From assembly GCA_015709695.1 (NCBI GenBank), contig CP054183.1, positions 992,001 to 1,056,000 on the forward strand: DNA of 64,000 nucleotides, given 5' to 3'. A program made the position numbers and the translations under genes. Source of the stretch: Gammaproteobacteria bacterium (GTDB taxonomy: Bacteria > Pseudomonadota > Gammaproteobacteria > Steroidobacterales > GCA-2729495). Of the stretch, positions 1 through 64,000 are shown piece after piece (the first letter of the stretch is position 1; every line of letters starts with the position of its first letter). The notes beneath the pieces were generated by a model, which saw only the letters and a program-made list of their open reading frames with translations, did no database searches and was not told where the DNA came from.

Positions 1-792
1 GCGATTCTCGAAAAGGGCGCCGAATGGCTAGCAGAACTGGATGCTGCTGAGGTCGAACGTTCGTGGGATCGCCCCTCTGAACGGTGGGGAAGTATTTCCG
101 GGTGGGATGAATTCAGAAAGTCACTTTCCAATCTTGTCCTGAAAGGGTCGCGATCCGAGCCAAGTTTGGTCGATGATTACCTGAGACGCCTCATGACGTC
201 CAAGCGACTTCTCAGGGACCGGTTTGAGGATATCGTTGCCTTTTCGCCAAGGCTCTCCCAGACACATTCGAAGCTCCTTGTCGACTTTGCGCTCGCGTAT
301 CTTAAACAGGAGTTGCCGGATGATCGGCTTAAGCGAGAGCGAGAAGAGGCCGCCAGAAATGCGGAACGCCGGCGACAGGTGCTCGCAAAGCCGGAAGCTG
401 AGAGAACTCGCCTTGAGCAACTCATGGCTGATGCGCCCTCGCCACTCATCGGCGGTGGAATCTCACATTTCGAGCGGGAAGAACTCTGTGTTGATCGCGA
501 TTTTCGCAATTTCTGGCCGGAATCTCCCCTGCGCGAGCCATTCCATTCGTTATTCCAGTCGTCACCGGACGAAGCCCTGCGGCTGTTACGGGAACTGTGC
601 AATCACGCCATGACGGCGTGGCGGCAGTTCCACCGATATCGGGACTACTACGAAGAAGCCGTGCGTACGCCCCTGCCACTGGAGATTGCCTTCCCGTGGG
701 GGACGCAGAAGTTCTGGGGAACGGATCGGATCTACCAGTGGTTTCGGGCCTTTTCAGCTCCCAAACCACTGGGCTGTGGCTTCATGTGTTGA
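1..792 (+). pseudogene. 3' part of an unrecognised gene, disrupted at its C-terminus by the IS21 element
   Basis: The reading frame is open from the first base of the window, so the true start lies upstream. About 263 codons are visible and end with a TGA at 790-792 that lies inside the left end of the IS element, so the last two codons and the stop are IS sequence. The visible part is soluble and charged, with a likely helical stretch (about residues 100-150, rich in Lys, Arg and Glu) and an aromatic C-terminal segment containing PWGTQKFWG and IYQWFRAF. I do not recognise the family. The gene ends abruptly at the IS boundary and no continuation is found right of the element. It has lower GC than the chromosomal core and belongs to the accessory region. 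A large conflict-system protein is conceivable from context, but that is speculation. Confidence 0.6.
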
Positions 793-848
793 TTTGCGCC
801 TAAAACTGACCCACCTATAGCGGGTATTTGCATCCAATTTTGACCCAC
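787..848. repeat. Left terminal inverted repeat region of the IS21 element
   Basis: Starts TGTTGATTTGCGCC and contains TGACCCA at 807-813 and again at 841-847, with ATTTGCATC between. The same modules appear inverted at the right end, where the spacing between the two TGACCC copies is shorter by about ten bases. Confidence 0.85.
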
Positions 849-891
849 GTGTACACCCCCGTCCTGCTCTTTGGGGCAGGAGATTTCTGGA

Positions 892-2418
892 GTGATCGAC
901 GTGGCGATATTGAGTGTTATACGACGCTGGCACCTGCGCGAAGGGGTGCCGATCCGCGAGATTGCCCGGCGCACCAAGCTGTCCCGGAACACGATCCGCA
1001 AGTACCTGGCCAGTGGCGTGGTGGAGCCGGTCTACCCGCAGCGCAAGAGTCCGATCAAGCTCGACCCGTTTGCCGACATGCTCGCCTGCTGGCTGGAGCG
1101 AGAGGCCGGACGCGGCCGCAAGCAGCGGCGCAACTGGCGCCAGCTGCACAACGATCTGCGGGCGTTGGGCTACGAGGGTTCCTATGACCGCGTAGCGGCC
1201 TTTTCCCGCGCATGGCAGCGCCAGCTTCAAGAAGCCGAGCGCACCAGCCGCGGCACGTTCGTGCCGCTGAGATTCGCGCCTGGAGAGGCGTTCCAGTTCG
1301 ACTGGAGCGAGGACTGGGCGGTGATCGGCGGGGAACGCTGCAAGTTCTCCGTGGCGCAGTTCAAGCTGTGCCACAGCCGCGCTTTCCTGCTGCGGGCCTA
1401 TCCACAGCAGAGCCACGAGATGCTCTTCGACGCCCATAATCACGCCTTCGCTGTCTTTGGCGGCGTACCCCGGCGCGGCATCTACGACAACATGAAGACC
1501 GCGGTGGACAAGATCGGACGCGGCAAGGAGCGCATCGTCAACGTGCGCTTCCGGGCCATGGCCAGTCACTTCCTGTTCGAGACCGACTTCTGTAACCCGG
1601 CCGCCGGATGGGAGAAGGGCCAGATCGAGAAGAACGTGCAGGATGCGCGACCGCGCATCTGGCACGAGGTGCCCCGGTTCCCGGATCTGCCGGCGCTCAA
1701 TGACTGGCTGCAGCGACGCTGCATCGGCCTGTGGAGCCAGATCCAGCACCCGGAACATCCGCAACGCACCGTGGCCCAGGTGCTGGCCGAGGAGCAGCCT
1801 CACCTGATGCCTGCGCCTTCGCCGTTCGATGGCTATGTCGAGGACACCAAGCGCGTCTCGCCCACGTGCCTGATCACCTTCGAGCGCAACCGCTACAGCG
1901 TCCCGGCCTCGTTCGCCAACCGGCCGGTGAGCGTGCGCGCCTATGCCGATCGGCTCGTCGTGGTGGCCGAAGGGCAGATCATCGCCGAGCATGCGCGCCT
2001 GTTTGCGCGCGACCACAGCAGTAACGCAGCTCGCACCGTCTACGACTGGCGCCATTATCTGGCCGTCATCCAGCGCAAGCCCGGCGCGCTGCGCAATGGC
2101 GCCCCCTTTGCCACGTTCCCGGAAGGACTGCGGCGCCTGCAGTCGGTGCTGCTCAAGCGCCCGGGCGGAGATCGGGAGATGGTGGAGATCCTCGCCCTGG
2201 TGCTGCGCCATGACGAGCAGGCGGTGCTGTGCGCCGTCGAGCTGGCGCTGGACTCCGGCACCGTCTCCAAGCCGCACATCCTGAACCTGCTGAGTCGGCT
2301 GCTGGCCGCCGATGTGCCAGCGCCCATCCACACCCCGGCGCGCCTGGCCCTGCAACAGGAACCCGAAGCCAACGTGGACCGCTACGATCACCTGCTGGGA
2401 GATCGCCATGTCGGCTGA
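892..2418 (+). CDS. istA: IS21 family transposase IstA
   Basis: DDE-type transposase of about 508 residues, normal for IstA. An N-terminal helix-turn-helix reads [19 protein letters not shown]. The catalytic core carries the acidic residues in [20 protein letters not shown] and GQIEKNVQ (D, D, E). A C-terminal Mu-type beta-barrel region (about residues 310-400) contains the NRYSVPASF motif usual in this family. GTG at 892 is preferred because a GGCAGGAG Shine-Dalgarno sits about ten bases upstream; a TTG at 871 in the same frame would add seven residues but lacks a good ribosome site. It overlaps istB by 11 bases, the usual arrangement for translational coupling in IS21. The gene appears intact, so the element may still be active. 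Confidence 0.95.
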
Positions 2419-3184
2419 CGCCCTGGCCCTTTCTCTCAAGTCCCTGAAGCTCTACGGCATGGCCCATGCGGTGGATGACCTGTCTGCCCAGCAGGGTCCG
2501 GCGTTCACCCAGGCTCGGCCGATCCTGGAAGACCTGATCAAGGCCGAGGTCGCCGAGCGTGAAGTGCGCTCGGTCAACTATCAGCTCAAGGGTGCGCGGT
2601 TCCCGGCGCACCGTGATCTGGCCGGGTTCCGGTTCGAGCACAGTGGCGTGGATGCCGCGCTGGTCAAGACACTGCACGAGTGCCAGTTCCTGCGCAGCGC
2701 CCACAACGTCGTGCTCGTCGGCGGACCCGGCACCGGCAAAACACATCTGGCCACCGCCATAGGCATCCAGGCCGTCGTGCATCATCGCCTGCGGGTGCGG
2801 TTCTTCTCCACCGTCGATCTGGTCAACCAGCTCGAGGCCGAGAAGGCCTTCAACAAGGCCGGGTATCTTGCCAAGGGCCTTGCCAACACCGACATGGTCA
2901 TCCTGGACGAACTCGGCTACCTGCCGTTCTCCCAGGCCGGAGGAGCACTGCTGTTCCACCTGCTCAGCAAGCTCTACGAGCGAACCAGCGTGCTGGTGAC
3001 CACCAACCTGAGCTTCTCAGAGTGGGCCAGCGTGTTCGGGGACGCGAAGATGACCACGGCCCTGCTGGACCGGTTCACCCATCACTGTCACATCGTCGAG
3101 ACCGGCAATGACAGCTACCGGTTCAGGAACAGCTCAACCCAACCCCGCAAGGAGCGACGAACCACCAAATCCACCCCTGCCTGA
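2408..3184 (+). CDS. istB: IS21 family helper ATPase IstB
   Basis: AAA+ ATPase of about 258 residues that helps IstA with target selection in IS21 transposition. Walker A reads GGPGTGKT at residues 105-112, Walker B is MVILDELGY, and the sensor region TTNLSFSEW is present. ATG 2408 overlaps the end of istA by 11 bases, the typical coupling for the family; a longer in-frame reading upstream to 2312 lies wholly inside istA and is not needed. The C-terminus ends normally and no frameshift is visible. Confidence 0.95.
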
Positions 3185-3206
3185 GACATACTGACAACGA
3201 CCAAGG

Positions 3207-3257
3207 CGGGTCAACTTTAGATGCAAATCCCGGGTCACCTTTAAGCGCAAAACAACA
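3207..3257. repeat. Right terminal inverted repeat region of the IS21 element
   Basis: Contains GGGTCA at 3208-3213 and 3232-3237 and ends GCGCAAAACAACA at 3257. The reverse complement matches the left end closely (TGTTG-TTTGCGC, then GGG-ATTTGCATC). Confidence 0.85.
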
Positions 3258-3951
3258 CTGACCCATTCGGAGAAAGCACGCCTTCTGGATTTTGGCTGGG
3301 GCCGTTCTTGTATTTCACCGAGTAGGTGATTTCGGGGTGTTGCGCGTAGTCAGGCACTTCCAAAGTGACCACCTGCGCATAGGTGATGGTTTCCTTCGTC
3401 CATCCGTGCGGCGTGCCTTCGACGACGATAGTGACCCCAATGGACTGGGTGTGGAACCGTTCTACGCCCGCGGGTTGCAGGTTCGCGTACTCGCTCTCGC
3501 CAATCAGCTTGTCTTGGCTTCCGGGACGGTCCTGGTATACGGCATGCGTACTTGGATCGACGCCGGCAAGCTTCTGCAGCACGCCGCCGAGAATTCGTTC
3601 TGCACCCCATTCGAAATTGCGGTCGTCCAGAATGAAGCGGAAGGATCGGTCGCTCCGGAACACGACGAACTTCTCCACGCCAGCGGTGCGCAGGTCAGTG
3701 GTCTCGTCCGGTCGCAGTCCTTCCAGCAGCCCGTTTGCCAGTATCTGGAATACCAGGTGCTCAGCAATCGGAAGCGCGCCGGCGGCTTCCAGCAGCTGAA
3801 GGCCGGTCGGGACGGGGTCGGCGATGACGACGGGTCGGAAATGCAAGCGCTCGTCGCCGAGCTGGATGCGGTAGGGGCCATGTTCGCGAGGAGTGCGACC
3901 GGCTCGCAGTGCCTCGCCGAGGTCTTCAACCGAAGTATCCGAATTGGTCAT
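3241..3951 (-). pseudogene. Multi-ubiquitin domain protein, 3' end removed by the IS21 element
   Basis: The protein (236 codons as read) looks like the bacterial multi-ubiquitin family (Pfam Multiubiquitin): tandem beta-grasp ubiquitin-like units. Unit 1 starts at YRIQLGDERLHF (about residue 27), unit 2 at RSFRFILDDRNFEWG (about residue 98) and unit 3 at VTIVVEGTPHGWTK (about residue 170). In known loci such proteins sit beside E1-like, E2-like and JAB peptidase genes and are thought to be processed and conjugated. Here the third unit breaks off after SPNGSV. The last residues and the TAA at 3241-3243 come from the IS end (bases up to 3257), and the final beta-strand and tail are missing. ATG 3951 has AGGTGA a few bases upstream. 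No E1, E2 or JAB gene is in the window. The family call is from recognised sequence style, not a search. Confidence 0.78.
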
Positions 3952-3989
3952 GGGTCACCTGATTGCTGGAGGGCCCTAGAGCCCATGAA

Positions 3990-4028
3990 TACATATAATA
4001 TAGCTAAATAATAGCTAGTCAATAGCCC
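3990..4028. promoter_or_regulatory. Phased repeat array, probable operator for the RHH protein
   Basis: The 6-bp palindrome TAGCTA occurs at 4001-4006 and 4012-4017, exactly 11 bases apart. Weaker copies fall on the same phase at 3990 (TACATA) and 4023 (TAGCCC). One-turn spacing of short palindromes is the usual binding pattern of ribbon-helix-helix repressors. The array lies between the divergent multi-ubiquitin gene and the RHH operon, in a very AT-rich stretch. Confidence 0.5.
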
Positions 4029-4044
4029 TGAAGAATTTAAATAC

Positions 4045-4061
4045 TGATTGAAATTCAATCA
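4045..4061. promoter_or_regulatory. Perfect 17-bp palindrome overlapping the -35 box
   Basis: TGATTGAA-A-TTCAATCA has two perfect 8-base arms around one central base and overlaps the -35 hexamer at 4048-4053. A bound regulator would block the promoter. The XRE protein of the operon is the natural candidate, the RHH protein the alternative; the sequence alone does not tell them apart. Confidence 0.6.
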
Positions 4062-4077
4062 TCTAGTCGAGTATAAG
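4048..4077 (+). promoter_or_regulatory. Sigma70-type promoter of the RHH-GNAT-XRE-ImmA operon
   Basis: TTGAAA at 4048-4053 and TATAAG at 4072-4077 are separated by 18 bases. Transcription would start near 4084, at or next to the ATG at 4085, so the message may be leaderless, or translation may begin at the in-frame ATG 4103. Confidence 0.55.
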
Positions 4078-4084
4078 AATTCTC

Positions 4085-4297
4085 ATGAATGCAAAACGGA
4101 CCATGACCCTGAATCTGACGGATGCAGAAATGCGGGTGCTTGAGGAGCTCTGTGAGAAGAAGGATCTGAGCAAGACCGCTGTACTTCGGCAGGCTTTGCG
4201 TCTCTATCAGGTCTTTGAGGCTCGAATCGAGAAGGGCGAAAAGCTCTTTTTTGAAGATGACAAGACCAAGGAAAAGGCTGAGGTCATGATGTTGTGA
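4085..4297 (+). CDS. Ribbon-helix-helix (CopG-type) regulator, probable antitoxin
   Basis: Seventy residues. The N-terminal strand MTLNLTDAEMRVLEELC followed by LSKTAVLRQALRLYQ has the strand-helix-helix layout of RHH DNA-binding proteins, with the C-terminal tail (about residues 48-70, acidic and lysine-rich) typical of an antitoxin that wraps its toxin. Two starts are possible: ATG 4085, which would be almost at the predicted transcription start, and ATG 4103, which would remove six residues. Its stop codon overlaps the GTG start of the next gene (GTGA), so the two are translationally coupled. It probably represses its own promoter through the repeat array at 3990-4028. RHH plus GNAT is a known type II toxin-antitoxin layout; the role here is inferred from that. 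Confidence 0.8.
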   Translation: MNAKRTMTLNLTDAEMRVLEELCEKKDLSKTAVLRQALRLYQVFEARIEKGEKLFFEDDKTKEKAEVMML

Positions 4298-4935
4298 GCG
4301 TCATCGTCTCAACGGCATTTCTGTTCAATACGGAGGCCGGCAAGCCGGAAAGAGCTGAGCTATGGGATGCCATCACGGAACAGCAGCTCGCGGACTGGGA
4401 AGGCGAGTGGGTCCCTGAGATGCTCAAGGCCCTGCAGCGACTGCACCGGGCGGGCGTGCCGCGAAAGCTCTGGCCGCAGAGCCGCCACTGGGACTGGCGC
4501 CAGAAGACCGCTTCTCTCCAGGGGTTGCTGGCGCATCCGGGGTTCAGTGTCGTCTGCGGCGGCGTAACTCAGGGCATGATGATTCTGGATACCACGACCA
4601 AGCGATGCCGCGTCGAAGCGCATCGGGGGAAGAACTTGGTCTATGTGCGGTATTTGGAGAACGCGCCGTGGAACCAGAAGGAGCTGTTCGATCCGCCGCG
4701 CTACCGTGGCGTAGGGTCAATCCTGGTTCGGGCGGCTATAGAGTTGAGTCGCAGCGAAGGTTTCCGGGGGCGGATTGGGCTGCACGCCTTGCCACAGTCG
4801 AATGCCTTCTATGCGAAGACGTGCGCGATGAGTGATTTTGGTGTGGATACAGATCCGAACTACAGCCCGATGCGTTATTTCGAAATGACACCTGAACAAG
4901 CGGAGGCTTTTATTGCGAAAGGAATACAGCCATGA
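4294..4935 (+). CDS. GNAT-family acetyltransferase, possible toxin of an RHH/GNAT pair
   Basis: Protein of 213 residues. The C-terminal half has the GNAT acetyl-CoA loop RYRGVGSILVRAAIEL (about residues 136-151), followed by a strand (RIGLHAL) and an SNAFYAKTC segment typical of motif B. The N-terminal half (about 120 residues, with several Trp) is not a standard part of small TacT/AtaT-type toxins, which are about 160-180 residues, so this may be a distinct type or may not be a toxin. GTG 4294 overlaps the RHH stop by four bases, and the stop overlaps the next ATG (ATGA), so the gene is locked between two regulators. Substrate unknown; aminoacyl-tRNA would be expected for toxin homologues. 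Confidence 0.75.
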   Translation: MSVIVSTAFLFNTEAGKPERAELWDAITEQQLADWEGEWVPEMLKALQRLHRAGVPRKLWPQSRHWDWRQKTASLQGLLAHPGFSVVCGGVTQGMMILDTTTKRCRVEAHRGKNLVYVRYLENAPWNQKELFDPPRYRGVGSILVRAAIELSRSEGFRGRIGLHALPQSNAFYAKTCAMSDFGVDTDPNYSPMRYFEMTPEQAEAFIAKGIQP

Positions 4936-5411
4936 AAATTGATCTCACAGAAGAGTGGTGCATGAACATGGCACAGCTCGAAGGAGATGCGGATATCGGT
5001 GCGGGCTTTCTCGCCATCGATCCCGTATTTGACGGAGAGCTGATGGAACAACGCGCACACGACGAACCTGCGGTTGCGTTTGGCCGTTTTGTGCGTTTAA
5101 TGCGGCGCAGCCGCGGCTTGACCATTGAAAAGCTAGCCAATGATGCCGATGTAGATATTGGCGAGCTGGTGGGTATTGAGGATGATCCGCATTTCAAGCC
5201 GGAAGTCCGTACGGTTTATCAGTTGTCGATGATTTTCGATGTGCAACGATCCAACCTGTTGCAAATCGCCGGACTTACCCAGCCCAAGAATGAACGGATT
5301 TATGAAGAAGCTGTGCGCTTTGCCGCGCGCTCAGAGCCCGTTGTGGCTCTGACTCGGGAGGAGCGAGAGGCGCTTGAAACCTTTGTCGCGGTGTTGAGCG
5401 AAAAGAAGTGA
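4932..5411 (+). CDS. XRE-family helix-turn-helix regulator
   Basis: Protein of 159 residues. A Cro/CI-type HTH lies at about residues 47-110: VAFGRFVRLMRRSRGLTIEK, then a VDIGELVGIE recognition region and a TVYQLSMIFDV closing helix. It is preceded by an acidic extension of about 45 residues and followed by a helical tail (LTREEREALETFVAVL). ATG 4932 overlaps the GNAT stop by four bases. An ImmA/IrrE peptidase gene follows after 16 bases; XRE and ImmA genes commonly form repressor/anti-repressor pairs in mobile elements, where the peptidase cleaves the repressor. It is a candidate for binding the palindrome at 4045-4061. Confidence 0.82.
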   Translation: MKIDLTEEWCMNMAQLEGDADIGAGFLAIDPVFDGELMEQRAHDEPAVAFGRFVRLMRRSRGLTIEKLANDADVDIGELVGIEDDPHFKPEVRTVYQLSMIFDVQRSNLLQIAGLTQPKNERIYEEAVRFAARSEPVVALTREEREALETFVAVLSEKK

Positions 5412-5427
5412 ACGGAGCGAAAGTCTG

Positions 5428-6381
5428 TTGGCAAAGAATACTCGAATAACGCTGCGGACAGCCCGGGACATCGACGGTCGGATCGAACGCGTAATACGGG
5501 GGCTCGGAAATCCCGAGCCCCCATTGAGGCTCGAAGACGTCCGCGATCTACTGAAACTCGACAGGGAGTTCTATCGCGCCGATGACCCAACGCTTCTTCG
5601 CGAGGTTGTGTCGCGGATCCGGGTTGCAACAATTCAAGTCGCGCAGCGCCCCATGCTCTTGCTGGATGCGATCAAGAAATGGTCGCTCCAGGCGTTATAC
5701 GTACCAGACAGAAAGAGAATTCTTCTCGATGGCTCGCTTCCGGAGAAAAAGCATCGATGGAGCGAAGCTCATGAAGTGGGGCACAGTCTGATTCCCTGGC
5801 ATGACGATGTCATGCACGGAGACAACCGGCACACGCTATTGCCGCATTGCCAGGCTGAAATAGAAGCCGAGGCTAACTATGCCGCGGGGCGATTGCTCTT
5901 TCTCCGCGATCGCTTTGGCGAGGAGGCTAGATCCCTGCAACCTACCATTGAAACTATCCAGTCCCTGAACGGGAAATTTGGCAACACGATTTCGAGCACG
6001 CTATGGAGGTTTGTTGAGACGCTGGGCGAAAGTCAGCCAATGGTGGCGATGATCAGTGGCCATCCTCACATCACCCGTCGGCTTTCCGATTTTGATCCCT
6101 TTCACCCTTGTCGTCACTGCATCCAGTCGCCGGCTTTTGATACCCGATTTGGAAAAGTAGATGAGGTAACTCTTTTTCAAGCTGTGGAGAGGTACTGCAC
6201 CGCGAAGATGGGCGGACCTCTAGGGAGCGCAGAAGTTGTGCTGCAGGACGACAACGGTGATGCGCATGTGTTCTTGTTCGAGTCATTCTTTATTCGCTAC
6301 AAGCCGCCTGCAGTTGGAGAGGCGCTGACCTTGGGCATCTATCTACGGCCAGTTGCAAGTGTCATCGCACTGTCCGGCTAG
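5428..6381 (+). CDS. ImmA/IrrE-family metallopeptidase
   Basis: Protein of 317 residues starting with TTG. The zinc-binding HEVGH lies at residues 115-119 inside RWSEAHEVGHSLIPWH, and a downstream EIEAEANYAAGRLL (about 144-157) supplies the expected third ligand glutamate. This is the ImmA/IrrE (DUF955) signature. The N-terminal 100 residues and the C-terminal 150 residues are accessory; the latter carries HPCRHC at 227-231. ImmA-type proteases cut XRE repressors in response to a signal such as DNA damage, and the partner here would be the gene just upstream. Last gene of the operon that starts at 4085; no start better than TTG 5428 fits. Confidence 0.83.
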   Translation: MAKNTRITLRTARDIDGRIERVIRGLGNPEPPLRLEDVRDLLKLDREFYRADDPTLLREVVSRIRVATIQVAQRPMLLLDAIKKWSLQALYVPDRKRILLDGSLPEKKHRWSEAHEVGHSLIPWHDDVMHGDNRHTLLPHCQAEIEAEANYAAGRLLFLRDRFGEEARSLQPTIETIQSLNGKFGNTISSTLWRFVETLGESQPMVAMISGHPHITRRLSDFDPFHPCRHCIQSPAFDTRFGKVDEVTLFQAVERYCTAKMGGPLGSAEVVLQDDNGDAHVFLFESFFIRYKPPAVGEALTLGIYLRPVASVIALSG

Positions 6382-6669
6382 GTCTTGTCTTGCAGTAGCT
6401 GAAAGCTTGCACTAACCATTAAGGATGCTGTGGACAATGCGTCGTCGGTGGCGAATATTGAAGACACCGAAGCTAAAGACTGACGGAGGGTCTTTGGGCT
6501 AAAATGTAGCTGTCGCCGAGAGAAAGTTGCTGGCGGCGCGGGATGAAATGGAACTTGGTACTTCTTATGGTACTGATATTCCAGCAGACGGAAATGAGGT
6601 TGAGGATCAATAGCTTGCAGTCTGGTTAGAATCCCTCACTCCCGCCAGTCCACGAGGAGCGAACAGACG
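6382..6669. other. Gene-poor 288-bp junction between the accessory region and the chromosomal core
   Basis: No full gene is supported. A short open stretch ends at a TAG at 6610-6612 (about 35 codons, ending ADGNEVEDQ); it follows a stop and has no clear start, and may be a decayed gene end. Just after it comes the tRNA-like fragment at 6624-6647. Base composition rises sharply to the right of this point. Confidence 0.5.
6624..6647 (+). repeat. tRNA 3'-end-like sequence, probable attachment-site remnant
   Basis: GGTTAGAATCCCTCACTCCC followed by GCCA resembles the T-loop, T-stem and acceptor 3' half of a tRNA (closest to tRNA-Ser ends), including the terminal CCA. The 5' T-stem strand (TCTGG) does not pair properly and there is no upstream tRNA body, so this is not a gene. 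Integrative elements that target tRNA genes leave such 3' copies at one end, which fits its place at the border of the accessory region. Confidence 0.45.
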
Positions 6670-7704
6670 ATGAGCGATTCCGGGTCCTTCGACCCAGGCG
6701 CCGAGACGGCGCTTTTCCTGCAGGATCTCTACGCGAATGCGCTGCTGGTGCGCTGCCTGGTCACGGTGGCCGAGCAGGGCATCGCCGATCGCCTCGGGCC
6801 GGGCCCGAAGACCGCGGCGGAGCTGGCAGCGGGCGCGGGCCTGCACGAGGAGACGCTCTATCGCATGCTGCGCTTCCTCGCGCCCTTCGGTTTCTTCGCG
6901 GAAGACGAGGACCACCGCTTCCACCTGACGCCGCGCGGGGAGTTCCTGCGTGTCAACGTGCCCGGATCGGTGCGTGACCGCCTGCGCCGCCCCTGGCAGG
7001 ACCTGCTCTGGCGCAGCTACGAGCACCTGCCGGAGATGTTGCGCACCGGGGTGACCGCCTTCGACCAGGCGCATGGCCGCTCGTTCTTCGACTACCTGGC
7101 CTCGCACCCCGACATCAACACGATCTACGACCGCTCGATGGCCCGCCTGTCGCAGATCGAGAACCCGCTGATCGCGGCGAGCTATCCTTTCGGCGATTTC
7201 CCCTTTGTGGTGGACGTCGGTGGCGGGCAGGGCGGCCTGCTGGCCGCGGTGCTCGACCGCCATCCCGAGGTGCACGGGGTGCTCTACGACCAGCCGCAGG
7301 TGGTCGCTGCCCCGGAGCAGCTCGCTGCCGATCGCTATGCGGGCCGCTGGGAAGTGGTGGGCGGGGATTTCTTCCGCACCATCCCGCCCGGCGGCAACCT
7401 TTACGTGCTCAAGCGCATCATGCACGGCTGGGACGACGAGCATGCGCTGGCGGTGCTGCGCGGCTGCCGCGAGGCACTGCGCGACGGCGCGCGCATCCTC
7501 GTCATCGATGCGGTGATGAAACCGGGAAATGCCCCGGACCCGAACAAGTTCATGGACGTGAACATGATGGCGCTGACCGGCGGGCGCGAGCGGACCGAGG
7601 CGGAGTTCCGCCGCCTGTTCGAGGCGGCCGATCTGCGGCTGGTGCGCGTGCTGCCGCTGCCTGCGCCGGCGACGCTGTCGCTGCTCGAGGGCGTCGTTGC
7701 CTGA
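6670..7704 (+). CDS. SAM-dependent O-methyltransferase (hydroxyneurosporene/acetylserotonin OMT-like)
   Basis: Protein of 344 residues with the two-part layout of small-molecule O-methyltransferases. An N-terminal winged-helix dimerisation region reads GIADRLGPGPKTAAELAAG. The class I SAM fold has VVDVGGGQGGLL at about residues 180-191. The RIMHGWDDEHAL motif (about 249-260) contains the His that acts as catalytic base in this family. GAGGAGCG lies about nine bases before the ATG. It is the first core-like gene after the island border and looks monocistronic. The acceptor is likely a phenolic or hydroxyl group on a secondary metabolite, but cannot be named. Confidence 0.85.
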   Translation: MSDSGSFDPGAETALFLQDLYANALLVRCLVTVAEQGIADRLGPGPKTAAELAAGAGLHEETLYRMLRFLAPFGFFAEDEDHRFHLTPRGEFLRVNVPGSVRDRLRRPWQDLLWRSYEHLPEMLRTGVTAFDQAHGRSFFDYLASHPDINTIYDRSMARLSQIENPLIAASYPFGDFPFVVDVGGGQGGLLAAVLDRHPEVHGVLYDQPQVVAAPEQLAADRYAGRWEVVGGDFFRTIPPGGNLYVLKRIMHGWDDEHALAVLRGCREALRDGARILVIDAVMKPGNAPDPNKFMDVNMMALTGGRERTEAEFRRLFEAADLRLVRVLPLPAPATLSLLEGVVA

Positions 7705-7803
7705 CCTCGTGCCAGCCGGCCTGCCCCATGGCGCCGCGGCGCCGGTAGAATGTGCCGCCATGCGTGGAGAGCAGCAGCCGGGCAAGGGGGGAGGGCGCGC
7801 GCC

Positions 7804-8421
7804 ATGACCAACGACCAGCGCAGGAGCAAGCGCCGCCGCCTGCGGCGCCAGGCGGCCGTGCTGGTCTTCCTGATGATGGCCTTCGCGCTCGCCTGGTTCT
7901 TCGAGTCGCAGGCCACCACCACGGTGATCCTCACCCGCTACGCCGACATCGATCGCAGCCAGGGCGACAACCCCGGCCTGTCCGCGGCAGGCCAGGCGCG
8001 TGCCGAGGAACTCGCGCGCGTGCTCGGCGACGTGGACGTGGTGGCAGGCGTCGATGCCATATTCGCCAACCAGTACCGCAGCACCCAGGAGACGGCCGAG
8101 CCGCTGGCCCGCCGGCTGCACCTGAAGGTCCAGGTCACGGACGTCAAGGACATCGATGGCCTGCTCGACCACATCCTCAAGGAATGGAAGGGCAAGGTGG
8201 TGCTGGTGGTCACGCACACCGAGCCGCTGCCGTTGCTCATCCAGGAGCTGCACGGGAGCAAGAAGCTGCCGCCGATGGCCGCCGAGGAGTACGACAACCT
8301 CTATGTCGTCAGCATTCCCTGGTACGGCAAGGTCAAGACCCTGCGCCTGAAGTACGGCGTGCCCTACGTTGCGCCAGCCGGGACTCCCGCAGCGAACCCG
8401 CCAGCTGCCGGCGCTGGATGA
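7804..8421 (+). CDS. Membrane-anchored histidine-phosphatase-fold protein lacking the catalytic His
   Basis: Protein of 205 residues. A basic N-terminus (KRRRLRRQ) and one hydrophobic segment (about residues 17-35) suggest an inner-membrane anchor with the domain outside. The fold is that of the histidine phosphatase (phosphoglycerate mutase) superfamily: LSAAGQARAEELAR, FANQYRSTQETAEPLARR and VVTHTEPLP all match family positions. The strand that normally reads RHGE/RHAE reads TRYADID, so the His that becomes phosphorylated is Tyr (codon TAC). The second His is kept. The protein may therefore be a non-catalytic binder or use other chemistry. ATG 7804 is chosen over an upstream ATG at 7750 because it places the charged segment directly before the membrane span. 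It overlaps the convergent trmH by 89 bases. Confidence 0.75.
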   Translation: MTNDQRRSKRRRLRRQAAVLVFLMMAFALAWFFESQATTTVILTRYADIDRSQGDNPGLSAAGQARAEELARVLGDVDVVAGVDAIFANQYRSTQETAEPLARRLHLKVQVTDVKDIDGLLDHILKEWKGKVVLVVTHTEPLPLLIQELHGSKKLPPMAAEEYDNLYVVSIPWYGKVKTLRLKYGVPYVAPAGTPAANPPAAGAG

Positions 8422-9055
8422 AGCCCTCCGCGTCCAGCGCGGGGTAGGGCAGGCCACGGGCCTGGCAATGCCGGGCGGCCGCCGGGTAGCTCCACTCGAA
8501 AAGCAGCTCGCGGTAGGCCTGCCCGTCCAGTCGCGGCCTGGAGTACATGCCCGCCTCCTCGCGCTGGCGTGCCGCCTCGTAGAGGATCACCGCGGCGGCC
8601 ACCGAGACGTTCAGCGATTCCACCAGGCCGCGCATGGGCACGACGATGTGCGCATCGGCGAGCGCTGCGGCACGCGCGCTGACGCCGAGCCGCTCCGCGC
8701 CGAGCAGCACCGCGGTGGGGCGGGTGAAATCGCAGCGGCGGTAGTCGATGGCGGATTCCGAGAAATGTGCTGCAACTATCTGATATCCAAGGCTGTGTAA
8801 TTCGGAGGCAGCCTCGCCGAGATCCCGGTGGACACGGCTTTTCACCCACTTGCGGCTGCCTCCGGACACGCCCCGGTGGCGGCTCCATTCCCCGCCCGGC
8901 GACACGGCGTGCAGCTCGGCCACGCCCACGGCATCGCAGGTGCGCAGGATCGCGGAGATGTTGTGCGACTTGTGCACGTCCTCGCAGAGCACGGTGAGGT
9001 CCGGCTGCCTGCGGTCGAGCACGGCCCTGAGCCTGGCGAATCGTTCGGGTGTCAT
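8333..9055 (-). CDS. trmH: tRNA (guanosine(18)-2'-O)-methyltransferase TrmH
   Basis: SPOUT-fold methyltransferase of 240 residues that makes Gm18 in the D-loop of tRNAs. Diagnostic motifs are HNISAILRTCDAVGV (residues 31-45), AVLLGAERLGVS in the knot and MRGLVESLNVSVAAAVILYE, which holds the SAM-binding and catalytic surface. The C-terminal TrmH_C region follows, ending in a basic tail. The 3' end runs 89 bases into the convergent phosphatase-like gene. A tRNA-Arg gene starts 43 bases upstream on the other strand. Confidence 0.92.
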   Translation of the reverse strand: MTPERFARLRAVLDRRQPDLTVLCEDVHKSHNISAILRTCDAVGVAELHAVSPGGEWSRHRGVSGGSRKWVKSRVHRDLGEAASELHSLGYQIVAAHFSESAIDYRRCDFTRPTAVLLGAERLGVSARAAALADAHIVVPMRGLVESLNVSVAAAVILYEAARQREEAGMYSRPRLDGQAYRELLFEWSYPAAARHCQARGLPYPALDAEGFIQRRQLAGSLRESRLAQRRARRTSGAGS

Positions 9056-9098
9056 GCCGCTACTCTACAGTCTAGAATCCCCCGCTTCCGATCCCCGT

Positions 9099-9174
9099 GC
9101 CCCGGTAGCTCAGGGGATAGAGCGTCCGCCTCCTAAGCGGAAGGTCCCGCGTTCGAATCGCGGCCGGGGTACCA
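9099..9174 (+). tRNA. tRNA-Arg (anticodon CCU)
   Basis: A 76-base cloverleaf: acceptor GCCCCGG with CCGGGGT (a G-U closing pair), D-arm with AGCTCAGGGGATAGAG, anticodon stem TCCGC/GCGGA around loop CTCCTAA (anticodon CCT), T-arm CCGCG-TTCGAAT-CGCGG and an encoded CCA. It reads the AGG arginine codon. Confidence 0.95.
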
Positions 9175-9219
9175 GCCTGCCACCGTCCCGGTCCTGACCG
9201 GCGGGCGTAAGATCGCCCC

Positions 9220-9906
9220 ATGTGTGGCCGCTACGTCAGCCCCGACATCGCCGCCATCGAGCTCGAGTGGTCGCTGCCGCCGCGCCACGATCCGCTGGGC
9301 GATTACATCCGCAGCTACAACGTCGCGCCCAGCCAGCGGGTGCCGGTGGTCCGCGAGCGCGACGGGCGGCGCAGCTGTGATCTGCTGCGATGGGGCCTGG
9401 TGCCGTTCTGGGCGAAGGGCGTGGTGCCGAAGTTCAGCACCATCAACGCACGGGTGGAGACGATGACCACGGCGGCGAGCTACCGGGGCCCCTGGAAGAA
9501 GGGCCAGCGCTGCATCGTGCCCGTGCTGGGCTTCTACGAATGGCAGCTGATCGGCGCACGCAAGCAGCCCTGGTTCATCCATCTGCGCGACCGCGAGCTG
9601 TTCGGCCTCGCGGGGCTCTGGGATGCGTCGGCCCCGGCGGATGGCGATACGCTGGAATCGGTGACGCTGATCACCGTTCCGGCGAACCCGCTGATGGCGG
9701 AGATCCACAACGCGAAGCGCAGGATGCCGGCAATCCTGCGACGCGAGGATCACGCTGCCTGGCTGGCAGGCGGGCCGGATGCGGCCCTGGCTTGCCTCGC
9801 CCCCTATCCCGAGGCGGGCATGGAAGCCTGGACGGTGACGACCGCGGTGAATTCCCCCGCAAACAACCGCCCCGAGCTGCTTACGCCCGCTCCGCCCGTG
9901 GCCTGA
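9220..9906 (+). CDS. SOS response-associated peptidase (SRAP) family protein, YedK/HMCES-like
   Basis: Protein of 228 residues starting MCGRYV. Cys2, exposed after Met removal, forms a thiazolidine cross-link with abasic sites in single-stranded DNA in this family, shielding them from breakage. Other family residues are present: Asn76 in STINARVET, Glu107 in GFYEWQ and His163 in LMAEIHNAKRRMP. Length matches E. coli YedK (222). The 3' end overlaps the convergent VPxPG-signal gene by 26 bases. No LexA box was noticed upstream; the gene starts 46 bases after tRNA-Arg. Confidence 0.93.
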   Translation: MCGRYVSPDIAAIELEWSLPPRHDPLGDYIRSYNVAPSQRVPVVRERDGRRSCDLLRWGLVPFWAKGVVPKFSTINARVETMTTAASYRGPWKKGQRCIVPVLGFYEWQLIGARKQPWFIHLRDRELFGLAGLWDASAPADGDTLESVTLITVPANPLMAEIHNAKRRMPAILRREDHAAWLAGGPDAALACLAPYPEAGMEAWTVTTAVNSPANNRPELLTPAPPVA

Positions 9907-10669
9907 CGCGCTTCACCAGGCCGAGCAGGCCGACGGCCGAGCCGAGCAGCCACACGGCACCAGGCACCGGCACGGTGGCCTGGATATCGCCATCGAACAC
10001 GGCCCAGGCGGTCATGGTGGTCACCTGGGTCATGTCGATCGGGCGCTGGCCGCCGGAGGGCATGCCGAAGTACCAGGCATTGAGCGGCGGTTCGCCCCAG
10101 TTGTTGCCGGAGCTGTCGGTGACGGTCGACTGCCCGTACCAGTACAGCGTGTTGCCCAGGTTCTGGAACGGGCCGGTGGCCTGGATGTGCGGGGGGCCGG
10201 CGTAGTTCGCGCCGCCGCTGGTGTTGTAGTAGGCGACGTTGCCCAGCGTGGCGTGGTACAGCGAGGCCAGCTCCGACGCCTGCGGCCCGGTGCTGACCAC
10301 GTTGTAGCCACAGTCGCCGCCGTTGTAGGAGCTGTACGAGTACACGGTGCAGCCGTCGCCACCGATGTCGAACAGGTTCGGCAGCCGCCAGCTGCTGATG
10401 CCAAGGTAGCTGGCGGAGTTCATGGCAGCGATCCAGGCGTTGGCCGTGGTCCAGTTCATCTGGCCGGTGCCGGTGATGCCCGACACGCCGAAGGTGTTGG
10501 TCGCGGCGAGATTGGCGTCGGCCAGCCAGGTGATGTCGAGCGCGGTATCGTAGTAGCCCTCGATGCTCGCCGGGCTGCCATTCAGGTCACGGCCAAGCAG
10601 GGCGGCATGGGACGTCAGCGAGACCGTGCCGAGCACGGCCGCTGCGGCGATCAGCTTGAGCGGTTTCAT
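9881..10669 (-). CDS. Secreted DUF1566-like protein with VPxPG-type C-terminal sorting signal
   Basis: Protein of 262 residues. A Sec signal peptide covers residues 1-22 (MKPLKLIAAAAVLGTVSL..SHA). The body carries ITWLADANLAATN, TTANAWIAAMNS and SSWRLPN, the style of DUF1566 domains found in surface proteins. The C-terminus reads VPVPGAVWLLGSAVGLLGLV followed by a basic tail (KRVRPR), which is the PEP-CTERM/VPLPA-type tripartite signal recognised by exosortases. No exosortase gene lies in the window. The next gene upstream on the same strand (10685-11362) carries a nearly identical tail, so the two form a pair. Partner and function unknown. Confidence 0.8.
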   Translation of the reverse strand: MKPLKLIAAAAVLGTVSLTSHAALLGRDLNGSPASIEGYYDTALDITWLADANLAATNTFGVSGITGTGQMNWTTANAWIAAMNSASYLGISSWRLPNLFDIGGDGCTVYSYSSYNGGDCGYNVVSTGPQASELASLYHATLGNVAYYNTSGGANYAGPPHIQATGPFQNLGNTLYWYGQSTVTDSSGNNWGEPPLNAWYFGMPSGGQRPIDMTQVTTMTAWAVFDGDIQATVPVPGAVWLLGSAVGLLGLVKRVRPRAERA

Positions 10670-10684
10670 CTGTGTATCTCCTGC

Positions 10685-11362
10685 TCAGGCGAGCTGGCGA
10701 CGGACCAGGCCCAGGAAGCCGAGCGCCGAGCCCAACAGCCAGACCGCACCCGGTACCGGCACCACGGCCGATTCGAAGCTGAAGGTCAGCAACTGGTAGC
10801 TGCCCGAGGTGGCGCTCTCCGACAGGGCACGCTTGAGCTGCAGCGTCAGCGTGTTGCCCGACACCGACAGGTCCACGCGGCAGCGGTTGATGGAGTTGTA
10901 GTTGGTCAGCGGCTGGCCGCAGGTGCCGCCGGCGCTGTTGGTGCCGGTGTAGAAGTTGAACGACGCCGCGTAACCCGAGCGCACGGACGCCGGATCGCAG
11001 AGGTCGGAGGTGCCGACGACGATGGTGGTGCAGAAACCGCCGCTGCGGGTCAGCACGCTGCCGGCGGGCAGCGAATTGACCGGATTGGTGACCGGCGTCT
11101 GCGTGGGTGCCAGGGTGGTGGTGCCATCGAAGCTGGCGAGGTAGTGGTTGCCGCCGGCGTTGAGTTCCCAGGCCATGCCGCTGATGGTGATGTTGCCGGC
11201 ACCGTCGTCGATCGCGGTGCCGGTCCCGCATCCGGTGCAGATGACGGGTGCGCTGGCAAACGAGTTCATGTAGTCCACGCCGGTCAGCGTGTAGGTGACC
11301 GGTGCGGCATTCGACACGGAAGCGACCAGCAGCAGCGCTGCTGCAGCCATCAGCTGTTTCAT
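10685..11362 (-). CDS. Secreted protein with VPxPG-type C-terminal sorting signal
   Basis: Protein of 225 residues. The signal peptide is MKQLMAAAALLLVASVSNA. The mature part is rich in Thr, Gly, Asn and Ser with several Cys (VICTGCGTG, GGFCTT, DLCDP, GGTCGQ, NRCRV), probably disulfide-bonded beta structure. It ends VPVPGAVWLLGSALGFLGLV plus RRQLA, an exosortase-type sorting signal nearly identical to that of the downstream gene. ATG at 11362 is chosen because it has a strong GGGGAGGG ribosome site and starts the signal peptide; a longer reading to 11509 adds a non-secretory stretch. No further domain recognised. Confidence 0.78.
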   Translation of the reverse strand: MKQLMAAAALLLVASVSNAAPVTYTLTGVDYMNSFASAPVICTGCGTGTAIDDGAGNITISGMAWELNAGGNHYLASFDGTTTLAPTQTPVTNPVNSLPAGSVLTRSGGFCTTIVVGTSDLCDPASVRSGYAASFNFYTGTNSAGGTCGQPLTNYNSINRCRVDLSVSGNTLTLQLKRALSESATSGSYQLLTFSFESAVVPVPGAVWLLGSALGFLGLVRRQLA

Positions 11363-11496
11363 GGTTTCCCTCCCCGGGAGCATGTTGATCGGATTTGTTG
11401 GGCCCCGCTTGCAGGATGTCCGCGCCGGTTCGCACAGGTCAAGGACTCGTTGCCATAATGTGGCGGCGATGGCCACCAGATGGAGGGAGGCCCCAG

Positions 11497-12366
11497 ATGC
11501 GCGTGGCATTCATAGGTCTCGGAACCATGGGCTACCCGATGGCGGGCCACCTGGTCCGCGCCGGGCACGACACCATGGTGTACAACCGGACCCCGGCAAA
11601 GGCGCAGCGCTGGGCCGGCGAGTTTGCGGGAACCGTCGCGACCACGCCGCAGGCGGCGGCCGGTGGCGCGGAGATCGTCTTCGCCTGCGTGGGTGCGGAT
11701 GCCGACCTGCGCGAGGTGGTGCTCGGTGCCTCGGGTGCTTTCGCCGGCATGGATGCCGGGGCCATCTTCTTCGACTGCACCACCACCTCGGCCGTGCTGG
11801 CACGCGAGCTGGCGGCGGAGGCCGCCCGCCGCGGCCTGCATTTCATCGACGGGCCGGTATCGGGCGGCGAGGCGGGCGCGCTCCGCGGACAGCTGACGGT
11901 GATGTGCGGCGGCGAGGAGGCGGCCTTCGAGCGGGCGCGGCCGGTGGCGCTGGCGTTTGCCCGGGCGGTGACCCGGCTGGGTCCGCCGGGATCGGGCCAG
12001 CTCGCCAAGATGGTCAACCAGATCTGCATCGCCGGGCTCGTCCAGGGCCTGGCCGAGGGCATTGCCTTCGGCCAGGCGGCCGGCCTCGACATGCATCGTG
12101 TCCTCGAGGCCATTGGCCAGGGCGCGGCACAGAGCTGGCAGATGGACAACCGCGGCGCGACGATGATCGGCGACCGCTTCGATTTCGGCTTTGCCGTGGA
12201 CTGGATGCGCAAGGACCTCGGCCTGTGCCTGGCCGAGGCAGGCCGCAACGGCGCGCAGCTGCCGGTGGCCGCGCTGGTCGACCGGTTCTACGCCGAAGTC
12301 CAGGCCATGGGGGGCGGGCGCTGGGATACCTCCAGCCTGCTGCGGCGGCTTCGGCGGCCGGGGTAG
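11497..12366 (+). CDS. NAD(P)-dependent beta-hydroxyacid dehydrogenase (3-hydroxyisobutyrate dehydrogenase family)
   Basis: Protein of 289 residues. The Rossmann start MRVAFIGLGTMGYPMAGHL, the substrate motif DGPVSGGEAGA (about residues 117-127) and the catalytic Lys171 in LAKMVNQ (with Asn175) place it in the family of 3-hydroxyisobutyrate dehydrogenase, tartronate semialdehyde reductase and related enzymes. The exact substrate cannot be read from the sequence. ATG 11497 follows a strong GGAGGGAGG site by six bases; the in-frame ATG at 11395 would add an unrelated N-terminal stretch. Stands alone on this strand. Confidence 0.88.
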   Translation: MRVAFIGLGTMGYPMAGHLVRAGHDTMVYNRTPAKAQRWAGEFAGTVATTPQAAAGGAEIVFACVGADADLREVVLGASGAFAGMDAGAIFFDCTTTSAVLARELAAEAARRGLHFIDGPVSGGEAGALRGQLTVMCGGEEAAFERARPVALAFARAVTRLGPPGSGQLAKMVNQICIAGLVQGLAEGIAFGQAAGLDMHRVLEAIGQGAAQSWQMDNRGATMIGDRFDFGFAVDWMRKDLGLCLAEAGRNGAQLPVAALVDRFYAEVQAMGGGRWDTSSLLRRLRRPG

Positions 12367-12439
12367 CCGCCCGGCGCCGGCCGTCCTGCGCCAGGGGTGA
12401 TGAGCGGTTACGGGCACTGGCCGGATAACCCGGTTCCTG

Positions 12440-12500
12440 TTAGTCTCCTGCCCTGTAATAACAATAATTTAGCAATTAAACTTAACGTGCCGTTTCTCCG
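12440..12500 (+). promoter_or_regulatory. AT-rich promoter-like segment before the DUF5658-like gene
   Basis: An isolated AT-rich patch (TGTAATAACAATAATTTAGC at 12454-12473, then AATTAAACTTAA) stands out in otherwise very GC-rich DNA just before the gene at 12511. It probably holds the promoter; no clean -35/-10 pair can be chosen. Confidence 0.3.
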
Positions 12501-12510
12501 CAGGAATGCC

Positions 12511-13035
12511 ATGTCCGCCATGCCGGCGCTGGATGCCCAGGCCGGTTCCGATACCCGGGAGGAGCGGCGTGGCGCCGCCGATCGCCGGCATCACTCGACC
12601 TGGTCCTTCTTTTATGGAGGCCTGAGGCCGCGACGACGCGTGGGCCGGCGCCGGGGCGACGAGCAGCGCATCTTCCTCGACTGGCATGAGCCGCGGGTGC
12701 TGTACCTGGCGCTGGCCATCGTCCTGATGAGCTGTGCGGATGCACTGTTCACCCTCAACCTGCTGGCGGTCGGCGGCGAGGAACTCAACGTGCTGATGCG
12801 GGCCCTGCTGGGCCAGGGGCCGCACTGGTTCCTCAGGGCCAAGATCGGCCTGACCGCGGCCAGCGTCGTCGCCCTCGCCGTTGCCGCGAGGCGTCGCATC
12901 TTCGGCAGCGTGCCGGTGCTGGGACTCCTCAAGGCCTGTGTCTTCGGCTATGTCACGCTGATCGGCTGGGAGCTGTACCTGCTGTACCAGGTCATGGCGG
13001 AAGCCGGCGGCGCCGGGATGCTGTTCGGCGGATGA
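12511..13035 (+). CDS. DUF5658-like integral membrane protein
   Basis: Protein of 174 residues. The N-terminal 60 residues are cytosolic-looking and basic (GAADRRHHS, RRRVGRRRGDEQR). They are followed by hydrophobic helices at about residues 72-92 (LYLALAIVLMSCADALFTL), 113-128 and 137-158. The CADALFTLNLL segment and the short loop before the second helix resemble the DUF5658 family, whose function is not known. ATG 12511 is chosen over the in-frame ATG 12397 because CAGGA precedes it and the upstream extension overlaps the AT-rich promoter-like patch. The suc operon starts 74 bases downstream. Confidence 0.65.
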   Translation: MSAMPALDAQAGSDTREERRGAADRRHHSTWSFFYGGLRPRRRVGRRRGDEQRIFLDWHEPRVLYLALAIVLMSCADALFTLNLLAVGGEELNVLMRALLGQGPHWFLRAKIGLTAASVVALAVAARRRIFGSVPVLGLLKACVFGYVTLIGWELYLLYQVMAEAGGAGMLFGG

Positions 13036-13109
13036 GCGGCAGCACGCGGTAGCACGGGCCTGCGCCTCGTTCTATCATTCGCAGCTTCTCAGCGCTTCCC
13101 GGGCCGTCC

Positions 13110-15953
13110 ATGAGCCAGTCCATCAGGGACCACTACCTTTCTTCGCCACTGTTTGGCGCCAACGCCCCTTACGTCGAGGACCTCTACGAGGCCTACCAGC
13201 GCGATCCGGCATCGGTGCCGGAGAACTGGCGGTCGTTCTTCGCCAGCATGGGGCCGGTCCCGGACAAGGTTTCCCGGGTCGTCGAGCTGCCGTCATCGGC
13301 GGCCAGCGGGCCCCGGCCTGCCGCTGCGCGAACCGTTGCCGTGGCGCCGGCGGGCCGGCCAGGCGATGCCTTCAGCGCGAAACAGGCGGCGGTGTCGCGG
13401 CTCATCCAGGTGTACAGCCAGCGCGGCCACCAGGTTGCCGATCTCGACCCGCTGGGCTTCGCCGAGCGGCGCCTGCCGCAGGTGATGCGGCTGGACTATG
13501 TCGGGCTGGGCGAGGCCGACATGGAGACGGAGTTCTTCACCAACGGGCTGGCCAGCACCGGCGGTGCCCGCATGAAGCTCCGGGACATCCTGGCGTTGCT
13601 GCGCCGGGTGTACTCGGGAAAGATCGGTGCCGATTACGCCCACCTGTCGCGCAGCCGCGAGCGCGGCTGGATCCGCGAGCGCCTGGAGCGCGGCCAGCTG
13701 GGCGAACCCTTCACCAGTGCGGAACGGCGCCACATCCTCGGCCAGCTCACGGCCGCGGAAGGCATCGAGCGCTACCTGCACACGCGCTACGTCGGCCAGA
13801 AGCGCTTCTCGCTGGAGGGCGGCGACAGCCTCATTCCCATGCTGGACGACCTGATCCAGCAGGGCGGCGCCCGCGGCATCCAGGAGCTCGTCATCGGCAT
13901 GGCGCACCGCGGCCGCATCAACGTGCTGGTCAATGTGCTGGGCAAGGCGCCGCAGGCGCTGTTCAGGGAATTCGAGGGCAAGCAGAACATCGAGGCCATG
14001 ACCGGCTCGGGCGACGTGAAGTACCACATGGGGTTTTCCTCGGACATCCGTACCCCGGGAGGCAACGTGCACGTCATGCTGGCATTCAATCCCTCGCACC
14101 TCGAGATCGTCGATCCGGTGGTCGAGGGCTCGGTGCGCGCCCGCCAGGAACGGCGCGGCGATGGCAGCGGCGAGGAAGTGCTGCCGGTGCTGATCCACGG
14201 CGACGCGGCGTTCGCCGGCCAGGGCGTGGTCGCCGAGACACTGCAGATGTCGCAGGCGCGTGGCTTCACCACCGGCGGCACGGTGCACATCATCGTCAAC
14301 AACCAGGTGGGCTTCACCATCAGCAACCCGGACGATGCGCGTTCGACACCCTACTGCAGCGACGTCGCCAGGATGATCGAGGCGCCGGTGTTCCACGTGA
14401 ACGGCGACGACCCGGAAGCGGCCGTGCTGGTCACGCGCCTGGCACTGGAGTATCGCCAGACGTTCCGCAAGGACGTGGTGATCGACCTCGTCTGCTATCG
14501 CCGCCACGGCCACAACGAGGCCGATGAGCCGGCCGCCACCCAGCCGCTGATGTACCAGGCCATCAAGAAGCACCCGACCACCCGCCAGCTCTACATGCGC
14601 AGGCTGGTCGAGGGCGGCGTCATGGATGCGCCCGAGGCCGAGCGCCTCGCCGAGGAATACCGCGAGCGGCTGGACCAGGGCCAGCCCTTGCCGCAGGCGG
14701 TGCTCGGCATGATCGGCAACGAGTACACGGTGGACTGGAGCCGCTACCGCAAGGCCGACTGGAACGAGCCGGTGTCGACCGTGCTGCCGGAGGCGGATGT
14801 CGCCCTGCTGGCCGCCGAGGTCACGCGGATCCCGGCCGGCTTCACGCTGCATCCGCAGGTGGCCCGCATTGTCCAGGATCGCGTGCGCATGGCGGCCGGC
14901 GAGCTGCCGATGGACTGGGGTTTCGCGGAGATGATGGCCTACGCCAGCCTGGTGAAGGCCGGGTTCAGGGTGCGCCTGACCGGCCAGGACAGCCGTCGCG
15001 GCACCTTTTTCCATCGCCATGCGGCCCTGCATGACCAGGTCACCGGCGACACCCATGTGCTGCTGGAGAACCTCGGTGGGCGGCGCGGTGCGTTCACGGT
15101 TACCGACTCGCTGCTCTCCGAGGAGGCCGTGCTCGCCTTCGAATACGGCTATGCCAGCACGGAACCGCAGTCGCTCGTCATCTGGGAGGGCCAGTTCGGC
15201 GACTTCGTCAACGGCGCCCAGGTGGTCATCGACCAGTTCATCAGTTCCGGCGAGGCCAAGTGGGGCCGGCTCTGCGGCCTGACGCTGTTCCTGCCGCATG
15301 GCCAGGAGGGCCAGGGCCCGGAGCATTCCTCGGCGCGCCTCGAGCGTTTCCTGCAGCTCTGCGCCGAGATGAACATGCAGGTCTGCGTGCCGTCGACTCC
15401 GGCGCAGATGTTCCACCTGCTGCGCCGGCAGATGCTGCGCGACCTGCGCAAGCCGCTGGTGGTGATGACGCCGAAGAGCCTGCTGCGCCACCGGTTGGCG
15501 AGTTCGCCGCTGGCCGAGCTGGTGCAGGGCCGATTCCAGTCGCTGATCCCCGAAATCGATCCGCTGGAGGCGCGCGCCGTCACGCGGCTGGTGGTCTGCA
15601 GCGGCAAGGTGTTCTACGACCTGCTGGAAGCGCGCCGCAAGCAGCAGCTGGGGACCGTGGCCATCGTCCGCATCGAGGAGCTCTATCCGTTCCCGTCGCG
15701 CGAGCTGGCCGCGGTGCTGGACCGCCATCCGGCGGTCCGCGAGGTGGTATGGTGCCAGGAGGAGCCGCAGAACCAGGGCGCCTGGTACCAGATCCGCCAC
15801 CGCCTGCAGGAGCCGCTGGGGCGTGCGCAGGAGCTCTACTACGCCGGCAGGCCGGCCGCCGCCGCGCCGGCGCCCGGCGTGTTCCAGCTGCACGTGTACC
15901 AGCAACAGGTTCTCGTCAACGCGGCGCTCGGCATCAAGGCGCCGGACGCCTGA
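13110..15953 (+). CDS. sucA: 2-oxoglutarate dehydrogenase E1 component
   Basis: Thiamine-diphosphate-dependent decarboxylase (947 residues) of the 2-oxoglutarate dehydrogenase complex of the TCA cycle. The N-terminal E2-binding region [20 protein letters not shown] is typical of OdhA/SucA. The ThDP region includes [14 protein letters not shown] (about residue 262 on), [11 protein letters not shown], and NNQVGFTI with the Mg site; the C-terminal transketolase part has [19 protein letters not shown]. Length fits E. coli SucA (933). First gene of sucA-sucB-lpd on one strand with gaps of 20 and 4 bases, so E1, E2 and E3 are made together. No sdh or sucCD genes are adjacent in the window. Confidence 0.97.
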
Positions 15954-15973
15954 GCGCATTCACCGGAGATCGC

Positions 15974-17212
15974 ATGGCCATGACCATCGAAGTGAAAGTC
16001 CCGCAGCTGCCGGAATCGGTCGCCGACGCGACGCTGATTGCCTGGCACAAGGCGCCCGGTGACGCGGTGCGCCGCGACGAGAGCCTGGTGGAGCTGGAGA
16101 CCGACAAGGTCGTCCTCGAGGTTCCCTCGCCCGTGAACGGCATCATCAAGGAGCTGCGGGTGCAGAACGGCGCGACCGTCAAGGCCGGCGAACTGCTCGC
16201 CGTGCTGGAAGAGGGCGAGGCGAAGGCTGCGGGCGCGGCGGCGAAGCCCGCCGCAGCCCCGGCAAAGCCCGCAGCCACTGCTGCCGCCGCGCCTGCTGCG
16301 GCCAGCGCGTCGGCGGGCCGCAGCGCAGGCAAGGCGGGTCCGGCTGCCCGGCGTGCCGCCAGCGAGGCCGGCGTCGATCTCGCCGCCATCGGCGGCAGTG
16401 GCCGCGAGGGCCGCGTCCTCAAGGCCGACGTTGCCGCGGCTGCCGGCACCGTGGCAGCCGCCCCGGCCGCTGACCGGCCGGCGGAGGCACGCGCAGCGGT
16501 GGCCGACGGCGGGCGCGGGGAACGCCGCGTGCCGATGAGCCGGCTGCGCGCGCGCATCGCCCAGCGCATGGTCGATGCCCAGCAGAATGCGGCGATGCTC
16601 ACCACCTTCAACGAGGTGGACCTGAGCGCGGTGATGGCGTTGCGCAGCCGCTACCGCGAGGCCTTCGAAAAGCAGCACGGGGTGAAGCTTGGCTTCATGT
16701 CGTTCTTCGTCAAGGCCTGCATCGAGGCACTCGGCCGCTATCCGGTGGTGAACGCCTCGGTGGAGGGCAACGACATCGTCCATCATGACTACTACGACAT
16801 CGGCATCGCCGTTTCCACCGAGCGCGGGCTGATCGTGCCCGTGGTGCGCGACGCCGACCGGCTCTCCTTCTCGCAGGTCGAGGCCGCCATCAACGAGTAT
16901 GGCCGGCGCGCGCGCGAGGGCAGCATCGGCATGGAGGACCTCACCGGCGGCACCTTCACCATCACCAATGGCGGCATCTTCGGCTCGCTGCTGTCCACGC
17001 CGATCCTCAACCCGCCGCAGAGCGCGATCCTCGGCATGCACAAGATCCAGGAGCGGGCGGTCATCGTCGACGGCCAGGTCGTGGCGCGGCCGATGATGTA
17101 CCTGGCGCTGACCTACGACCACCGCATCATCGACGGTCGCGAGGCGGTGCAGTTCCTGGTCGCGGTCAAGGACGTCCTGGAAGATCCGGGCCGGCTGCTG
17201 CTGCAGGTCTGA
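15974..17212 (+). CDS. sucB: Dihydrolipoyllysine-residue succinyltransferase (E2 of 2-oxoglutarate dehydrogenase)
   Basis: Core acyltransferase of 412 residues. One N-terminal lipoyl domain carries Lys45 in ETDKVVLEV as the lipoylation site. A flexible Ala/Pro linker (about residues 80-115) leads to a peripheral-subunit-binding domain ([17 protein letters not shown], about 118-150). The C-terminal catalytic domain ends with TYDHRIIDG, where His383 and Asp387 are the catalytic pair. A single lipoyl domain is normal for the succinyl enzyme. ATG 15974 follows GGAGATCGC; the second ATG at 15980 is also possible. Sits between sucA and lpd. Confidence 0.97.
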
Positions 17213-17216
17213 TGCC

Positions 17217-18644
17217 ATGAGCAGCAAGTTCGATGTCGTCGTCATCGGCGGCGGGCCCGCCGGCTACGTGGCCGCGATCCGCGCGGCGCAGAACGGCCTG
17301 TCCACGGCCTGCATCGATGCCTGGGTCACGCCCGAGGGCAAGCCCTCGCTGGGTGGCACCTGCCTCAATGCCGGCTGCATTCCCTCCAAGGCGCTGCTCG
17401 AGTCCTCCGAACTCCTGCATCGTGCCCGCCACGAGTTCTCCACCCACGGCATCCGCCTGGGCAGCGTGGACCTCGACCTGCCGGCCATGCAGGCGCGAAA
17501 GGCGGCCATCGTCGCCCAGCTCTGCGGCGGCATCCAGGGGCTGTTCAAGGCCAATGGCGTCACCTCGCTGGCGGGCCATGGCCAGCTGTTGCCGGGCAAC
17601 AAGGTGCGCTTCACGCCGGCGGCGGGCGAGCCGCGGCTGCTGGAGGCCACGAACGTGATCCTCGCCACCGGATCGGCGCCGACCGCGCTGCAGTCCCTGC
17701 CGTTCGACGGCGAGCGCGTGGTCGACTCGGCCGGCGCGCTGGCCTTCGACGCCGTGCCGGGGCGCCTCGGCGTCATCGGTGCCGGCGTCATCGGCCTCGA
17801 GCTCGGCAGCGTCTGGCGCCGGCTCGGCGCCGAAGTCACCATCCTCGAAGCCATGGACCGCTTCCTGTTCATGGCCGACGGGCAGATCGCCAAGGAGGCG
17901 GAGCGGCAGTTCCGCCGCCAGGGGCTGGACATCCACCTGGGCGCGAAGGTGCAGTCCGGGGAGCGCACCGCCGGCGGCGTCCGCCTGCGCTACGAGGACC
18001 GCCAGGGTTCCCACGAGATCGAGGTCGACAAGGTCGTGGTGGCGGTGGGCCGCCGACCCTGGACCGAGGGCCTCCTCGATCCGCTGGCCGGTGTGGCGGT
18101 GGACGCGCGCGGGTTCATCGAGGTCGACGGGCAGTGCCGCACGACGGTCGCCGGCGTCTGGGCGATCGGCGACGTGGTACGCGGCCCGATGCTGGCGCAC
18201 AAGGGATCCGAGGAGGGCGTGATGGTCGCCGACCTGATCGCCGGCCGCTACGGCCACATGAACTACAGCATCATCCCGTCGGTGATCTACACGACACCCG
18301 AGATCGCCTGGGTGGGGCGTACCGAGGATGAACTCCGCCAGGCGGGCATCGCCTGGAAGGCGGGCACGTTCAACTTCGCCGCCAGTGGCCGCGCCAAGGC
18401 CATGGACCAGGCGGCCGGGCTGGTCAAGGTACTGGCGGATGCCGGCTCCGACGAGATCCTCGGCGTGCATGTCTGCGGGCCCATGGCCGGCGAGCTGATC
18501 GCCGAGGCGGTGGTCGCCATGGAGTTCCAGGGCACCGCGGAGGACCTGCAGCGCACCATCCATGCGCATCCGACGCTCGCCGAGGCGGTGCACGAGGCGG
18601 CGCTGTCGGTCGACCGGCGCGCGATCCACGCCATCAATCGCTGA
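17217..18644 (+). CDS. lpdA: Dihydrolipoyl dehydrogenase (E3)
   Basis: FAD-dependent disulfide oxidoreductase (475 residues) that reoxidises the lipoyl groups of the complex with NAD+. The FAD motif GGGPAGYVAA is at about residues 11-20, the redox disulfide Cys49/Cys54 is in GGTCLNAGCIPSK, and the NAD motif GAGVIGLELGS is in the middle. The C-terminal HAHPTLAEAVHE holds the catalytic His451-Glu456 pair. Its start lies 4 bases after the sucB stop, so the complex is encoded as one operon. It may also serve the pyruvate complex, which is not seen in the window. Confidence 0.97.
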   Translation: MSSKFDVVVIGGGPAGYVAAIRAAQNGLSTACIDAWVTPEGKPSLGGTCLNAGCIPSKALLESSELLHRARHEFSTHGIRLGSVDLDLPAMQARKAAIVAQLCGGIQGLFKANGVTSLAGHGQLLPGNKVRFTPAAGEPRLLEATNVILATGSAPTALQSLPFDGERVVDSAGALAFDAVPGRLGVIGAGVIGLELGSVWRRLGAEVTILEAMDRFLFMADGQIAKEAERQFRRQGLDIHLGAKVQSGERTAGGVRLRYEDRQGSHEIEVDKVVVAVGRRPWTEGLLDPLAGVAVDARGFIEVDGQCRTTVAGVWAIGDVVRGPMLAHKGSEEGVMVADLIAGRYGHMNYSIIPSVIYTTPEIAWVGRTEDELRQAGIAWKAGTFNFAASGRAKAMDQAAGLVKVLADAGSDEILGVHVCGPMAGELIAEAVVAMEFQGTAEDLQRTIHAHPTLAEAVHEAALSVDRRAIHAINR

Positions 18645-18790
18645 ATCGGGCTGCCGCAGCCGGCCCGGCCGGCGCCCGGTTTCGGTTATGATGCCGGCGT
18701 TGTCGTCGCGAGGACCCGCCAGCCGCGGGCGCTCGCCATTTCCGCAGGCGCCAGGCCGTCCCGGCCGGTGCCGCTCCGGACGGGATGCGC

Positions 18791-19537
<747 letters not shown>

Positions 19538-19555
19538 GGCGGCCAGCGCAGGGTC

Positions 19556-20095
19556 ATGGGGGCGGCAGGCCATGCGGGCTGGACACGCATCCTCGGCATC
19601 GATCCCGGCTCCCGCGTCACCGGCTGGGGTGTGGTGGATGCCGGCGGCGCCACGGTGCGCTACGTGGCGAGCGGCTGCATCCGCACCGAAGGCGAGGACC
19701 TGCCGGCGCGCCTGCGCGAGATCTTCGCCGGCGTGGGCGCCATCGTCGCCGCCCACCAGCCGGTGGAACTCGCCGTGGAGCGCGTCTTCGTGCATCGCAA
19801 CGCCGACAGCGCGCTGAAGCTGGGCCAGGCCCGTGCCGCCGCCATCTGTGCCAGCTTCGATCGGCAGCTGACGGTGCACGAGTACGCGGCCCGGGCCGTG
19901 AAACTGGCGGTGGTGGGCCAGGGCGGCGCCGAGAAGCCGCAGGTGGCGCACATGGTGCGCGCGCTGCTGCAGCCGCCGGCACCGCTGGCGGCCGACGAGG
20001 CCGATGCACTGGCCGTCGCGCTGTGCCACGCCCATACGCGGCCCCTCGGCGCGCGCCTGGTGGGCATGGGGCGGCTGCGCGTGGTGCGGCGATGA
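19556..20095 (+). CDS. ruvC: Crossover junction endodeoxyribonuclease RuvC
   Basis: Holliday-junction resolvase, 179 residues. RNase H-like fold with catalytic acids in ILGIDPGSRVTGWG (first Asp), LAVERVFVHRNADSALKLGQ (Glu) and ADEADALAVALCHA near the C-terminus (two Asp). It nicks both strands symmetrically after RuvAB branch migration. The TGA stop overlaps the ruvA ATG by four bases (ATGA), showing coupling in ruvCAB. Confidence 0.96.
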   Translation: MGAAGHAGWTRILGIDPGSRVTGWGVVDAGGATVRYVASGCIRTEGEDLPARLREIFAGVGAIVAAHQPVELAVERVFVHRNADSALKLGQARAAAICASFDRQLTVHEYAARAVKLAVVGQGGAEKPQVAHMVRALLQPPAPLAADEADALAVALCHAHTRPLGARLVGMGRLRVVRR

Positions 20096-20706
20096 TCGGT
20101 TTCCTGCGCGGCACGCTGGTGCACAAGGATCCGCCGCAGCTGCTGGTCGAGGTGGCCGGTGTCGGCTACGAGGTGGAGGCGCCCGCGTCCACCTGGGTGC
20201 GCCTGCCGGAGATCGGCGGCCAAGTGCAGCTGCGCACGCACCTGGTGATCCGCGAGGACCAGCACCTGCTGTTCGGCTTTGCCTCCGAGGCGGAGCGGCG
20301 GCTGTTCCGCGACCTGCTCAAGGTGACCGGCGTCGGCGCGCGCATCGCGCTGGCCATCCTCTCCGGCATCAGCGTCGATGGCTTCGTGCGCTGTGTGCAG
20401 GCGCGTGACACGGCGGCGCTCACGCGGGTGCCGGGTGTGGGCCGCAAGACGGCCGAGCGGCTGATCCTCGACCTGCGCGAGCGTGTCGAGGAAATGGCTG
20501 CGGCCGGCCTCGGTGCCGCCGTGGCGCCGGCGGACCCTCCCGCGGCCCGGGCCGAGGCCGAGGTCGTCGATGCACTGCAGGCGCTGGGATATCGCCCGGT
20601 GGAAGCGCGCCGCCTGGTGGAGCAGGCGCAGGCGGCCGGGGCGACGACGACGGCCGACATCCTGCGCGCTGCCCTCAGGGCGGCGGCGCCCGGCGGACGC
20701 AGCTGA
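20092..20706 (+). CDS. ruvA: Holliday junction branch migration protein RuvA
   Basis: Protein of 204 residues: N-terminal OB fold ([20 protein letters not shown]), two helix-hairpin-helix motifs ([16 protein letters not shown] and [18 protein letters not shown]), a linker, and a C-terminal UBA-like domain (about residues 157-204) that contacts RuvB. It forms the tetramer that holds the junction. ATG 20092 overlaps the ruvC stop; ruvB starts 10 bases after its end. Confidence 0.96.
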
Positions 20707-20716
20707 GGCCCGCGCC

Positions 20717-21811
20717 ATGACGGATGCACAACCGGAACGGATCGTTGCCGCCGCCGGTCGCGGCGAGGAGGAGGCCTACGAGCGGGCCATCCGCCCGCGC
20801 ACGCTGGCGGACTACATCGGGCAGGCATCGGTGAAGCGGCAGATGCAGATCTTCGTGCAGGCCGCGCGCCAGCGTGCCGAAGCGCTGGACCATGTGCTGA
20901 TCTTCGGTCCCCCTGGCCTCGGCAAGACCACTCTGGCGCACATCGTCGCCAACGAACTGGGCGTGAACCTGCGGCACACCTCCGGGCCGGTGCTGGAACG
21001 CCCGGGTGACCTCGCGGCGCTGCTGACCAACCTCGAGGCCCGCGACGTGCTGTTCGTCGACGAGATCCACCGCCTCAGCCCGGTCGTGGAAGAAGTGCTC
21101 TACCCGGCCATGGAGGACTTCCAGCTCGACATCATGATCGGCGAGGGTCCGGCTGCACGTTCGATCAAACTCGACCTGCCGCCCTTCACGCTGGTGGGCG
21201 CGACCACCCGGGCGGGCCTGCTGACCTCGCCGCTGCGTGACCGCTTCGGCATCGTGCAGCGCCTGGAGTTCTATACCGAGGACGAGTTGCACGACATCGT
21301 CAGTCGCGCGGCCCACATCCTCGGTGTGGCCATCGATGCCGGGGGCGCGCGGCTCATCGCCGCCCGCGCCCGCGGCACGCCGCGCATCGCCAACCGGCTG
21401 CTGCGGCGCGCGCGCGACTATGCCGAGGTCAAGGGCAGCGGCCGGGTGGACGAAGCCACGGCCCGCGCCGCCATGGACATGCTCGAGGTCGATCCGAACG
21501 GCTTCGACACCATGGACCGGCGCCTGCTGCTGACCATCATCGAGAACTTCGGCGGCGGGCCGGTGGGCATCGAGTCGCTGGCCGCGGCGGTCAGCGAGGA
21601 GCGCGGCACCATCGAGGATGTACTGGAACCGTTCCTCATCCAGCGCGGCTTCCTGATGCGCACGCCCCGGGGGCGGATGGCCACGGCGCGTGCCTACCAG
21701 CATTTCGGCCTGCCCGTGCCGCGCAGCGCACGCGAGTCCTCGCTCTCGCTGTTTGCGGGCCACGAGGGCCACGAGGGCCAGGAGGGCCAGGCGCCGGGCG
21801 ACGGCGACTGA
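20717..21811 (+). CDS. ruvB: Holliday junction branch migration helicase RuvB
   Basis: AAA+ motor of 364 residues. Walker A is [12 protein letters not shown] (about residues 63-74), Walker [10 protein letters not shown], sensor 1 GATTRAG, arginine-finger region LRDRFG, and the winged-helix C-terminal domain includes [13 protein letters not shown]. The end is unusual: after the conserved last helix and SLFA it continues [17 protein letters not shown], encoded by a short tandem repeat (9-bp units from about 21760). The extra tail is probably disordered. Standard RuvB proteins are about 335-350 residues. Confidence 0.96.
21760..21789 (+). repeat. Short 9-bp tandem repeat in the 3' end of ruvB
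   Basis: GGCCACGAG occurs twice, followed by GGCCAGGAG and a partial unit GGCCAG. It keeps the frame (units of nine bases) and produces the [11 protein letters not shown] tail. Such repeats can change length by slippage without shifting the frame. Confidence 0.65.
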
Positions 21812-21818
21812 AGCAGGC

Positions 21819-22259
21819 ATGACCGGCACATCCCCCGCAGGCTGGCACCAGTTTCCGGTGCGCGTGTACTTCGAGGACACCGATGCACAGGGCGTCGTGT
21901 ACTACGCCAACTACCTGCGCTTCATGGAGCGGGGCCGCACGGAGTGGCTGCGCAGCCACGGCGTCGAGCAGGACCAGCTGCTGGCGGCACACGGCCTGTG
22001 CTTTTCCGTCACGGCGGCCGACCTGCGGTTCCACCAGCCGGCGCGTTTCAACGACGAGCTGCTGGTGCGCACGCGGCTCGTCGGCCGTGAACGGGTGCGC
22101 TTCTCGCTGGACCAGCAGGTGTGCCGCGCCGGCGACGGCGTGCTGCTGGCGAGCGCGCGCTGCGAGGCCGCCTGCCTCGAGGCGGCGAACTTCCGTCCAC
22201 GGCGGATACCGCCGGGAATCCTGCCCGATATCCTTACAGGGACCGACCGACATGGGTGA
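21819..22259 (+). CDS. ybgC: Tol-Pal-associated acyl-CoA thioesterase YbgC
   Basis: Hot-dog-fold thioesterase of 146 residues. The family motif YFEDTDAQGVVYYANYLRFM has the catalytic Asp at about residue 22. First gene of the Tol-Pal cluster, 7 bases after ruvB and 6 bases before tolQ. YbgC acts on acyl-CoA or acyl-ACP and is linked to phospholipid metabolism at the division site. ATG 21819 is chosen over the frame extension inside ruvB. Confidence 0.93.
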   Translation: MTGTSPAGWHQFPVRVYFEDTDAQGVVYYANYLRFMERGRTEWLRSHGVEQDQLLAAHGLCFSVTAADLRFHQPARFNDELLVRTRLVGRERVRFSLDQQVCRAGDGVLLASARCEAACLEAANFRPRRIPPGILPDILTGTDRHG

Positions 22260-22265
22260 TGACGC

Positions 22266-22967
22266 ATGACCGGAAGCCATTCCTTCCTCGACCTGGTGCT
22301 GGGCGCGAGTTTCGTCGTGCAGCTGGTGCTGCTGTTGCTGGTGAGCGCCTCGATCGCCTCCTGGGCGATCATCCTGCGCAAGCGCCGGACGCTGCGCGAG
22401 GCGGCGCTGGGATCCGACGCCTTCGAGAGCACTTTCTGGGGTGGTGGCGATCTCACGGCGATCTACCGCGACGTGACCAAGGCCGGCAGCGCGCCGAGCG
22501 GCATGGCCGGACTGTTCGAGGCGGGCTTCCGCGAGTTCCGCCGGCTGGCGCAGCAACCGGGGCTGGCGCCCCAGCAGTTGCTCGAGGGCTGCCGTCGTGC
22601 CATGCAGGTGGCGCAGATGCGCGAGATGGATCGCCTCGAGCAGAACCTGGCCACGCTGGCCACCATCGGTTCCACCAGCCCCTATGTCGGGCTGTTCGGC
22701 ACCGTCTGGGGCATCATGAATTCCTTCCAGGCCATCGGCAACGTGCAGTCGGCGACGCTGGCAATGGTGGCGCCGGGCATCTCCGAGGCGCTGATCGCCA
22801 CGGCCATGGGGCTGTTCGCCGCCATCCCGGCGGTGATCGCCTACAACCGCTATGCCGACAAGGTGACGCGCCTGGAGGTGCGCTTCGATACCTTCACCGA
22901 GGAGTTCTCGGCCATCCTGCAGCGCCACGCGCACCCGCGGCCGGCGGGCGAGCGCGAGGGGAAGTAG
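22266..22967 (+). CDS. tolQ: Tol-Pal system proton channel subunit TolQ
   Basis: Inner-membrane protein (233 residues) of the ExbB/TolQ/MotA family. It has one N-terminal membrane helix (about residues 15-36), a long cytoplasmic loop, and two further helices in TIGSTSPYVGLFGTVWGIMN and LIATAMGLFAAIPAVIAYN, the latter holding the conserved Thr of the channel. With TolR it uses the proton gradient to energise TolA. It follows ybgC and overlaps no gene; tolR begins 6 bases later. Confidence 0.96.
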   Translation: MTGSHSFLDLVLGASFVVQLVLLLLVSASIASWAIILRKRRTLREAALGSDAFESTFWGGGDLTAIYRDVTKAGSAPSGMAGLFEAGFREFRRLAQQPGLAPQQLLEGCRRAMQVAQMREMDRLEQNLATLATIGSTSPYVGLFGTVWGIMNSFQAIGNVQSATLAMVAPGISEALIATAMGLFAAIPAVIAYNRYADKVTRLEVRFDTFTEEFSAILQRHAHPRPAGEREGK

Positions 22968-22973
22968 CCGCCC

Positions 22974-23423
22974 ATGCGCCGCAAGCCGAAACGCCGCCTC
23001 ATGGGCGAGATCAACGTGGTGCCCTACATCGACGTGATGCTGGTGCTGCTCATCATCTTCATGGTGACCGCGCCGCTGCTGACCCAGGGCGTGGAGGTGG
23101 AGTTGCCCAAGGCGGCCGCCGAACCGATCGACTCGGGAAAGAACGACGAGCCGCTGGTGCTCTCGGTGGATGCCGCCGGCCGCTTCTACCTCAGTGTGGG
23201 TGACCGCGAGGATGCGCCCATCGACGCCGAGCGAGTGGTGGGACTCGCCTCGGCCGTGCTGCGCCGCAAGCCGGAGACGCCGGTGCTGGTGAAGGCGGAC
23301 CAGAAGGTGGCGTACGGGCGCGTCGTCGAGGCCATGGTGCTGCTCCAGCAGGCCGGGGCGACCAAGGTCGGCTTCCTCACCGACCCGCCCGACACTTCCC
23401 GCAGGCGGCGCGGTCAGACCTAG
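22974..23423 (+). CDS. tolR: Tol-Pal system protein TolR
   Basis: ExbD/TolR family, 149 residues. One membrane helix near the N-terminus contains the essential Asp (VVPYIDVMLVLLIIFMVTAP, Asp at about residue 18), preceded by basic cytoplasmic residues (RRKPKRRLMGEIN). The periplasmic domain carries PVLVKADQKVAYGRVVEAM, the dimer region. It partners TolQ in the stator complex. Confidence 0.95.
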   Translation: MRRKPKRRLMGEINVVPYIDVMLVLLIIFMVTAPLLTQGVEVELPKAAAEPIDSGKNDEPLVLSVDAAGRFYLSVGDREDAPIDAERVVGLASAVLRRKPETPVLVKADQKVAYGRVVEAMVLLQQAGATKVGFLTDPPDTSRRRRGQT

Positions 23424-23452
23424 GACCATTGTCCGGGCTGCATCCCCTACGC

Positions 23453-24328
23453 ATGACTGAAACCCTGAGGTTCCAGAACGAGTTCCTGCGCGAGCACGGC
23501 GTGGTGCTCACGGTGTCGGCGCTGCTGCACCTGGCCTTGCTGGTGTTGCTGGCGCTCAACCTCGACCTGCTGCCCCGGACTCCGCCGCAGCCGGCGCGCC
23601 TGGCGATCCAGGCGACGGTGATCGACAGCCGCGCCGAGCGCCAGCGCGCGGCCGAGGCGCTGCAGCGCGCGCGGCTGGCGGAACAGGCCGAGCAGCAGCG
23701 ACGCGAAAGGGAAGACGCCAGGCGCGAAGCCGAGGCCCGCCGCCTCGCCGACCAGCGCCGGCAGGCCGAGCAGGAGCGCCAGGCCCAGGCCCAGGCGCGC
23801 GAGCGCGAAGCCGCGCAGCGCAGGGCGGATGCGCAGCAGAAGGCCCGGGCGCAGGAGAAGGCCGAGGCCGAAGCCAGGGCCGAAGCCAGTGCCGAAGCCA
23901 GTGCCAGGGCACAGGCCGATGCCCAGGCAGCCGCGAAGGCGAAGGCGGAAGCCGAAGCCCGGGCCAGGGCCGAGAAGCGCCGTGCGCAGAGCCAGGCCGA
24001 CCTCGCGCGCCAGATGGCGGAGGAGGAAGCGCTGGCGGCGGTGGCCGGATCGCCGGCGGCCGCGGAGTACCGGGACATCATCGCCCAGAAGGTGCGGCGC
24101 AACTGGAACCAGCCGCCGAGCGCCAGGACGGGCGACAGCTGCGAGGTGCGTGTCCAGCAGATCCCGGGTGGCGAGGTGACCTCCGCGGTGGCCTTCAACT
24201 GCACCGGCGATGCCGCCTTCGCGCGTTCGGTCGAGGCCGCGGTGCTGCGGGCCTCGCCGCTGCCGCTGCCCTCGGATCCGCGCCTGTTCGACCGGAACTT
24301 GCTCTTTACCTTCAAACCGGAACAATAG
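23453..24328 (+). CDS. tolA: Cell envelope protein TolA
   Basis: Protein of 291 residues in three parts: a membrane anchor (about residues 20-40, VSALLHLALLVLLALNLDLL); a long Ala/Glu/Arg/Lys-rich helical stalk (about 60-195) with repeated AEA and ARA units that spans the periplasm; and a C-terminal TolA domain (about 200-291, EYRDIIAQKVRRNWNQPP, CEVRVQQIPGGEV) that binds Pal, TolB and CpoB. It transmits force from TolQR to the outer membrane. The start is uncertain: TTG 23429 would add eight residues; ATG 23453 is given because it begins at the conserved N-terminus. Confidence 0.93.
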   Translation: MTETLRFQNEFLREHGVVLTVSALLHLALLVLLALNLDLLPRTPPQPARLAIQATVIDSRAERQRAAEALQRARLAEQAEQQRREREDARREAEARRLADQRRQAEQERQAQAQAREREAAQRRADAQQKARAQEKAEAEARAEASAEASARAQADAQAAAKAKAEAEARARAEKRRAQSQADLARQMAEEEALAAVAGSPAAAEYRDIIAQKVRRNWNQPPSARTGDSCEVRVQQIPGGEVTSAVAFNCTGDAAFARSVEAAVLRASPLPLPSDPRLFDRNLLFTFKPEQ

Positions 24329-24347
24329 CCGCCCTCCGGAGGTCGAT

Positions 24348-25667
24348 GTGCACGCCATGCCGAAGCACCTGTTGCCGAGATTTGTCGCGTTCTGCTGCCT
24401 GACCATGCTGGCATTGCCGCTTCCGGCGCAGCTGCGCATCGAGATCGTCGGTGGCGTGGCCCGGCCGGTGCCCATCGCCGTCGTGCCCTTCGGCTGGCAG
24501 GGCGCGGGCACGGCACCCTTCGATGTGGCCGGCCTCGTTGCCCGGGACCTGGCGAGTTCCGGCCGCTTCGAGCCCCTGGCCGGGCGTGACCTGGTGCAAC
24601 GGCCGACGACCGAGGCCGAGGTGGACCTCGGGGACTGGAAGGCCGTCGGCGCCGAGGCCGTGGTGATCGGCCAGCTGCGCGAGACAGCGGCCGGCCAGTA
24701 CGACATCGAGTTCCTCGTCTTCGACGTGCTGCGTGGCCAGCGGCTGCTGCGCTATCGCCAGCCGGCCACTGCCGCCGAGCTGCGCCTGGCGGCGCATCGC
24801 GTGGCCGACGTCGTCTACGAGAAGCTGACGGGCGTCCCCGGCATCTTCTCCACGCGCATCGCCTACGTGGCGGCGCTGCACAAGGGCGGCAAGCCGGACA
24901 TCTACCGGCTGATCATCGCGGATGCCGACGGGGCCAACGAGCAGGTCATGGTGGAATCGCGCGAGCCGATCATGTCGCCGGCCTGGTCGCCGGACGGGCG
25001 CAAGCTCGCCTACGTGTCGTTCGAGAACAAGGTGGCCGAGATCTATGTGCAGACCGTGCGCAGCGGGGCGCGGCAGAAAGTCTCGGCGCGCTCCGGCGTC
25101 AACGGCTCGCCCGCCTGGTCCCCGGATGGGCGCATGCTGGCGCTGACCTTGTCACGGGGGGAGGGCAACCTCGACCTGTTCACCCTCGACCTGGGCTCCC
25201 AGGTGCTCACGCGCCTGACCGACCAGCGCTCCATCGAGACCGAGCCGGCCTGGTCCATCGACGGGCGCAGCATCTACTTCACCTCGGACCGGGCCGGGGG
25301 GCCGCAGATCTACCGCATTCTCGCCACGGGTGGCGGCGCCCAGCGGGTCAGCTTCGAGGGCAACTACAACGCGCGGCCGCGCGTGTCCCCCGACGGCAAG
25401 CGGCTGGCCGTGGTGACCAATGACCGGGGCAACTATAGAATTGCCATCCTCGACCTGGAGCGCGGTTTCAGCCAGGTCCTCACCGACGGGCGGCAGGACG
25501 AGTCGCCGAGCTTCGCGCCCAATGGCGAGACGCTGATCTACGCCACCCGCGAGGGCGGGCGCGGCGTGCTCGCCACGGTGTCGGCGGACGGGCGTGTCCG
25601 GCAGCGGATCCCGGCGGCAGAGGGCGATGTGCGCGAGCCGGCCTGGTCGCCGTTCCGCACGAACTGA
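24348..25667 (+). CDS. tolB: Tol-Pal system beta-propeller protein TolB
   Basis: Periplasmic protein of about 439 residues. A signal peptide (RFVAFCCLTMLALPLPAQ) is followed by an N-terminal domain (IAVVPFGWQG) and a six-bladed propeller with repeated SPAWSPDGRKLAYVS / GSPAWSPDGRMLALT units. TolB cycles between Pal and TolA. GTG 24348 lies 5 bases after a GGAGG site and is used as the start; ATG 24357, nine bases later, is the alternative. Confidence 0.94.
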   Translation: MHAMPKHLLPRFVAFCCLTMLALPLPAQLRIEIVGGVARPVPIAVVPFGWQGAGTAPFDVAGLVARDLASSGRFEPLAGRDLVQRPTTEAEVDLGDWKAVGAEAVVIGQLRETAAGQYDIEFLVFDVLRGQRLLRYRQPATAAELRLAAHRVADVVYEKLTGVPGIFSTRIAYVAALHKGGKPDIYRLIIADADGANEQVMVESREPIMSPAWSPDGRKLAYVSFENKVAEIYVQTVRSGARQKVSARSGVNGSPAWSPDGRMLALTLSRGEGNLDLFTLDLGSQVLTRLTDQRSIETEPAWSIDGRSIYFTSDRAGGPQIYRILATGGGAQRVSFEGNYNARPRVSPDGKRLAVVTNDRGNYRIAILDLERGFSQVLTDGRQDESPSFAPNGETLIYATREGGRGVLATVSADGRVRQRIPAAEGDVREPAWSPFRTN

Positions 25668-25732
25668 TTTCGACGGGGATGCCGCGGATGGTCCGCGGCG
25701 CCCATCGAGCCAATGCAGGAGTGACGAGTTTC

Positions 25733-26269
25733 ATGAGCATCAAGAATGTCTGCCTGGTTCTGATGATGGTCGTACTCGCGGGTTGCGCGGGCAAGGGCAC
25801 CAAGGAGCAGGATGCGCTCGGCTATGGCACCCAGTCGGGTGCGGCAGCCGGCGCCCAGTCGGGCGGGGTCGCCGATGGCGGCATGGGCCAGGGCACGGCC
25901 ATCGATGATTCCGCCGCAGCCGGTCCCAGGGCGTCGGTGAAGAACCGCACCGTGTACTTCGACTACGACCGCGATGACATCAAGGCCGATTTCCGCGAGA
26001 TCGTCGCCGCCCATGGCCGCTACCTGGCCGCCAACCCGGGCACCCGGGTCCGGCTCGAAGGCCACACCGACGAGCGTGGCAGCCGCGAGTACAACATCGG
26101 CCTCGGCGAGCGCCGCGCGCAGGCGGTCAAGCAGGCCCTGCTGCTGCAGGGGGCGGCAGCGAGCCAGATCAGCACCGTCAGCTACGGCGAGGAACGCCCG
26201 GCCGCCACCGGCAGCGACGAGGAGTCCTGGGCGCTGAATCGTCGCGTCGAAATCGTCTACGCACCCTGA
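25733..26269 (+). CDS. pal: Peptidoglycan-associated lipoprotein Pal
   Basis: Outer-membrane lipoprotein of 178 residues. The lipobox VLAGC has the acylated Cys at residue 18, then a Gly/Ala/Ser linker. The OmpA-like domain (about residues 70-178) has VYFDYDRDDIK and the peptidoglycan-binding GHTDERGSREYNIGLGERRA. It ties the outer membrane to the wall and is positioned by Tol. ATG 25733 starts the lipoprotein signal; the open frame from 25679 has no use for the extra residues. Confidence 0.95.
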   Translation: MSIKNVCLVLMMVVLAGCAGKGTKEQDALGYGTQSGAAAGAQSGGVADGGMGQGTAIDDSAAAGPRASVKNRTVYFDYDRDDIKADFREIVAAHGRYLAANPGTRVRLEGHTDERGSREYNIGLGERRAQAVKQALLLQGAAASQISTVSYGEERPAATGSDEESWALNRRVEIVYAP

Positions 26270-26276
26270 GCCGGCA

Positions 26277-27050
26277 ATGAGTACGCGCGGCACCTCGTAC
26301 GCAACGCTGGCACTCGCCGCCCTGGCCGTCATGGCCGGCGGGTGCCAGATGGTGCCTCCCGAGGAGGACCCGGGTCACCTGAAGCAGGTGGAGCTGGACA
26401 ACCGCCTGACGCGGGTGGAGCGCGTGGTCGAGAACCAGGGACTGATGAACCTCATGTCCCAGATCGACAGCCTGCAGAAGGAGAACCGCTCGCTGCGCAA
26501 CGACGTCGAGACCCTGCGCAACACGGTGGAGCAGGGTGGCGAGCGCCAGCGCCAGCTCTACCTCGATCTCGACCAGCGCCTGCAGGCCCTGGAGAAACGC
26601 GGTGCAGTGGCCGAACCGGGCGCAGCGGCCGTGGCTGGGGCGGCTGCCGCCGCGACGGCGGCCGGCGATGACCGTGCCAGCTACCAGGCCGCCTTCGACC
26701 TGCTCAAGCAGGGACGCTACGAGCAGGGCACGCAGGCTTTCCGGCAGTTCCTCGCCAGCTACCCGCAGAGCAGCCTGGCGGACAACGGCCAGTACTGGCT
26801 GGCGGAGAGCCTCTACGTGGCGCAGAAGTACAAGGAGGCCTTGCCGGAATTCGAGGCCGTGATGTCGAGGTACCCGCAGTCACGCAAGGCACCCGATGCG
26901 CTGCTGAAGGTCGGCTACTGCAACTACGAGCTCAAGCGCTACGACGCCGCCCGCAAGGCGCTGACGACGGTCGTGCAGAATTACGGCGACACGACCGCCG
27001 CCCGCCTCGCCAGCCAGCGCCTGCAATCCATGGCCGGCGAGGGCCACTGA
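26277..27050 (+). CDS. cpoB: Cell division coordinator CpoB (YbgF)
   Basis: Periplasmic protein of 257 residues. A signal sequence is followed by a trimerising coiled coil (about residues 35-100, LDNRLTRVERVVENQGLM and QKENRSLRNDVETLRNTV), an Ala-rich linker, and TPR repeats (about 130-257, YQAAFDLLKQGRYEQGTQAF, GQYWLAESLYVAQKYKEALP). CpoB links Tol action with PBP1B during division. MAGGCQ near residue 23 could be a lipobox, which would make it a lipoprotein, unlike E. coli CpoB. Confidence 0.93.
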   Translation: MSTRGTSYATLALAALAVMAGGCQMVPPEEDPGHLKQVELDNRLTRVERVVENQGLMNLMSQIDSLQKENRSLRNDVETLRNTVEQGGERQRQLYLDLDQRLQALEKRGAVAEPGAAAVAGAAAAATAAGDDRASYQAAFDLLKQGRYEQGTQAFRQFLASYPQSSLADNGQYWLAESLYVAQKYKEALPEFEAVMSRYPQSRKAPDALLKVGYCNYELKRYDAARKALTTVVQNYGDTTAARLASQRLQSMAGEGH

Positions 27051-27084
27051 TCGCGGCACCGCGGGTGCCGCCGTGCCCACGGCC

Positions 27085-27759
27085 ATGACTCCGGAAGCGG
27101 ACAGCAGCACCAGCCGCCCGGCGCGGCTGAGGGTGAGCGAGATCTTCCACTCCATCCAGGGGGAGTCGCACACCACGGGTGAACGCACGGTGTTCGTGCG
27201 CCTCACCGGCTGCCCGCTCCGCTGCAGCTGGTGCGATACCGCCTATGCCTTCAGCGGTGGCGAGCTGCGCAGCCTCGACTCGATCATGGATGCCGTGGCG
27301 GCCTTCGGCTCCCGCCACGTGTGCGTGACCGGAGGCGAGCCCCTGGCCCAGGCGGACTGCCGCGCGCTGCTCGGCCGGCTCTGCGATGCCGGCTACCTCG
27401 TGCAGCTCGAGACCAGTGGCGCCCTGGACATCACCGGCATCGACCCGCGCGTGGCGGTGATCATGGACCTGAAGGCGCCATCTTCCGGCGAGTCGGCACG
27501 CAATCTCTGGGTCAACCTCGACAGCCTCAAGCCCCGCGACCAGGTGAAGGTCGTCATTGCGGATCGCAGTGACTACGACTGGGCGAGGCAGGTGCTCGCC
27601 GACCATGGCCTGCGGGCACGCTGCGCGGTGCTGTTCTCGCCGGCCTGGGGCCTGCTCGAGCCGCGCCTGCTGGCCGAGTGGATCCTCGCCGACCGTCTCG
27701 ATGTCTGCCTGCAGTTGCAGCTGCACAAGCTGCTCTGGGGGGATGCCCGTGGCCATTGA
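27085..27759 (+). CDS. queE: 7-carboxy-7-deazaguanine synthase QueE
   Basis: Radical SAM enzyme (about 224 residues) that converts 6-carboxytetrahydropterin to 7-carboxy-7-deazaguanine in queuosine synthesis. The cluster motif CPLRCSWC (C-x3-C-x2-C) lies in [18 protein letters not shown], preceded by [16 protein letters not shown] is the GGE motif that contacts SAM. GTG 27073 would add four residues. Its stop overlaps the queC start by 17 bases. queD and queF are not in the window. Confidence 0.94.
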
Positions 27760-28450
27760 GCGTGGCCGGGCCGTGGTCCTGCTCTCCGGCGGCATGGATT
27801 CCGCCACCTGCCTGGCGCTGGCCGCGCGCCGCGAGCACCACCGCTGCCATGCGCTGAGCTTCGACTATGGCCAGCGGCATCGCGCCGAGCTGGATGCCGC
27901 AGTCCGCGTCGCCGGCCTGCTCGGCGCATGCGAGCATCGCTGCCTGCGCATCGACCTCGGTGCGCTCGGCGGCTCGGCGCTCACCGATCCCGGCATTGCC
28001 GTGCCACGCCATCCCGTCGTGGGCATTCCCGTGACCTACGTCCCCGCGCGCAACACCGTGTTCCTCTCGTTCGCGCTGGCATGGGCCGAAGTCCTCGATG
28101 CGGATTTCATCTACACCGGCGTCAACGCCGTGGACTTCTCCGGCTATCCGGATTGCCGCCCCGAATATGTCGCCGCCTTCCAGGCCATGGCGAACCTCGC
28201 GACCCGCCGCGGCGTCGACGGCCGGCCGGTGGAGATCCGGGCACCGCTGATCGCGCTGGGCAAGGCGGACATCATCCGCCTCGGACACGATCTCGGGGTG
28301 GACTTCGCCGCCACGGTCTCCTGTTACCAGGCCGATGCCGGTGGCGCCGCCTGTGGTGCCTGTGATGCCTGCCGGCTGCGACGGGCAGGCTTCGAGGCTG
28401 CGGGCATGGCCGACGTCACCCGCTACCAGGCCGGCAGCCCGGCTGGCTAG
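27743..28450 (+). CDS. queC: 7-cyano-7-deazaguanine synthase QueC
   Basis: ATP-dependent enzyme of 235 residues that turns 7-carboxy-7-deazaguanine into preQ0. The PP-loop is [15 protein letters not shown] (about residues 13-27), with [14 protein letters not shown] in the middle. The C-terminal zinc site has Cys in SCYQ and ACGACDAC. It overlaps queE by 17 bases, so the two queuosine steps are coupled. The tRNA-Lys gene follows 44 bases later. Confidence 0.95.
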
Positions 28451-28494
28451 GTCGGCCGGGTCGCGATCGGCTATGATTCGCGCCCAGTCCCCCC

Positions 28495-28570
28495 GGGCCG
28501 TTAGCTCAGTCGGTAGAGCAGCTGGCTTTTAACCAGTTGGTCGCGCGTTCGAATCGCGCACGGCCCACCA
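28495..28570 (+). tRNA. tRNA-Lys (anticodon UUU)
   Basis: A 76-base cloverleaf: acceptor GGGCCGT with ACGGCCC, D-arm AGCTCAGTCGGTAGAG, anticodon stem GCTGG/CCAGT around loop CTTTTAA (anticodon TTT), T-arm GCGCG-TTCGAAT-CGCGC and encoded CCA. A tRNA-Lys near the tol-pal end is common in gammaproteobacteria. Confidence 0.96.
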
Positions 28571-28760
28571 GTCCTGCCGGCAGTACCAGCGCGGGCTGTG
28601 GCGCGGTTTCAGCGCCCGACATGCCCGGAGTGGTGGTAAAGTGGTTTCGAAACGACAGTATCACCGGTGGCCCCCGGATGCCGGTTGCCGCAGGCGGTGC
28701 TGTTCCGGAGGGTGATACTCCTTTAATATCGCCTCCTGGCTTGTTGTCGCAGAAGGTGTG

Positions 28761-30059
28761 ATGGACGCTCGGGACCTTTCCGAAGACAAGGTCGACAATT
28801 ACCGCTGGCAACTCGGCCGGCTGGAGCTGGTGCCGATCGTCATCGGCGGCATGGGCGTCGACATCTCCACCTCCGAGCTGGCGCTGACCGCCTGCCGCCT
28901 CGGCGGGGTGGGCCACATTTCCGATGCCATGGTCCAGCACGTCTCGGACCGCAAGTACGACACCCACTTCACCAAGGCCAAGTCCGAGAAGCATCGCGGC
29001 ACCCGCGACGGCATCGACAAGACCACGGTCAAGTTCGACCTCGAGCACCTGCGCCAGGCGCAGCTCAACCATGTGCGGCACACCATGGACCGCAAGCAGG
29101 GTCCCGGCGCGATCTTCATCAACGTGATGGAGAAGCTGACCATGGGTGCGCCGGGAGACACGCTGCGGGCCCGGCTGGCGGGTGCCATGGACGGCGGCAT
29201 CGACGGCATCACGCTGTCGGCCGGCCTGCACATCGGCAGCCTCAAGCTGGTCGAGGACCACCCGCGGTTCCGCGACGTGAAGATCGGCCCCATCGTCTCC
29301 AGCGTCCGCGCGCTGAAGATCTTCCTCAAGGGTGCCGCGCGCCTGAAGCGCATGCCCGATTACGTGATCGTCGAGGGCCCGCTCGCCGGCGGGCATCTCG
29401 GCTTCGGTGATGACTGGCGGGATTACGACCTGCGCAGCATCGTCGCCGAGATCCTCGCGTTCCTCCGGGAAGAGAAGCTCGACATCCCGGTGCTGCCGGC
29501 GGGCGGCATCTTCACCGGCACCGATGCCGCGTCCTACCTGCGCATGGGCGCGGCCGCCGTCCAGGTCGCCACCCGTTTCACCATCACCGAGGAGTGCGGG
29601 CTGCCGGCCCGGGTGAAGCAGGACTACGCCCGCGCCCGCGAGGAGGACCTGGTGGTCTCCGGCGTGTCACCGACCGGCTATCCCATCCGCCTGCTGTCCT
29701 ACAGCCCCTGCTTCGACTCGAACATCAAGCCGCAGTGCGAGGCCTTCGGCTACCTGCTGAGCCGCGAGGGCACCTGTGCCTACCTCGACGCCTACGACGC
29801 GACGCCGGTCGACGAGAAGGGCCACAAGCTGCCGGTGCAGGGCAAGGTGTGCCTCTGCTACCACTTCAGCAAGTTCAATTGCTACACCTGCGGCCACTAC
29901 GTGTACCGGCTGAAGGACACGACGCATCGCCTTGCCGATGGCCGCTACCAGATCCTCACCGCGACCCACGTCTTCCGCGACTACCAGTTCAGCACCGGCA
30001 ACCATGTGGCGCTGCCGGCCCCGCTGGAAGCGCCCGCCGCAGCCACCGCGGACCAGTGA
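28761..30059 (+). CDS. Nitronate monooxygenase-like flavoprotein with a Cys-rich C-terminus
   Basis: Protein of 432 residues with a TIM-barrel of the 2-nitropropane dioxygenase/NMO type: VIGGMGVDISTSELA near the start, IFINVMEKL, DGITLSAGLHIG, VEGPLAGGHLGFG (FMN phosphate region) and PAGGIFTGTDAASYLRMGA. The last 120 residues are unusual: SPCFDS, PQCEAFG, GTCAYL, then VCLCYHFSKFNCYTCGHYV, making at least seven Cys. They could bind zinc or an Fe-S cluster. Usual NMOs are about 320-380 residues and lack this tail. GTG 28758 is an alternative start; AAGG precedes both. A nitronate substrate is not proven; related proteins also serve as fatty-acid enoyl reductases. Confidence 0.8.
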   Translation: MDARDLSEDKVDNYRWQLGRLELVPIVIGGMGVDISTSELALTACRLGGVGHISDAMVQHVSDRKYDTHFTKAKSEKHRGTRDGIDKTTVKFDLEHLRQAQLNHVRHTMDRKQGPGAIFINVMEKLTMGAPGDTLRARLAGAMDGGIDGITLSAGLHIGSLKLVEDHPRFRDVKIGPIVSSVRALKIFLKGAARLKRMPDYVIVEGPLAGGHLGFGDDWRDYDLRSIVAEILAFLREEKLDIPVLPAGGIFTGTDAASYLRMGAAAVQVATRFTITEECGLPARVKQDYARAREEDLVVSGVSPTGYPIRLLSYSPCFDSNIKPQCEAFGYLLSREGTCAYLDAYDATPVDEKGHKLPVQGKVCLCYHFSKFNCYTCGHYVYRLKDTTHRLADGRYQILTATHVFRDYQFSTGNHVALPAPLEAPAAATADQ

Positions 30060-30098
30060 GGCCCGGCGGCCACGCTGCCGAGCAGGGCGCGCGGCCCT

Positions 30099-30854
30099 TC
30101 AGAAGGTATAGATGACGAAACCGCCGAGCAGCCAGGCCTGCTCGGTGTCCTCGATGTCGTACCAGCTGCCCTCGGCCCGCAGCGTCATGTGCTCGCTGGC
30201 CTTGTAGTTGAAGCCGATGGCGCCGGCGAGGTCGGTGCCGTCGGTGCCCACCGAGAAGCTCGAAGGCAGCACCGTCGGCAGCGTTGCCGTCCCGGTGTTC
30301 GGAAAGGTTTCGCCGTAGGCATTGCGTGCCTTGAAGGTCGAGTCCCAGCTGATCATGCCGAGCTTGGCGATGACCTCCCAGCGCTCGCCGAGGGGCAGGG
30401 CTCCCACCAGATAGGCATCGATGCCGTGGATCTCGTCGGACAGCTTCAGGGCGACGTCCGTCTCCGGGCTGGTGGCGGAGGGCGGAATCGCCAGGTCCAG
30501 CGAGTCCTCCGGCTCCCCGAGGTCGACGTAGCCGGCTTCGATGCCGAAGTAGCGGCCGAAGCGCACGCCGCCGAACAGCCGGTAGCCGAGGTCGCTGCCG
30601 CGGAACTTGCCGAGTCTCTTCTCGACGGGCTGGCCGGGCGTGCAGCCATAGATGTTGCCGGCTGGCTGCTGGCAGGTCAGGGGGGTGAGGCCGCCGCTGC
30701 CGTCGTTGACGAAGGCGCCGATGGCCACATCGACATCCTCCTCGAGCTTGGCACCACCGACGCCGCCACCCACGTACCAGCTGACATCGGCGACGGCCGT
30801 CATCGGCAACAACGCGAGGATCGCCATGCTGGCGCGCTTGAGAATGCTCGTCAT
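30099..30854 (-). CDS. OmpA/OmpW-like outer-membrane beta-barrel protein
   Basis: Protein of 251 residues. The signal peptide is MTSILKRASMAILALLPMTAVA. The mature part shows alternating strands with YVGGGVGGAK at the start, YRLFGGVRFGRYFGIEAGYV, WEVIAKLGMISWDS and a last strand AWLLGGFVIYTF ending in Phe, the usual signal for barrel assembly. About eight strands are likely. ATG 30854 starts the signal peptide; a longer frame to 30899 adds a charged stretch and is less likely. Ligand unknown. It is divergent from the TonB receptor, 284 bases away. Confidence 0.8.
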   Translation of the reverse strand: MTSILKRASMAILALLPMTAVADVSWYVGGGVGGAKLEEDVDVAIGAFVNDGSGGLTPLTCQQPAGNIYGCTPGQPVEKRLGKFRGSDLGYRLFGGVRFGRYFGIEAGYVDLGEPEDSLDLAIPPSATSPETDVALKLSDEIHGIDAYLVGALPLGERWEVIAKLGMISWDSTFKARNAYGETFPNTGTATLPTVLPSSFSVGTDGTDLAGAIGFNYKASEHMTLRAEGSWYDIEDTEQAWLLGGFVIYTF

Positions 30855-31138
30855 GCTGTCTTCCCGGGTTGGTACAGGCCGCTGCCACGGCCGACGCATC
30901 AGCCGGGTGCCGGATTTTCTGCTCCGGCGATTCTAGCTGCGCGACTATAGCGAATCGCATCGGCAGCCACTATCCGTTGCCGCTGTCCGATGTGCGGATA
31001 GGCAAGCTGGGGTTCGTTGAGATAGCCTTACCGGTCGAGGTGGTCGGGGTCATCCGGGTTGCCGGTAACGAAAGCACGCTGGCCGGGCGATGGCGAGGTG
31101 ATCGCCGGCCGGCGTGACGGCTTTGCTTTGGGGGATAT
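30855..31138. promoter_or_regulatory. Divergent intergenic region between the beta-barrel gene and the TonB receptor
   Basis: Holds the promoters of both flanking genes. One inverted repeat is visible: CTATCCG at 30970-30976 and CGGATAG at 30995-31001. GGGGGA just before ATG 31139 is the ribosome site of the receptor. No clean sigma70 pair stands out. Confidence 0.35.
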
Positions 31139-34045
31139 ATGGTGAGCGTACGGCGCCTGGCACTGCTCGCGGCGGCTGCCATGTCGGCAATGCCCGGCGC
31201 GGCATGGCCACAGATCGAAGAAATCGTGGTGACCACCCGCAAGAAGGAGGAGAACCTCCAGGACGTGCCGATCGCCGTGTCGGCCATCACCGCCGACCAG
31301 ATCGAGCGCCAGGGCGTCGCCGATCTCAGCGACGTGGTGAAGAGCTCGCCCAGCGTGCAGTTCGACCGCGCCTTCGGCCCGTCGGACACGCGCATCACCA
31401 TCCGCGGCCTGTCCAACACCCGCGGCCGTTCCAACGTGGCGTTCCTGGTGGACAACATCGACGTCACCACGGAAAACCTCATCTCGGCCGGCTCCGGCCT
31501 GCTCGCCAATCGCCGCCTGCTGAGCGACGTGGAGCGCATCGAGATCGTCAAGGGGCCGCAGAGCGCGCTGTATGGCCGTGCCGCGTTCGCCGGCGCCATC
31601 AACTACATCACCCGCGATCCCGGCGACGAGTTCAACGGCACCGCGCGGCTCGATTTCGCCCAGGACGGCTTCCAGCAGGTGGACGCGGCCTTCGGTGGTC
31701 CGGTGACGGACACGCTGGGCCTGCGGATGACCGGCTTCTGGTACAGCCAGGGTGGCCATTACGTGAATGCCATGTCGGGCCAGGACGTGGGCGACAGCAG
31801 CGGCTCCGGGGCGGCGCTCACCGCCGTCTGGCGCCCGGATGACATCACCAAGGTGAAGCTGCGCGGCGAGTACAGCCGCGAGGACTACGGTCCGATGGCC
31901 AACGCCCGCGTCGGCGGCGGCTGGCAGGATGGGCCTGGCAACCGGCTGATGCCCTACCCGGATGCCATGCTCCAGCACGCCCGCAACATGTTCGCGGTGC
32001 GTGCCGCCCAGCCCGGCAACGACGACGTGCTGCTCAATGGCCTGGGCTTCACCAAGTCCGGCAGCAACGGCTCGACCGCGCTCCTCGACTTCAACCAGTA
32101 CTGCCCCGACAGCCTGAAGGATCCGTCGAAAGGCCCGGGATTCTGCCAGCCCACCTCGATGGGCAACGGCAAGGGCCGGGTGGTCAAGCAGAGCGAGAAT
32201 CCGCTCACTGGCCAGGACTTCGATGGCAGCGACCTCGAAACCTTCCGGCTCAGCATCATCGCCACCTTCGATCTCGACGGCGGCCGTCTCAGCTCCTTCA
32301 CGGGCTGGACCAATTTCAACGGCCGGGACAGCTTCGACCAGGACTGGCAGGCCGAGGCGGACTACAAGTTCACGCCGCCCGGGGGCGCGCCGGCAAGCTA
32401 CCCGGCCACCCCCCCACCGGGCGCCTATTACCATGGCCGCCGCCCCGACCAGCTGCTGGCGAGCCAGATCGCCGACACCGAGTCCGGCGTCGACCAGCTC
32501 AGCCAGGAACTGCGGTTCGAATCGCGGCTCGATGGCGCCTGGCAGTACACGGTGGGCGCGCTGTACTGGGACGAGAAGCGCACCCTGGACGACCGCAACG
32601 GCCTGTACCTGTGCATGCCGCTGGACAAGGAGGGCCGGCTGGATGTCGACGGCAGCGGCCGCTTCACCTACCCGACCTTCGGCTACCAGCCCGGCGTCTG
32701 CGACGGCACCGGCAACTCCGTCATCGGCTGGCAGCAGGAGTACCTGAATACGCTGCCTATGCCCGCGCCCTACTGGGAGGCGGATACGCGCCACTGGTCG
32801 TTCTACGGCAACATCGACTGGCAGATCACCGACGACTGGCAGCTGGTGGTGGAGGACCGGCTCGTGTCCGAGCGCTTCCGCCTGCTCAAGCCCAACCAGG
32901 TCGGCTGCACCAACCTCGGCTACATGGGCATCATCGGCCAGGTGTTCCTCGACGAGCAGACCAGTGGCACCAACGTCATCTGCTCGGCCGAGAAAGTCAT
33001 CATCGGCAACAACCTCACCAGCAACGACAGCTACCGGACGCTGGAGGCCTCGACATCCTCCAATTACCATACTCCCAAGGTGACGCTGAACTGGAAGGTC
33101 ACCCCGGACAACCTGCTGTACTTCTTCTGGGCGAAGGCGCAAAAGCCGGGCGGCATCAACCAGCTGGTGTCCGGCGGGGTCGCCTCCACGGTGACCGCCG
33201 AGAAGTACGACCCGGAGGAGTTGCAGGCCTGGGAGATCGGCAGCAAGAACACCACGAATTTCTTCGGCCCCTTGCAGGCCAACATCTCCGGTTTCTTCCA
33301 GGACTACACCGACAAGCAGATCACCACGCAGGTGATGGTCGACGGCGTGGCCACGCCACGCGTGCTCAACGCCTCCGGCGCAGAAATCTGGGGCCTGGAG
33401 CTGGAACTGCTGTGGCAGCCGGAGTTCGTCGACGGGCTGGTGCTGACGGCGGCCTACACCTATCTCGATGCCAAGTACACGAGCTTCGTCGACAACGTGA
33501 CCAGCGCGCAGCGCATCGCCCAGGCGTACAGCTCGGGACGCGGCTGCAAGCTGGTCTACCTCGACAATCCGACGGTGCCCGATGGGCAGACCGTCAATCC
33601 GGCGACTTTCCAGGCCATCGGTTCCGTCGCCTGCCAGATCGACTATGACGGCGCCTGGCTCGAGCGGACACCCGAGCACGCGCTGGCGCTGGGCGCCAGT
33701 TACAAGCATCCGCTGACCGACGACGGCATCGACCTGCTGACCGAGGTGAATGCAAACTGGCAGAGCCGGCGCTATCTCGACCAGGACAACGGCGTCTGGT
33801 TCGATCCGTACTGGAACGTGGACGCGCGGGTCGGCCTGATCCATCCCAAGTACGAGATCATCGCCTACATCGACAACCTGCTCGACGACGACACCATCCG
33901 CAGCGGCGGATCCGGCCCGGATTTCGGCCGGCAGGTCTCCGAGACCGGCTTCACCGGCGGCCTCGGCATCATGCACTACTGGGGCACGCTGCCGGATCCG
34001 CGCATCTTCGGCATCCGGGCAACCTACCGCTTCGGCCAGCACTAG
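31139..34045 (+). CDS. TonB-dependent outer-membrane receptor
   Basis: Protein of 968 residues. A short signal peptide (VRRLALLAAAAMSAMPGAAW) precedes the TonB-box-like EEIVVTTRKKEENLQ, then the plug domain (about residues 40-160, with TIRGLSNTRGRSNVAFLVDN and EIVKGPQSALYGRAAFAGAI). A 22-strand barrel follows, ending IFGIRATYRFGQH. The style, including the RKKEENLQDVPIAV start, is that of Proteobacteria/Sphingomonas-type receptors for unknown organic ligands rather than a clear siderophore receptor. The large barrel contains several Cys in extracellular-looking loops. It lies upstream of the HMG-CoA synthase-like gene, but the 195-base gap does not prove an operon. Confidence 0.93.
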   Translation: MVSVRRLALLAAAAMSAMPGAAWPQIEEIVVTTRKKEENLQDVPIAVSAITADQIERQGVADLSDVVKSSPSVQFDRAFGPSDTRITIRGLSNTRGRSNVAFLVDNIDVTTENLISAGSGLLANRRLLSDVERIEIVKGPQSALYGRAAFAGAINYITRDPGDEFNGTARLDFAQDGFQQVDAAFGGPVTDTLGLRMTGFWYSQGGHYVNAMSGQDVGDSSGSGAALTAVWRPDDITKVKLRGEYSREDYGPMANARVGGGWQDGPGNRLMPYPDAMLQHARNMFAVRAAQPGNDDVLLNGLGFTKSGSNGSTALLDFNQYCPDSLKDPSKGPGFCQPTSMGNGKGRVVKQSENPLTGQDFDGSDLETFRLSIIATFDLDGGRLSSFTGWTNFNGRDSFDQDWQAEADYKFTPPGGAPASYPATPPPGAYYHGRRPDQLLASQIADTESGVDQLSQELRFESRLDGAWQYTVGALYWDEKRTLDDRNGLYLCMPLDKEGRLDVDGSGRFTYPTFGYQPGVCDGTGNSVIGWQQEYLNTLPMPAPYWEADTRHWSFYGNIDWQITDDWQLVVEDRLVSERFRLLKPNQVGCTNLGYMGIIGQVFLDEQTSGTNVICSAEKVIIGNNLTSNDSYRTLEASTSSNYHTPKVTLNWKVTPDNLLYFFWAKAQKPGGINQLVSGGVASTVTAEKYDPEELQAWEIGSKNTTNFFGPLQANISGFFQDYTDKQITTQVMVDGVATPRVLNASGAEIWGLELELLWQPEFVDGLVLTAAYTYLDAKYTSFVDNVTSAQRIAQAYSSGRGCKLVYLDNPTVPDGQTVNPATFQAIGSVACQIDYDGAWLERTPEHALALGASYKHPLTDDGIDLLTEVNANWQSRRYLDQDNGVWFDPYWNVDARVGLIHPKYEIIAYIDNLLDDDTIRSGGSGPDFGRQVSETGFTGGLGIMHYWGTLPDPRIFGIRATYRFGQH

Positions 34046-34240
34046 CGCAGCGGGCGCCCCCGCCGGCTGCGGCGGGGAGGGCGGCCGTGCAGGCCACTGC
34101 TGCCGCCGGGCGGCAGGGACTGGCGGCCGGCCTGGTAAGGGATACTCCGCTTTCGAGGCCGGCGGCGCTCCTTTACTATTCGCCCCCGGATGTCGGGTGC
34201 AGCGGGGTGGCTGGCCCTCCGGAACATGGTCGCCATCGCA

Positions 34241-35698
34241 ATGAGCACTGAAGCCGTCGGCATTTCGGGTTTTGCAGCCTACCTGCCGCCGTATCGCGTC
34301 GACCTGCGCCAGTGGTGCAGCTGGACCGGCACTTCCTGGGACAAGGTCAGCTCGGTGGTGGGTACCGGCTTCCGCATGGCCGGTCCCGGACAGAGCATCT
34401 ACACCATGGCGGCGACCGCGGCGCTGCGGCTCATGGACCGCTACGACATCGACCCGGGCCGGGTGCGGTTCCTGGCGCTGGGCACCGAATCGAGCACCGA
34501 CAACTCCGCCGGTGCGGTGATCGTCCGCGGCATGCTGGACCTGGCCATGCAGGAGCGGGGTGTGGCGCCGCTCAGCCGTCATTGCGAGGTGCCCGAGTTC
34601 AAGCATGCCTGCCTGGGTGGCATCTATGCCATGAAGGGCGCACTGCGGTTCCTCGCGACCGAACCCGGGGATGCCGTGGGCATCGCCATCAGCGCGGATG
34701 TGGCCAAGTACGAGCGGGGCAGTTCCGGGGAAGCGACCCAGGGCGCCGGGGCAGTGGCGGTGTTGCTGGAGAAGCGGCCTGGACTCCTGGAGGTGGATCT
34801 CGCCGGCTGCGGCAGCGCTTCGGCCTACCGGGCCATCGACTTCCGCAAGCCGATGGTCCGCGCCAACGGCCAGGGCAGCTGCTTCAGGGAAACGCCGGTC
34901 TTCAACGGCAAGTATTCCACCACCTGCTACCTCGACGAGGCGCAGCACGCCGTCCGCGAGATGCTGCGCCGGCTGGGCCGCGATCCTCTCGGCTACTTCC
35001 GCTCGGTCGGCGCCGTGTTCATGCATCGCCCCTACGAGCGCATGCCGCTCAATGCGCTCGGGTTCTGCTATCTCACCGGGCTCGCCCGCAGCGGTGCCGC
35101 GGGCCAGGCCGAGCTCGCGGGCTACTGCGAGACGGCCGGTGTCGGCATCGATGACGTGCTGGCCGAGATGCGCGCGGCCCCGGATATCCTGGCGCTGGTC
35201 CGCGAGGGCGGCCTCGAGCGCGATCCCTGGCCGCTGACCATGAGGCTGCTGCGGGAATTCCGTGACCAGCCGCTGTACCAGGAACTCGTCGCCGCGAGGA
35301 TGCGGCTCGGCGCACGGCCGATGCGGGAACTCGGCAACGTCTATTCGGCATCGCTGCCAGCCTGGCTGGCGGCGGGACTGGAAGAGGCGGCGCAATCCGG
35401 GATGGACCTGGCGGGCAGGGAAGTGCTGGCGCTCGGCTACGGCAGCGGCGATGCCGCCGAGGCCATGCCCATGCGTGTCGTGCCGGGCTGGACCGTGGCT
35501 GCCGGCCGCATCGGTTTCGCGGATGCGCTCGAGCCGGCTGTCGATCTCACGCAGGACGAGTACGTGGCACTGCACCGGACCGGAACCGGACCACGGCCGC
35601 TGGCCGGGCACGACGAATTCGTCATCGACCGCATCGGCACCAGCAGCTCGGCAGAATTCGCCGACGAGGGTGTCGAGTACTACCGCTACTGCCGCTGA
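34241..35698 (+). CDS. HMG-CoA synthase family protein
   Basis: Protein of about 485 residues with a thiolase fold. The nucleophile is Cys124 in EFKHACLGGIYAM, and the His of the family is in VFMHRPYERM. The C-terminal NVYSASLPAWLAAGL matches the GNxYxxSL signature of HMG-CoA synthases. The triad needed for condensing acetyl-CoA with acetoacetyl-CoA or a related substrate is thus present. An FPP synthase gene follows 28 bases later, hinting at isoprenoid metabolism, but no other mevalonate gene is near. ATG 34241 is chosen since it starts the fold; the frame is open upstream to 34190. A role in beta-branching or another C-C bond formation is possible. Confidence 0.8.
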   Translation: MSTEAVGISGFAAYLPPYRVDLRQWCSWTGTSWDKVSSVVGTGFRMAGPGQSIYTMAATAALRLMDRYDIDPGRVRFLALGTESSTDNSAGAVIVRGMLDLAMQERGVAPLSRHCEVPEFKHACLGGIYAMKGALRFLATEPGDAVGIAISADVAKYERGSSGEATQGAGAVAVLLEKRPGLLEVDLAGCGSASAYRAIDFRKPMVRANGQGSCFRETPVFNGKYSTTCYLDEAQHAVREMLRRLGRDPLGYFRSVGAVFMHRPYERMPLNALGFCYLTGLARSGAAGQAELAGYCETAGVGIDDVLAEMRAAPDILALVREGGLERDPWPLTMRLLREFRDQPLYQELVAARMRLGARPMRELGNVYSASLPAWLAAGLEEAAQSGMDLAGREVLALGYGSGDAAEAMPMRVVPGWTVAAGRIGFADALEPAVDLTQDEYVALHRTGTGPRPLAGHDEFVIDRIGTSSSAEFADEGVEYYRYCR

Positions 35699-35726
35699 TG
35701 CCGCCGGCGGCACGGGTGCCTGCGCC

Positions 35727-36608
35727 GTGAACCCGCAAGAACTGGCGCAGCAGCTGCGCCTGCGCGTCGACCAGACGCTGGATCGCTGGCTGCCCCCGGC
35801 CGCCACCTGCCCGGCGCGCCTGCACACGGCGATCCGCTACGCGGTTCTGGGCGGCGGCAAGCGCCTGCGCCCCCTGCTTGCGCATGCTGCCGGAACCTGG
35901 CTCGGGCTGCCGCCGGCGAGGGTGGATGCCATTGCCGTCGCCCTGGAGATCGTGCATGCCTACTCGCTGGTGCACGACGACCTGCCGGCGCTGGACGATG
36001 ACCACCTGCGACGCGGCCGGCCGACGACCCATGTGGCCTTCGACGAGGCGACGGCGATCCTCGTCGGCGACGCCCTGCAGGCCCATGCCTATCTCGTGCT
36101 GGCCACCGACAGCGACATGGATGCCTCGCCTGCGGCGCGCTGCCAGCTGGTGCGCGACCTGGCGATGGCCAGCGGGTCTTCCGGCATGGCCGGTGGCCAG
36201 GCACTGGACATGGAGGCGGCGGGCCGGCCCGCTGGCGTGGAGCAGGCGGAAGCCATCTGCAGGCTGAAGACCGGCCGGCTTCTGGAAGCCGCGGTGCTCA
36301 TGCCCTGTCGTCTGCGTCCCGGGCTTGAGCCGCGCTGGCTGGAGGCGGCACAGCGCTTCGGCCGGGCATACGGCCTCGCCTTCCAGCTCGCCGATGACCT
36401 GATCGACCTGGAAGTGCCGCCGGCCTCGAGCGGCAAGCCGCGGGGAAGCGACCAGCGGCACGGCAAGGCCACGTTGCTGTCCCTGCTGGGGCCGGAGGCC
36501 ACGCGGGAGCGCATGCGGGCGCTGCAGCGCGAGGCCCTCGATGCGCTGGCCGGGTGGGGCCCGGAAGCCGGCCTGCTGCGCTGGCTGTGCGAGTCCAGCC
36601 TGCGCTGA
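35727..36608 (+). CDS. ispA: Farnesyl (geranyl) diphosphate synthase, polyprenyl synthetase family
   Basis: Protein of 293 residues that chains IPP onto allylic diphosphates. The first Asp-rich motif is in LVHDDLPALDDDHLRRG and the second in FQLADDLIDLE (DDxxD); GGGKRLRPLL near residue 40 binds IPP. The two residues between the Asp groups in the first motif (LPALDDD) and the length fit IspA-type FPP synthases. Starts with GTG 35727, 28 bases after the HMG-CoA synthase-like gene, so the two are probably co-transcribed. dxs, a usual neighbour of ispA, is not here. Confidence 0.92.
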   Translation: MNPQELAQQLRLRVDQTLDRWLPPAATCPARLHTAIRYAVLGGGKRLRPLLAHAAGTWLGLPPARVDAIAVALEIVHAYSLVHDDLPALDDDHLRRGRPTTHVAFDEATAILVGDALQAHAYLVLATDSDMDASPAARCQLVRDLAMASGSSGMAGGQALDMEAAGRPAGVEQAEAICRLKTGRLLEAAVLMPCRLRPGLEPRWLEAAQRFGRAYGLAFQLADDLIDLEVPPASSGKPRGSDQRHGKATLLSLLGPEATRERMRALQREALDALAGWGPEAGLLRWLCESSLR

Positions 36609-36614
36609 GGCCGG

Positions 36615-37358
36615 TCAGCGTGCTGCGGGCAGGTCCAGCTTCCGGCCGATGACCGCGCCGGCGCCGGCCTTGCCCTCGAGCAGTGCCCGCAGGTAATCCG
36701 GTGCGATGAAGTGGCAGTAGTGCACGCCGCGGAAGCGCTCCGGCATCGCCGCGAAGCGGGGGTCGAGGAAATCGACGATGAATCCCTTGCTGTGGATCCG
36801 CAGGCTGCCATCGGCATCCACCGTCGCCAGCGTGAACGGTGCCAGCCAGTCCGGGCCGGTCATGCCCGGCTGCTGTTCGTTGACGACGACCTCGTCGGGG
36901 TCGAGCACCACGCGCGGAAAGGCCGGGTGTGGCACCTGGCGGGCAACCAGGGCGAGGACCGCGCGGTTCATGTCCTGGCAGCGGCCATCGGGCCCGGCGC
37001 TGCCGGGGCCGAAGGCCTGCAGGAGATGGTCGCTGCTCTTCAGCTTGCAGGAGATGCCGAGGGGTTTGCCGTCGGCATCCATCCAGTCGAACTGCTGCAG
37101 TGTCGGCCCGGCGATCAGCGCCTTGGACCTGACGAAGTCCTGGAAATCGCGGTGCACCACGAGCTGCATCGGCAGGCTGCTGCGGCTGACCACGCGCTCG
37201 GCGGCAAGGCAGTAGTCTCCGGCCTGCGGCAAGGCCTGCAGCGCCGGGTCAGCTTCCGGCAGGGAGGTCGTGCTGCAGGCAGCGGGCAGGGCGCAGGCCG
37301 TGACGATCAGCAGCTGCGCAAGGACAGGCCCCGGGACGATCCGGCGGAAGCAGCTCAT
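36615..37358 (-). CDS. Hypothetical exported protein, probable lipoprotein
   Basis: Protein of 247 residues. A hydrophobic N-terminus holds two Cys that could be a lipobox (LIVTAC and LPAAC), followed by a soluble domain with DYCLAAERVVSRS, WMDADGKPLGISCKLKSSDHL and a C-terminal GVHYCHFIAPDYLRALL. Some Cys may form disulfides. I do not recognise a family. Convergent with ispA (7 bases between stops). Confidence 0.65.
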   Translation of the reverse strand: MSCFRRIVPGPVLAQLLIVTACALPAACSTTSLPEADPALQALPQAGDYCLAAERVVSRSSLPMQLVVHRDFQDFVRSKALIAGPTLQQFDWMDADGKPLGISCKLKSSDHLLQAFGPGSAGPDGRCQDMNRAVLALVARQVPHPAFPRVVLDPDEVVVNEQQPGMTGPDWLAPFTLATVDADGSLRIHSKGFIVDFLDPRFAAMPERFRGVHYCHFIAPDYLRALLEGKAGAGAVIGRKLDLPAAR

Positions 37359-37493
37359 GTGCAGGTAATCCCGACGGCTGGTGATGGCCGGATATTAGCC
37401 GCTGCGCGCGCATCCGGCGTGGACCCTGCGGATGACCGCTGCGTATACTCCGGGCCCGGCCGCGCGTGGCGCCGGCTGCGGGCAGGAGGAGCC

Positions 37494-37625
37494 ATGAGGG
37501 TGGATGTCGTCCTGGAGGCCAGTCATTCCGGCGCGAGGCTCGCCGGGCTGGTGGCGATCAACGAAGGGGTCGGTGGGTGCGCGCACAGTGTGCTGGGCGA
37601 GCGCGTCCTGCCGGCGCGCGACTGA
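37494..37625 (+). CDS. 43-residue small ORF, translationally coupled to the next membrane protein
   Basis: ATG 37494 has a strong GGCAGGAGGAGCC ribosome site. The peptide starts MRVDVVLEASHSGARLAGLV and ends ERVLPARD. The TGA stop (37623-37625) overlaps the next ATG (37625), so translation is coupled. The sequence resembles the start of a longer cytosolic enzyme (a luciferase-like monooxygenase start is conceivable), so it may be a remnant or a leader. Function unknown. Confidence 0.45.
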   Translation: MRVDVVLEASHSGARLAGLVAINEGVGGCAHSVLGERVLPARD

Positions 37626-38428
37626 TGAACCGCCGCGGCACGGCCTGGCCGCTGGTGTTGCTGGCGCTGCTGCCGGCGCTGGCGCTGGCCGCGGCGGCGG
37701 TCGGCGAACGCAGCGTGCCGGGCATCACCGCGCACCGGCTGTGGACCTTCGCGCACCTGATCCTGTTCGTCTTCTGGCTGGGCGCGGATCTCGGTGTCGT
37801 GCTCGCGGTGCGGGCGGCAGCGGCCTCGCGGCTGCTGCCCGAGCAGCGCTCGCGCACGCTGGAGCTGGCCCGCGCCATCGATCTGGCGCCACGCCTGGCT
37901 GCCAGCCTGATGCTCACGGTGGGCGGCATCCTCACCGAGTACGTCGGCATCGGCCACCCCTGGTGGCAGATGGCAGCCATCGTTGCCCTTGGCCCCGCCT
38001 GGGCAGGCCTGGTGCTGGTGGCCTGGTTCGCTGCCGGCAGCGTGGCCGGCCAGTACGCGTCACGACTGGAGGAGGGGCTGCGTCGCCTGCTGATCGTCGC
38101 GGTGCCGCTGTCGGTGGCCTGGTCCTGGTTCACCGGCCGCCTGGACACGGCGCCGTATGTGGCGGTGAAGCTGCTGCTGTTCGCGTTGCTGCTGGCCCTC
38201 GGCCTGCGGGTGAGGGCAGCCTGGCGCGTCTTCGCGGACGAGGAGCGGCGGTCGCGCGGCGGCGCCGCGGGCCAGGGCGGCGAAGTGGCCGTGGCGCGGC
38301 TCAATGCCGTCCTGCCGCTGATGCTGGCGGGCTGGCTGGCCCTGGCCGCCGCGGCCTGGCTGGGCGTCACCCGTCCCGGCGAAGTGCTGCCCTCGACGCC
38401 GGTCAGCCTTGCCGGGCTGCCTCGCTGA
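37625..38428 (+). CDS. Integral membrane protein of unknown function
   Basis: Protein of 267 residues with about seven hydrophobic helices. The first is at residues 8-26; others include FAHLILFVFWLGADLGVVLA, MAAIVALGPAWAGLVLVAWF, LLIVAVPLSVAWSWFTG, VAVKLLLFALLLALGLRV and the last near residues 230-250. HRLWTFAHLILFVFWLGAD has the look of CopD-like or DUF2269-type proteins that sit in quinone- or metal-related modules, but this is not firm. Coupled to the small ORF upstream. The 3' end overlaps the convergent BolA gene by 26 bases. Confidence 0.7.
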   Translation: MNRRGTAWPLVLLALLPALALAAAAVGERSVPGITAHRLWTFAHLILFVFWLGADLGVVLAVRAAAASRLLPEQRSRTLELARAIDLAPRLAASLMLTVGGILTEYVGIGHPWWQMAAIVALGPAWAGLVLVAWFAAGSVAGQYASRLEEGLRRLLIVAVPLSVAWSWFTGRLDTAPYVAVKLLLFALLLALGLRVRAAWRVFADEERRSRGGAAGQGGEVAVARLNAVLPLMLAGWLALAAAAWLGVTRPGEVLPSTPVSLAGLPR

Positions 38429-38690
38429 GCGTCAGGGCGACGACGGTGAGGGCGTGGATGTCGGTCTGCATCAGCTCACCCACCGCGGCGTAGACCAGCC
38501 TGTGCCGCTGCAGGGCGCCGAGCCCGGAGAAGCGCTCGCTCACCACCCGCACGCGGAAGTGTCCGCGTCCGTCGCGGGCACCTTCATGGCCGATGTGCAG
38601 GTGGCCTTCGTCCTCGATCACCAGTTCCTGCGGCTGCAGGCTGGCGCTGATGCGGGCATGGATGGCAGCGCGGCGTTCCGCGGCGTTCAC
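38403..38690 (-). CDS. BolA family protein
   Basis: Protein of 95 residues: [20 protein letters not shown] (with His in the GHLHIGH segment) and [21 protein letters not shown] match the BolA fold with its helix-turn-helix-like motif. Family members bind monothiol glutaredoxins and [2Fe-2S] clusters. It overlaps the YciI stop by four bases, so it is the last gene of yciB-yciI-bolA. Confidence 0.9.
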
Positions 38691-38986
38691 GGCAGCACCT
38701 GGCGAAACGGCTTGACGGCCACCCGCGCATAGACCCCGGCCGCGCAGTAGGGATCCTGGTCGGCCCAGCGCCGGGCCGCCTCGAGCGACTCGAATTCGGC
38801 GACGACCAGGCTGCCGGTGAAGCCCGCGGGCCCGGGGTCCGGGGCATCGAGCGCCGGATGCGGCCCCGCCAGCACCAGGCGGCCTTCGTCGCGCAGCTGC
38901 TCGAGGCGCTTCAGGTGGGCCGGCCGCGCCTGCCTGCGTCCGGGCAGGCTGTCCGCGGCATCTTCCGCGATGATGGCATAGAGCAT
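38687..38986 (-). CDS. YciI family protein
   Basis: Protein of 99 residues with the ferredoxin-like YciI fold: [52 protein letters not shown] and [17 protein letters not shown]. The His and Asp of the putative site (GPHPA, ADQDPY) are present. Function of the family is unsettled. Lies between yciB (2 bases) and bolA (4-base overlap), an order widespread in proteobacteria. Confidence 0.9.
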
Positions 38987-38988
38987 GG

Positions 38989-39537
38989 TCAACCCCCGTC
39001 CCTGGCTTCGTGGCGCGACAGCCAGAACGCCTGCACCAGCGCGAACAGCAGGGTCAGCCCGGTCAGCCCGAACAGCTTGAAATTCACCCAGACATCCTCC
39101 GGGAAGCTGTAGGCCACGTACAGGTTGAGCGCGCCGACCAGCGCGAAGAATGCCACCCACATGATGTTCAGCGTGCGCCAGTCGTCCGCGGGGATGCTGA
39201 GCGCGTCCTTGCTGGCCGATTCCACGAAGCGCTGTGCGATCGGCTTCGCGCCGATGAACTGGCTGCCAAGGAAGACGATGGCGAAGACCCAGAACAGGAT
39301 GGTCGGCTTCCACTTGAAGATGAGCTCGTTGCGCAGCAACAGGCTGATGCCGCCGAGGCCCACCACCAGGCCGGCGGAGATCAGCGTCATGCGATGGACG
39401 CGGCGAGTGATCAGCCAGGTCAGCGCGACCTGCAGGGTCATCGCCACCATCATCACGGCAATGGCGGTGCGGAAGTCGCTGAACTTGTAGGCGACGTAGA
39501 AAAGGACGACGGGCAGCAGGTCGATGAGTGATTGCAT
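38989..39537 (-). CDS. yciB: Inner-membrane-spanning protein YciB (septation protein A family)
   Basis: Protein of 182 residues with five membrane helices. [61 protein letters not shown] and [19 protein letters not shown] match the IspZ/YciB family, which is linked to envelope synthesis and cell division. First gene of yciB-yciI-bolA. ATG 39537 begins the conserved N-terminus. Confidence 0.92.
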
Positions 39538-39606
39538 GGCAGGAGCCGTTTCGGTGGCGCCGATGATAGCGAAAATTCCCGGCGCCGGTGGCCTGCCCTG
39601 ACTAGA

Positions 39607-40236
39607 ATGGCGGCCGTGACCCAGCGTTTCATCATGCACGCCGACAATCCGCAGCGCCGCCTGGTGCAGCAGGCGGTCGCTATCCTGCGCGACGGCGGCC
39701 TGATGGTCTACCCCACGGATTCCTCCTATGCCTTCGGTTGCCAGATGGGTGCACGCGACGCCGTGGCGCGCATCGAACGGCTGCGCCAGACCGGCAAGGA
39801 CCACAACTTCACCCTGGTGTGCCGCGACCTCTCGGAGATCGCCACCTATGCGCGGGTGGAGGACTGGGCATACCGGCTGCTGCGCGCGCGCACGCCGGGT
39901 CCCTATACCTTCATCCTGCCGGCGACGCGCGAAGTGCCGCGCCGCCTGCAGAATCCGCGGCGCCGCACCATCGGCATCCGCGTGCCCGACCACCCGGTGC
40001 CGCTGGCCATCCTCGGTGAACTGGGTGAACCCATCATGAGCTCGACGCTGATCCTGCCCGGCGATGCCATGCCGCTCAACGATCCCGAGCAGATCTACGC
40101 GCGGCTGCGTGGCCAGGTGGACCTGGTGATCGAGAGCGGCAATTGCAGCGTCGAGCCGACCTCGGTCGTCGACCTGATCGCCGGCTTCCCCCGCGTGCTG
40201 CGGCAGGGCCGCGGCGACACCGCGGCGTTCAGCTGA
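39607..40236 (+). CDS. yciO: YciO/YrdC/Sua5 family RNA-binding protein (threonylcarbamoyl-AMP synthase-like)
   Basis: Protein of about 209 residues. HADNPQRRLVQQAVAILRDG and MVYPTDSSYAFGCQMG match YciO closely, with PTDSSYA at the nucleotide site and RRTIGIRVPDHP in the middle. YciO relatives bind ATP and RNA; the canonical TsaC/Sua5 makes threonylcarbamoyl-AMP for t6A37, and whether YciO can replace it is not clear. The start may be ATG 39607 or GTG 39616. Divergent from yciB. Confidence 0.88.
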   Translation: MAAVTQRFIMHADNPQRRLVQQAVAILRDGGLMVYPTDSSYAFGCQMGARDAVARIERLRQTGKDHNFTLVCRDLSEIATYARVEDWAYRLLRARTPGPYTFILPATREVPRRLQNPRRRTIGIRVPDHPVPLAILGELGEPIMSSTLILPGDAMPLNDPEQIYARLRGQVDLVIESGNCSVEPTSVVDLIAGFPRVLRQGRGDTAAFS

Positions 40237-40268
40237 TTCCCGGCGGCATCGCCCCGTATACTCCACCG

Positions 40269-40940
40269 ATGGACGCAGGGAACGCCCCGGAATTCATCCG
40301 CATGATTGCCGTGGGCGCCATCCCGGTGATCTTCGCCATCACCCTGCACGAGGTCGGGCACGGCTGGATGGCGCGTCGTTACGGCGATCGGACCGCCGAG
40401 ATGCTGGGCCGCCTCAGCCTCAACCCGCTGCGCCACGTCGATCCGCTGGGCACGGTGGTAGTGCCGTTGCTGACGCTGTGGATGGGTGGCCTGCTGTTCG
40501 GCTGGGCGAAGCCGGTGCCGATCAATCCGCGCGCGATGCGCAACCCGAAGCGGGCGATGATCGCCGTGGCCGCAGCCGGCCCGGGTGCAAACCTGCTGAT
40601 GGCGATCGGCTGGGCAGCGTCGCTGCACCTGGCGGCCGGACTGGCGCAGTGGGCGCCGGTGGCCGCGGATTTCCTCGCGCGCATGGCGAGGCTTGGCGTG
40701 TCATTCAACGTGTTGCTGGGCATTTTTAACCTGCTTCCTGTGCCGCCTCTCGATGGCGGCCGGGTGCTGCGCGGCCTGGTGCCCGAGTCCATCGGGCGCC
40801 GGCTCGATGCCATCGAACCCTACGGCCTTATAATCATCCTGGGATTGCTGCTTCTCGGTGTGCTCAACGACGTGCTGTGGCCGCTGTTCGCGGTGGTGCG
40901 GGATCTGGTGTTGCTGGTCGCTGGCGTGAAAGGCGGTTGA
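40269..40940 (+). CDS. Site-2 protease family (M50) membrane metalloprotease
   Basis: Protein of 223 residues with about five membrane helices. The zinc motif HEVGH is at residues 27-31 (FAITLHEVGHGWMARRYGD), and the third ligand Asp is in NLLPVPPLDGGR (about residues 153-164). There is no PDZ domain, so it is of the short S2P class. The surrounding order, M50 peptidase then scpA-scpB-rluB, is conserved. Substrate unknown. Confidence 0.9.
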   Translation: MDAGNAPEFIRMIAVGAIPVIFAITLHEVGHGWMARRYGDRTAEMLGRLSLNPLRHVDPLGTVVVPLLTLWMGGLLFGWAKPVPINPRAMRNPKRAMIAVAAAGPGANLLMAIGWAASLHLAAGLAQWAPVAADFLARMARLGVSFNVLLGIFNLLPVPPLDGGRVLRGLVPESIGRRLDAIEPYGLIIILGLLLLGVLNDVLWPLFAVVRDLVLLVAGVKGG

Positions 40941-40942
40941 CG

Positions 40943-41878
40943 ATGTCCATGGCCGAGGTGGCAGGCGAGCCCGCGCTGACGGTGGTCGACAACACCACCG
41001 GGCCGGCCGGGGTGTTCCTGCCGGAACAGCCGGGTGGCCAGCCCGCGCAGGGCGAGATGCCGTTCGCCGTCGTCGAGGGCCAGCCGGTCACCGAGCTGCC
41101 GCGCGACCTCTACATCCCGCCCTATGCGCTGGAGGTGTTCCTCGAGGCCTTCGAGGGCCCCCTCGACCTGCTGCTCTACCTGATCCGCCGCCAGAACCTC
41201 GACATCCTCGACATCCCGATCGCGGAGATCACGCGCCAGTACGTCAACTACATCGAGGTGATGAAGGAGCTGCAGCTGGAACTGGCGGGAGAGTACCTGC
41301 TCATGGCTGCCATGCTGGCGGAGATCAAGTCGCGGATGCTGCTGCCACGACCCGAGTCGCTGGACGAGGAGGAGGCCGACCCGCGCGCGGAACTGGTGCG
41401 CAGGCTGCAGCAGTACGAGCGCTTCAAGCAGGCGGCCGAAGCCATGGACCAGCTGCCCCGCCTGGAGCGCGACACCTTCCAGGCGAGCGCCGGGTTGCGG
41501 GAGCGGCCGGTGGTGGTGAAACTCCCCGACGTGACGCTCAAGGAAATGCTGCTGGCGTTCCAGGAAGTGCTGCAGCGGGCCGACATGTTCGCCCGCCACC
41601 ATATCCAGCGCGAACCGCTGTCCGTGCGCCAGCGCATGTCCGAGGTGCTGTCCCGCCTCAACCAGGGTGGCTTCGAGGAATTCCACCGCCTTTTCGAACC
41701 CCGCGAGGGACGCATGGGCGTGACGGTGACCTTCCTCGCCATGCTGGAGCTGCTGAAGGAATCCCTCATCGAAATCGTCCAGTCCGAGCCGTTCGCACCC
41801 ATTCACGTGCGCATTGCCACGGCAGCCGGGCCGGAAGCGCCGGGGCTGCCCGGCGGCGCCAACGAGCATCCGGAGTAG
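40943..41878 (+). CDS. scpA: Segregation and condensation protein A
   Basis: Kleisin of 311 residues that bridges SMC heads with ScpB. The conserved start EVFLEAFEGPLDLLLYLIRR begins at about residue 63, and YLLMAAMLAEIKSRMLLPR follows. The first 55 residues are a low-complexity extension not needed for the fold (GPAGVFLPEQPGGQPAQ), so the true start could be further in. Starts 2 bases after the M50 stop and ends 6 bases before scpB. No smc gene in the window. Confidence 0.92.
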   Translation: MSMAEVAGEPALTVVDNTTGPAGVFLPEQPGGQPAQGEMPFAVVEGQPVTELPRDLYIPPYALEVFLEAFEGPLDLLLYLIRRQNLDILDIPIAEITRQYVNYIEVMKELQLELAGEYLLMAAMLAEIKSRMLLPRPESLDEEEADPRAELVRRLQQYERFKQAAEAMDQLPRLERDTFQASAGLRERPVVVKLPDVTLKEMLLAFQEVLQRADMFARHHIQREPLSVRQRMSEVLSRLNQGGFEEFHRLFEPREGRMGVTVTFLAMLELLKESLIEIVQSEPFAPIHVRIATAAGPEAPGLPGGANEHPE

Positions 41879-41884
41879 CCGACC

Positions 41885-42640
41885 ATGGAGAAGAACGAGA
41901 TCAAGCACGTGATCGAAGCGGCCCTGCTGGCGGCGGGCAGGCCGCTGACGCTGGACCAGCTGCGCGGGCTGTTCGGAGAGGAGTCCCCGCTGGAGCGCAC
42001 CGAGCTGCGGGCCGCCCTCGACGAGCTGCAGCAGGATTACGACGGGCGCGGCATCATGGTCAACGAGGTGGCGAGCGGATTTCGCATCGAAGTGCGCCCG
42101 GCCATGGCGCCCTGGCTCGGGCGGCTGTGGGAAGAGCGCCCGCCGCGCTATTCGCGCGCGCTGATGGAGACGCTGGCCATCGTCGCCTACCGCCAGCCCG
42201 TGACCCGGGGTGACGTCGAGCAGATCCGCGGAGTCGTCGTCACCACCAACATCATGCGCACGCTCATGGAGCGGGGCTGGATCAAGGTGGTGGGCTATCG
42301 CGACGTGCCCGGCAAGCCGGCCATGTACGGCACCACGCGCGAGTTCCTCGACTACTTCGGCCTGCGCCACCTGGAGGACCTGCCGCCGCTGGCGGAGATC
42401 CGTGACCTGGACCGGCTCACCGCGCAGCTGGACCTGGGCGAAGGCGGGTTCGCCGCGGAGGCCGCGCCGGGCACGGCCGAGCCCCTGGTGCGCCCGCTGG
42501 ACCCGCATCTGCCGGCAGAGCCGGCCACAGTGGCTTCGATTGCCGAGGCGCGGGCTGCGGCGCTGGTGGCCCACGTCGAGGTGGCCGCCGGGACGGACGC
42601 GGCGGAATCGGCCGACGTCATACCGCTGCAGGTCCGCTGA
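41885..42640 (+). CDS. scpB: Segregation and condensation protein B
   Basis: Protein of 251 residues: two winged helices (IKHVIEAALLAAGRPLTLDQL; YSRALMETLAIVAYRQPVTR) with GDVEQIRGV and YGTTREFLDYFGLRHLEDLP. Residues after 190 are a loose Ala/Glu-rich tail. It completes the SMC-kleisin complex with ScpA. The ribosome-site-like GAGTAGCCGACC precedes ATG 41885. Confidence 0.93.
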   Translation: MEKNEIKHVIEAALLAAGRPLTLDQLRGLFGEESPLERTELRAALDELQQDYDGRGIMVNEVASGFRIEVRPAMAPWLGRLWEERPPRYSRALMETLAIVAYRQPVTRGDVEQIRGVVVTTNIMRTLMERGWIKVVGYRDVPGKPAMYGTTREFLDYFGLRHLEDLPPLAEIRDLDRLTAQLDLGEGGFAAEAAPGTAEPLVRPLDPHLPAEPATVASIAEARAAALVAHVEVAAGTDAAESADVIPLQVR

Positions 42641-42673
42641 GCTGCCGCCGCGCGCGGCGCTGGGCCGGCCGCC

Positions 42674-43435
42674 ATGGCGGAGAGGTTGCAGAAATTCCTG
42701 GCGGCGGCAGGCCTCGGCTCGCGTCGCGAGATCGAGGGCTGGATCGCCGCCGGCCGCCTGCGCGTCAACGGCAAGCTGGCCAGCCTCGGGCAGAAGGTCA
42801 GTGGCAGCGAGCGCATCACCCTCGACGGGCAGCCACTGCGCGGTGTGTCGCGGCGGCGCCGGCCGAAGCCCCGGGCGATCGTCTATCACAAGCCGGTGGG
42901 CGAGGTGTGCACCCGCACCGATCCGGAGGCCCGTCCGACCGTCTTCCAGTCGCTGCCGCGGGCGAACGGTGCCCGCTGGATCAGCGTCGGACGGCTCGAT
43001 ATCGATACCTCGGGCCTGCTGCTGTTCACCACTGATGGCGAGCTGGCCCACGCACTGATGCACCCATCGAGCGGGCTGGAGCGCGAATACGCCGTGCGGG
43101 TCCGCGGTGTCGTCACCGAGGACGTGCTGCAGTTGTTGTGCGAGGGATTGCAGCTCGACGACGGACCGGGGCGCTTCGCGTCCGTTGCGGCCGAAGGCGG
43201 CGAGGGCGCCAACCGCTGGTACAAGGTGTGCGTGGCCGAGGGCCGCAACCGCATCGTCAGGCGCCTGTGGGAGGCGGTCGGCTGCCAGGTCAGCCGGCTG
43301 ATCCGCGTGCGCTTCGGACCGGTGCGGCTGCCCCGTCACCTGCCGCGCGGGCGCTTCGCCGAGATGAGCCCGCAGCAGCTCGCCGGCCTCTACGCGGCAG
43401 CGGGCCTGCCGGCGCCCGGCGCGGACGCGGGCTGA
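42674..43435 (+). CDS. rluB: 23S rRNA pseudouridine synthase RluB
   Basis: Protein of 253 residues that makes pseudouridine 2605 (E. coli numbering) in 23S rRNA. An S4 domain is at the N-terminus (RLQKFLAAAGLGSRREIEGW), and the catalytic Asp is in GRLDIDTSGLLLFTTDGELA (about residues 112-131). RNRIVRRLWEAVGCQVSRL matches RluB/RluE/RluF. Order scpA-scpB-rluB is conserved in gammaproteobacteria. Confidence 0.92.
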   Translation: MAERLQKFLAAAGLGSRREIEGWIAAGRLRVNGKLASLGQKVSGSERITLDGQPLRGVSRRRRPKPRAIVYHKPVGEVCTRTDPEARPTVFQSLPRANGARWISVGRLDIDTSGLLLFTTDGELAHALMHPSSGLEREYAVRVRGVVTEDVLQLLCEGLQLDDGPGRFASVAAEGGEGANRWYKVCVAEGRNRIVRRLWEAVGCQVSRLIRVRFGPVRLPRHLPRGRFAEMSPQQLAGLYAAAGLPAPGADAG

Positions 43436-43447
43436 GGCCGCGCGGGC

Positions 43448-44203
43448 CTACTGGCAGTCGAGGCTCTGGCCGGTGCAGCCGACGCTGTCCGGCCCCATCA
43501 GGTAGAGGTAAGGCCCCATGATGCGGGCCGGCTCCGGGCGGGCATCGGGCAGTTCGGCCGGGTAGGCGTGCCGACGCATGGCGGTGCGCGTGCCGCCCGG
43601 GTTGATGCAGTTGACGCGGATGCGGGTGACGTCGCGGGTCTCGTCGGCCAGCACCTGCGCCAGGCCCTCGATGCCGAATTTCGACACCGCATACGCGCCC
43701 CAGTAGGCGCGACCATGCCGGCCCACGCCACTGCTGGTGAAGACCACCGAGGCATCGGCCGATTCGCGCAGCAGCGGCATCAGCTGCTGGGTGAGCACGA
43801 AAGGCGCCGTCAGGTTCAGGTGCAGCACCTGGTGCCAGGTGCCGACATCGTACTGCTCGATGGGAGTGCGGTCCCCGAGCATCGCCGCGTTGTGCAGCAG
43901 GCCGTCGAGGCGGCCATAGGTCGCGCGCAGCTGCGCCACGAGGTCGAAGTACGCCGGACCCTGCGCCTTTGCCAGGTCCATCACCGCGATCGAGGGCCGG
44001 GGATGGCCCGCGGCGACGATCGCGTCGTGTACCGACTCGAGGTTCCGCGTGGTCCGGCCGAGCAGGATGAGTGTCGCGCCGTGGGCGGCGAAGGCCTGGG
44101 CTGCCGCCGCGCCGATGCCCGAGCCCGCGCCGGTGACGAGGATGACGCGCCCGTCGAGCAGTTGCGGGTGCGGCTGGTAGTTGCGGTGGTCGATACGGCT
44201 CAT
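43448..44203 (-). CDS. yciK: YciK-like SDR family oxidoreductase
   Basis: Protein of 251 residues. The cofactor motif TGAGSGIGAA is at about residues 24-33; a Ser (FTSSGVGRHG), and Tyr and Lys in YWGAYAVSKFG complete the catalytic set. LLHNAAMLG is the NNAG-type motif. Similar in style to E. coli YciK. Pseudomonas places this gene beside ubiG and gph/mupP, and the same neighbourhood is seen here with rmuC in between. Substrate unknown. Confidence 0.86.
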   Translation of the reverse strand: MSRIDHRNYQPHPQLLDGRVILVTGAGSGIGAAAAQAFAAHGATLILLGRTTRNLESVHDAIVAAGHPRPSIAVMDLAKAQGPAYFDLVAQLRATYGRLDGLLHNAAMLGDRTPIEQYDVGTWHQVLHLNLTAPFVLTQQLMPLLRESADASVVFTSSGVGRHGRAYWGAYAVSKFGIEGLAQVLADETRDVTRIRVNCINPGGTRTAMRRHAYPAELPDARPEPARIMGPYLYLMGPDSVGCTGQSLDCQ

Positions 44204-44224
44204 GTCGGTCGAATCCAGTGCCGC

Positions 44225-45565
44225 TCAGTGCGGGCGTGGCAGGTCGTCGCTCTCGGCGGCCGGCTCCGGATCGCCGGATTCCGTAGCGCCTGACGTGGGA
44301 GGTGGCAGCGGCTCGCGCGGCGTGGTTTCCACCTGCTGGGGCGCATCGAGCTGCTGGCGGCTGCTGATGCCGAGTTCCGTGAGGCGGCGCGCGCCGGGCA
44401 GCACCTTGCGCTCCAGCGAGCCGACGGCGTCGTTGAAGGCCTTCACGCCACCCTCGATCTGCTTGCCGAGGCGTGCCATGTGGCCAATGAAGGGTGCCAG
44501 GCGGTCGTAGAGATCCTGGCCCAGGCGGCGGATCTCCTCGGCATTGCGCTCCAGTGACAGTTGCCGCCAGCCATAGGCGATCGCCTTGAGGAGCGCCACC
44601 AGGCTCGATGGCGTGGTCAGAACCACCTTGTTGCGCAGCGCATCCTCGAGCAGGCCCGGGTTCTCCCCCAGCGCCGCCGAGAGGAACTGGTCGCCCGGGA
44701 TGAAGAGGATGACGAACTCGGGGCTCTCGGGGAACTGTGCCCAGTAGGCCTTGGCCGAGAGCTCGCGCACGCGGTCGGCGACCTTGCGCGCATGCCGCTG
44801 GAGCGCGGCGCGCCGCTCCTGGTCGCTGCCGGCCTCCATGGCCTCGATGTAGGCGTCCAGCGGCGTCTTCACGTCCACCACCAGTGCCCCGCGATCCGGC
44901 AGCCGCACCACCATGTCGGGACGCATGGTTCCATCGGCGGTATTGATCGTGGTCTGCTCGACGAAGTCGCAATGCTCCACCATGCCGGCCAGCTCCGCGA
45001 CCCGGCGCAGCGTCAGTTCGCCCCACTGGCCACGGACTTCCGGGCGGCGCAGGGCATTGACGAGGTTGCGCGTCTCGGTGTGCAGCAGCTGCTGGTCGGC
45101 GGTCATGGCCGCCAGCTGCGTGCGGATGCTGCCAAAGGCCTCGGTGCGCTCCTTCTCGATGGCCGAGATCTGCTGCGTGGTCTTCTCCAGCGCCTCGCGG
45201 ATCGGTGCCAGCAGCGCGGCGACGGCCTGTTCCCGCTCCGTCAGCTCGGCCCTGGCCTTCTCCTGGTGCATGCCGAGGTTTTCCCGGGCGAGGCGCAGGA
45301 AGGTTTCGCTGTTGCGGGTGAGGGAATCGCCGGCCAGGCGGCTGAACGCCGCACCGAGGCGTTCCTCGGCCTGGGCGACGACGGCAGCGCGCTCAGCGGA
45401 TCGCGCTTCCTCGCCCGAGAGGCGGGCGAGCAGTCCCGCCTGTTCCTGCTCGAGCTGTGCCTGGCGGCGCCCGGCCCGCAGCGAGGCCCAGAGCCAGCCG
45501 AGCAGCGCGCCCAGTGCCGCGGCCGCGAGCAGTGCAGCGAGCATGGACGTCACGTCGGGGTTCAT
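44225..45565 (-). CDS. rmuC: DNA recombination protein RmuC
   Basis: Protein of 446 residues. The N-terminal membrane segment (LLAAAALGALLGWLWASL) is followed by a long coiled coil (about residues 30-170) and the RmuC nuclease-like core: VRGQWGELTLRRVAELAGM, VVRLPDRGALVVDVKTPLDAY and AFVILFIPGDQFLSAAL-like residues around 265-280. It restrains DNA inversions at short repeats. The start overlaps the gph stop by four bases. Confidence 0.93.
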   Translation of the reverse strand: MNPDVTSMLAALLAAAALGALLGWLWASLRAGRRQAQLEQEQAGLLARLSGEEARSAERAAVVAQAEERLGAAFSRLAGDSLTRNSETFLRLARENLGMHQEKARAELTEREQAVAALLAPIREALEKTTQQISAIEKERTEAFGSIRTQLAAMTADQQLLHTETRNLVNALRRPEVRGQWGELTLRRVAELAGMVEHCDFVEQTTINTADGTMRPDMVVRLPDRGALVVDVKTPLDAYIEAMEAGSDQERRAALQRHARKVADRVRELSAKAYWAQFPESPEFVILFIPGDQFLSAALGENPGLLEDALRNKVVLTTPSSLVALLKAIAYGWRQLSLERNAEEIRRLGQDLYDRLAPFIGHMARLGKQIEGGVKAFNDAVGSLERKVLPGARRLTELGISSRQQLDAPQQVETTPREPLPPPTSGATESGDPEPAAESDDLPRPH

Positions 45566-46245
45566 CGCCGTCCCATCCTGTCAGCCCGTGCCTCGATCAT
45601 GGCCAGCAGGTCTTCCGGAGCCTCGATGTGGTGGTCGGCGCCCCAGGCCTGCGGGTCCTCACCGGGCGGAATATAACCGTAGAGCGCGGCTACGGTGCGC
45701 ATGCCGGCGGCGCGCCCTGCGCTGACGTCGCGCGCTGCGTCTCCGACGTACACCGCAGAGCGGGCATCGGCGCCGATCTCGGCCAGTGCATGGCGCAGGG
45801 GTTGCGGATGGGGCTTGCGCTCCGGCGTGGTGTCGCCGCTGACGACCGCGGCGCAGCGACGCCGCAGCGCCAGCGCGGCGAGAAGCGGTTCGGTGAGGCG
45901 GCCCGGCTTGTTGGTGACGACGCCCCAGGGGACGCCCGCAGCCTCGAGGGTGGCGAGGACGCGATCCATGCCCTGGAACAGGCGAGTCTGCCGGGCGAGC
46001 TGTCGCGAATAGAGATCGATGAAGCGCTGCTGCAGCCGCCCGCGTTCGTCGTCCGGCACATCGCCGAAGGCAAGGCGGATCAGGCCCAGCACGCCATTGG
46101 AAACGTGGCAGCGCGCCACCTCGAACGGCATCGGCCTCGCGGATTCCTCCCGCAGCAGGTCGTTCAGCGCGGACACCATGTCCGGTGCCGTGTCGAGCAG
46201 GGTGCCGTCGAGATCGAAGAGCACGGTACTCAGGCCGGAAGTCAC
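45562..46245 (-). CDS. gph: HAD-family phosphoglycolate phosphatase / MupP-like phosphatase
   Basis: Protein of 227 residues. The HAD motif FDLDGTLLDTAPDM (two Asp nucleophile/acid) is at about residues 10-23, motif II in GVVTNKPG, motif III Lys in PERKPHP, and motif IV GDAARD. Gph proteins dephosphorylate 2-phosphoglycolate. In Pseudomonas the gene in this position (between ubiG and the SDR) is mupP, a MurNAc-6-phosphate phosphatase in wall recycling; position favours that role here, but the residues do not decide. GTG 46245 overlaps the ubiG stop by four bases. Confidence 0.87.
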   Translation of the reverse strand: MTSGLSTVLFDLDGTLLDTAPDMVSALNDLLREESARPMPFEVARCHVSNGVLGLIRLAFGDVPDDERGRLQQRFIDLYSRQLARQTRLFQGMDRVLATLEAAGVPWGVVTNKPGRLTEPLLAALALRRRCAAVVSGDTTPERKPHPQPLRHALAEIGADARSAVYVGDAARDVSAGRAAGMRTVAALYGYIPPGEDPQAWGADHHIEAPEDLLAMIEARADRMGRR

Positions 46246-46955
46246 GAGGCGGCCTTCCGGCAGTGGGCGATGTAGTTGACGCGCACGCTGTCGCCGATGC
46301 GGAAGTCGTCGGTGCCCGAGGGCTCGATGCCCGCCAGGTCCTCCAGCACGAGACCGGACTGCCGGGCCCAGGCGTCGAGTTCCGAGGGCCGGATGTAACG
46401 GGCGTAGTCGTGGGTGCCCCGCGGCAGCACGCCGAGCAGGTACTCGGCGCCAACGATGGTGACCAGGTAGGCGGCCAGGTTGCGATTGATGGTGGAGAAG
46501 AATGCCGCGCCACCCGGGCGCAGCAGGCGTGCACAGGCCGCCACCGTGGACGCGGGATCGGGCACATGCTCGAGGACCTCGAGGCAGGTGACGATGTCGT
46601 AGCTGCCCGGCTCCGTCGCCGCCAGTTCTTCCGCCGTGGTTTGCAGGTAGCGGATGCCATCCAGGCCCGACTCCAGCTGGTGCAGCCGCGCCACGGCCAG
46701 GGAGTCGGCCGCCAGGTCGATACCCGTCACGCTGGCCCCGGCCTGTGCCAGCGCTTCGCTCAGCAAGCCAGCGCCGCAGCCGACATCCAGGCAGCGGGCG
46801 CCGTCCAGCCGTGCCCTCGCGGCGATGAAGGCGACGCGCACCGGGTTCATCCGGTGCAGCAGGCGCATCTCCCCGGCCGGATCCCACCAGCGGTTCGCCA
46901 GCGCGTTGAAGCGCGTGACTTCCCCGGCATCCGCATTGCGGCCCGGGTCGCTCAT
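46242..46955 (-). CDS. ubiG: Ubiquinone biosynthesis O-methyltransferase UbiG
   Basis: Protein of 237 residues that methylates two hydroxyls in ubiquinone synthesis. The SAM motif LDVGCGAGLLSEALA is at about residues 54-68, and FNALANRWWDPAGEMRLLHR is the UbiG-specific start. PRGTHDYARYIRPSEL is typical of the family. It overlaps mtaD by four bases and gph by four bases, so mtaD-ubiG-gph-rmuC form one operon. Confidence 0.95.
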   Translation of the reverse strand: MSDPGRNADAGEVTRFNALANRWWDPAGEMRLLHRMNPVRVAFIAARARLDGARCLDVGCGAGLLSEALAQAGASVTGIDLAADSLAVARLHQLESGLDGIRYLQTTAEELAATEPGSYDIVTCLEVLEHVPDPASTVAACARLLRPGGAAFFSTINRNLAAYLVTIVGAEYLLGVLPRGTHDYARYIRPSELDAWARQSGLVLEDLAGIEPSGTDDFRIGDSVRVNYIAHCRKAAS

Positions 46956-48280
46956 GCGCTGCCCAGCCGCTGGCGCCAGGCTGCTGCCGCAGCCCGCACC
47001 GCGGTCTCGTCGAAGTACAGGGCGCGACCATCCTCCAGTACCTGGCGGCCGCCGATCCAGCTGTCGGTGACGCAGTGGTCGTCGCCCAGCACGAGTTGCC
47101 ACAGGTCGCAGGGACCGGGCGGGATTCCGCTGCTGCCGAGGTCGACGCAGATCAGGTCGGCGTACTTCCCCGGCACCAGGCTGCCCAGCTGTTCGCCGAG
47201 GCCGAGGGCGCGGGCGCCGCCGAGCGTGGCCATGGACAGTGCCGTCGCGGCCGGAATGGCCGAGGCAGCGCGGCTCTGGCCACGCGCCAGCAGCGAGGCC
47301 AGGCGCAGCTCGCCGAACAGGTCGGGGCGATTGCAGGACTCGGCACCCCCGGTGCCGAGCGCCAGCCCGACCCCGGCGTCGAGCAGTCTGGCGAGCGGGA
47401 TGCAGCCGCTGGCATGCAGGAGGCTGCGCGTGGGGCAGTGGACGATGCTGGCGCCAGCGGCCGCGAGCCGGGCGCAGTCCTCGCCGGAGATCTCCGTGGC
47501 GTGCAGCGCCGCGAAGCCGCCCGTCAGCAGGCCCAGCCCGGCCAGGCGCTCCAGCGGGCGCAAGCCATGGCTGGCGATGCCCAGGCTGACTTCGTCCGTG
47601 GTCTGGTGCAGGGGCATGTGCACCGGCACGTCGAGCTCGTCGGCCAGCAACCGCAGGTGGCGCAGCGTCGGATCGCCCAGCGCATTCGGCGCATCGGCCG
47701 CGAAGTGCGTGCGCACCAGCGCGTGGTCCCGGTACTGGTCGTGGACCGCGAGGCCCCGCGCGAAGCATTCTTCCGTGCCCTGCGCCCAGGGCGTGGGCCG
47801 CTCGCCGACCAGCATGCCGACCGATGCGCGCATGTGGTGCTCGACGGCGAGCGCCGCCACGGTATCGGCAAAGTAGTAGCTGTCACCGAAGCAAGTGGTG
47901 CCGCTGCGGAGCATCTCGAGCATGGCGAGTCGCGTGCCGTCGCGGACGAATCCGGGACCCACCCAGCGGGCTTCCGCGGGGCCGATATGCCGTTGCTGGC
48001 GTTCCTCCGGCGGCAGCCCTGCCCCGAGTCCGCGCATCAGGCTCGTGGCAGCGCGGCTGTGGGCATTGACCAGGCCCGGCAGCAGGACATGGTGTGGCCG
48101 GTCGATGACGGTGGCGGCGCCGAACCGCCGCATGGCTTCGGCTTGTGGCAGCAGTGCGAGGATGAGTCCATCGCCGACCACCAGTGCATGTTCCTCGAGG
48201 CTGACACCCGCCGGTTCCACCGGCAGGAGCCAGCGTGCACGGATGATGAGGTCGGCATGACTGGTGGCTGAATGAGACAT
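46952..48280 (-). CDS. mtaD: TRZ/ATZ (MtaD-like) amidohydrolase with altered metal-site residues
   Basis: Protein of 442 residues matching 5-methylthioadenosine/S-adenosylhomocysteine deaminase in length and order: PGLVNAHSRAATSLMRGLG, MLRSGTTCFGDSYYFA, THFAADAPNALGD, MPLHQTTDEV, LALGTGGAESCNR, VPGKYADLICVDL. The expected N-x-H-x-H metal pair reads NAHSR (second His is Arg) and the GTDG Asp reads GTGG. Losing two metal ligands would normally stop the deaminase, so the protein may be inactive or have changed function. Codons CGC and GGG support these residues. ATG 48280 starts the fold. Order mtaD-ubiG-gph matches Pseudomonas. Confidence 0.82.
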   Translation of the reverse strand: MSHSATSHADLIIRARWLLPVEPAGVSLEEHALVVGDGLILALLPQAEAMRRFGAATVIDRPHHVLLPGLVNAHSRAATSLMRGLGAGLPPEERQQRHIGPAEARWVGPGFVRDGTRLAMLEMLRSGTTCFGDSYYFADTVAALAVEHHMRASVGMLVGERPTPWAQGTEECFARGLAVHDQYRDHALVRTHFAADAPNALGDPTLRHLRLLADELDVPVHMPLHQTTDEVSLGIASHGLRPLERLAGLGLLTGGFAALHATEISGEDCARLAAAGASIVHCPTRSLLHASGCIPLARLLDAGVGLALGTGGAESCNRPDLFGELRLASLLARGQSRAASAIPAATALSMATLGGARALGLGEQLGSLVPGKYADLICVDLGSSGIPPGPCDLWQLVLGDDHCVTDSWIGGRQVLEDGRALYFDETAVRAAAAAWRQRLGSA

Positions 48281-48378
48281 CGGCGGGGCATATTGCCTGA
48301 TCACATGGCGCGATAAAACCGCGGTATTTCGCTGCCCGGGAACGCATGTCAAGCCTGCGGCCGGCGCACTGCCTGTGC

Positions 48379-48384
48379 TAGACT
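48379..48384 (+). promoter_or_regulatory. Possible extended -10 element upstream of gyrA
   Basis: TGC-TAGACT (48376-48384) fits an extended -10 box in the 218-base gap between divergent mtaD and gyrA. No matching -35 is found at normal spacing, so this is weak. Confidence 0.28.
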
Positions 48385-48498
48385 TCGCGGCTGGAATCGG
48401 TCTGTCGGCCACTGCCCGGCCGGGTTTCGAAAGACGGTGCTTGCAATCGGTTCCTGGCGCGTCGCGCCGGGGGCCGGTGACGGTGAATTGTTGCGATC

Positions 48499-51045
<2,547 letters not shown>

Positions 51046-51123
51046 CGGCAGGACGGACCGCAACGGGCGCAGGCCGCAGGCGGCGGCCCTCGCCATTCTC
51101 AACGGAGACAGGAAGCTAGGCTT

Positions 51124-52206
51124 ATGGGTCGCATATTCAATTTCAGCGCGGGTCCGGCCACCTTGCCGCTGGAGGTGCTCGAGCAGGCCAGGGACGAGAT
51201 GACCGACTGGCAGGGCCGCGGCGTTTCCGTCATGGAGATCAGCCACCGCAGCAAGGCCTTCATCAATGTGGCGGCGCAGGCCGAAGCGGATGTCCGCGAG
51301 TTGCTGGCCGTGCCCGACGACTACGCCGTGCTGTTCCTGCAGGGTGGCGCCACGCAGCAGTTCGCGCTGCTGCCGATGAACCTGGCGGCGCCCGGGCAGG
51401 TGGTTGACTACGTGGTGACCGGGCAGTGGTCGAAGAAGGCGGCCGCCGAGGCCAGGGCAGTCAGCAAGGTCAACGTCGTCGCCGATGGCGCAGCCGGGAA
51501 TTTCACCGACGTGCCCGCCCGCGCCAGCTGGCGCCTGAGCGACGGGGCGGCCTACGTGCATTACTGCCCGAACGAAACCATCGGCGGGCTGGAGTTCCAT
51601 GAGGTGCCGGATGTGGGCATGGCGCCGCTGGTGGCGGACATGTCCTCCACCATCCTGTCGCGTCCGGTGGATGTGCGGAAGTTCGGCGTGATCTATGCGG
51701 GCGCCCAGAAAAATATCGGCCCGGCGGGCCTGGTGCTCATGATCGTGCGCCGGGACCTGCTCGATCGGGTGCCAGAGACCGTGCCACCGATCCTGCGCTA
51801 CGCGTCCCAGGCCAAGGAAGGGAGCATGCTCAACACGCCCCCGACCTATTCCTGGTACATCGCCGGCCTGGTATTCCAGTGGCTGAAGCGCCAGGGTGGC
51901 CTGGCATGCATGGCCGAGGTGAACCGGCGCAAGGCCGCCAAGCTCTACCAGGCCATCGATGGCTCGGGCTATTACCGCAACCCGGTGGCGAAGGCGCATC
52001 GTTCGTGGATGAACGTGCCGTTCACCCTGCCGGATGCGGAGCTGGATGCGGTGTTCCTGTCCGAGGCAGCAGCCGCGGGGCTGGCCGAGCTGAAGGGCCA
52101 TCGCTCCGTCGGCGGCATGCGCGCCAGCATCTACAATGCGATGCCGGAGGCGGGGGTCGATGCCCTGGTCGCCTTCATGGCGGATTTCGCGCGCCGTCAC
52201 GGTTGA
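51124..52206 (+). CDS. serC: Phosphoserine aminotransferase
   Basis: PLP enzyme of 360 residues: the second step of serine synthesis, also used for pyridoxine. The start IFNFSAGPATLPLEVLEQAR and the Lys Schiff-base motif YAGAQKNIGPAGLV (about residues 193-206) are typical. ADMSSTILSRPVDV holds the Asp that binds the PLP nitrogen. GGAGACAGGAAGC precedes the ATG at some distance. Upstream of serA, which makes its substrate. Confidence 0.96.
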   Translation: MGRIFNFSAGPATLPLEVLEQARDEMTDWQGRGVSVMEISHRSKAFINVAAQAEADVRELLAVPDDYAVLFLQGGATQQFALLPMNLAAPGQVVDYVVTGQWSKKAAAEARAVSKVNVVADGAAGNFTDVPARASWRLSDGAAYVHYCPNETIGGLEFHEVPDVGMAPLVADMSSTILSRPVDVRKFGVIYAGAQKNIGPAGLVLMIVRRDLLDRVPETVPPILRYASQAKEGSMLNTPPTYSWYIAGLVFQWLKRQGGLACMAEVNRRKAAKLYQAIDGSGYYRNPVAKAHRSWMNVPFTLPDAELDAVFLSEAAAAGLAELKGHRSVGGMRASIYNAMPEAGVDALVAFMADFARRHG

Positions 52207-52245
52207 CGGCAGCACTCACCCGGAAACGACGAAGCAAGCACTGCA

Positions 52246-53427
52246 ATGTACAAGGTACTCACGCTCAACAGCATCGCGGTCCAGGGGCTGAAGCGGCTGC
52301 CGCGGGAACGCTACGAAGTGGCTTCCGAGATCGGCCATCCCGACGCCATCCTGGTGCGGTCGGCAAAGATGCACGACATGGACATTCCGCAATCGGTGCT
52401 GGCCATCGGCCGCGCCGGAGCCGGCACCAACAACATCCCGGTGGAGCGTCTGTCGAAGCTGGGCATCCCGGTGTTCAACGCGCCCGGGGCCAACGCCAAC
52501 GCGGTGAAGGAACTGGTCATCGGCGGCATGCTGCTCGCGGCGCGCAACCTCTGCCAGGCCTGGGATTTCACCCGTCAGTTGCCCGGCGAGGGTGCCGAAC
52601 TCGACAAGGCCGTCGAGGCCGGCAAGAAAAAGTTCGTGGGTTTCGAGCTGCCGAGCCGCACGCTCGGTGTCATCGGCCTCGGCGCCATCGGCGTGCAGGT
52701 GGCCAATGCGGCGCTCGCACTCGGCATGCGCGTCATCGGCTTCGATCCGCAGATCACGGTGGAGCGTGCCTGGGAGCTGTCCTCCGGTGTGGAGAAGGCG
52801 CGCAGTCTCGACGAGCTGTTCAGCCGTGCCGATGTCATCAGCCTGCACGTGCCGCTGCTGGATGCCACCCGCGCGCTGGTCAACGAGACCCGCATCCGTC
52901 TGATGCCCGGCAAGGCCGTGGTGCTGAATTTCGCGCGCGGCGAGATCGTCGACGAGGCGGCCATCCTCGATGCGCTGGGCTCCGGGAAGCTCGCCGCCTA
53001 CGTCTGCGATTTCCCCAGCCGCCGGCTGCTGGGCCGGGAGGGCGTGATCGCCCTGCCGCACCTGGGTGCATCCACCGAGGAAGCCGAGATCAATTGCGCC
53101 GTGATGGTGGCCGACACCGTGCGCGGTTACCTGGAGAATGGCCTGATCCGCCACTCGGTGAATTTTCCCGATGCGGACCTGCCGCGCATGAACGCGCACC
53201 GGATCACCATCGCCAACGCCAACGTACCGAACATGGTCGGGCAGATCTCCGGCAGCCTCGGCGATGCGGGCCTGAACATTGCCGACCTGCTCAACAAGTC
53301 GCGCGGCAACCTCGCCTATACCATCGTCGACCTGGATGGCGCGCCCACGCCCCAGGTGCTGGCGAAGATCCGCGGCATCGAGGGCGTGCTCTGCGTGCGC
53401 GACCTCGGGCGGCCGCAGTCGGCCTGA
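52246..53427 (+). CDS. serA: D-3-phosphoglycerate dehydrogenase with C-terminal ACT domain
   Basis: Protein of 393 residues, first enzyme of serine synthesis. NAD motif GLGAIGVQVANAALALG (about residues 144-160); the catalytic Arg (LNFARGEIVDE), Glu and His (LPHLGASTEEAE) of 2-hydroxyacid dehydrogenases are present. A C-terminal ACT domain (about residues 320-393, HRITIANANVPNMVGQISGS) likely senses serine. It lies between serC and pheA, where Pseudomonas has no serA, so the first two serine-pathway genes are adjacent here. The small domain arrangement resembles the roughly 390-residue bacterial form. Confidence 0.94.
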   Translation: MYKVLTLNSIAVQGLKRLPRERYEVASEIGHPDAILVRSAKMHDMDIPQSVLAIGRAGAGTNNIPVERLSKLGIPVFNAPGANANAVKELVIGGMLLAARNLCQAWDFTRQLPGEGAELDKAVEAGKKKFVGFELPSRTLGVIGLGAIGVQVANAALALGMRVIGFDPQITVERAWELSSGVEKARSLDELFSRADVISLHVPLLDATRALVNETRIRLMPGKAVVLNFARGEIVDEAAILDALGSGKLAAYVCDFPSRRLLGREGVIALPHLGASTEEAEINCAVMVADTVRGYLENGLIRHSVNFPDADLPRMNAHRITIANANVPNMVGQISGSLGDAGLNIADLLNKSRGNLAYTIVDLDGAPTPQVLAKIRGIEGVLCVRDLGRPQSA

Positions 53428-53444
53428 CCGGGATCGCTCCCTTC

Positions 53445-54584
53445 ATGGCCCGCAAGCGCAAGTCCTCGCCCGGATCCCGGCGCAGGGCACGTCCGGCGCC
53501 GCCGGAGGCGGACCTGGGCGCCATCCGCGCGCGGATCGATGCGCTGGATGCCGAGCTGGGCGAACGCATCAGCGAGCGTGCCCGGCTGGCACAGCAGGTG
53601 GGCGTCGCCAAGGGCCGGCACGGTGCGGTGGATTTCTACCGGCCGGAACGCGAGGCGCAGGTGCTGCGCGGCGTGGCCGCCCGCAACCGCGGGCCACTCA
53701 GCAACGAGGAGATGGTCCGGCTGTTCCGCGAGATCATGTCCGCCTGCCTGGCGCAGGAGGAGCCGCTGAAGGTCGGCTACCTGGGCCCGGAAGGCACCTT
53801 CAGCCAGTCGGCCGTCTACAAGCAGTTTGGCCATTCGGTGCGTGCGCTGCCCCTGGGGACCATCGACGAGGTGTTCCACGAAGTGGAGTCCGGCGCCGCG
53901 GATTTCGGCGTGGTGCCGGTGGAGAATTCCACGGAGGGTACCGTCAACCACACGCTGGACCTGTTCCTGGGTTCGCCGCTGAAGATCTGCGGCGAGGTCG
54001 AGTTGCGCGTGCGCCAGCATCTGCTGGGCACGATGCCGGCACTGGAACAGGTAGCGCGGGTCTGCGCGCATCCGCAGTCACTGGCCCAGTGTCGTGCCTG
54101 GCTGCGTGAATACCTGCCGGGAGTGCCGACGGTGGAGGCCACCAGCAACGCCGAAGGTGCCCGCCGCGCCCGCGACGAGGCCGGCACCGCCGCCATCGCC
54201 GGCGATGCGGCGGCAGAGGTCTACGGCCTCGACAAGCTGGTGGCCGATATCGAGGACCGGCCGGACAACACCACGCGGTTCCTGGTGGTGGGGCGCAAGC
54301 TGTTCCCGCCGAGTGGCGACGACAAGACCAGCCTGCTGCTCTCGAGCAGCAAGGGCGAGGACGCCGGCGCGCTGCACCGCCTGCTTGCGCCGCTGGCGGA
54401 GCACAAGGTCAACATGACGCGCATCGAATCCCGGCCGTCGCGCCAGCGCAAGTGGCACTACGTGTTCTTCGTCGATGTCGACGGCCATGCCGAGGAGCGC
54501 CACGTTGCACGCGCGCTGGAGCAGCTGCGCCGCCAGGCAGACCTGTTCCGCGTCCTCGGCTCGTACCCGAAGGCCATCCTCTAG
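53445..54584 (+). CDS. pheA: Bifunctional chorismate mutase / prephenate dehydratase
   Basis: P-protein of 379 residues. Residues about 25-110 are an AroQ-type mutase (IRARIDALDAELGERISERA, RPEREAQVLRGVAARN), about 115-295 the dehydratase (KVGYLGPEGTFSQSA, VPVENSTEGTVNHTLDL, and NTTRFLVVG with the Thr-Arg-Phe motif). A C-terminal ACT domain with TRIESRPSRQ (the ESRP Phe-binding motif) gives feedback control by phenylalanine. Starts 18 bases after serA; a Lys/Arg-rich stretch of 20 residues precedes the mutase. Confidence 0.96.
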   Translation: MARKRKSSPGSRRRARPAPPEADLGAIRARIDALDAELGERISERARLAQQVGVAKGRHGAVDFYRPEREAQVLRGVAARNRGPLSNEEMVRLFREIMSACLAQEEPLKVGYLGPEGTFSQSAVYKQFGHSVRALPLGTIDEVFHEVESGAADFGVVPVENSTEGTVNHTLDLFLGSPLKICGEVELRVRQHLLGTMPALEQVARVCAHPQSLAQCRAWLREYLPGVPTVEATSNAEGARRARDEAGTAAIAGDAAAEVYGLDKLVADIEDRPDNTTRFLVVGRKLFPPSGDDKTSLLLSSSKGEDAGALHRLLAPLAEHKVNMTRIESRPSRQRKWHYVFFVDVDGHAEERHVARALEQLRRQADLFRVLGSYPKAIL

Positions 54585-54629
54585 GCCGCGCATGGCACGG
54601 CTCACCGACGCTGTCGGCCGGAGTGGCCC

Positions 54630-55952
54630 GTGAAGTGCCTGCTGGCCAGCCCGGGCGGGCGCGTCGATGGCGCCATCCGGGTACCGGGCGACAAGTCCAT
54701 TTCGCATCGCGCCATCATGCTGGGCGCGATCGCCTCCGGCACCACCCGCATCCGCGGCTTCCTGCCCGGCGAGGACTGCCTGGCGACGCTGGCGGCAATG
54801 CAGGCCATGGGCGTGGATGTGGTCCGCACCGGCCATACCGAAGTCACCCTGGCCGGTGCCGGGCTGCGCGGGCTGCGCCCGCCCGCCGGTCCGCTCGACA
54901 TGGGCAACTCGGGCACCGCCATGCGGCTGCTGGCCGGCCTGCTGGCAGGGCAGTCCTTCGAGTCCACGCTGGTCGGTGACACCTCGCTGTCGAAGCGGCC
55001 GATGGAGCGGGTCGCGCAGCCGCTGCGCGAGATGGGTGCCGGCATCGAGACCGTCGATGGGCACCCGCCGCTGCGCATCCTCGGCGGTGCCGCCCTGCAT
55101 GGCATCGACTACGCCATGCCGGTGGCCAGCGCACAGGTGAAGTCCGCGCTGCTGCTGGCCGGGCTGTACGCCAGCGGCACGACCACGGTGCGCGAACCCG
55201 CGGTGACCCGCGACCACAGCGAGCGGATGCTGGCGGCCTTCGGCCAGGCCGTGCGGCGCGAAGGGCTGGTGGTCCACCTCGAGCCGGCCGGGAAGCTGGA
55301 GGCCGTGCCGGTGGATGTGCCCGGGGACCTGTCTTCCGCCACGTTCCTGATCCTCGCCGCCGGCCTGGCCCGGGAGGGTTCGCTGGTCATCGAACACGTT
55401 GGCCTGAACCCGACGCGGACCGGCATCCTGGAAATATTCCGCCTCATGGGCCTGGATTTCACGGTGGAGGCGCAGGAGGTCGCGCCGGGTGCCGAGCCGG
55501 TCGGGCGCATCACCGTCCGCCCCTCGCAGCTGCGTGGAGCCGTGATTCCGCCGGCTCTGGTGCCGCTCGCCATCGACGAGTTTCCCGCGGTCTTCGTGGC
55601 CGCCGCACTGGCCGACGGCGAAACCGTGATCAGCGGCGCCGAGGAACTGCGGCACAAGGAAAGCGATCGCATCGCCGTCATGGCCAGCGGCCTGCGGGCC
55701 CTCGGTGCGGGGATCATCGAGACCGCCGACGGCGCACGCATCCAGGGTGGCCCGCTCGGTGGTGGCGAGGTGGACAGTGCCGGCGACCACCGCATTGCCA
55801 TGGCCTTCGCGGTCGGTGCCAGCTGCGCGCAGGGCGGGGTGCGCATCCTCGACACGGCCAACGTCGCCACCTCGTTCCCTGGCTTTGCCGCCCTGGCGCA
55901 GCGCATCGGCCTGCGTATCGAGGAGACCGCTGGCAGTGACCGCCCCGCCTGA
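54630..55952 (+). CDS. aroA: 3-phosphoshikimate 1-carboxyvinyltransferase (EPSP synthase)
   Basis: Protein of 440 residues in the shikimate pathway. GDKSISHRAIMLGAIASG (about residues 20-37) and MGNSGTAMRLLAGLLAG are substrate motifs; the sequence is of the class II type (GNSGTAMRLL, with SLSKRPM) rather than the GNAGTAMRPL of E. coli. Class II enzymes tolerate glyphosate better; this is an inference from the motif. GTG 54630 has a GGAG upstream. It overlaps cmk by 17 bases. Confidence 0.94.
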   Translation: MKCLLASPGGRVDGAIRVPGDKSISHRAIMLGAIASGTTRIRGFLPGEDCLATLAAMQAMGVDVVRTGHTEVTLAGAGLRGLRPPAGPLDMGNSGTAMRLLAGLLAGQSFESTLVGDTSLSKRPMERVAQPLREMGAGIETVDGHPPLRILGGAALHGIDYAMPVASAQVKSALLLAGLYASGTTTVREPAVTRDHSERMLAAFGQAVRREGLVVHLEPAGKLEAVPVDVPGDLSSATFLILAAGLAREGSLVIEHVGLNPTRTGILEIFRLMGLDFTVEAQEVAPGAEPVGRITVRPSQLRGAVIPPALVPLAIDEFPAVFVAAALADGETVISGAEELRHKESDRIAVMASGLRALGAGIIETADGARIQGGPLGGGEVDSAGDHRIAMAFAVGASCAQGGVRILDTANVATSFPGFAALAQRIGLRIEETAGSDRPA

Positions 55953-56658
55953 CGTCCCGGTCATCGCCCTCGACGGCCCGGGTGGTTCCGGCAAGGGCAC
56001 CGTGGCCCGGGCCGTGGCGCGTCGCCTCGGCTGGCATCTGCTCGACAGCGGTGCGCTCTACCGGGTCGTCGCGGTCGCGGCGCTGGAGCAGGGGCTTTCC
56101 CTGGACGGCGAATCCGGCCTGGCGGCGGTTGCTGCCAGCCTCGATGCCCGCTTCGATGCCTTCGCCGGCCCCGAGGGCCGGGTGCTGCTGGGCGGGCGCG
56201 ACGTGAGCAGCGCCATCCGCTCGGAGTCCGCCGGCGCCGCCGCCTCGCGGGTGGCCGCGTGGCCGGCCGTGCGCGCCGCCCTCGTCGGTCGCCAGCGGGG
56301 ATTCCGCGTGGCCCCGGGACTGGTGGCCGACGGGCGCGACATGGGCTCGGTCATTTTCCCGGATGCCGGGCTGAAGGTGTTCCTGACGGCCGCCGTGGAC
56401 GAGCGCGCCCGCAGGCGCCATAACCAGTTGAAGCAGAAGGGTATTGATGTTAGCCTTGCCGCCCTTTCCAAGGACATGGCGGAGCGCGACCGCCGCGATG
56501 CGGAGCGAACCGTCGCGCCGCTGCGGGCCTGCCCGGACGCACGCACCCTGGATTCCACCGGCATCGGTGTCGATGAGGTGGTTTCGAGGGTGCTCGGCTG
56601 GGCAGCCGCGGCATTCCCCGGAGTGGCGCCCGGGACCGGACCGCAGGGGCGTGGGTGA
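55936..56658 (+). CDS. cmk: Cytidylate kinase
   Basis: Protein of 240 residues that phosphorylates CMP and dCMP. P-loop GPGGSGKGTVARAVA at about residues 13-27, DSGALYR, LVADGRDMGSVIFPDA and the lid region ERDRRDAERTVAPL. GTG 55936 overlaps the end of aroA. Followed by rpsA, the order of most proteobacteria. Confidence 0.94.
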   Translation: MTAPPDVPVIALDGPGGSGKGTVARAVARRLGWHLLDSGALYRVVAVAALEQGLSLDGESGLAAVAASLDARFDAFAGPEGRVLLGGRDVSSAIRSESAGAAASRVAAWPAVRAALVGRQRGFRVAPGLVADGRDMGSVIFPDAGLKVFLTAAVDERARRRHNQLKQKGIDVSLAALSKDMAERDRRDAERTVAPLRACPDARTLDSTGIGVDEVVSRVLGWAAAAFPGVAPGTGPQGRG

Positions 56659-56747
56659 CCTGCGGAGTTGCAACTGAACCGTTTCGCGACAGGATGTTGC
56701 GGACACAACCAATCGCCGCCCTGATGTTGGCGGCCGGATGAACATAA
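56659..56747 (+). other. rpsA leader region
   Basis: The 89 bases before the rpsA ATG include a small hairpin: CCGCC (56719-56723) pairs with GGCGG in TTGGCGGCC (about 56730-56737). rpsA mRNA leaders in other gammaproteobacteria fold and are bound by S1 itself. A similar role here is possible. No clear Shine-Dalgarno is present, which fits the rpsA rule. Confidence 0.35.
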
Positions 56748-58430
56748 ATGACCGAATCTTTTGCCGAGCTCTTTGAGCAAAGTCTTGCCAGCAGCCGTAT
56801 CCGCCCCGGCACCATCCTCACCGGTCGAGTGGTGGAGGTGTCCAACGAGGTCGTGGTCGTCAGCGCCGGACTGAAGTCCGAGGCCGTGATTCCTACCAGC
56901 CAGTTCCGCAACGAACGTGGCGAGATCGAGGTGCAGATCGGTGACCACGTCGAAGTGGCGCTGGACTCCGTCGAGGACGGCCATGGCGAGACCCGCCTGT
57001 CCCGCGAACGCGCCAAGCGCGCCCGCACCTGGGAGCAGCTGGAAGATGCCTTCGAGAACGGCAAGATCGTCAGGGGCCTGATCAGCGGGCGCGTCAAGGG
57101 CGGCTTCACGGTGGACGTCGACTATGTGCGCGCATTCCTGCCGGGCTCGCTGGTGGACGTGCGCCCTGTGCGCGACCCCTCCTACCTCGAGGGCAAGGAC
57201 CTCGAGTTCAAGGTGATCAAGCTCGATCGCCGTCGCAACAACGTCGTGGTGTCGCGACGCGCGGTGGTGGAGCAGGAATACAGCTCCGAGCGCGAGGCCA
57301 TGCTCTCGCAGCTGCAGGAAGGCGCCACCGTCAAGGGCATCGTCAAGAATCTCACCGATTACGGTGCCTTCGTCGACCTCGGCGGCATCGACGGCCTGCT
57401 GCATATCACCGACATGGCGTGGAAGCGCGTCAAGCACCCCTCGGAAGTGGTCAATGTCGGCGACGAGATCAACGTCAAGATCCTGCGCTTCGACCGCGAG
57501 AAGAACCGCGTCTCGCTCGGCGTGAAGCAGCTGGGTTCGGATCCCTGGGAGGCGATCTCCCGCCGCTATCCGCCCAATACCCGGCTGTTCGGCAAGGTCA
57601 CCAACATCGCCGACTACGGCTGCTTCGTCGAGATCGAGGAGGGCGTCGAGGGGCTGGTCCACGTCTCGGAGATGGACTGGACCAACAAGAACGTCAATCC
57701 GTCGAAGGTCGTGCAGATCGGCGACGAGGTCGAGGTCATGGTCCTCGACATCGACGAAGAGCGCCGGCGCATCTCGCTGGGTCTCAAGCAGTGCAAGCCG
57801 AATCCCTGGGCCGAGTTCGCGGCGAGCTACAACAAGAACGACCGCGTCACCGGCAAGATCAAGTCGATCACCGACTTCGGCATTTTCATCGGCCTGCCTG
57901 GCGGCATCGACGGCCTGGTGCACCTCTCCGACATTTCCTGGGATGCCCCCGGCGAGGAGGCGGTGCGCAAGTACAAGAAGGGCGAGGATGTCGAGGCGGT
58001 GGTGCTCAGCATCGACCCCGAGCGCGAGCGCATCTCGCTCGGCGTCAAGCAGCTCGACAACGACCCGCTGTCGACGTTCATGGCGCAGTTTCCCAAGGGC
58101 AGCATCGTCAAGGGAACGGTCATCGAGGTGGATGCCCGTGCCGCAGTCATCGACCTTGGCGACGGCATCCAGGGGCAGCTGCGCGCCAGCGAGCTGGCGC
58201 GTGACCGCGTCGAGGATGCGCGTTCCGTGCTGAAGGTCGGCGACGTGGTGGAGGCGAAGTTCACCGGCCTGGACCGCAAGAGCCGCGTCATTTCGCTGTC
58301 CATCAAGGCCAAGGAGGCCCATGAGGAGGCGGAGGCGGTGGAAAGCTACCGTTCCTCGGATGCCACTTCCGGGACCACGCTGGGCGACCTGCTCAAGGAG
58401 CGGATCGCCGGCGGCGGCAGCGAGGGCTGA
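56748..58430 (+). CDS. rpsA: 30S ribosomal protein S1
   Basis: Protein of 560 residues with six S1 (OB-fold) repeats, starting at about residues 20, 105, 190, 275, 362 and 449. Examples are [40 protein letters not shown] and [20 protein letters not shown]. It holds mRNA on the ribosome. Length equals E. coli S1 (557). The expected weak ribosome site is seen. Between cmk and ihfB. Confidence 0.97.
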
Positions 58431-58454
58431 GCGCAACCGGGCGTGATGGGGCGC

Positions 58455-58494
58455 CACCGCCGGCTGCCGGGGCAGCAGACCCGGGCCGGCGGTG
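58455..58494 (+). terminator. Perfect 10-bp-stem hairpin between rpsA and ihfB
   Basis: CACCGCCGGC at 58455-58464 pairs perfectly with GCCGGCGGTG at 58485-58494, with a 20-base loop that can pair further (TGCC with GGCA). No U-run follows, so it is not a textbook intrinsic terminator. It may slow RNA polymerase, protect the rpsA 3' end or tune ihfB. Confidence 0.45.
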
Positions 58495-58525
58495 ACGGAT
58501 GATCAGGGGGAGTACTGCCTTGGCC

Positions 58526-58828
58526 ATGACGAAGTCTGAACTCATCGAGCTGCTGGCACGCAAGCAGAAGCATCTGCCGACAAAGGACGTCGAACTGGCG
58601 GTCAAGCACCTGCTGGAACTGATGAGCAACGCGCTGGCATCGGGCGAGCGCATCGAGATCCGCGGTTTCGGCAGTTTTTCCCTGCACTTCCGGCCTCCAC
58701 GTCAGGGGCGCAACCCGAAGACGGGCGAGGCCGTGGCGCTGGCCGGGAAGTTCGTCCCGCACTTCAAGCCCGGCAAGGACCTGCGCGACCGCGTCAACGA
58801 GAACAAGTCGCTGCCGATCAAGGAATAG
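58526..58828 (+). CDS. ihfB: Integration host factor beta subunit
   Basis: DNA-bending protein of 100 residues. [20 protein letters not shown] start, [18 protein letters not shown], and the DNA-intercalating Pro in [11 protein letters not shown] (about residues 62-72). [12 protein letters not shown] is the usual C-terminus. ATG 58526 begins the conserved fold; a longer frame to 58499 adds nine residues that look like leader. Partner IhfA is outside the window. Confidence 0.96.
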
Positions 58829-58865
58829 CCGTCCCCCAACCCCGGCGGAGGTGGCAGGGATCATC

Positions 58866-59159
58866 GTGCACAGGATCTTCTGGCTGTTGCTGCTGTTCCT
58901 CATGCTGGTGCTGGCCGTGCTGTTCGCGGCCATGAACCCGGGACTCGTCGACCTCGACCTCGGGCTGTTCGAGACCCGCATGCAGAAGTCGCTGGCGCTG
59001 ACGCTGGCATTTGCCGCCGGCTGGGTATTCGGCCTGCTGAGCCTGGCGCTGGTGCTGCTGCGCATGTGGCTGGAGCGGCGCAAGCTGCGCAAGGCGCTGC
59101 GCCTCGCCGAGGCCGAGGTCCATACGCTGCGCAGCCTGCCTCCGCCGCATGCCGACTGA
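58866..59159 (+). CDS. lapA: Lipopolysaccharide assembly protein A (LapA, DUF1049)
   Basis: Protein of about 97 residues with two membrane helices (FWLLLLFLMLVLAVLFAAM; LALTLAFAAGWVFGLLSLA) and a basic cytoplasmic tail (LERRKLRKALRLAEAEV). It partners LapB in controlling LpxC turnover. GTG 58866 has AGGGA five bases upstream; the in-frame GTG 58851 has its ribosome site directly adjacent, so it is less likely. It overlaps lapB by 11 bases. Confidence 0.86.
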   Translation: MHRIFWLLLLFLMLVLAVLFAAMNPGLVDLDLGLFETRMQKSLALTLAFAAGWVFGLLSLALVLLRMWLERRKLRKALRLAEAEVHTLRSLPPPHAD

Positions 59160-60333
59160 GGCGGCGTTCTTCTTTGCCGGGCTGCTGTTCATCGCGGCAG
59201 CGCTCGGCTACGTATTCGCCCGCCTCGGGCAGCTGGACGACGAGGAACTGGGACCCAGCGGCCTCGATTACGTGCGCGGCCTCCGGTTCCTGCTCAGGGA
59301 GCAGCCGGACCGGGCACTGGAGGCCTTCACCACCCCTGGCGAACTCGATGAAGACACCATCGAGACCCATTTCGCGCTCGGGCAGCTGTTCCGCAAGCGG
59401 GGCGAGGTGGAGCGCGCCATCCGCGTCCACAGGGACCTGATCGATCGCCCCAACCTGCGGCGCGACCACCGGGAGCAGGCGCAGTTCGCGCTGGCAGAGG
59501 ACTACCTGAGTGCCGGCCTGTTCGACCGCGCCGAGACCCTGCTGGCGGAGTTGCGCGGTTCCCCGCGGCAGGGGATCGAAGCGCTGCGCCGCCTGATACG
59601 CCTGGCGGAGCTCACCCACGAGTGGGAGCGCGCCATCGAGCTGCACCGCGAGCTGGAGGCGGTGGATCGTACGGCAGCGCGTTCCGGCCGGGTGGCACAT
59701 TACCTCTGCGAACTGGCCGAGCAGGCCAGGCTTGCCAGGAACCTGCCGCAGGCCATCGCCTGGCTGGACCGGGCCGCACAGGCTCGCCAGGACAGCGTGC
59801 GGCTGGCGCTGGTGCGCGCCGCGGTGGCCTCCGACGCCGGCGACCATGAACAGGCCATCCGTTGCTACCAGCGCGTCGCGGAGCGCGAGCCGTCCTTGCT
59901 GGTGGATGTCCTGCCACGCCTGTCCGCGGCCTGCCGCGCTGCCGGCCGCGATGCTGATTTCTCGCGGTTCATCGAGGACCTGCTGGCGCAGGATCCACGG
60001 GCAGCACGCGCGGTGGCGTTTGCCACCATCCTCGATCCTGGCATCAATGACCCGCGCGCACTGGCCTGCCTCCGGGATTTCATCCGTGCCGATGCCACCC
60101 TGCAGGCGCTCGTCGATGGCGAGCGGCTGGCATCGGCGCCCGAGGCCGAGCGGGCGCAGGCCCTGGAGCGGGTGCGCCGGGCGCTGCGCCACATGGCGAG
60201 CGCCGGCCGTTCCTACCGCTGCCTCGAGTGCGGCTACGCCAGTGCCAGCCTGCAGTGGCAGTGCCCGGGCTGCGCGGCCTGGGACGTGGTGCGGCCGCGC
60301 GTGCGGCTGGCTTTCGAGTCGGGTGATCGCTGA
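59149..60333 (+). CDS. lapB: Lipopolysaccharide assembly protein B (LapB/YciM)
   Basis: Protein of 394 residues: an N-terminal membrane anchor (FFFAGLLFIAAALGYVFARL), nine or so TPR repeats (about residues 35-350), and a C-terminal rubredoxin-like zinc domain YRCLECGYASASLQWQCPGC. LapB directs LpxC to FtsH proteolysis. Overlap with lapA by 11 bases shows coupling. Confidence 0.94.
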   Translation: MPTEAAFFFAGLLFIAAALGYVFARLGQLDDEELGPSGLDYVRGLRFLLREQPDRALEAFTTPGELDEDTIETHFALGQLFRKRGEVERAIRVHRDLIDRPNLRRDHREQAQFALAEDYLSAGLFDRAETLLAELRGSPRQGIEALRRLIRLAELTHEWERAIELHRELEAVDRTAARSGRVAHYLCELAEQARLARNLPQAIAWLDRAAQARQDSVRLALVRAAVASDAGDHEQAIRCYQRVAEREPSLLVDVLPRLSAACRAAGRDADFSRFIEDLLAQDPRAARAVAFATILDPGINDPRALACLRDFIRADATLQALVDGERLASAPEAERAQALERVRRALRHMASAGRSYRCLECGYASASLQWQCPGCAAWDVVRPRVRLAFESGDR

Positions 60334-60473
60334 AGCTGTCGCGGCGCCGTGGCCCGCGTTTCCGCTGTTTCACGCATGTTTTCCCGCTGGGATCGTCCTG
60401 GTCCGGATCCTAGGCTGTCAGCATCCGCCATGGTGGCGGGTGATACCCCTGCTGACACATCAAGGAGACTGAC

Positions 60474-60740
60474 ATGCGAAACTGGCTGATCATCGCCGCG
60501 GCGCTGCTGGTGCCTGCCCTGGGGCTGGCCGGGCCCGTCGACCTCAACAGCGCGGATGCCGCCACCCTGGCGCGGGAACTCGACGGCATCGGCCTGGCAC
60601 GCGCCAAGGCGATCGTCGAATACCGGGAGAAGAACGGCAAGTTCCGCTCCGCCGACGAGCTGCTCAAGGTCAAGGGCATCGGGCCCCAGGTCCTCCAGCA
60701 GAACAAGGCCAACCTCCAGCTCCGCGATCCTGCCAGGTAG
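60474..60740 (+). CDS. ComEA-like helix-hairpin-helix protein
   Basis: Exported protein of 88 residues. Signal peptide [20 protein letters not shown], then [20 protein letters not shown] and [15 protein letters not shown], the two HhH halves of ComEA-type domains that bind DNA. Small versions like this act in DNA uptake or competence, or may be a periplasmic DNA-binding protein. An AAGGAG ribosome site (60462-60467) precedes the ATG. No other competence gene nearby. Confidence 0.87.
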
Positions 60741-60865
60741 GCGGCTCCTGCGGGACGGGTGCGGCGCCGGCGGCGCCGTACCCGTCCACAGGCCATGCCC
60801 GTCGCGGAATTCGCCCGGGGATTTCGCTAAGATCTTGCGTCCATTCCCAGGCGGATCCAGCAACC

Positions 60866-61729
60866 ATGGCCAGGTTCAAGCCGGTACGAACGGCAGTCTT
60901 CCCGGTGGCCGGGCGGGGCACACGCTTCCTGCCCGCTACCAAGGCGATGCCCAAGGAGATGCTGCCTATCGTCGACAAGCCGCTGATCCAGTATGCGGTG
61001 GAAGAGGCACTGGCTGCCGGTGCAACACGGCTGGTGTTCATCACGGGCAGCACCAAGCGTTCGATCGAGGACCATTTCGATCGCGATGCGGAACTCGAGC
61101 GCGCGCTGGAAGCGGCCGGCAAGCAGCAGCTGCTGGGACTGGTCAGGAACATCCTGCCGAACGGGGTGTCCTGCGTGTACATCCGGCAGGGCGAGCCCCT
61201 CGGCCTCGGCCACGCCGTGCTCTGTGCCCGTCCGGCGGTGGGCGACGAGCCGTTCTTCGTGCACCTGCCTGATGACCTGATCCGCGCCCGTACTTCCTGC
61301 CTTGCGCAGATGCGCGGGCATTACGAGCAGCATGGCGCGAGCGTGCTGGCGGTGGAGGACGTGCCGGCGGAGAAGACCAGCAGCTACGGCATCGTCGATG
61401 CGGACAGCGAGGGCAGGCTGCGCCGGATCGTCGAGAAGCCGGCACCCGACAAGGCACCATCGACCCTGGCGGTGGTGGGCCGCTACCTGCTCACGCCCGC
61501 CATCTTCGACATGCTGGAGAATATCGGCCGCGGCGCGGGCGGGGAGATCCAGCTCACCGACGGCATCGCGGCGCTGCTGCGGCAGGAGCCGGTGCACGCC
61601 TTCCGCTTCGCCGGCCGGCGTTACGACTGCGGCAGCAAGCTCGGCTACGTGGAGGCCATCGTCGATTTCGCGATGGAGGACCAGGCGCTGCGCGAGTCGC
61701 TGAAGGCGCACCTCGCCGCGCATCGCTGA
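60866..61729 (+). CDS. galU: UTP-glucose-1-phosphate uridylyltransferase
   Basis: Protein of 287 residues making UDP-glucose for glycans and [21 protein letters not shown] is the UTP-binding loop; [19 protein letters not shown] and [13 protein letters not shown] are typical of GalU. A -10-like TAAGAT (60829-60834) precedes the gene by about 30 bases. No terminator beyond a GC-rich inverted repeat around 61755-61795 is seen after it. Confidence 0.95.
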
Positions 61730-61907
61730 GGCCTGGGCACCGCGGCAGCCGCCGTTGTTTTCCCGCCCGCACCCGGCGGCTTTCGGCGGCCGCGGATGTG
61801 GCGCCCGGGCTGAAATTCGGTTATACCAGCCAACAGGACCGGTTCGGGCGCCCTGTCGGACTGCCCGGCGGGCCCGGTTGACTGGGGTTTGTCAGGGGGG
61901 GGCAACC
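61730..61907 (+). other. Intergenic region after galU with GC-rich inverted repeat
   Basis: AGCCGCCG (61748-61755) pairs with CGGCGGCT (61774-61781) around a pyrimidine-rich loop, perhaps a factor-independent-like stop for galU. The far end has GGGGGGGGCAACC before ATG 61908. No other feature is clear. Confidence 0.35.
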
Positions 61908-64000
61908 ATGGGAAAGCAGCAAGCGCCATGCCGTCGCAATGGCATCGTCCAACTGTCTGCAGTCGTCGCCACCGCGCTACTGGTGAGTGTGCCCACGGGC
62001 ATGGCACTGGCGCAGGTCGACACGATGATCCAGGAGATCGTCGTCACCGCGCGCAAGAAGGCCGAGAACCTGCAGGAGGTGCCGGTGGCCGTCACGGCCT
62101 TCACCTCCGACGCCATCGAGAGTGCGGGCATCCGTGACCTCTATGACGTCGCGGAGCTGACACCAGGCCTGTCCTTCTTCAATGCGCAGGGCGAGTTCCT
62201 CGCGGTGCCGGTGATCCGGGGCATGGCACCCACGGACATCTTCGGCGAGAACAACGCGGCGATCTTCGTCGATGGCATCTACGTTTCGGGTCGCGAGGGG
62301 CTGAACTTCTCCCAGCTCGACCTGGAACGCATCGAAGTGGTCAAGGGGCCGCAGAGCGCGCTGTACGGCCGCAATGCCTTCAGCGGCGCCATCAACTACG
62401 TGACGAAGATGCCCTCCGACCAGTTCGGCATGAAGGCGGAGATGACCGGTGGCTCGGATGGCCGGATGGGGGGGCAGGCGGCGATCACCGGGCCCATCTT
62501 CTCCGACCAGCTGACCGGGCGCCTGTCGGCGCTCTACGACGAATTCGACGGCACCTATGGCAATCCGCTGGGCCACCAGGACATATCCGGCTACCGCTAT
62601 CGCAGTGCCCAGGGAACACTGCGCTGGGTGCCGGCGGAAAGCTTCAGCATGACCGGCGCGCTGTACTACTCCAATGACGAGATAGACGACTCGGCGACCA
62701 CGGCCTACCCGGCCACCTGCCAGAACCGCGTGGATGCCAACCTCAACCTGAAGCGCCTGCAGGACTTCTGCGGCCGGATCCCCAGCATGGACGAGTATGC
62801 CGACAGCCTGCGCGGCATCGGCACCCCGTCTGCGCAGTACCTTGCCGATGCGCTGGCCAACGAGTCCATCCCCAAGATCGCGCGCGCACTCGGCGAGGAC
62901 CGGGACCTCGCGCGGGGCCACCTGACGATCGACTGGGACGTGCTCGGCGGGACGGTCACCGCCCTGACCGGCTATTCCAGAACCACGCAGTCTGCCCTGG
63001 TCGATGGCAACCGCAGCCTCGGCGTCGACCTGCCCTTCGTCTTCTGCACCAGCACCACCGACCTCGGTGGCGGGGCCTACACCTGCAACCGCCTCGCTGG
63101 CGTGCTCCAGGTCGACCGCCTCACCACTGGGCTGCTGCAGCTCCAGCAGGAGAGCGAGACGCAGGAGATCAGCCAGGAAATCCGCTTCACCAGCGGCCAG
63201 GACCAGCCCTTCCGCTGGTCGGCCGGTGCCTACTGGTACGACGTGGATCGAGACGTGCGCGAGCGTGGCGTCGAGGCGACCAATCAGCCGGCGCCCGCCT
63301 TCCCGGCCAACCAGTTCGGCCCCATCGTCACGACCTTCCCGATCATCATCGGCGATGCCGCCTTCCGCCCCTGGTTCAAGCCCGGGGGTGATGCCGATCC
63401 GCTCGAGCGTCACATCCAGGAGAACCGGGACAATTCCTGGTCGGTCTTCACCTCGGGCGAGATGGATGTGACCGATGCCCTGACGCTCGATGCCCAGCTG
63501 CGCTACGGGCATGAGGAAAAGGAAGTGCAGGGGTACCGCTGGGACGAGGTGAATCTCGCCGCTGCCGACCCGCTCCTCAGTGCCCACGACAAGGACAGCT
63601 GGGATGCCGTCACCTGGCGGCTGGGCGCAAAGCTCGACGTCTCCCCCGACTGGATGACCTACGCGTCGGTGTCCAGGGGTGAAAAATCCGGCGGCTTCGA
63701 CGTCGTCAGCGTCAACTATGTCGATCTCAGCTCGGGACTGCTCATCAAGCCCTTCGACGAGGAGAAGCTGCTGGCCACCGAACTGGGCATCAAGGGGCAC
63801 ACGCCCGACGGGCGCATGGCGATCGACATGTCGGTGTACCTCAACAACTGGGATGACGTGGTCATTCCCGAGGTCTACGAGAGCAGCCCCTTCGATGGCC
63901 GGGCTTTCCAGACACCGGTGAGCTTCAACGGCAACCTGGGCAACGCGACGATCATCGGCTGGGAAGTGGTGATGGACGTGCAGATCACCGATGACCTGTC
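61908..64000 (+). CDS. TonB-dependent outer-membrane receptor, 3' end beyond the window
   Basis: Frame stays open from ATG 61908 to the last base (697 codons shown), so the C-terminal barrel is missing here. A signal peptide at about residues 12-35 is followed by TMIQEIVVTARKKAENLQEV (TonB box region) and the plug (about residues 60-170: PVIRGMAPTDIFGENNAAIF, RIEVVKGPQSALYGRNAFSG). Barrel strands run from about residue 180. FNGNLGNATIIGWEV near the end is a typical barrel segment. It resembles the receptor at 31139 (EIVVTxRKKxENLQ, KGPQSALYGR). Substrate unknown. Confidence 0.92.
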   Translation, partial: MGKQQAPCRRNGIVQLSAVVATALLVSVPTGMALAQVDTMIQEIVVTARKKAENLQEVPVAVTAFTSDAIESAGIRDLYDVAELTPGLSFFNAQGEFLAVPVIRGMAPTDIFGENNAAIFVDGIYVSGREGLNFSQLDLERIEVVKGPQSALYGRNAFSGAINYVTKMPSDQFGMKAEMTGGSDGRMGGQAAITGPIFSDQLTGRLSALYDEFDGTYGNPLGHQDISGYRYRSAQGTLRWVPAESFSMTGALYYSNDEIDDSATTAYPATCQNRVDANLNLKRLQDFCGRIPSMDEYADSLRGIGTPSAQYLADALANESIPKIARALGEDRDLARGHLTIDWDVLGGTVTALTGYSRTTQSALVDGNRSLGVDLPFVFCTSTTDLGGGAYTCNRLAGVLQVDRLTTGLLQLQQESETQEISQEIRFTSGQDQPFRWSAGAYWYDVDRDVRERGVEATNQPAPAFPANQFGPIVTTFPIIIGDAAFRPWFKPGGDADPLERHIQENRDNSWSVFTSGEMDVTDALTLDAQLRYGHEEKEVQGYRWDEVNLAAADPLLSAHDKDSWDAVTWRLGAKLDVSPDWMTYASVSRGEKSGGFDVVSVNYVDLSSGLLIKPFDEEKLLATELGIKGHTPDGRMAIDMSVYLNNWDDVVIPEVYESSPFDGRAFQTPVSFNGNLGNATIIGWEVVMDVQITDDL

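Follow-up and report, generated by a model that had tools for sequence, protein, structure and literature searches.

A probable Bub operon remnant beside an intact RHH-GNAT-XRE-ImmA operon with a putative immune control role

Introduction

The locus described here raises two questions: what remains of a multi-ubiquitin gene that runs into the end of an insertion sequence, and what the operon facing it is for. It lies in a 64,000-nucleotide stretch of DNA, called the window below, from a Gammaproteobacteria bacterium (assembly GCA_015709695.1, contig CP054183.1; G000:C1:992001-1056000 in our numbering) whose genome is one contig of 3.1 Mb, scored 99.7% complete. According to the accessible parts of the sources, polyUbl operons (class 6e) were reported by Iyer in 2006 (PMC1779556), and XRE-COG2856 was reported in 2016 to stand beside PF14452 in 70% of cases (PMC4963859). 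CapW or CapH together with CapP is found in 219 of 544 Bub operons, and ssDNA activates the cleavage of CapH by CapP (PMC13373217). Other controllers are the pair CapK and CapS, a STAS/GHKL kinase and a STAS-wHTH repressor, while CapW is a WYL protein (PMC13373217). RHH-GNAT and XRE-COG2856 have been described as separate TA-like pairs (PMC2701414).

Results

The truncated multi-ubiquitin gene

The minus-strand ORF at 3241-3951 encodes 236 amino acids and matches one Pfam family, Multi_ubiq (PF14452), in three stretches (E 3.9e-43; 145.9 bits against a Pfam cut-off of 24.5). The three tandem ubiquitin-like units proposed for this strand by a sequence-only reading of the DNA are thereby borne out, as is their ubiquitin-like identity, for which that reading had suggested a Pfam HMM search. 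Solved multi-ubiquitin relatives found by sequence are 9cd2 (E 1.8e-37), 9d5b, 8u38 (BilA) and 9d59. The alignment to 9cd2 covers the window protein as far as its residue 226, and 9cd2 continues for 22 residues more, from which we estimate that about 17-20 C-terminal residues are gone. The same reading had placed the cut in the third unit, at the end of an IS21 element, and the match of that unit indeed stops at profile position 54 of 69. Because the right end of the element lies at 3257, native coding ends at 3258, and the final residues and the stop codon are IS sequence (Table 1).

Table 1. Features of the locus, in window coordinates
Feature	Position	Strand	Basis
STAND-like gene, 3' part (1028-aa gene starting left of the window)	1..786	+	PADLOC
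IS21-family element	787..3257	+	IstA ORF 871-2418, IstB ORF 2312-3184; terminal repeats present
Three-unit multi-ubiquitin (Bub-type) gene remnant	3258..3951	-	PF14452, PDB relatives; ORF 3241-3951, end codons IS-derived
Ubiquitin-like unit 3, cut short	3256..3435	-	PF14452 42.8 bits, profile 1-54 of 69
Ubiquitin-like unit 2	3448..3642	-	PF14452 50.5 bits
Ubiquitin-like unit 1	3655..3846	-	PF14452 59.3 bits
Predicted multi-ubiquitin promoter, TTGACT-16-TATTAT	3995..4022	-	1 match, 0.4 (sd 0.6) expected in shuffles
TAGCTA-N5-TAGCTA-N5-TAGC array, proposed RHH operator	4001..4026		Motif survey
RHH (CopG-type) DNA-binding protein, 70 aa	4085..4297	+	RHH_1 PF01402 25.2 bits, above cut-off
GNAT-like protein, 213 aa	4294..4935	+	Acetyltransf_1 18.6 bits, just below 20.7 cut-off
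XRE-type HTH protein, CapH-like	4932..5411	+	HTH_19 38.9 bits, above cut-off
ImmA/IrrE (M78) metallopeptidase, CapP-like, HEVGH present	5428..6381	+	PF06114 25.8 bits, above cut-off

The element has the ends TGTTGATTTGCGC (left) and GCGCAAAACAACA (right, at 3257), an IstB_IS21 match with an E-value of 4.2e-76, and rve and Mu-transpos_C_2 domains within IstA (Pfam). No matching flanks of a target-site duplication were seen by eye at the four full IS21 copies in the genome. Since the flanks of the element are unlike each other, a simple insertion does not explain the break, and a deletion or rearrangement next to the IS21 element is its likely cause. The genome holds three further full copies and one partial copy; two of these full copies are 100% and one 99% identical (rounded), which suggests recent IS21 activity in this genome. 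One copy, at G000:C1:603343-607466, adjoins an oppositely oriented partial copy, and its left end abuts the interior of that copy. The other IS21 copies were also considered as a place where the lost partner genes might be found, and were rejected: by eye, the sequence adjacent to their ends (three full copies and one partial) contains no reciprocal pair or duplication.

The partner genes were searched for across the genome. With the Methylomagnum E1 as the single query, one match was obtained (32% over about 116 aa), a ThiF-family ORF that is MoeB-like and has a rhodanese-like tail by eye; apart from this ORF, the one-relative query found no E1 gene. DUF6527, likewise searched with one relative, gave no match in the genome, an empty answer that counts for little alone, and a second Multi_ubiq gene was sought with only matches at E > 0.3. 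At the locus, the survey model found no E2-like gene or domain beside the multi-ubiquitin gene, and E2 is likewise absent by that model in L010 and L051, which are of similar length, and in the three-hit loci L149-L151 and L153. The sequence-only claim that partner genes are missing is right in so far as these queries gave no E1 gene other than the MoeB-like ORF, and no DUF6527 gene either.

The same reading had expected E1-like, E2-like and JAB genes at intact loci. This expectation was right for E1 and, in some loci, for an E2-type domain, such as the Prok-E2_E domain in the multi-ubiquitin operon of the Methylomagnum plasmid L012. It was wrong for JAB, in whose place DUF6527 is usual in the nearest relatives. 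E1 and DUF6527 are annotated in six of seven intact loci, the seventh being annotated only as hypothetical, and a JAB gene is annotated in none of the seven; L030 carries JAB beside Multi_ubiq. We infer from these relatives that E1 and DUF6527 genes formerly stood at this locus.

The window's own genome is the sole one with a match to the multi-ubiquitin gene among the 99 genomes searched (its own and relatives), and no relative was found in the phage records and viral contigs searched. Judged from its sequence, ORF 3241-3951 really is what remains of a Bub operon, and it is dead.

On the other side of the IS21 element, the 1028-aa STAND-like gene (L177 3704-6787) ends at window position 786, and its coding frame enters the left end of the element. 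PADLOC matches of its protein are DUF626_VIII (3.9e-20), PDC-M54A (5.1e-15) and Avs4 (7.1e-10). Further to the left, outside the window, an OLD-TOPRIM AAA nuclease and a UvrD helicase lie side by side on the minus strand (L009 11293-14774; G000 about 983.8-987.3 kb), a pair which we take to be Gabija-like. Taken with the STAND-like gene and the Bub remnant, the pair gives the region the look of a defence island. G+C is 52-68% in window positions 1-6600 (52-60% outside the IS) and 67-72% in 6600-9000, which is consistent with the IS/cassette stretch being acquired DNA. A string resembling a tRNA 3' end lies at 6620-6645, where ARAGORN predicts no tRNA. As the string is unique in the genome even when one mismatch is allowed, we make no claim of an attachment site.

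The divergent operon

The sequence-only reading had described the divergent neighbour as an RHH/GNAT/XRE/ImmA operon, and this was confirmed, with RHH, XRE and ImmA above their Pfam cut-offs and GNAT just below (Table 1). Our own RHH HMM, which includes the window sequence, gives the window RHH 141 bits. The GNAT start codon overlaps the RHH stop. Across 55 aligned GNAT sequences, G141 is invariant and G139 at least 90% conserved, and W66, W68 and A124-P125-W126 are invariant (HWxW and APW). The GNAT profile matches no PDB sequence at E up to 10, and GNAT has no relative in the phage records and viral contigs.

Among PDB entries, XRE matches the CapH-type HTH 7t5u (E 4.4e-4, profile A5). Since SinR entries score somewhat better, this match is not specific. 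ImmA matches PADLOC capP at E 1.6e-13, IrrE 3dte at E 4.8e-4 and CapP 7t5t at E 0.0056. CapP and CapH are thus weak PDB matches of ImmA and XRE, with other entries better. H115, E116 and H119 of ImmA are invariant across 18 aligned sequences, and HExxH is present in 23 of 23 ImmA relatives from 80 loci that pass a score, start and length filter. The predicted RHH-GNAT-XRE-ImmA operon, hereafter the cassette, is intact.

Intact relatives and survey of cassette loci

Matches to the window multi-ubiquitin were found in 154 plasmid records, and nine of the 154 were inspected. On the Methylomagnum plasmid L012, genes for RHH, GNAT, XRE and ImmA are divergent from genes for ThiF, DUF6527 and a multi-ubiquitin that has a Prok-E2_E part, and the protein in GNAT position is 69% identical to the window GNAT. 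The Azonexus locus L051 combines a 238-aa multi-ubiquitin with E1 and DUF6527 and carries the same cassette too, with the ImmA match running up to the end of the contig. The cassette faces Bub operons in plasmid loci L012, L019, L020 and L024-L028 and in genome G401. An intact locus with the four-gene operon alongside, which the sequence-only reading had proposed to look for, was therefore found several times (e.g., L012, L051 and G401). Among 398 genomes drawn evenly from the phylum, PF14452 occurs in 15 and the GNAT profile in four, the window's own genome included in both; the two occur together in this genome and in G401, at one locus each and with the cassette divergent.

A plasmid search with the window GNAT returned 51 records, of which L012 and 17 more were taken up, plus one from an ImmA search. 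A genome scan with a 15-sequence GNAT alignment returned 231 relatives, of which the best 80 were kept. The survey, made with our own HMMs, comprises 97 loci, duplicates included: the window, 16 plasmid loci and these 80 genome loci. L034-L036 were excluded: the survey models find GNAT but no RHH in L034 and L035, and XRE-ImmA with a Bub-like operon on one strand in L036. Both samples favour close relatives of the query.

RHH is present in 96 of the 97 loci. The divergent operon is of the Bub/Ubl type in 51, the window included, and CBASS in 25; six have neither but a Bub operon convergent downstream, and 15 have neither. Once identical intergenic regions are removed, 83 distinct loci remain (45 Bub/Ubl, 20 CBASS, 14 neither and 4 Bub convergent). 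Both E1 and DUF6527 are found in 39 of the 45 distinct Bub/Ubl loci, the exceptions being the window, L030, L033, L037, L083 and L090; matches in L033 are to E1-N/ThiF, Metal_CEHH and, just under the cut-off, JAB. All four CBASS genes are present in 18 of the 20 distinct CBASS loci, and in the one locus checked (L021) they are cyclase, HORMA, TRIP13 and SAVED endonuclease, i.e., type III. The pairing of cassette and Bub operon is conserved and non-random.

Other neighbours were also recorded. The divergent operon of L047 is BilABCD, and a CAP12-type TIR gene lies about 0.7 kb from the cassette in L052. Genes for NurA, a weakly HerA-like ATPase and an SbcD-like protein face the cassette in L103 (5669-9689), possibly an undescribed immune operon. 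In L116, a two-gene stretch on the divergent side of the cassette (7112-9054) contains a below-cut-off metallo-beta-lactamase (MBL) match, about 0.6 kb from the cassette. Four of the 15 loci with neither system face other candidate immune genes, and the remaining ones have ordinary or unrecognised genes or contig ends; L053 and L105 face an apparent ketol-acid reductoisomerase (by eye). Next after the cassette on a Marinibacterium plasmid comes an annotated Cas9 gene (L032 10313-13315).

In a GNAT tree of 95 rows made by a quick method, from which L088 and L105 were left off (low GNAT scores), all 25 CBASS rows fall on one branch with an SH-aLRT of 97. The CBASS loci form one GNAT clade, and their exchange is therefore one event and not 25. 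Nine neighbour labels require eight changes on the tree, the minimum, with 10 rows unlabelled. Exchange of the cassette between immune systems is supported by these results.

The TAGCTA array

Upstream of RHH in nearly all loci, in the stretch separating the cassette from the divergent operon, TAGCTA repeats recur with an 11-bp period. An array within two mismatches of TAGCTA-N5-TAGCTA was found in 75 of the 83 distinct loci, compared with 0.9% in plain shuffles, and was not found at this tolerance in the other eight, L033 and L116 among them. The strict form, TRGCYA-N5-TRGCYA, is present in 61 of the 83, with 0.00024 per locus in dinucleotide shuffles, and occurs once in the remaining 1.43 Mb of locus sequence. 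By class, it is found in 37 of 45 Bub/Ubl loci, 20 of 20 CBASS loci and 4 of 18 others. The consensus TAGCTA-N5-TAGCTA-KTCAA is common to Bub and CBASS loci, its K and T being weaker in Bub.

The strict array is absent from the whole locus in all 19 Multi_ubiq loci without RHH-GNAT, a control that leaves out L155 and L157 (no multi-ubiquitin model match). By the survey models L065 has RHH and GNAT without ImmA or XRE, and an array at one mismatch, while L062 has RHH and GNAT, no ImmA, an XRE match of only 21 bits, and a strict array. Since the array is kept in these two loci and absent in strict form without RHH-GNAT, it travels with RHH-GNAT. RHH is thus a likelier binder of the array than XRE. 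A search by eye for an operator of XRE found none.

In 57 Bub and CBASS loci with a strict array, the distance from the start of the array to the conserved MTLNL codon of RHH is 94-141 bp, the array lying in front of that codon on the side of the divergent operon. The sole promoter-like match in this region of the window reads into the multi-ubiquitin gene, with the -10 at 3995-4000 and the -35 at 4017-4022; as a single match compares with 0.4 expected by chance, it is weak alone. The spacer of this promoter match is taken up by array repeats 1 and 2 (4001-4017), and the third overlies the -35. Only in 10 of the 61 strict-array loci does a consensus sigma-70 promoter, by our criterion, lie over the array (1.2% in controls), which speaks against the generality of this arrangement. 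Use of the array as a genome-wide site was tried and rejected: the longer pattern TRGCYA-N5-TRGCYA-NTCAA has nine matches in nine of 398 genomes and its reversed control 11 in 10, and it misses the array of G401 itself. Because the longer pattern is no commoner than its control, it is informative only beside the cassette.

Discussion

We consider it probable that this locus is a dead Bub operon beside an intact, orphaned control cassette consisting of RHH with its array, a CapH-CapP-like pair and GNAT. The gene identities, the truncation, the failure to find a partner gene and the conservation of cassette and array are computed; binding of RHH to the array, the resulting repression, damage sensing and the role of GNAT are what we infer from them. 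In intact relatives, the cassette is transcribed away from the immune operon, and RHH dimers would bind the tandem TAGCTA array over the promoter of that operon and keep it off. XRE and ImmA may act as a CapH/CapP-type pair which senses DNA damage through repressor cleavage. Most likely GNAT, produced together with RHH, would act on the repressor complex, either acetylating it or binding to RHH; RHH or XRE may be its target for modification, or else it may be a toxin that RHH keeps in check. The IS21-associated loss would have taken away the modifier's tail as well as, judging by relatives, the E1 and DUF6527 genes, in which case the modifier could not be activated. Several results count against this picture: the promoter over the array in only 10 of 61 loci and the weak promoter match in the window, the eight distinct loci lacking the array, the failure to see an XRE operator, the weak CapP and CapH matches, the GNAT match under its Pfam cut-off and with no PDB relative, the 15 loci with neither Bub nor CBASS, and the single CBASS clade.

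More tentatively, and with somewhat less than even confidence, we propose that RHH-GNAT-XRE-ImmA is an undescribed two-layer immune control cassette, in which a CapH/CapP damage sensor joins an RHH repressor that acts on the TAGCTA array and is tuned by an acetyltransferase of its own, that it has moved among Bub, type III CBASS, Bil and TIR systems, and that the neighbours in L103 and L116 are candidate new immune operons. The sequence-only reading knew the pairing from no described locus. This has to be corrected for XRE-ImmA beside Bub, which is already published, and may stand for the full cassette with RHH-GNAT. By title and abstract, none of the papers listed in searches for the combination describes it. 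As far as the sources are accessible, what may be new here is RHH-GNAT and the array together with XRE-ImmA.

The alternative that survives best, unlikely in our judgement, is that RHH-GNAT is an ordinary type II TA pair, RHH the antitoxin and GNAT the toxin, whose sole role alongside XRE-ImmA is to stabilise the immune locus, the array being its autoregulation site. The gene arrangement fits this, RHH coming first and GNAT second with start over stop, and by the survey models L065 has RHH-GNAT without the rest. RHH-GNAT operons were described as a TA-like class over-represented on plasmids, although the authors there favoured resistance over true TA (PMC2701414), and XRE-COG2856 beside multiubiquitin was interpreted as a stabilising TA pair (PMC4963859), according to the accessible parts of both papers. 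However, an autoregulation site agrees poorly with an array 94-141 bp from the RHH MTLNL codon, on the divergent side, and in the window over the divergent promoter match. The divergent genes are moreover Bub/Ubl or CBASS in 76 of the 97 loci, and the lack of any PDB match for the GNAT profile leaves it without a tie to a solved GNAT toxin.

We find it improbable that XRE binds the array as the repressor, in plain CapH/CapP control with RHH-GNAT as a passenger. Short palindromes repeated at 11 bp suit RHH dimers. The array moreover persists with RHH-GNAT in L065 and L062, which by the survey models have no ImmA and an absent or weak XRE, and is not found in L010, annotated with HTH and ImmA, or in L036, where the models give XRE and ImmA; both have no RHH-GNAT by model. 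In favour of XRE are its standard HTH and the precedent of CapH, a DNA-binding repressor cut by CapP (PMC13373217). Least probable of all is that the truncated multi-ubiquitin is still useful, for instance as an unconjugated protein of three units: two units are complete, a promoter-like sequence persists and the IS stop closes the frame, but the C-terminus that E1 activation requires has been lost, and the genome searches gave neither E1 nor DUF6527.

The value of the finding lies in the intact neighbour of the remnant, a control cassette that, like its putative operator, is conserved and stands beside several immune systems. If the proposed reading is true, Bub, CBASS and TIR immune operons, whose chemistry differs (ubiquitin-like conjugation, cyclic-nucleotide signalling and TIR), would share one mobile switch with a readable operator, and the cassette would be a marker for finding further immune operons and include an acetyltransferase with a possible regulatory target. 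It would also permit a direct test of Bub operon induction. According to the accessible part of the report (PMC13373217), Bub has not been shown to protect against phage, and the cassette would make the function of Bub and the time at which it is switched on testable.

Comparison with known systems

The cassette resembles CapK+CapS and CapW in that these are interchangeable controllers beside Bub and CBASS, in the case of CapK+CapS also beside Bil (PMC13373217); they differ in not being RHH, GNAT, XRE or ImmA proteins. With Bub operons (PF14452, E1 and DUF6527), the window shares the Multi_ubiq units and XRE-ImmA alongside, whereas its C-terminus is cut, E1 and DUF6527 were not found, and the control operon has RHH-GNAT in addition. 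A further comparison is with RHH-GNAT type II TA-like pairs of the TacAT/AtaRT type. The window agrees with them in gene order, in the overlap and in having RHH and GNAT, but its GNAT has 213 aa with HWxW and APW, no PDB match, and a place mostly beside immune operons. CapH+CapP is alike in pairing an HTH protein with an ImmA/IrrE protease encoded after it, the two genes being divergent from an immune operon, with 7t5u and 7t5t among the few PDB matches. In contrast to CapH+CapP, RHH and GNAT precede this pair in the cassette, and the array goes with RHH-GNAT, not with XRE-ImmA.
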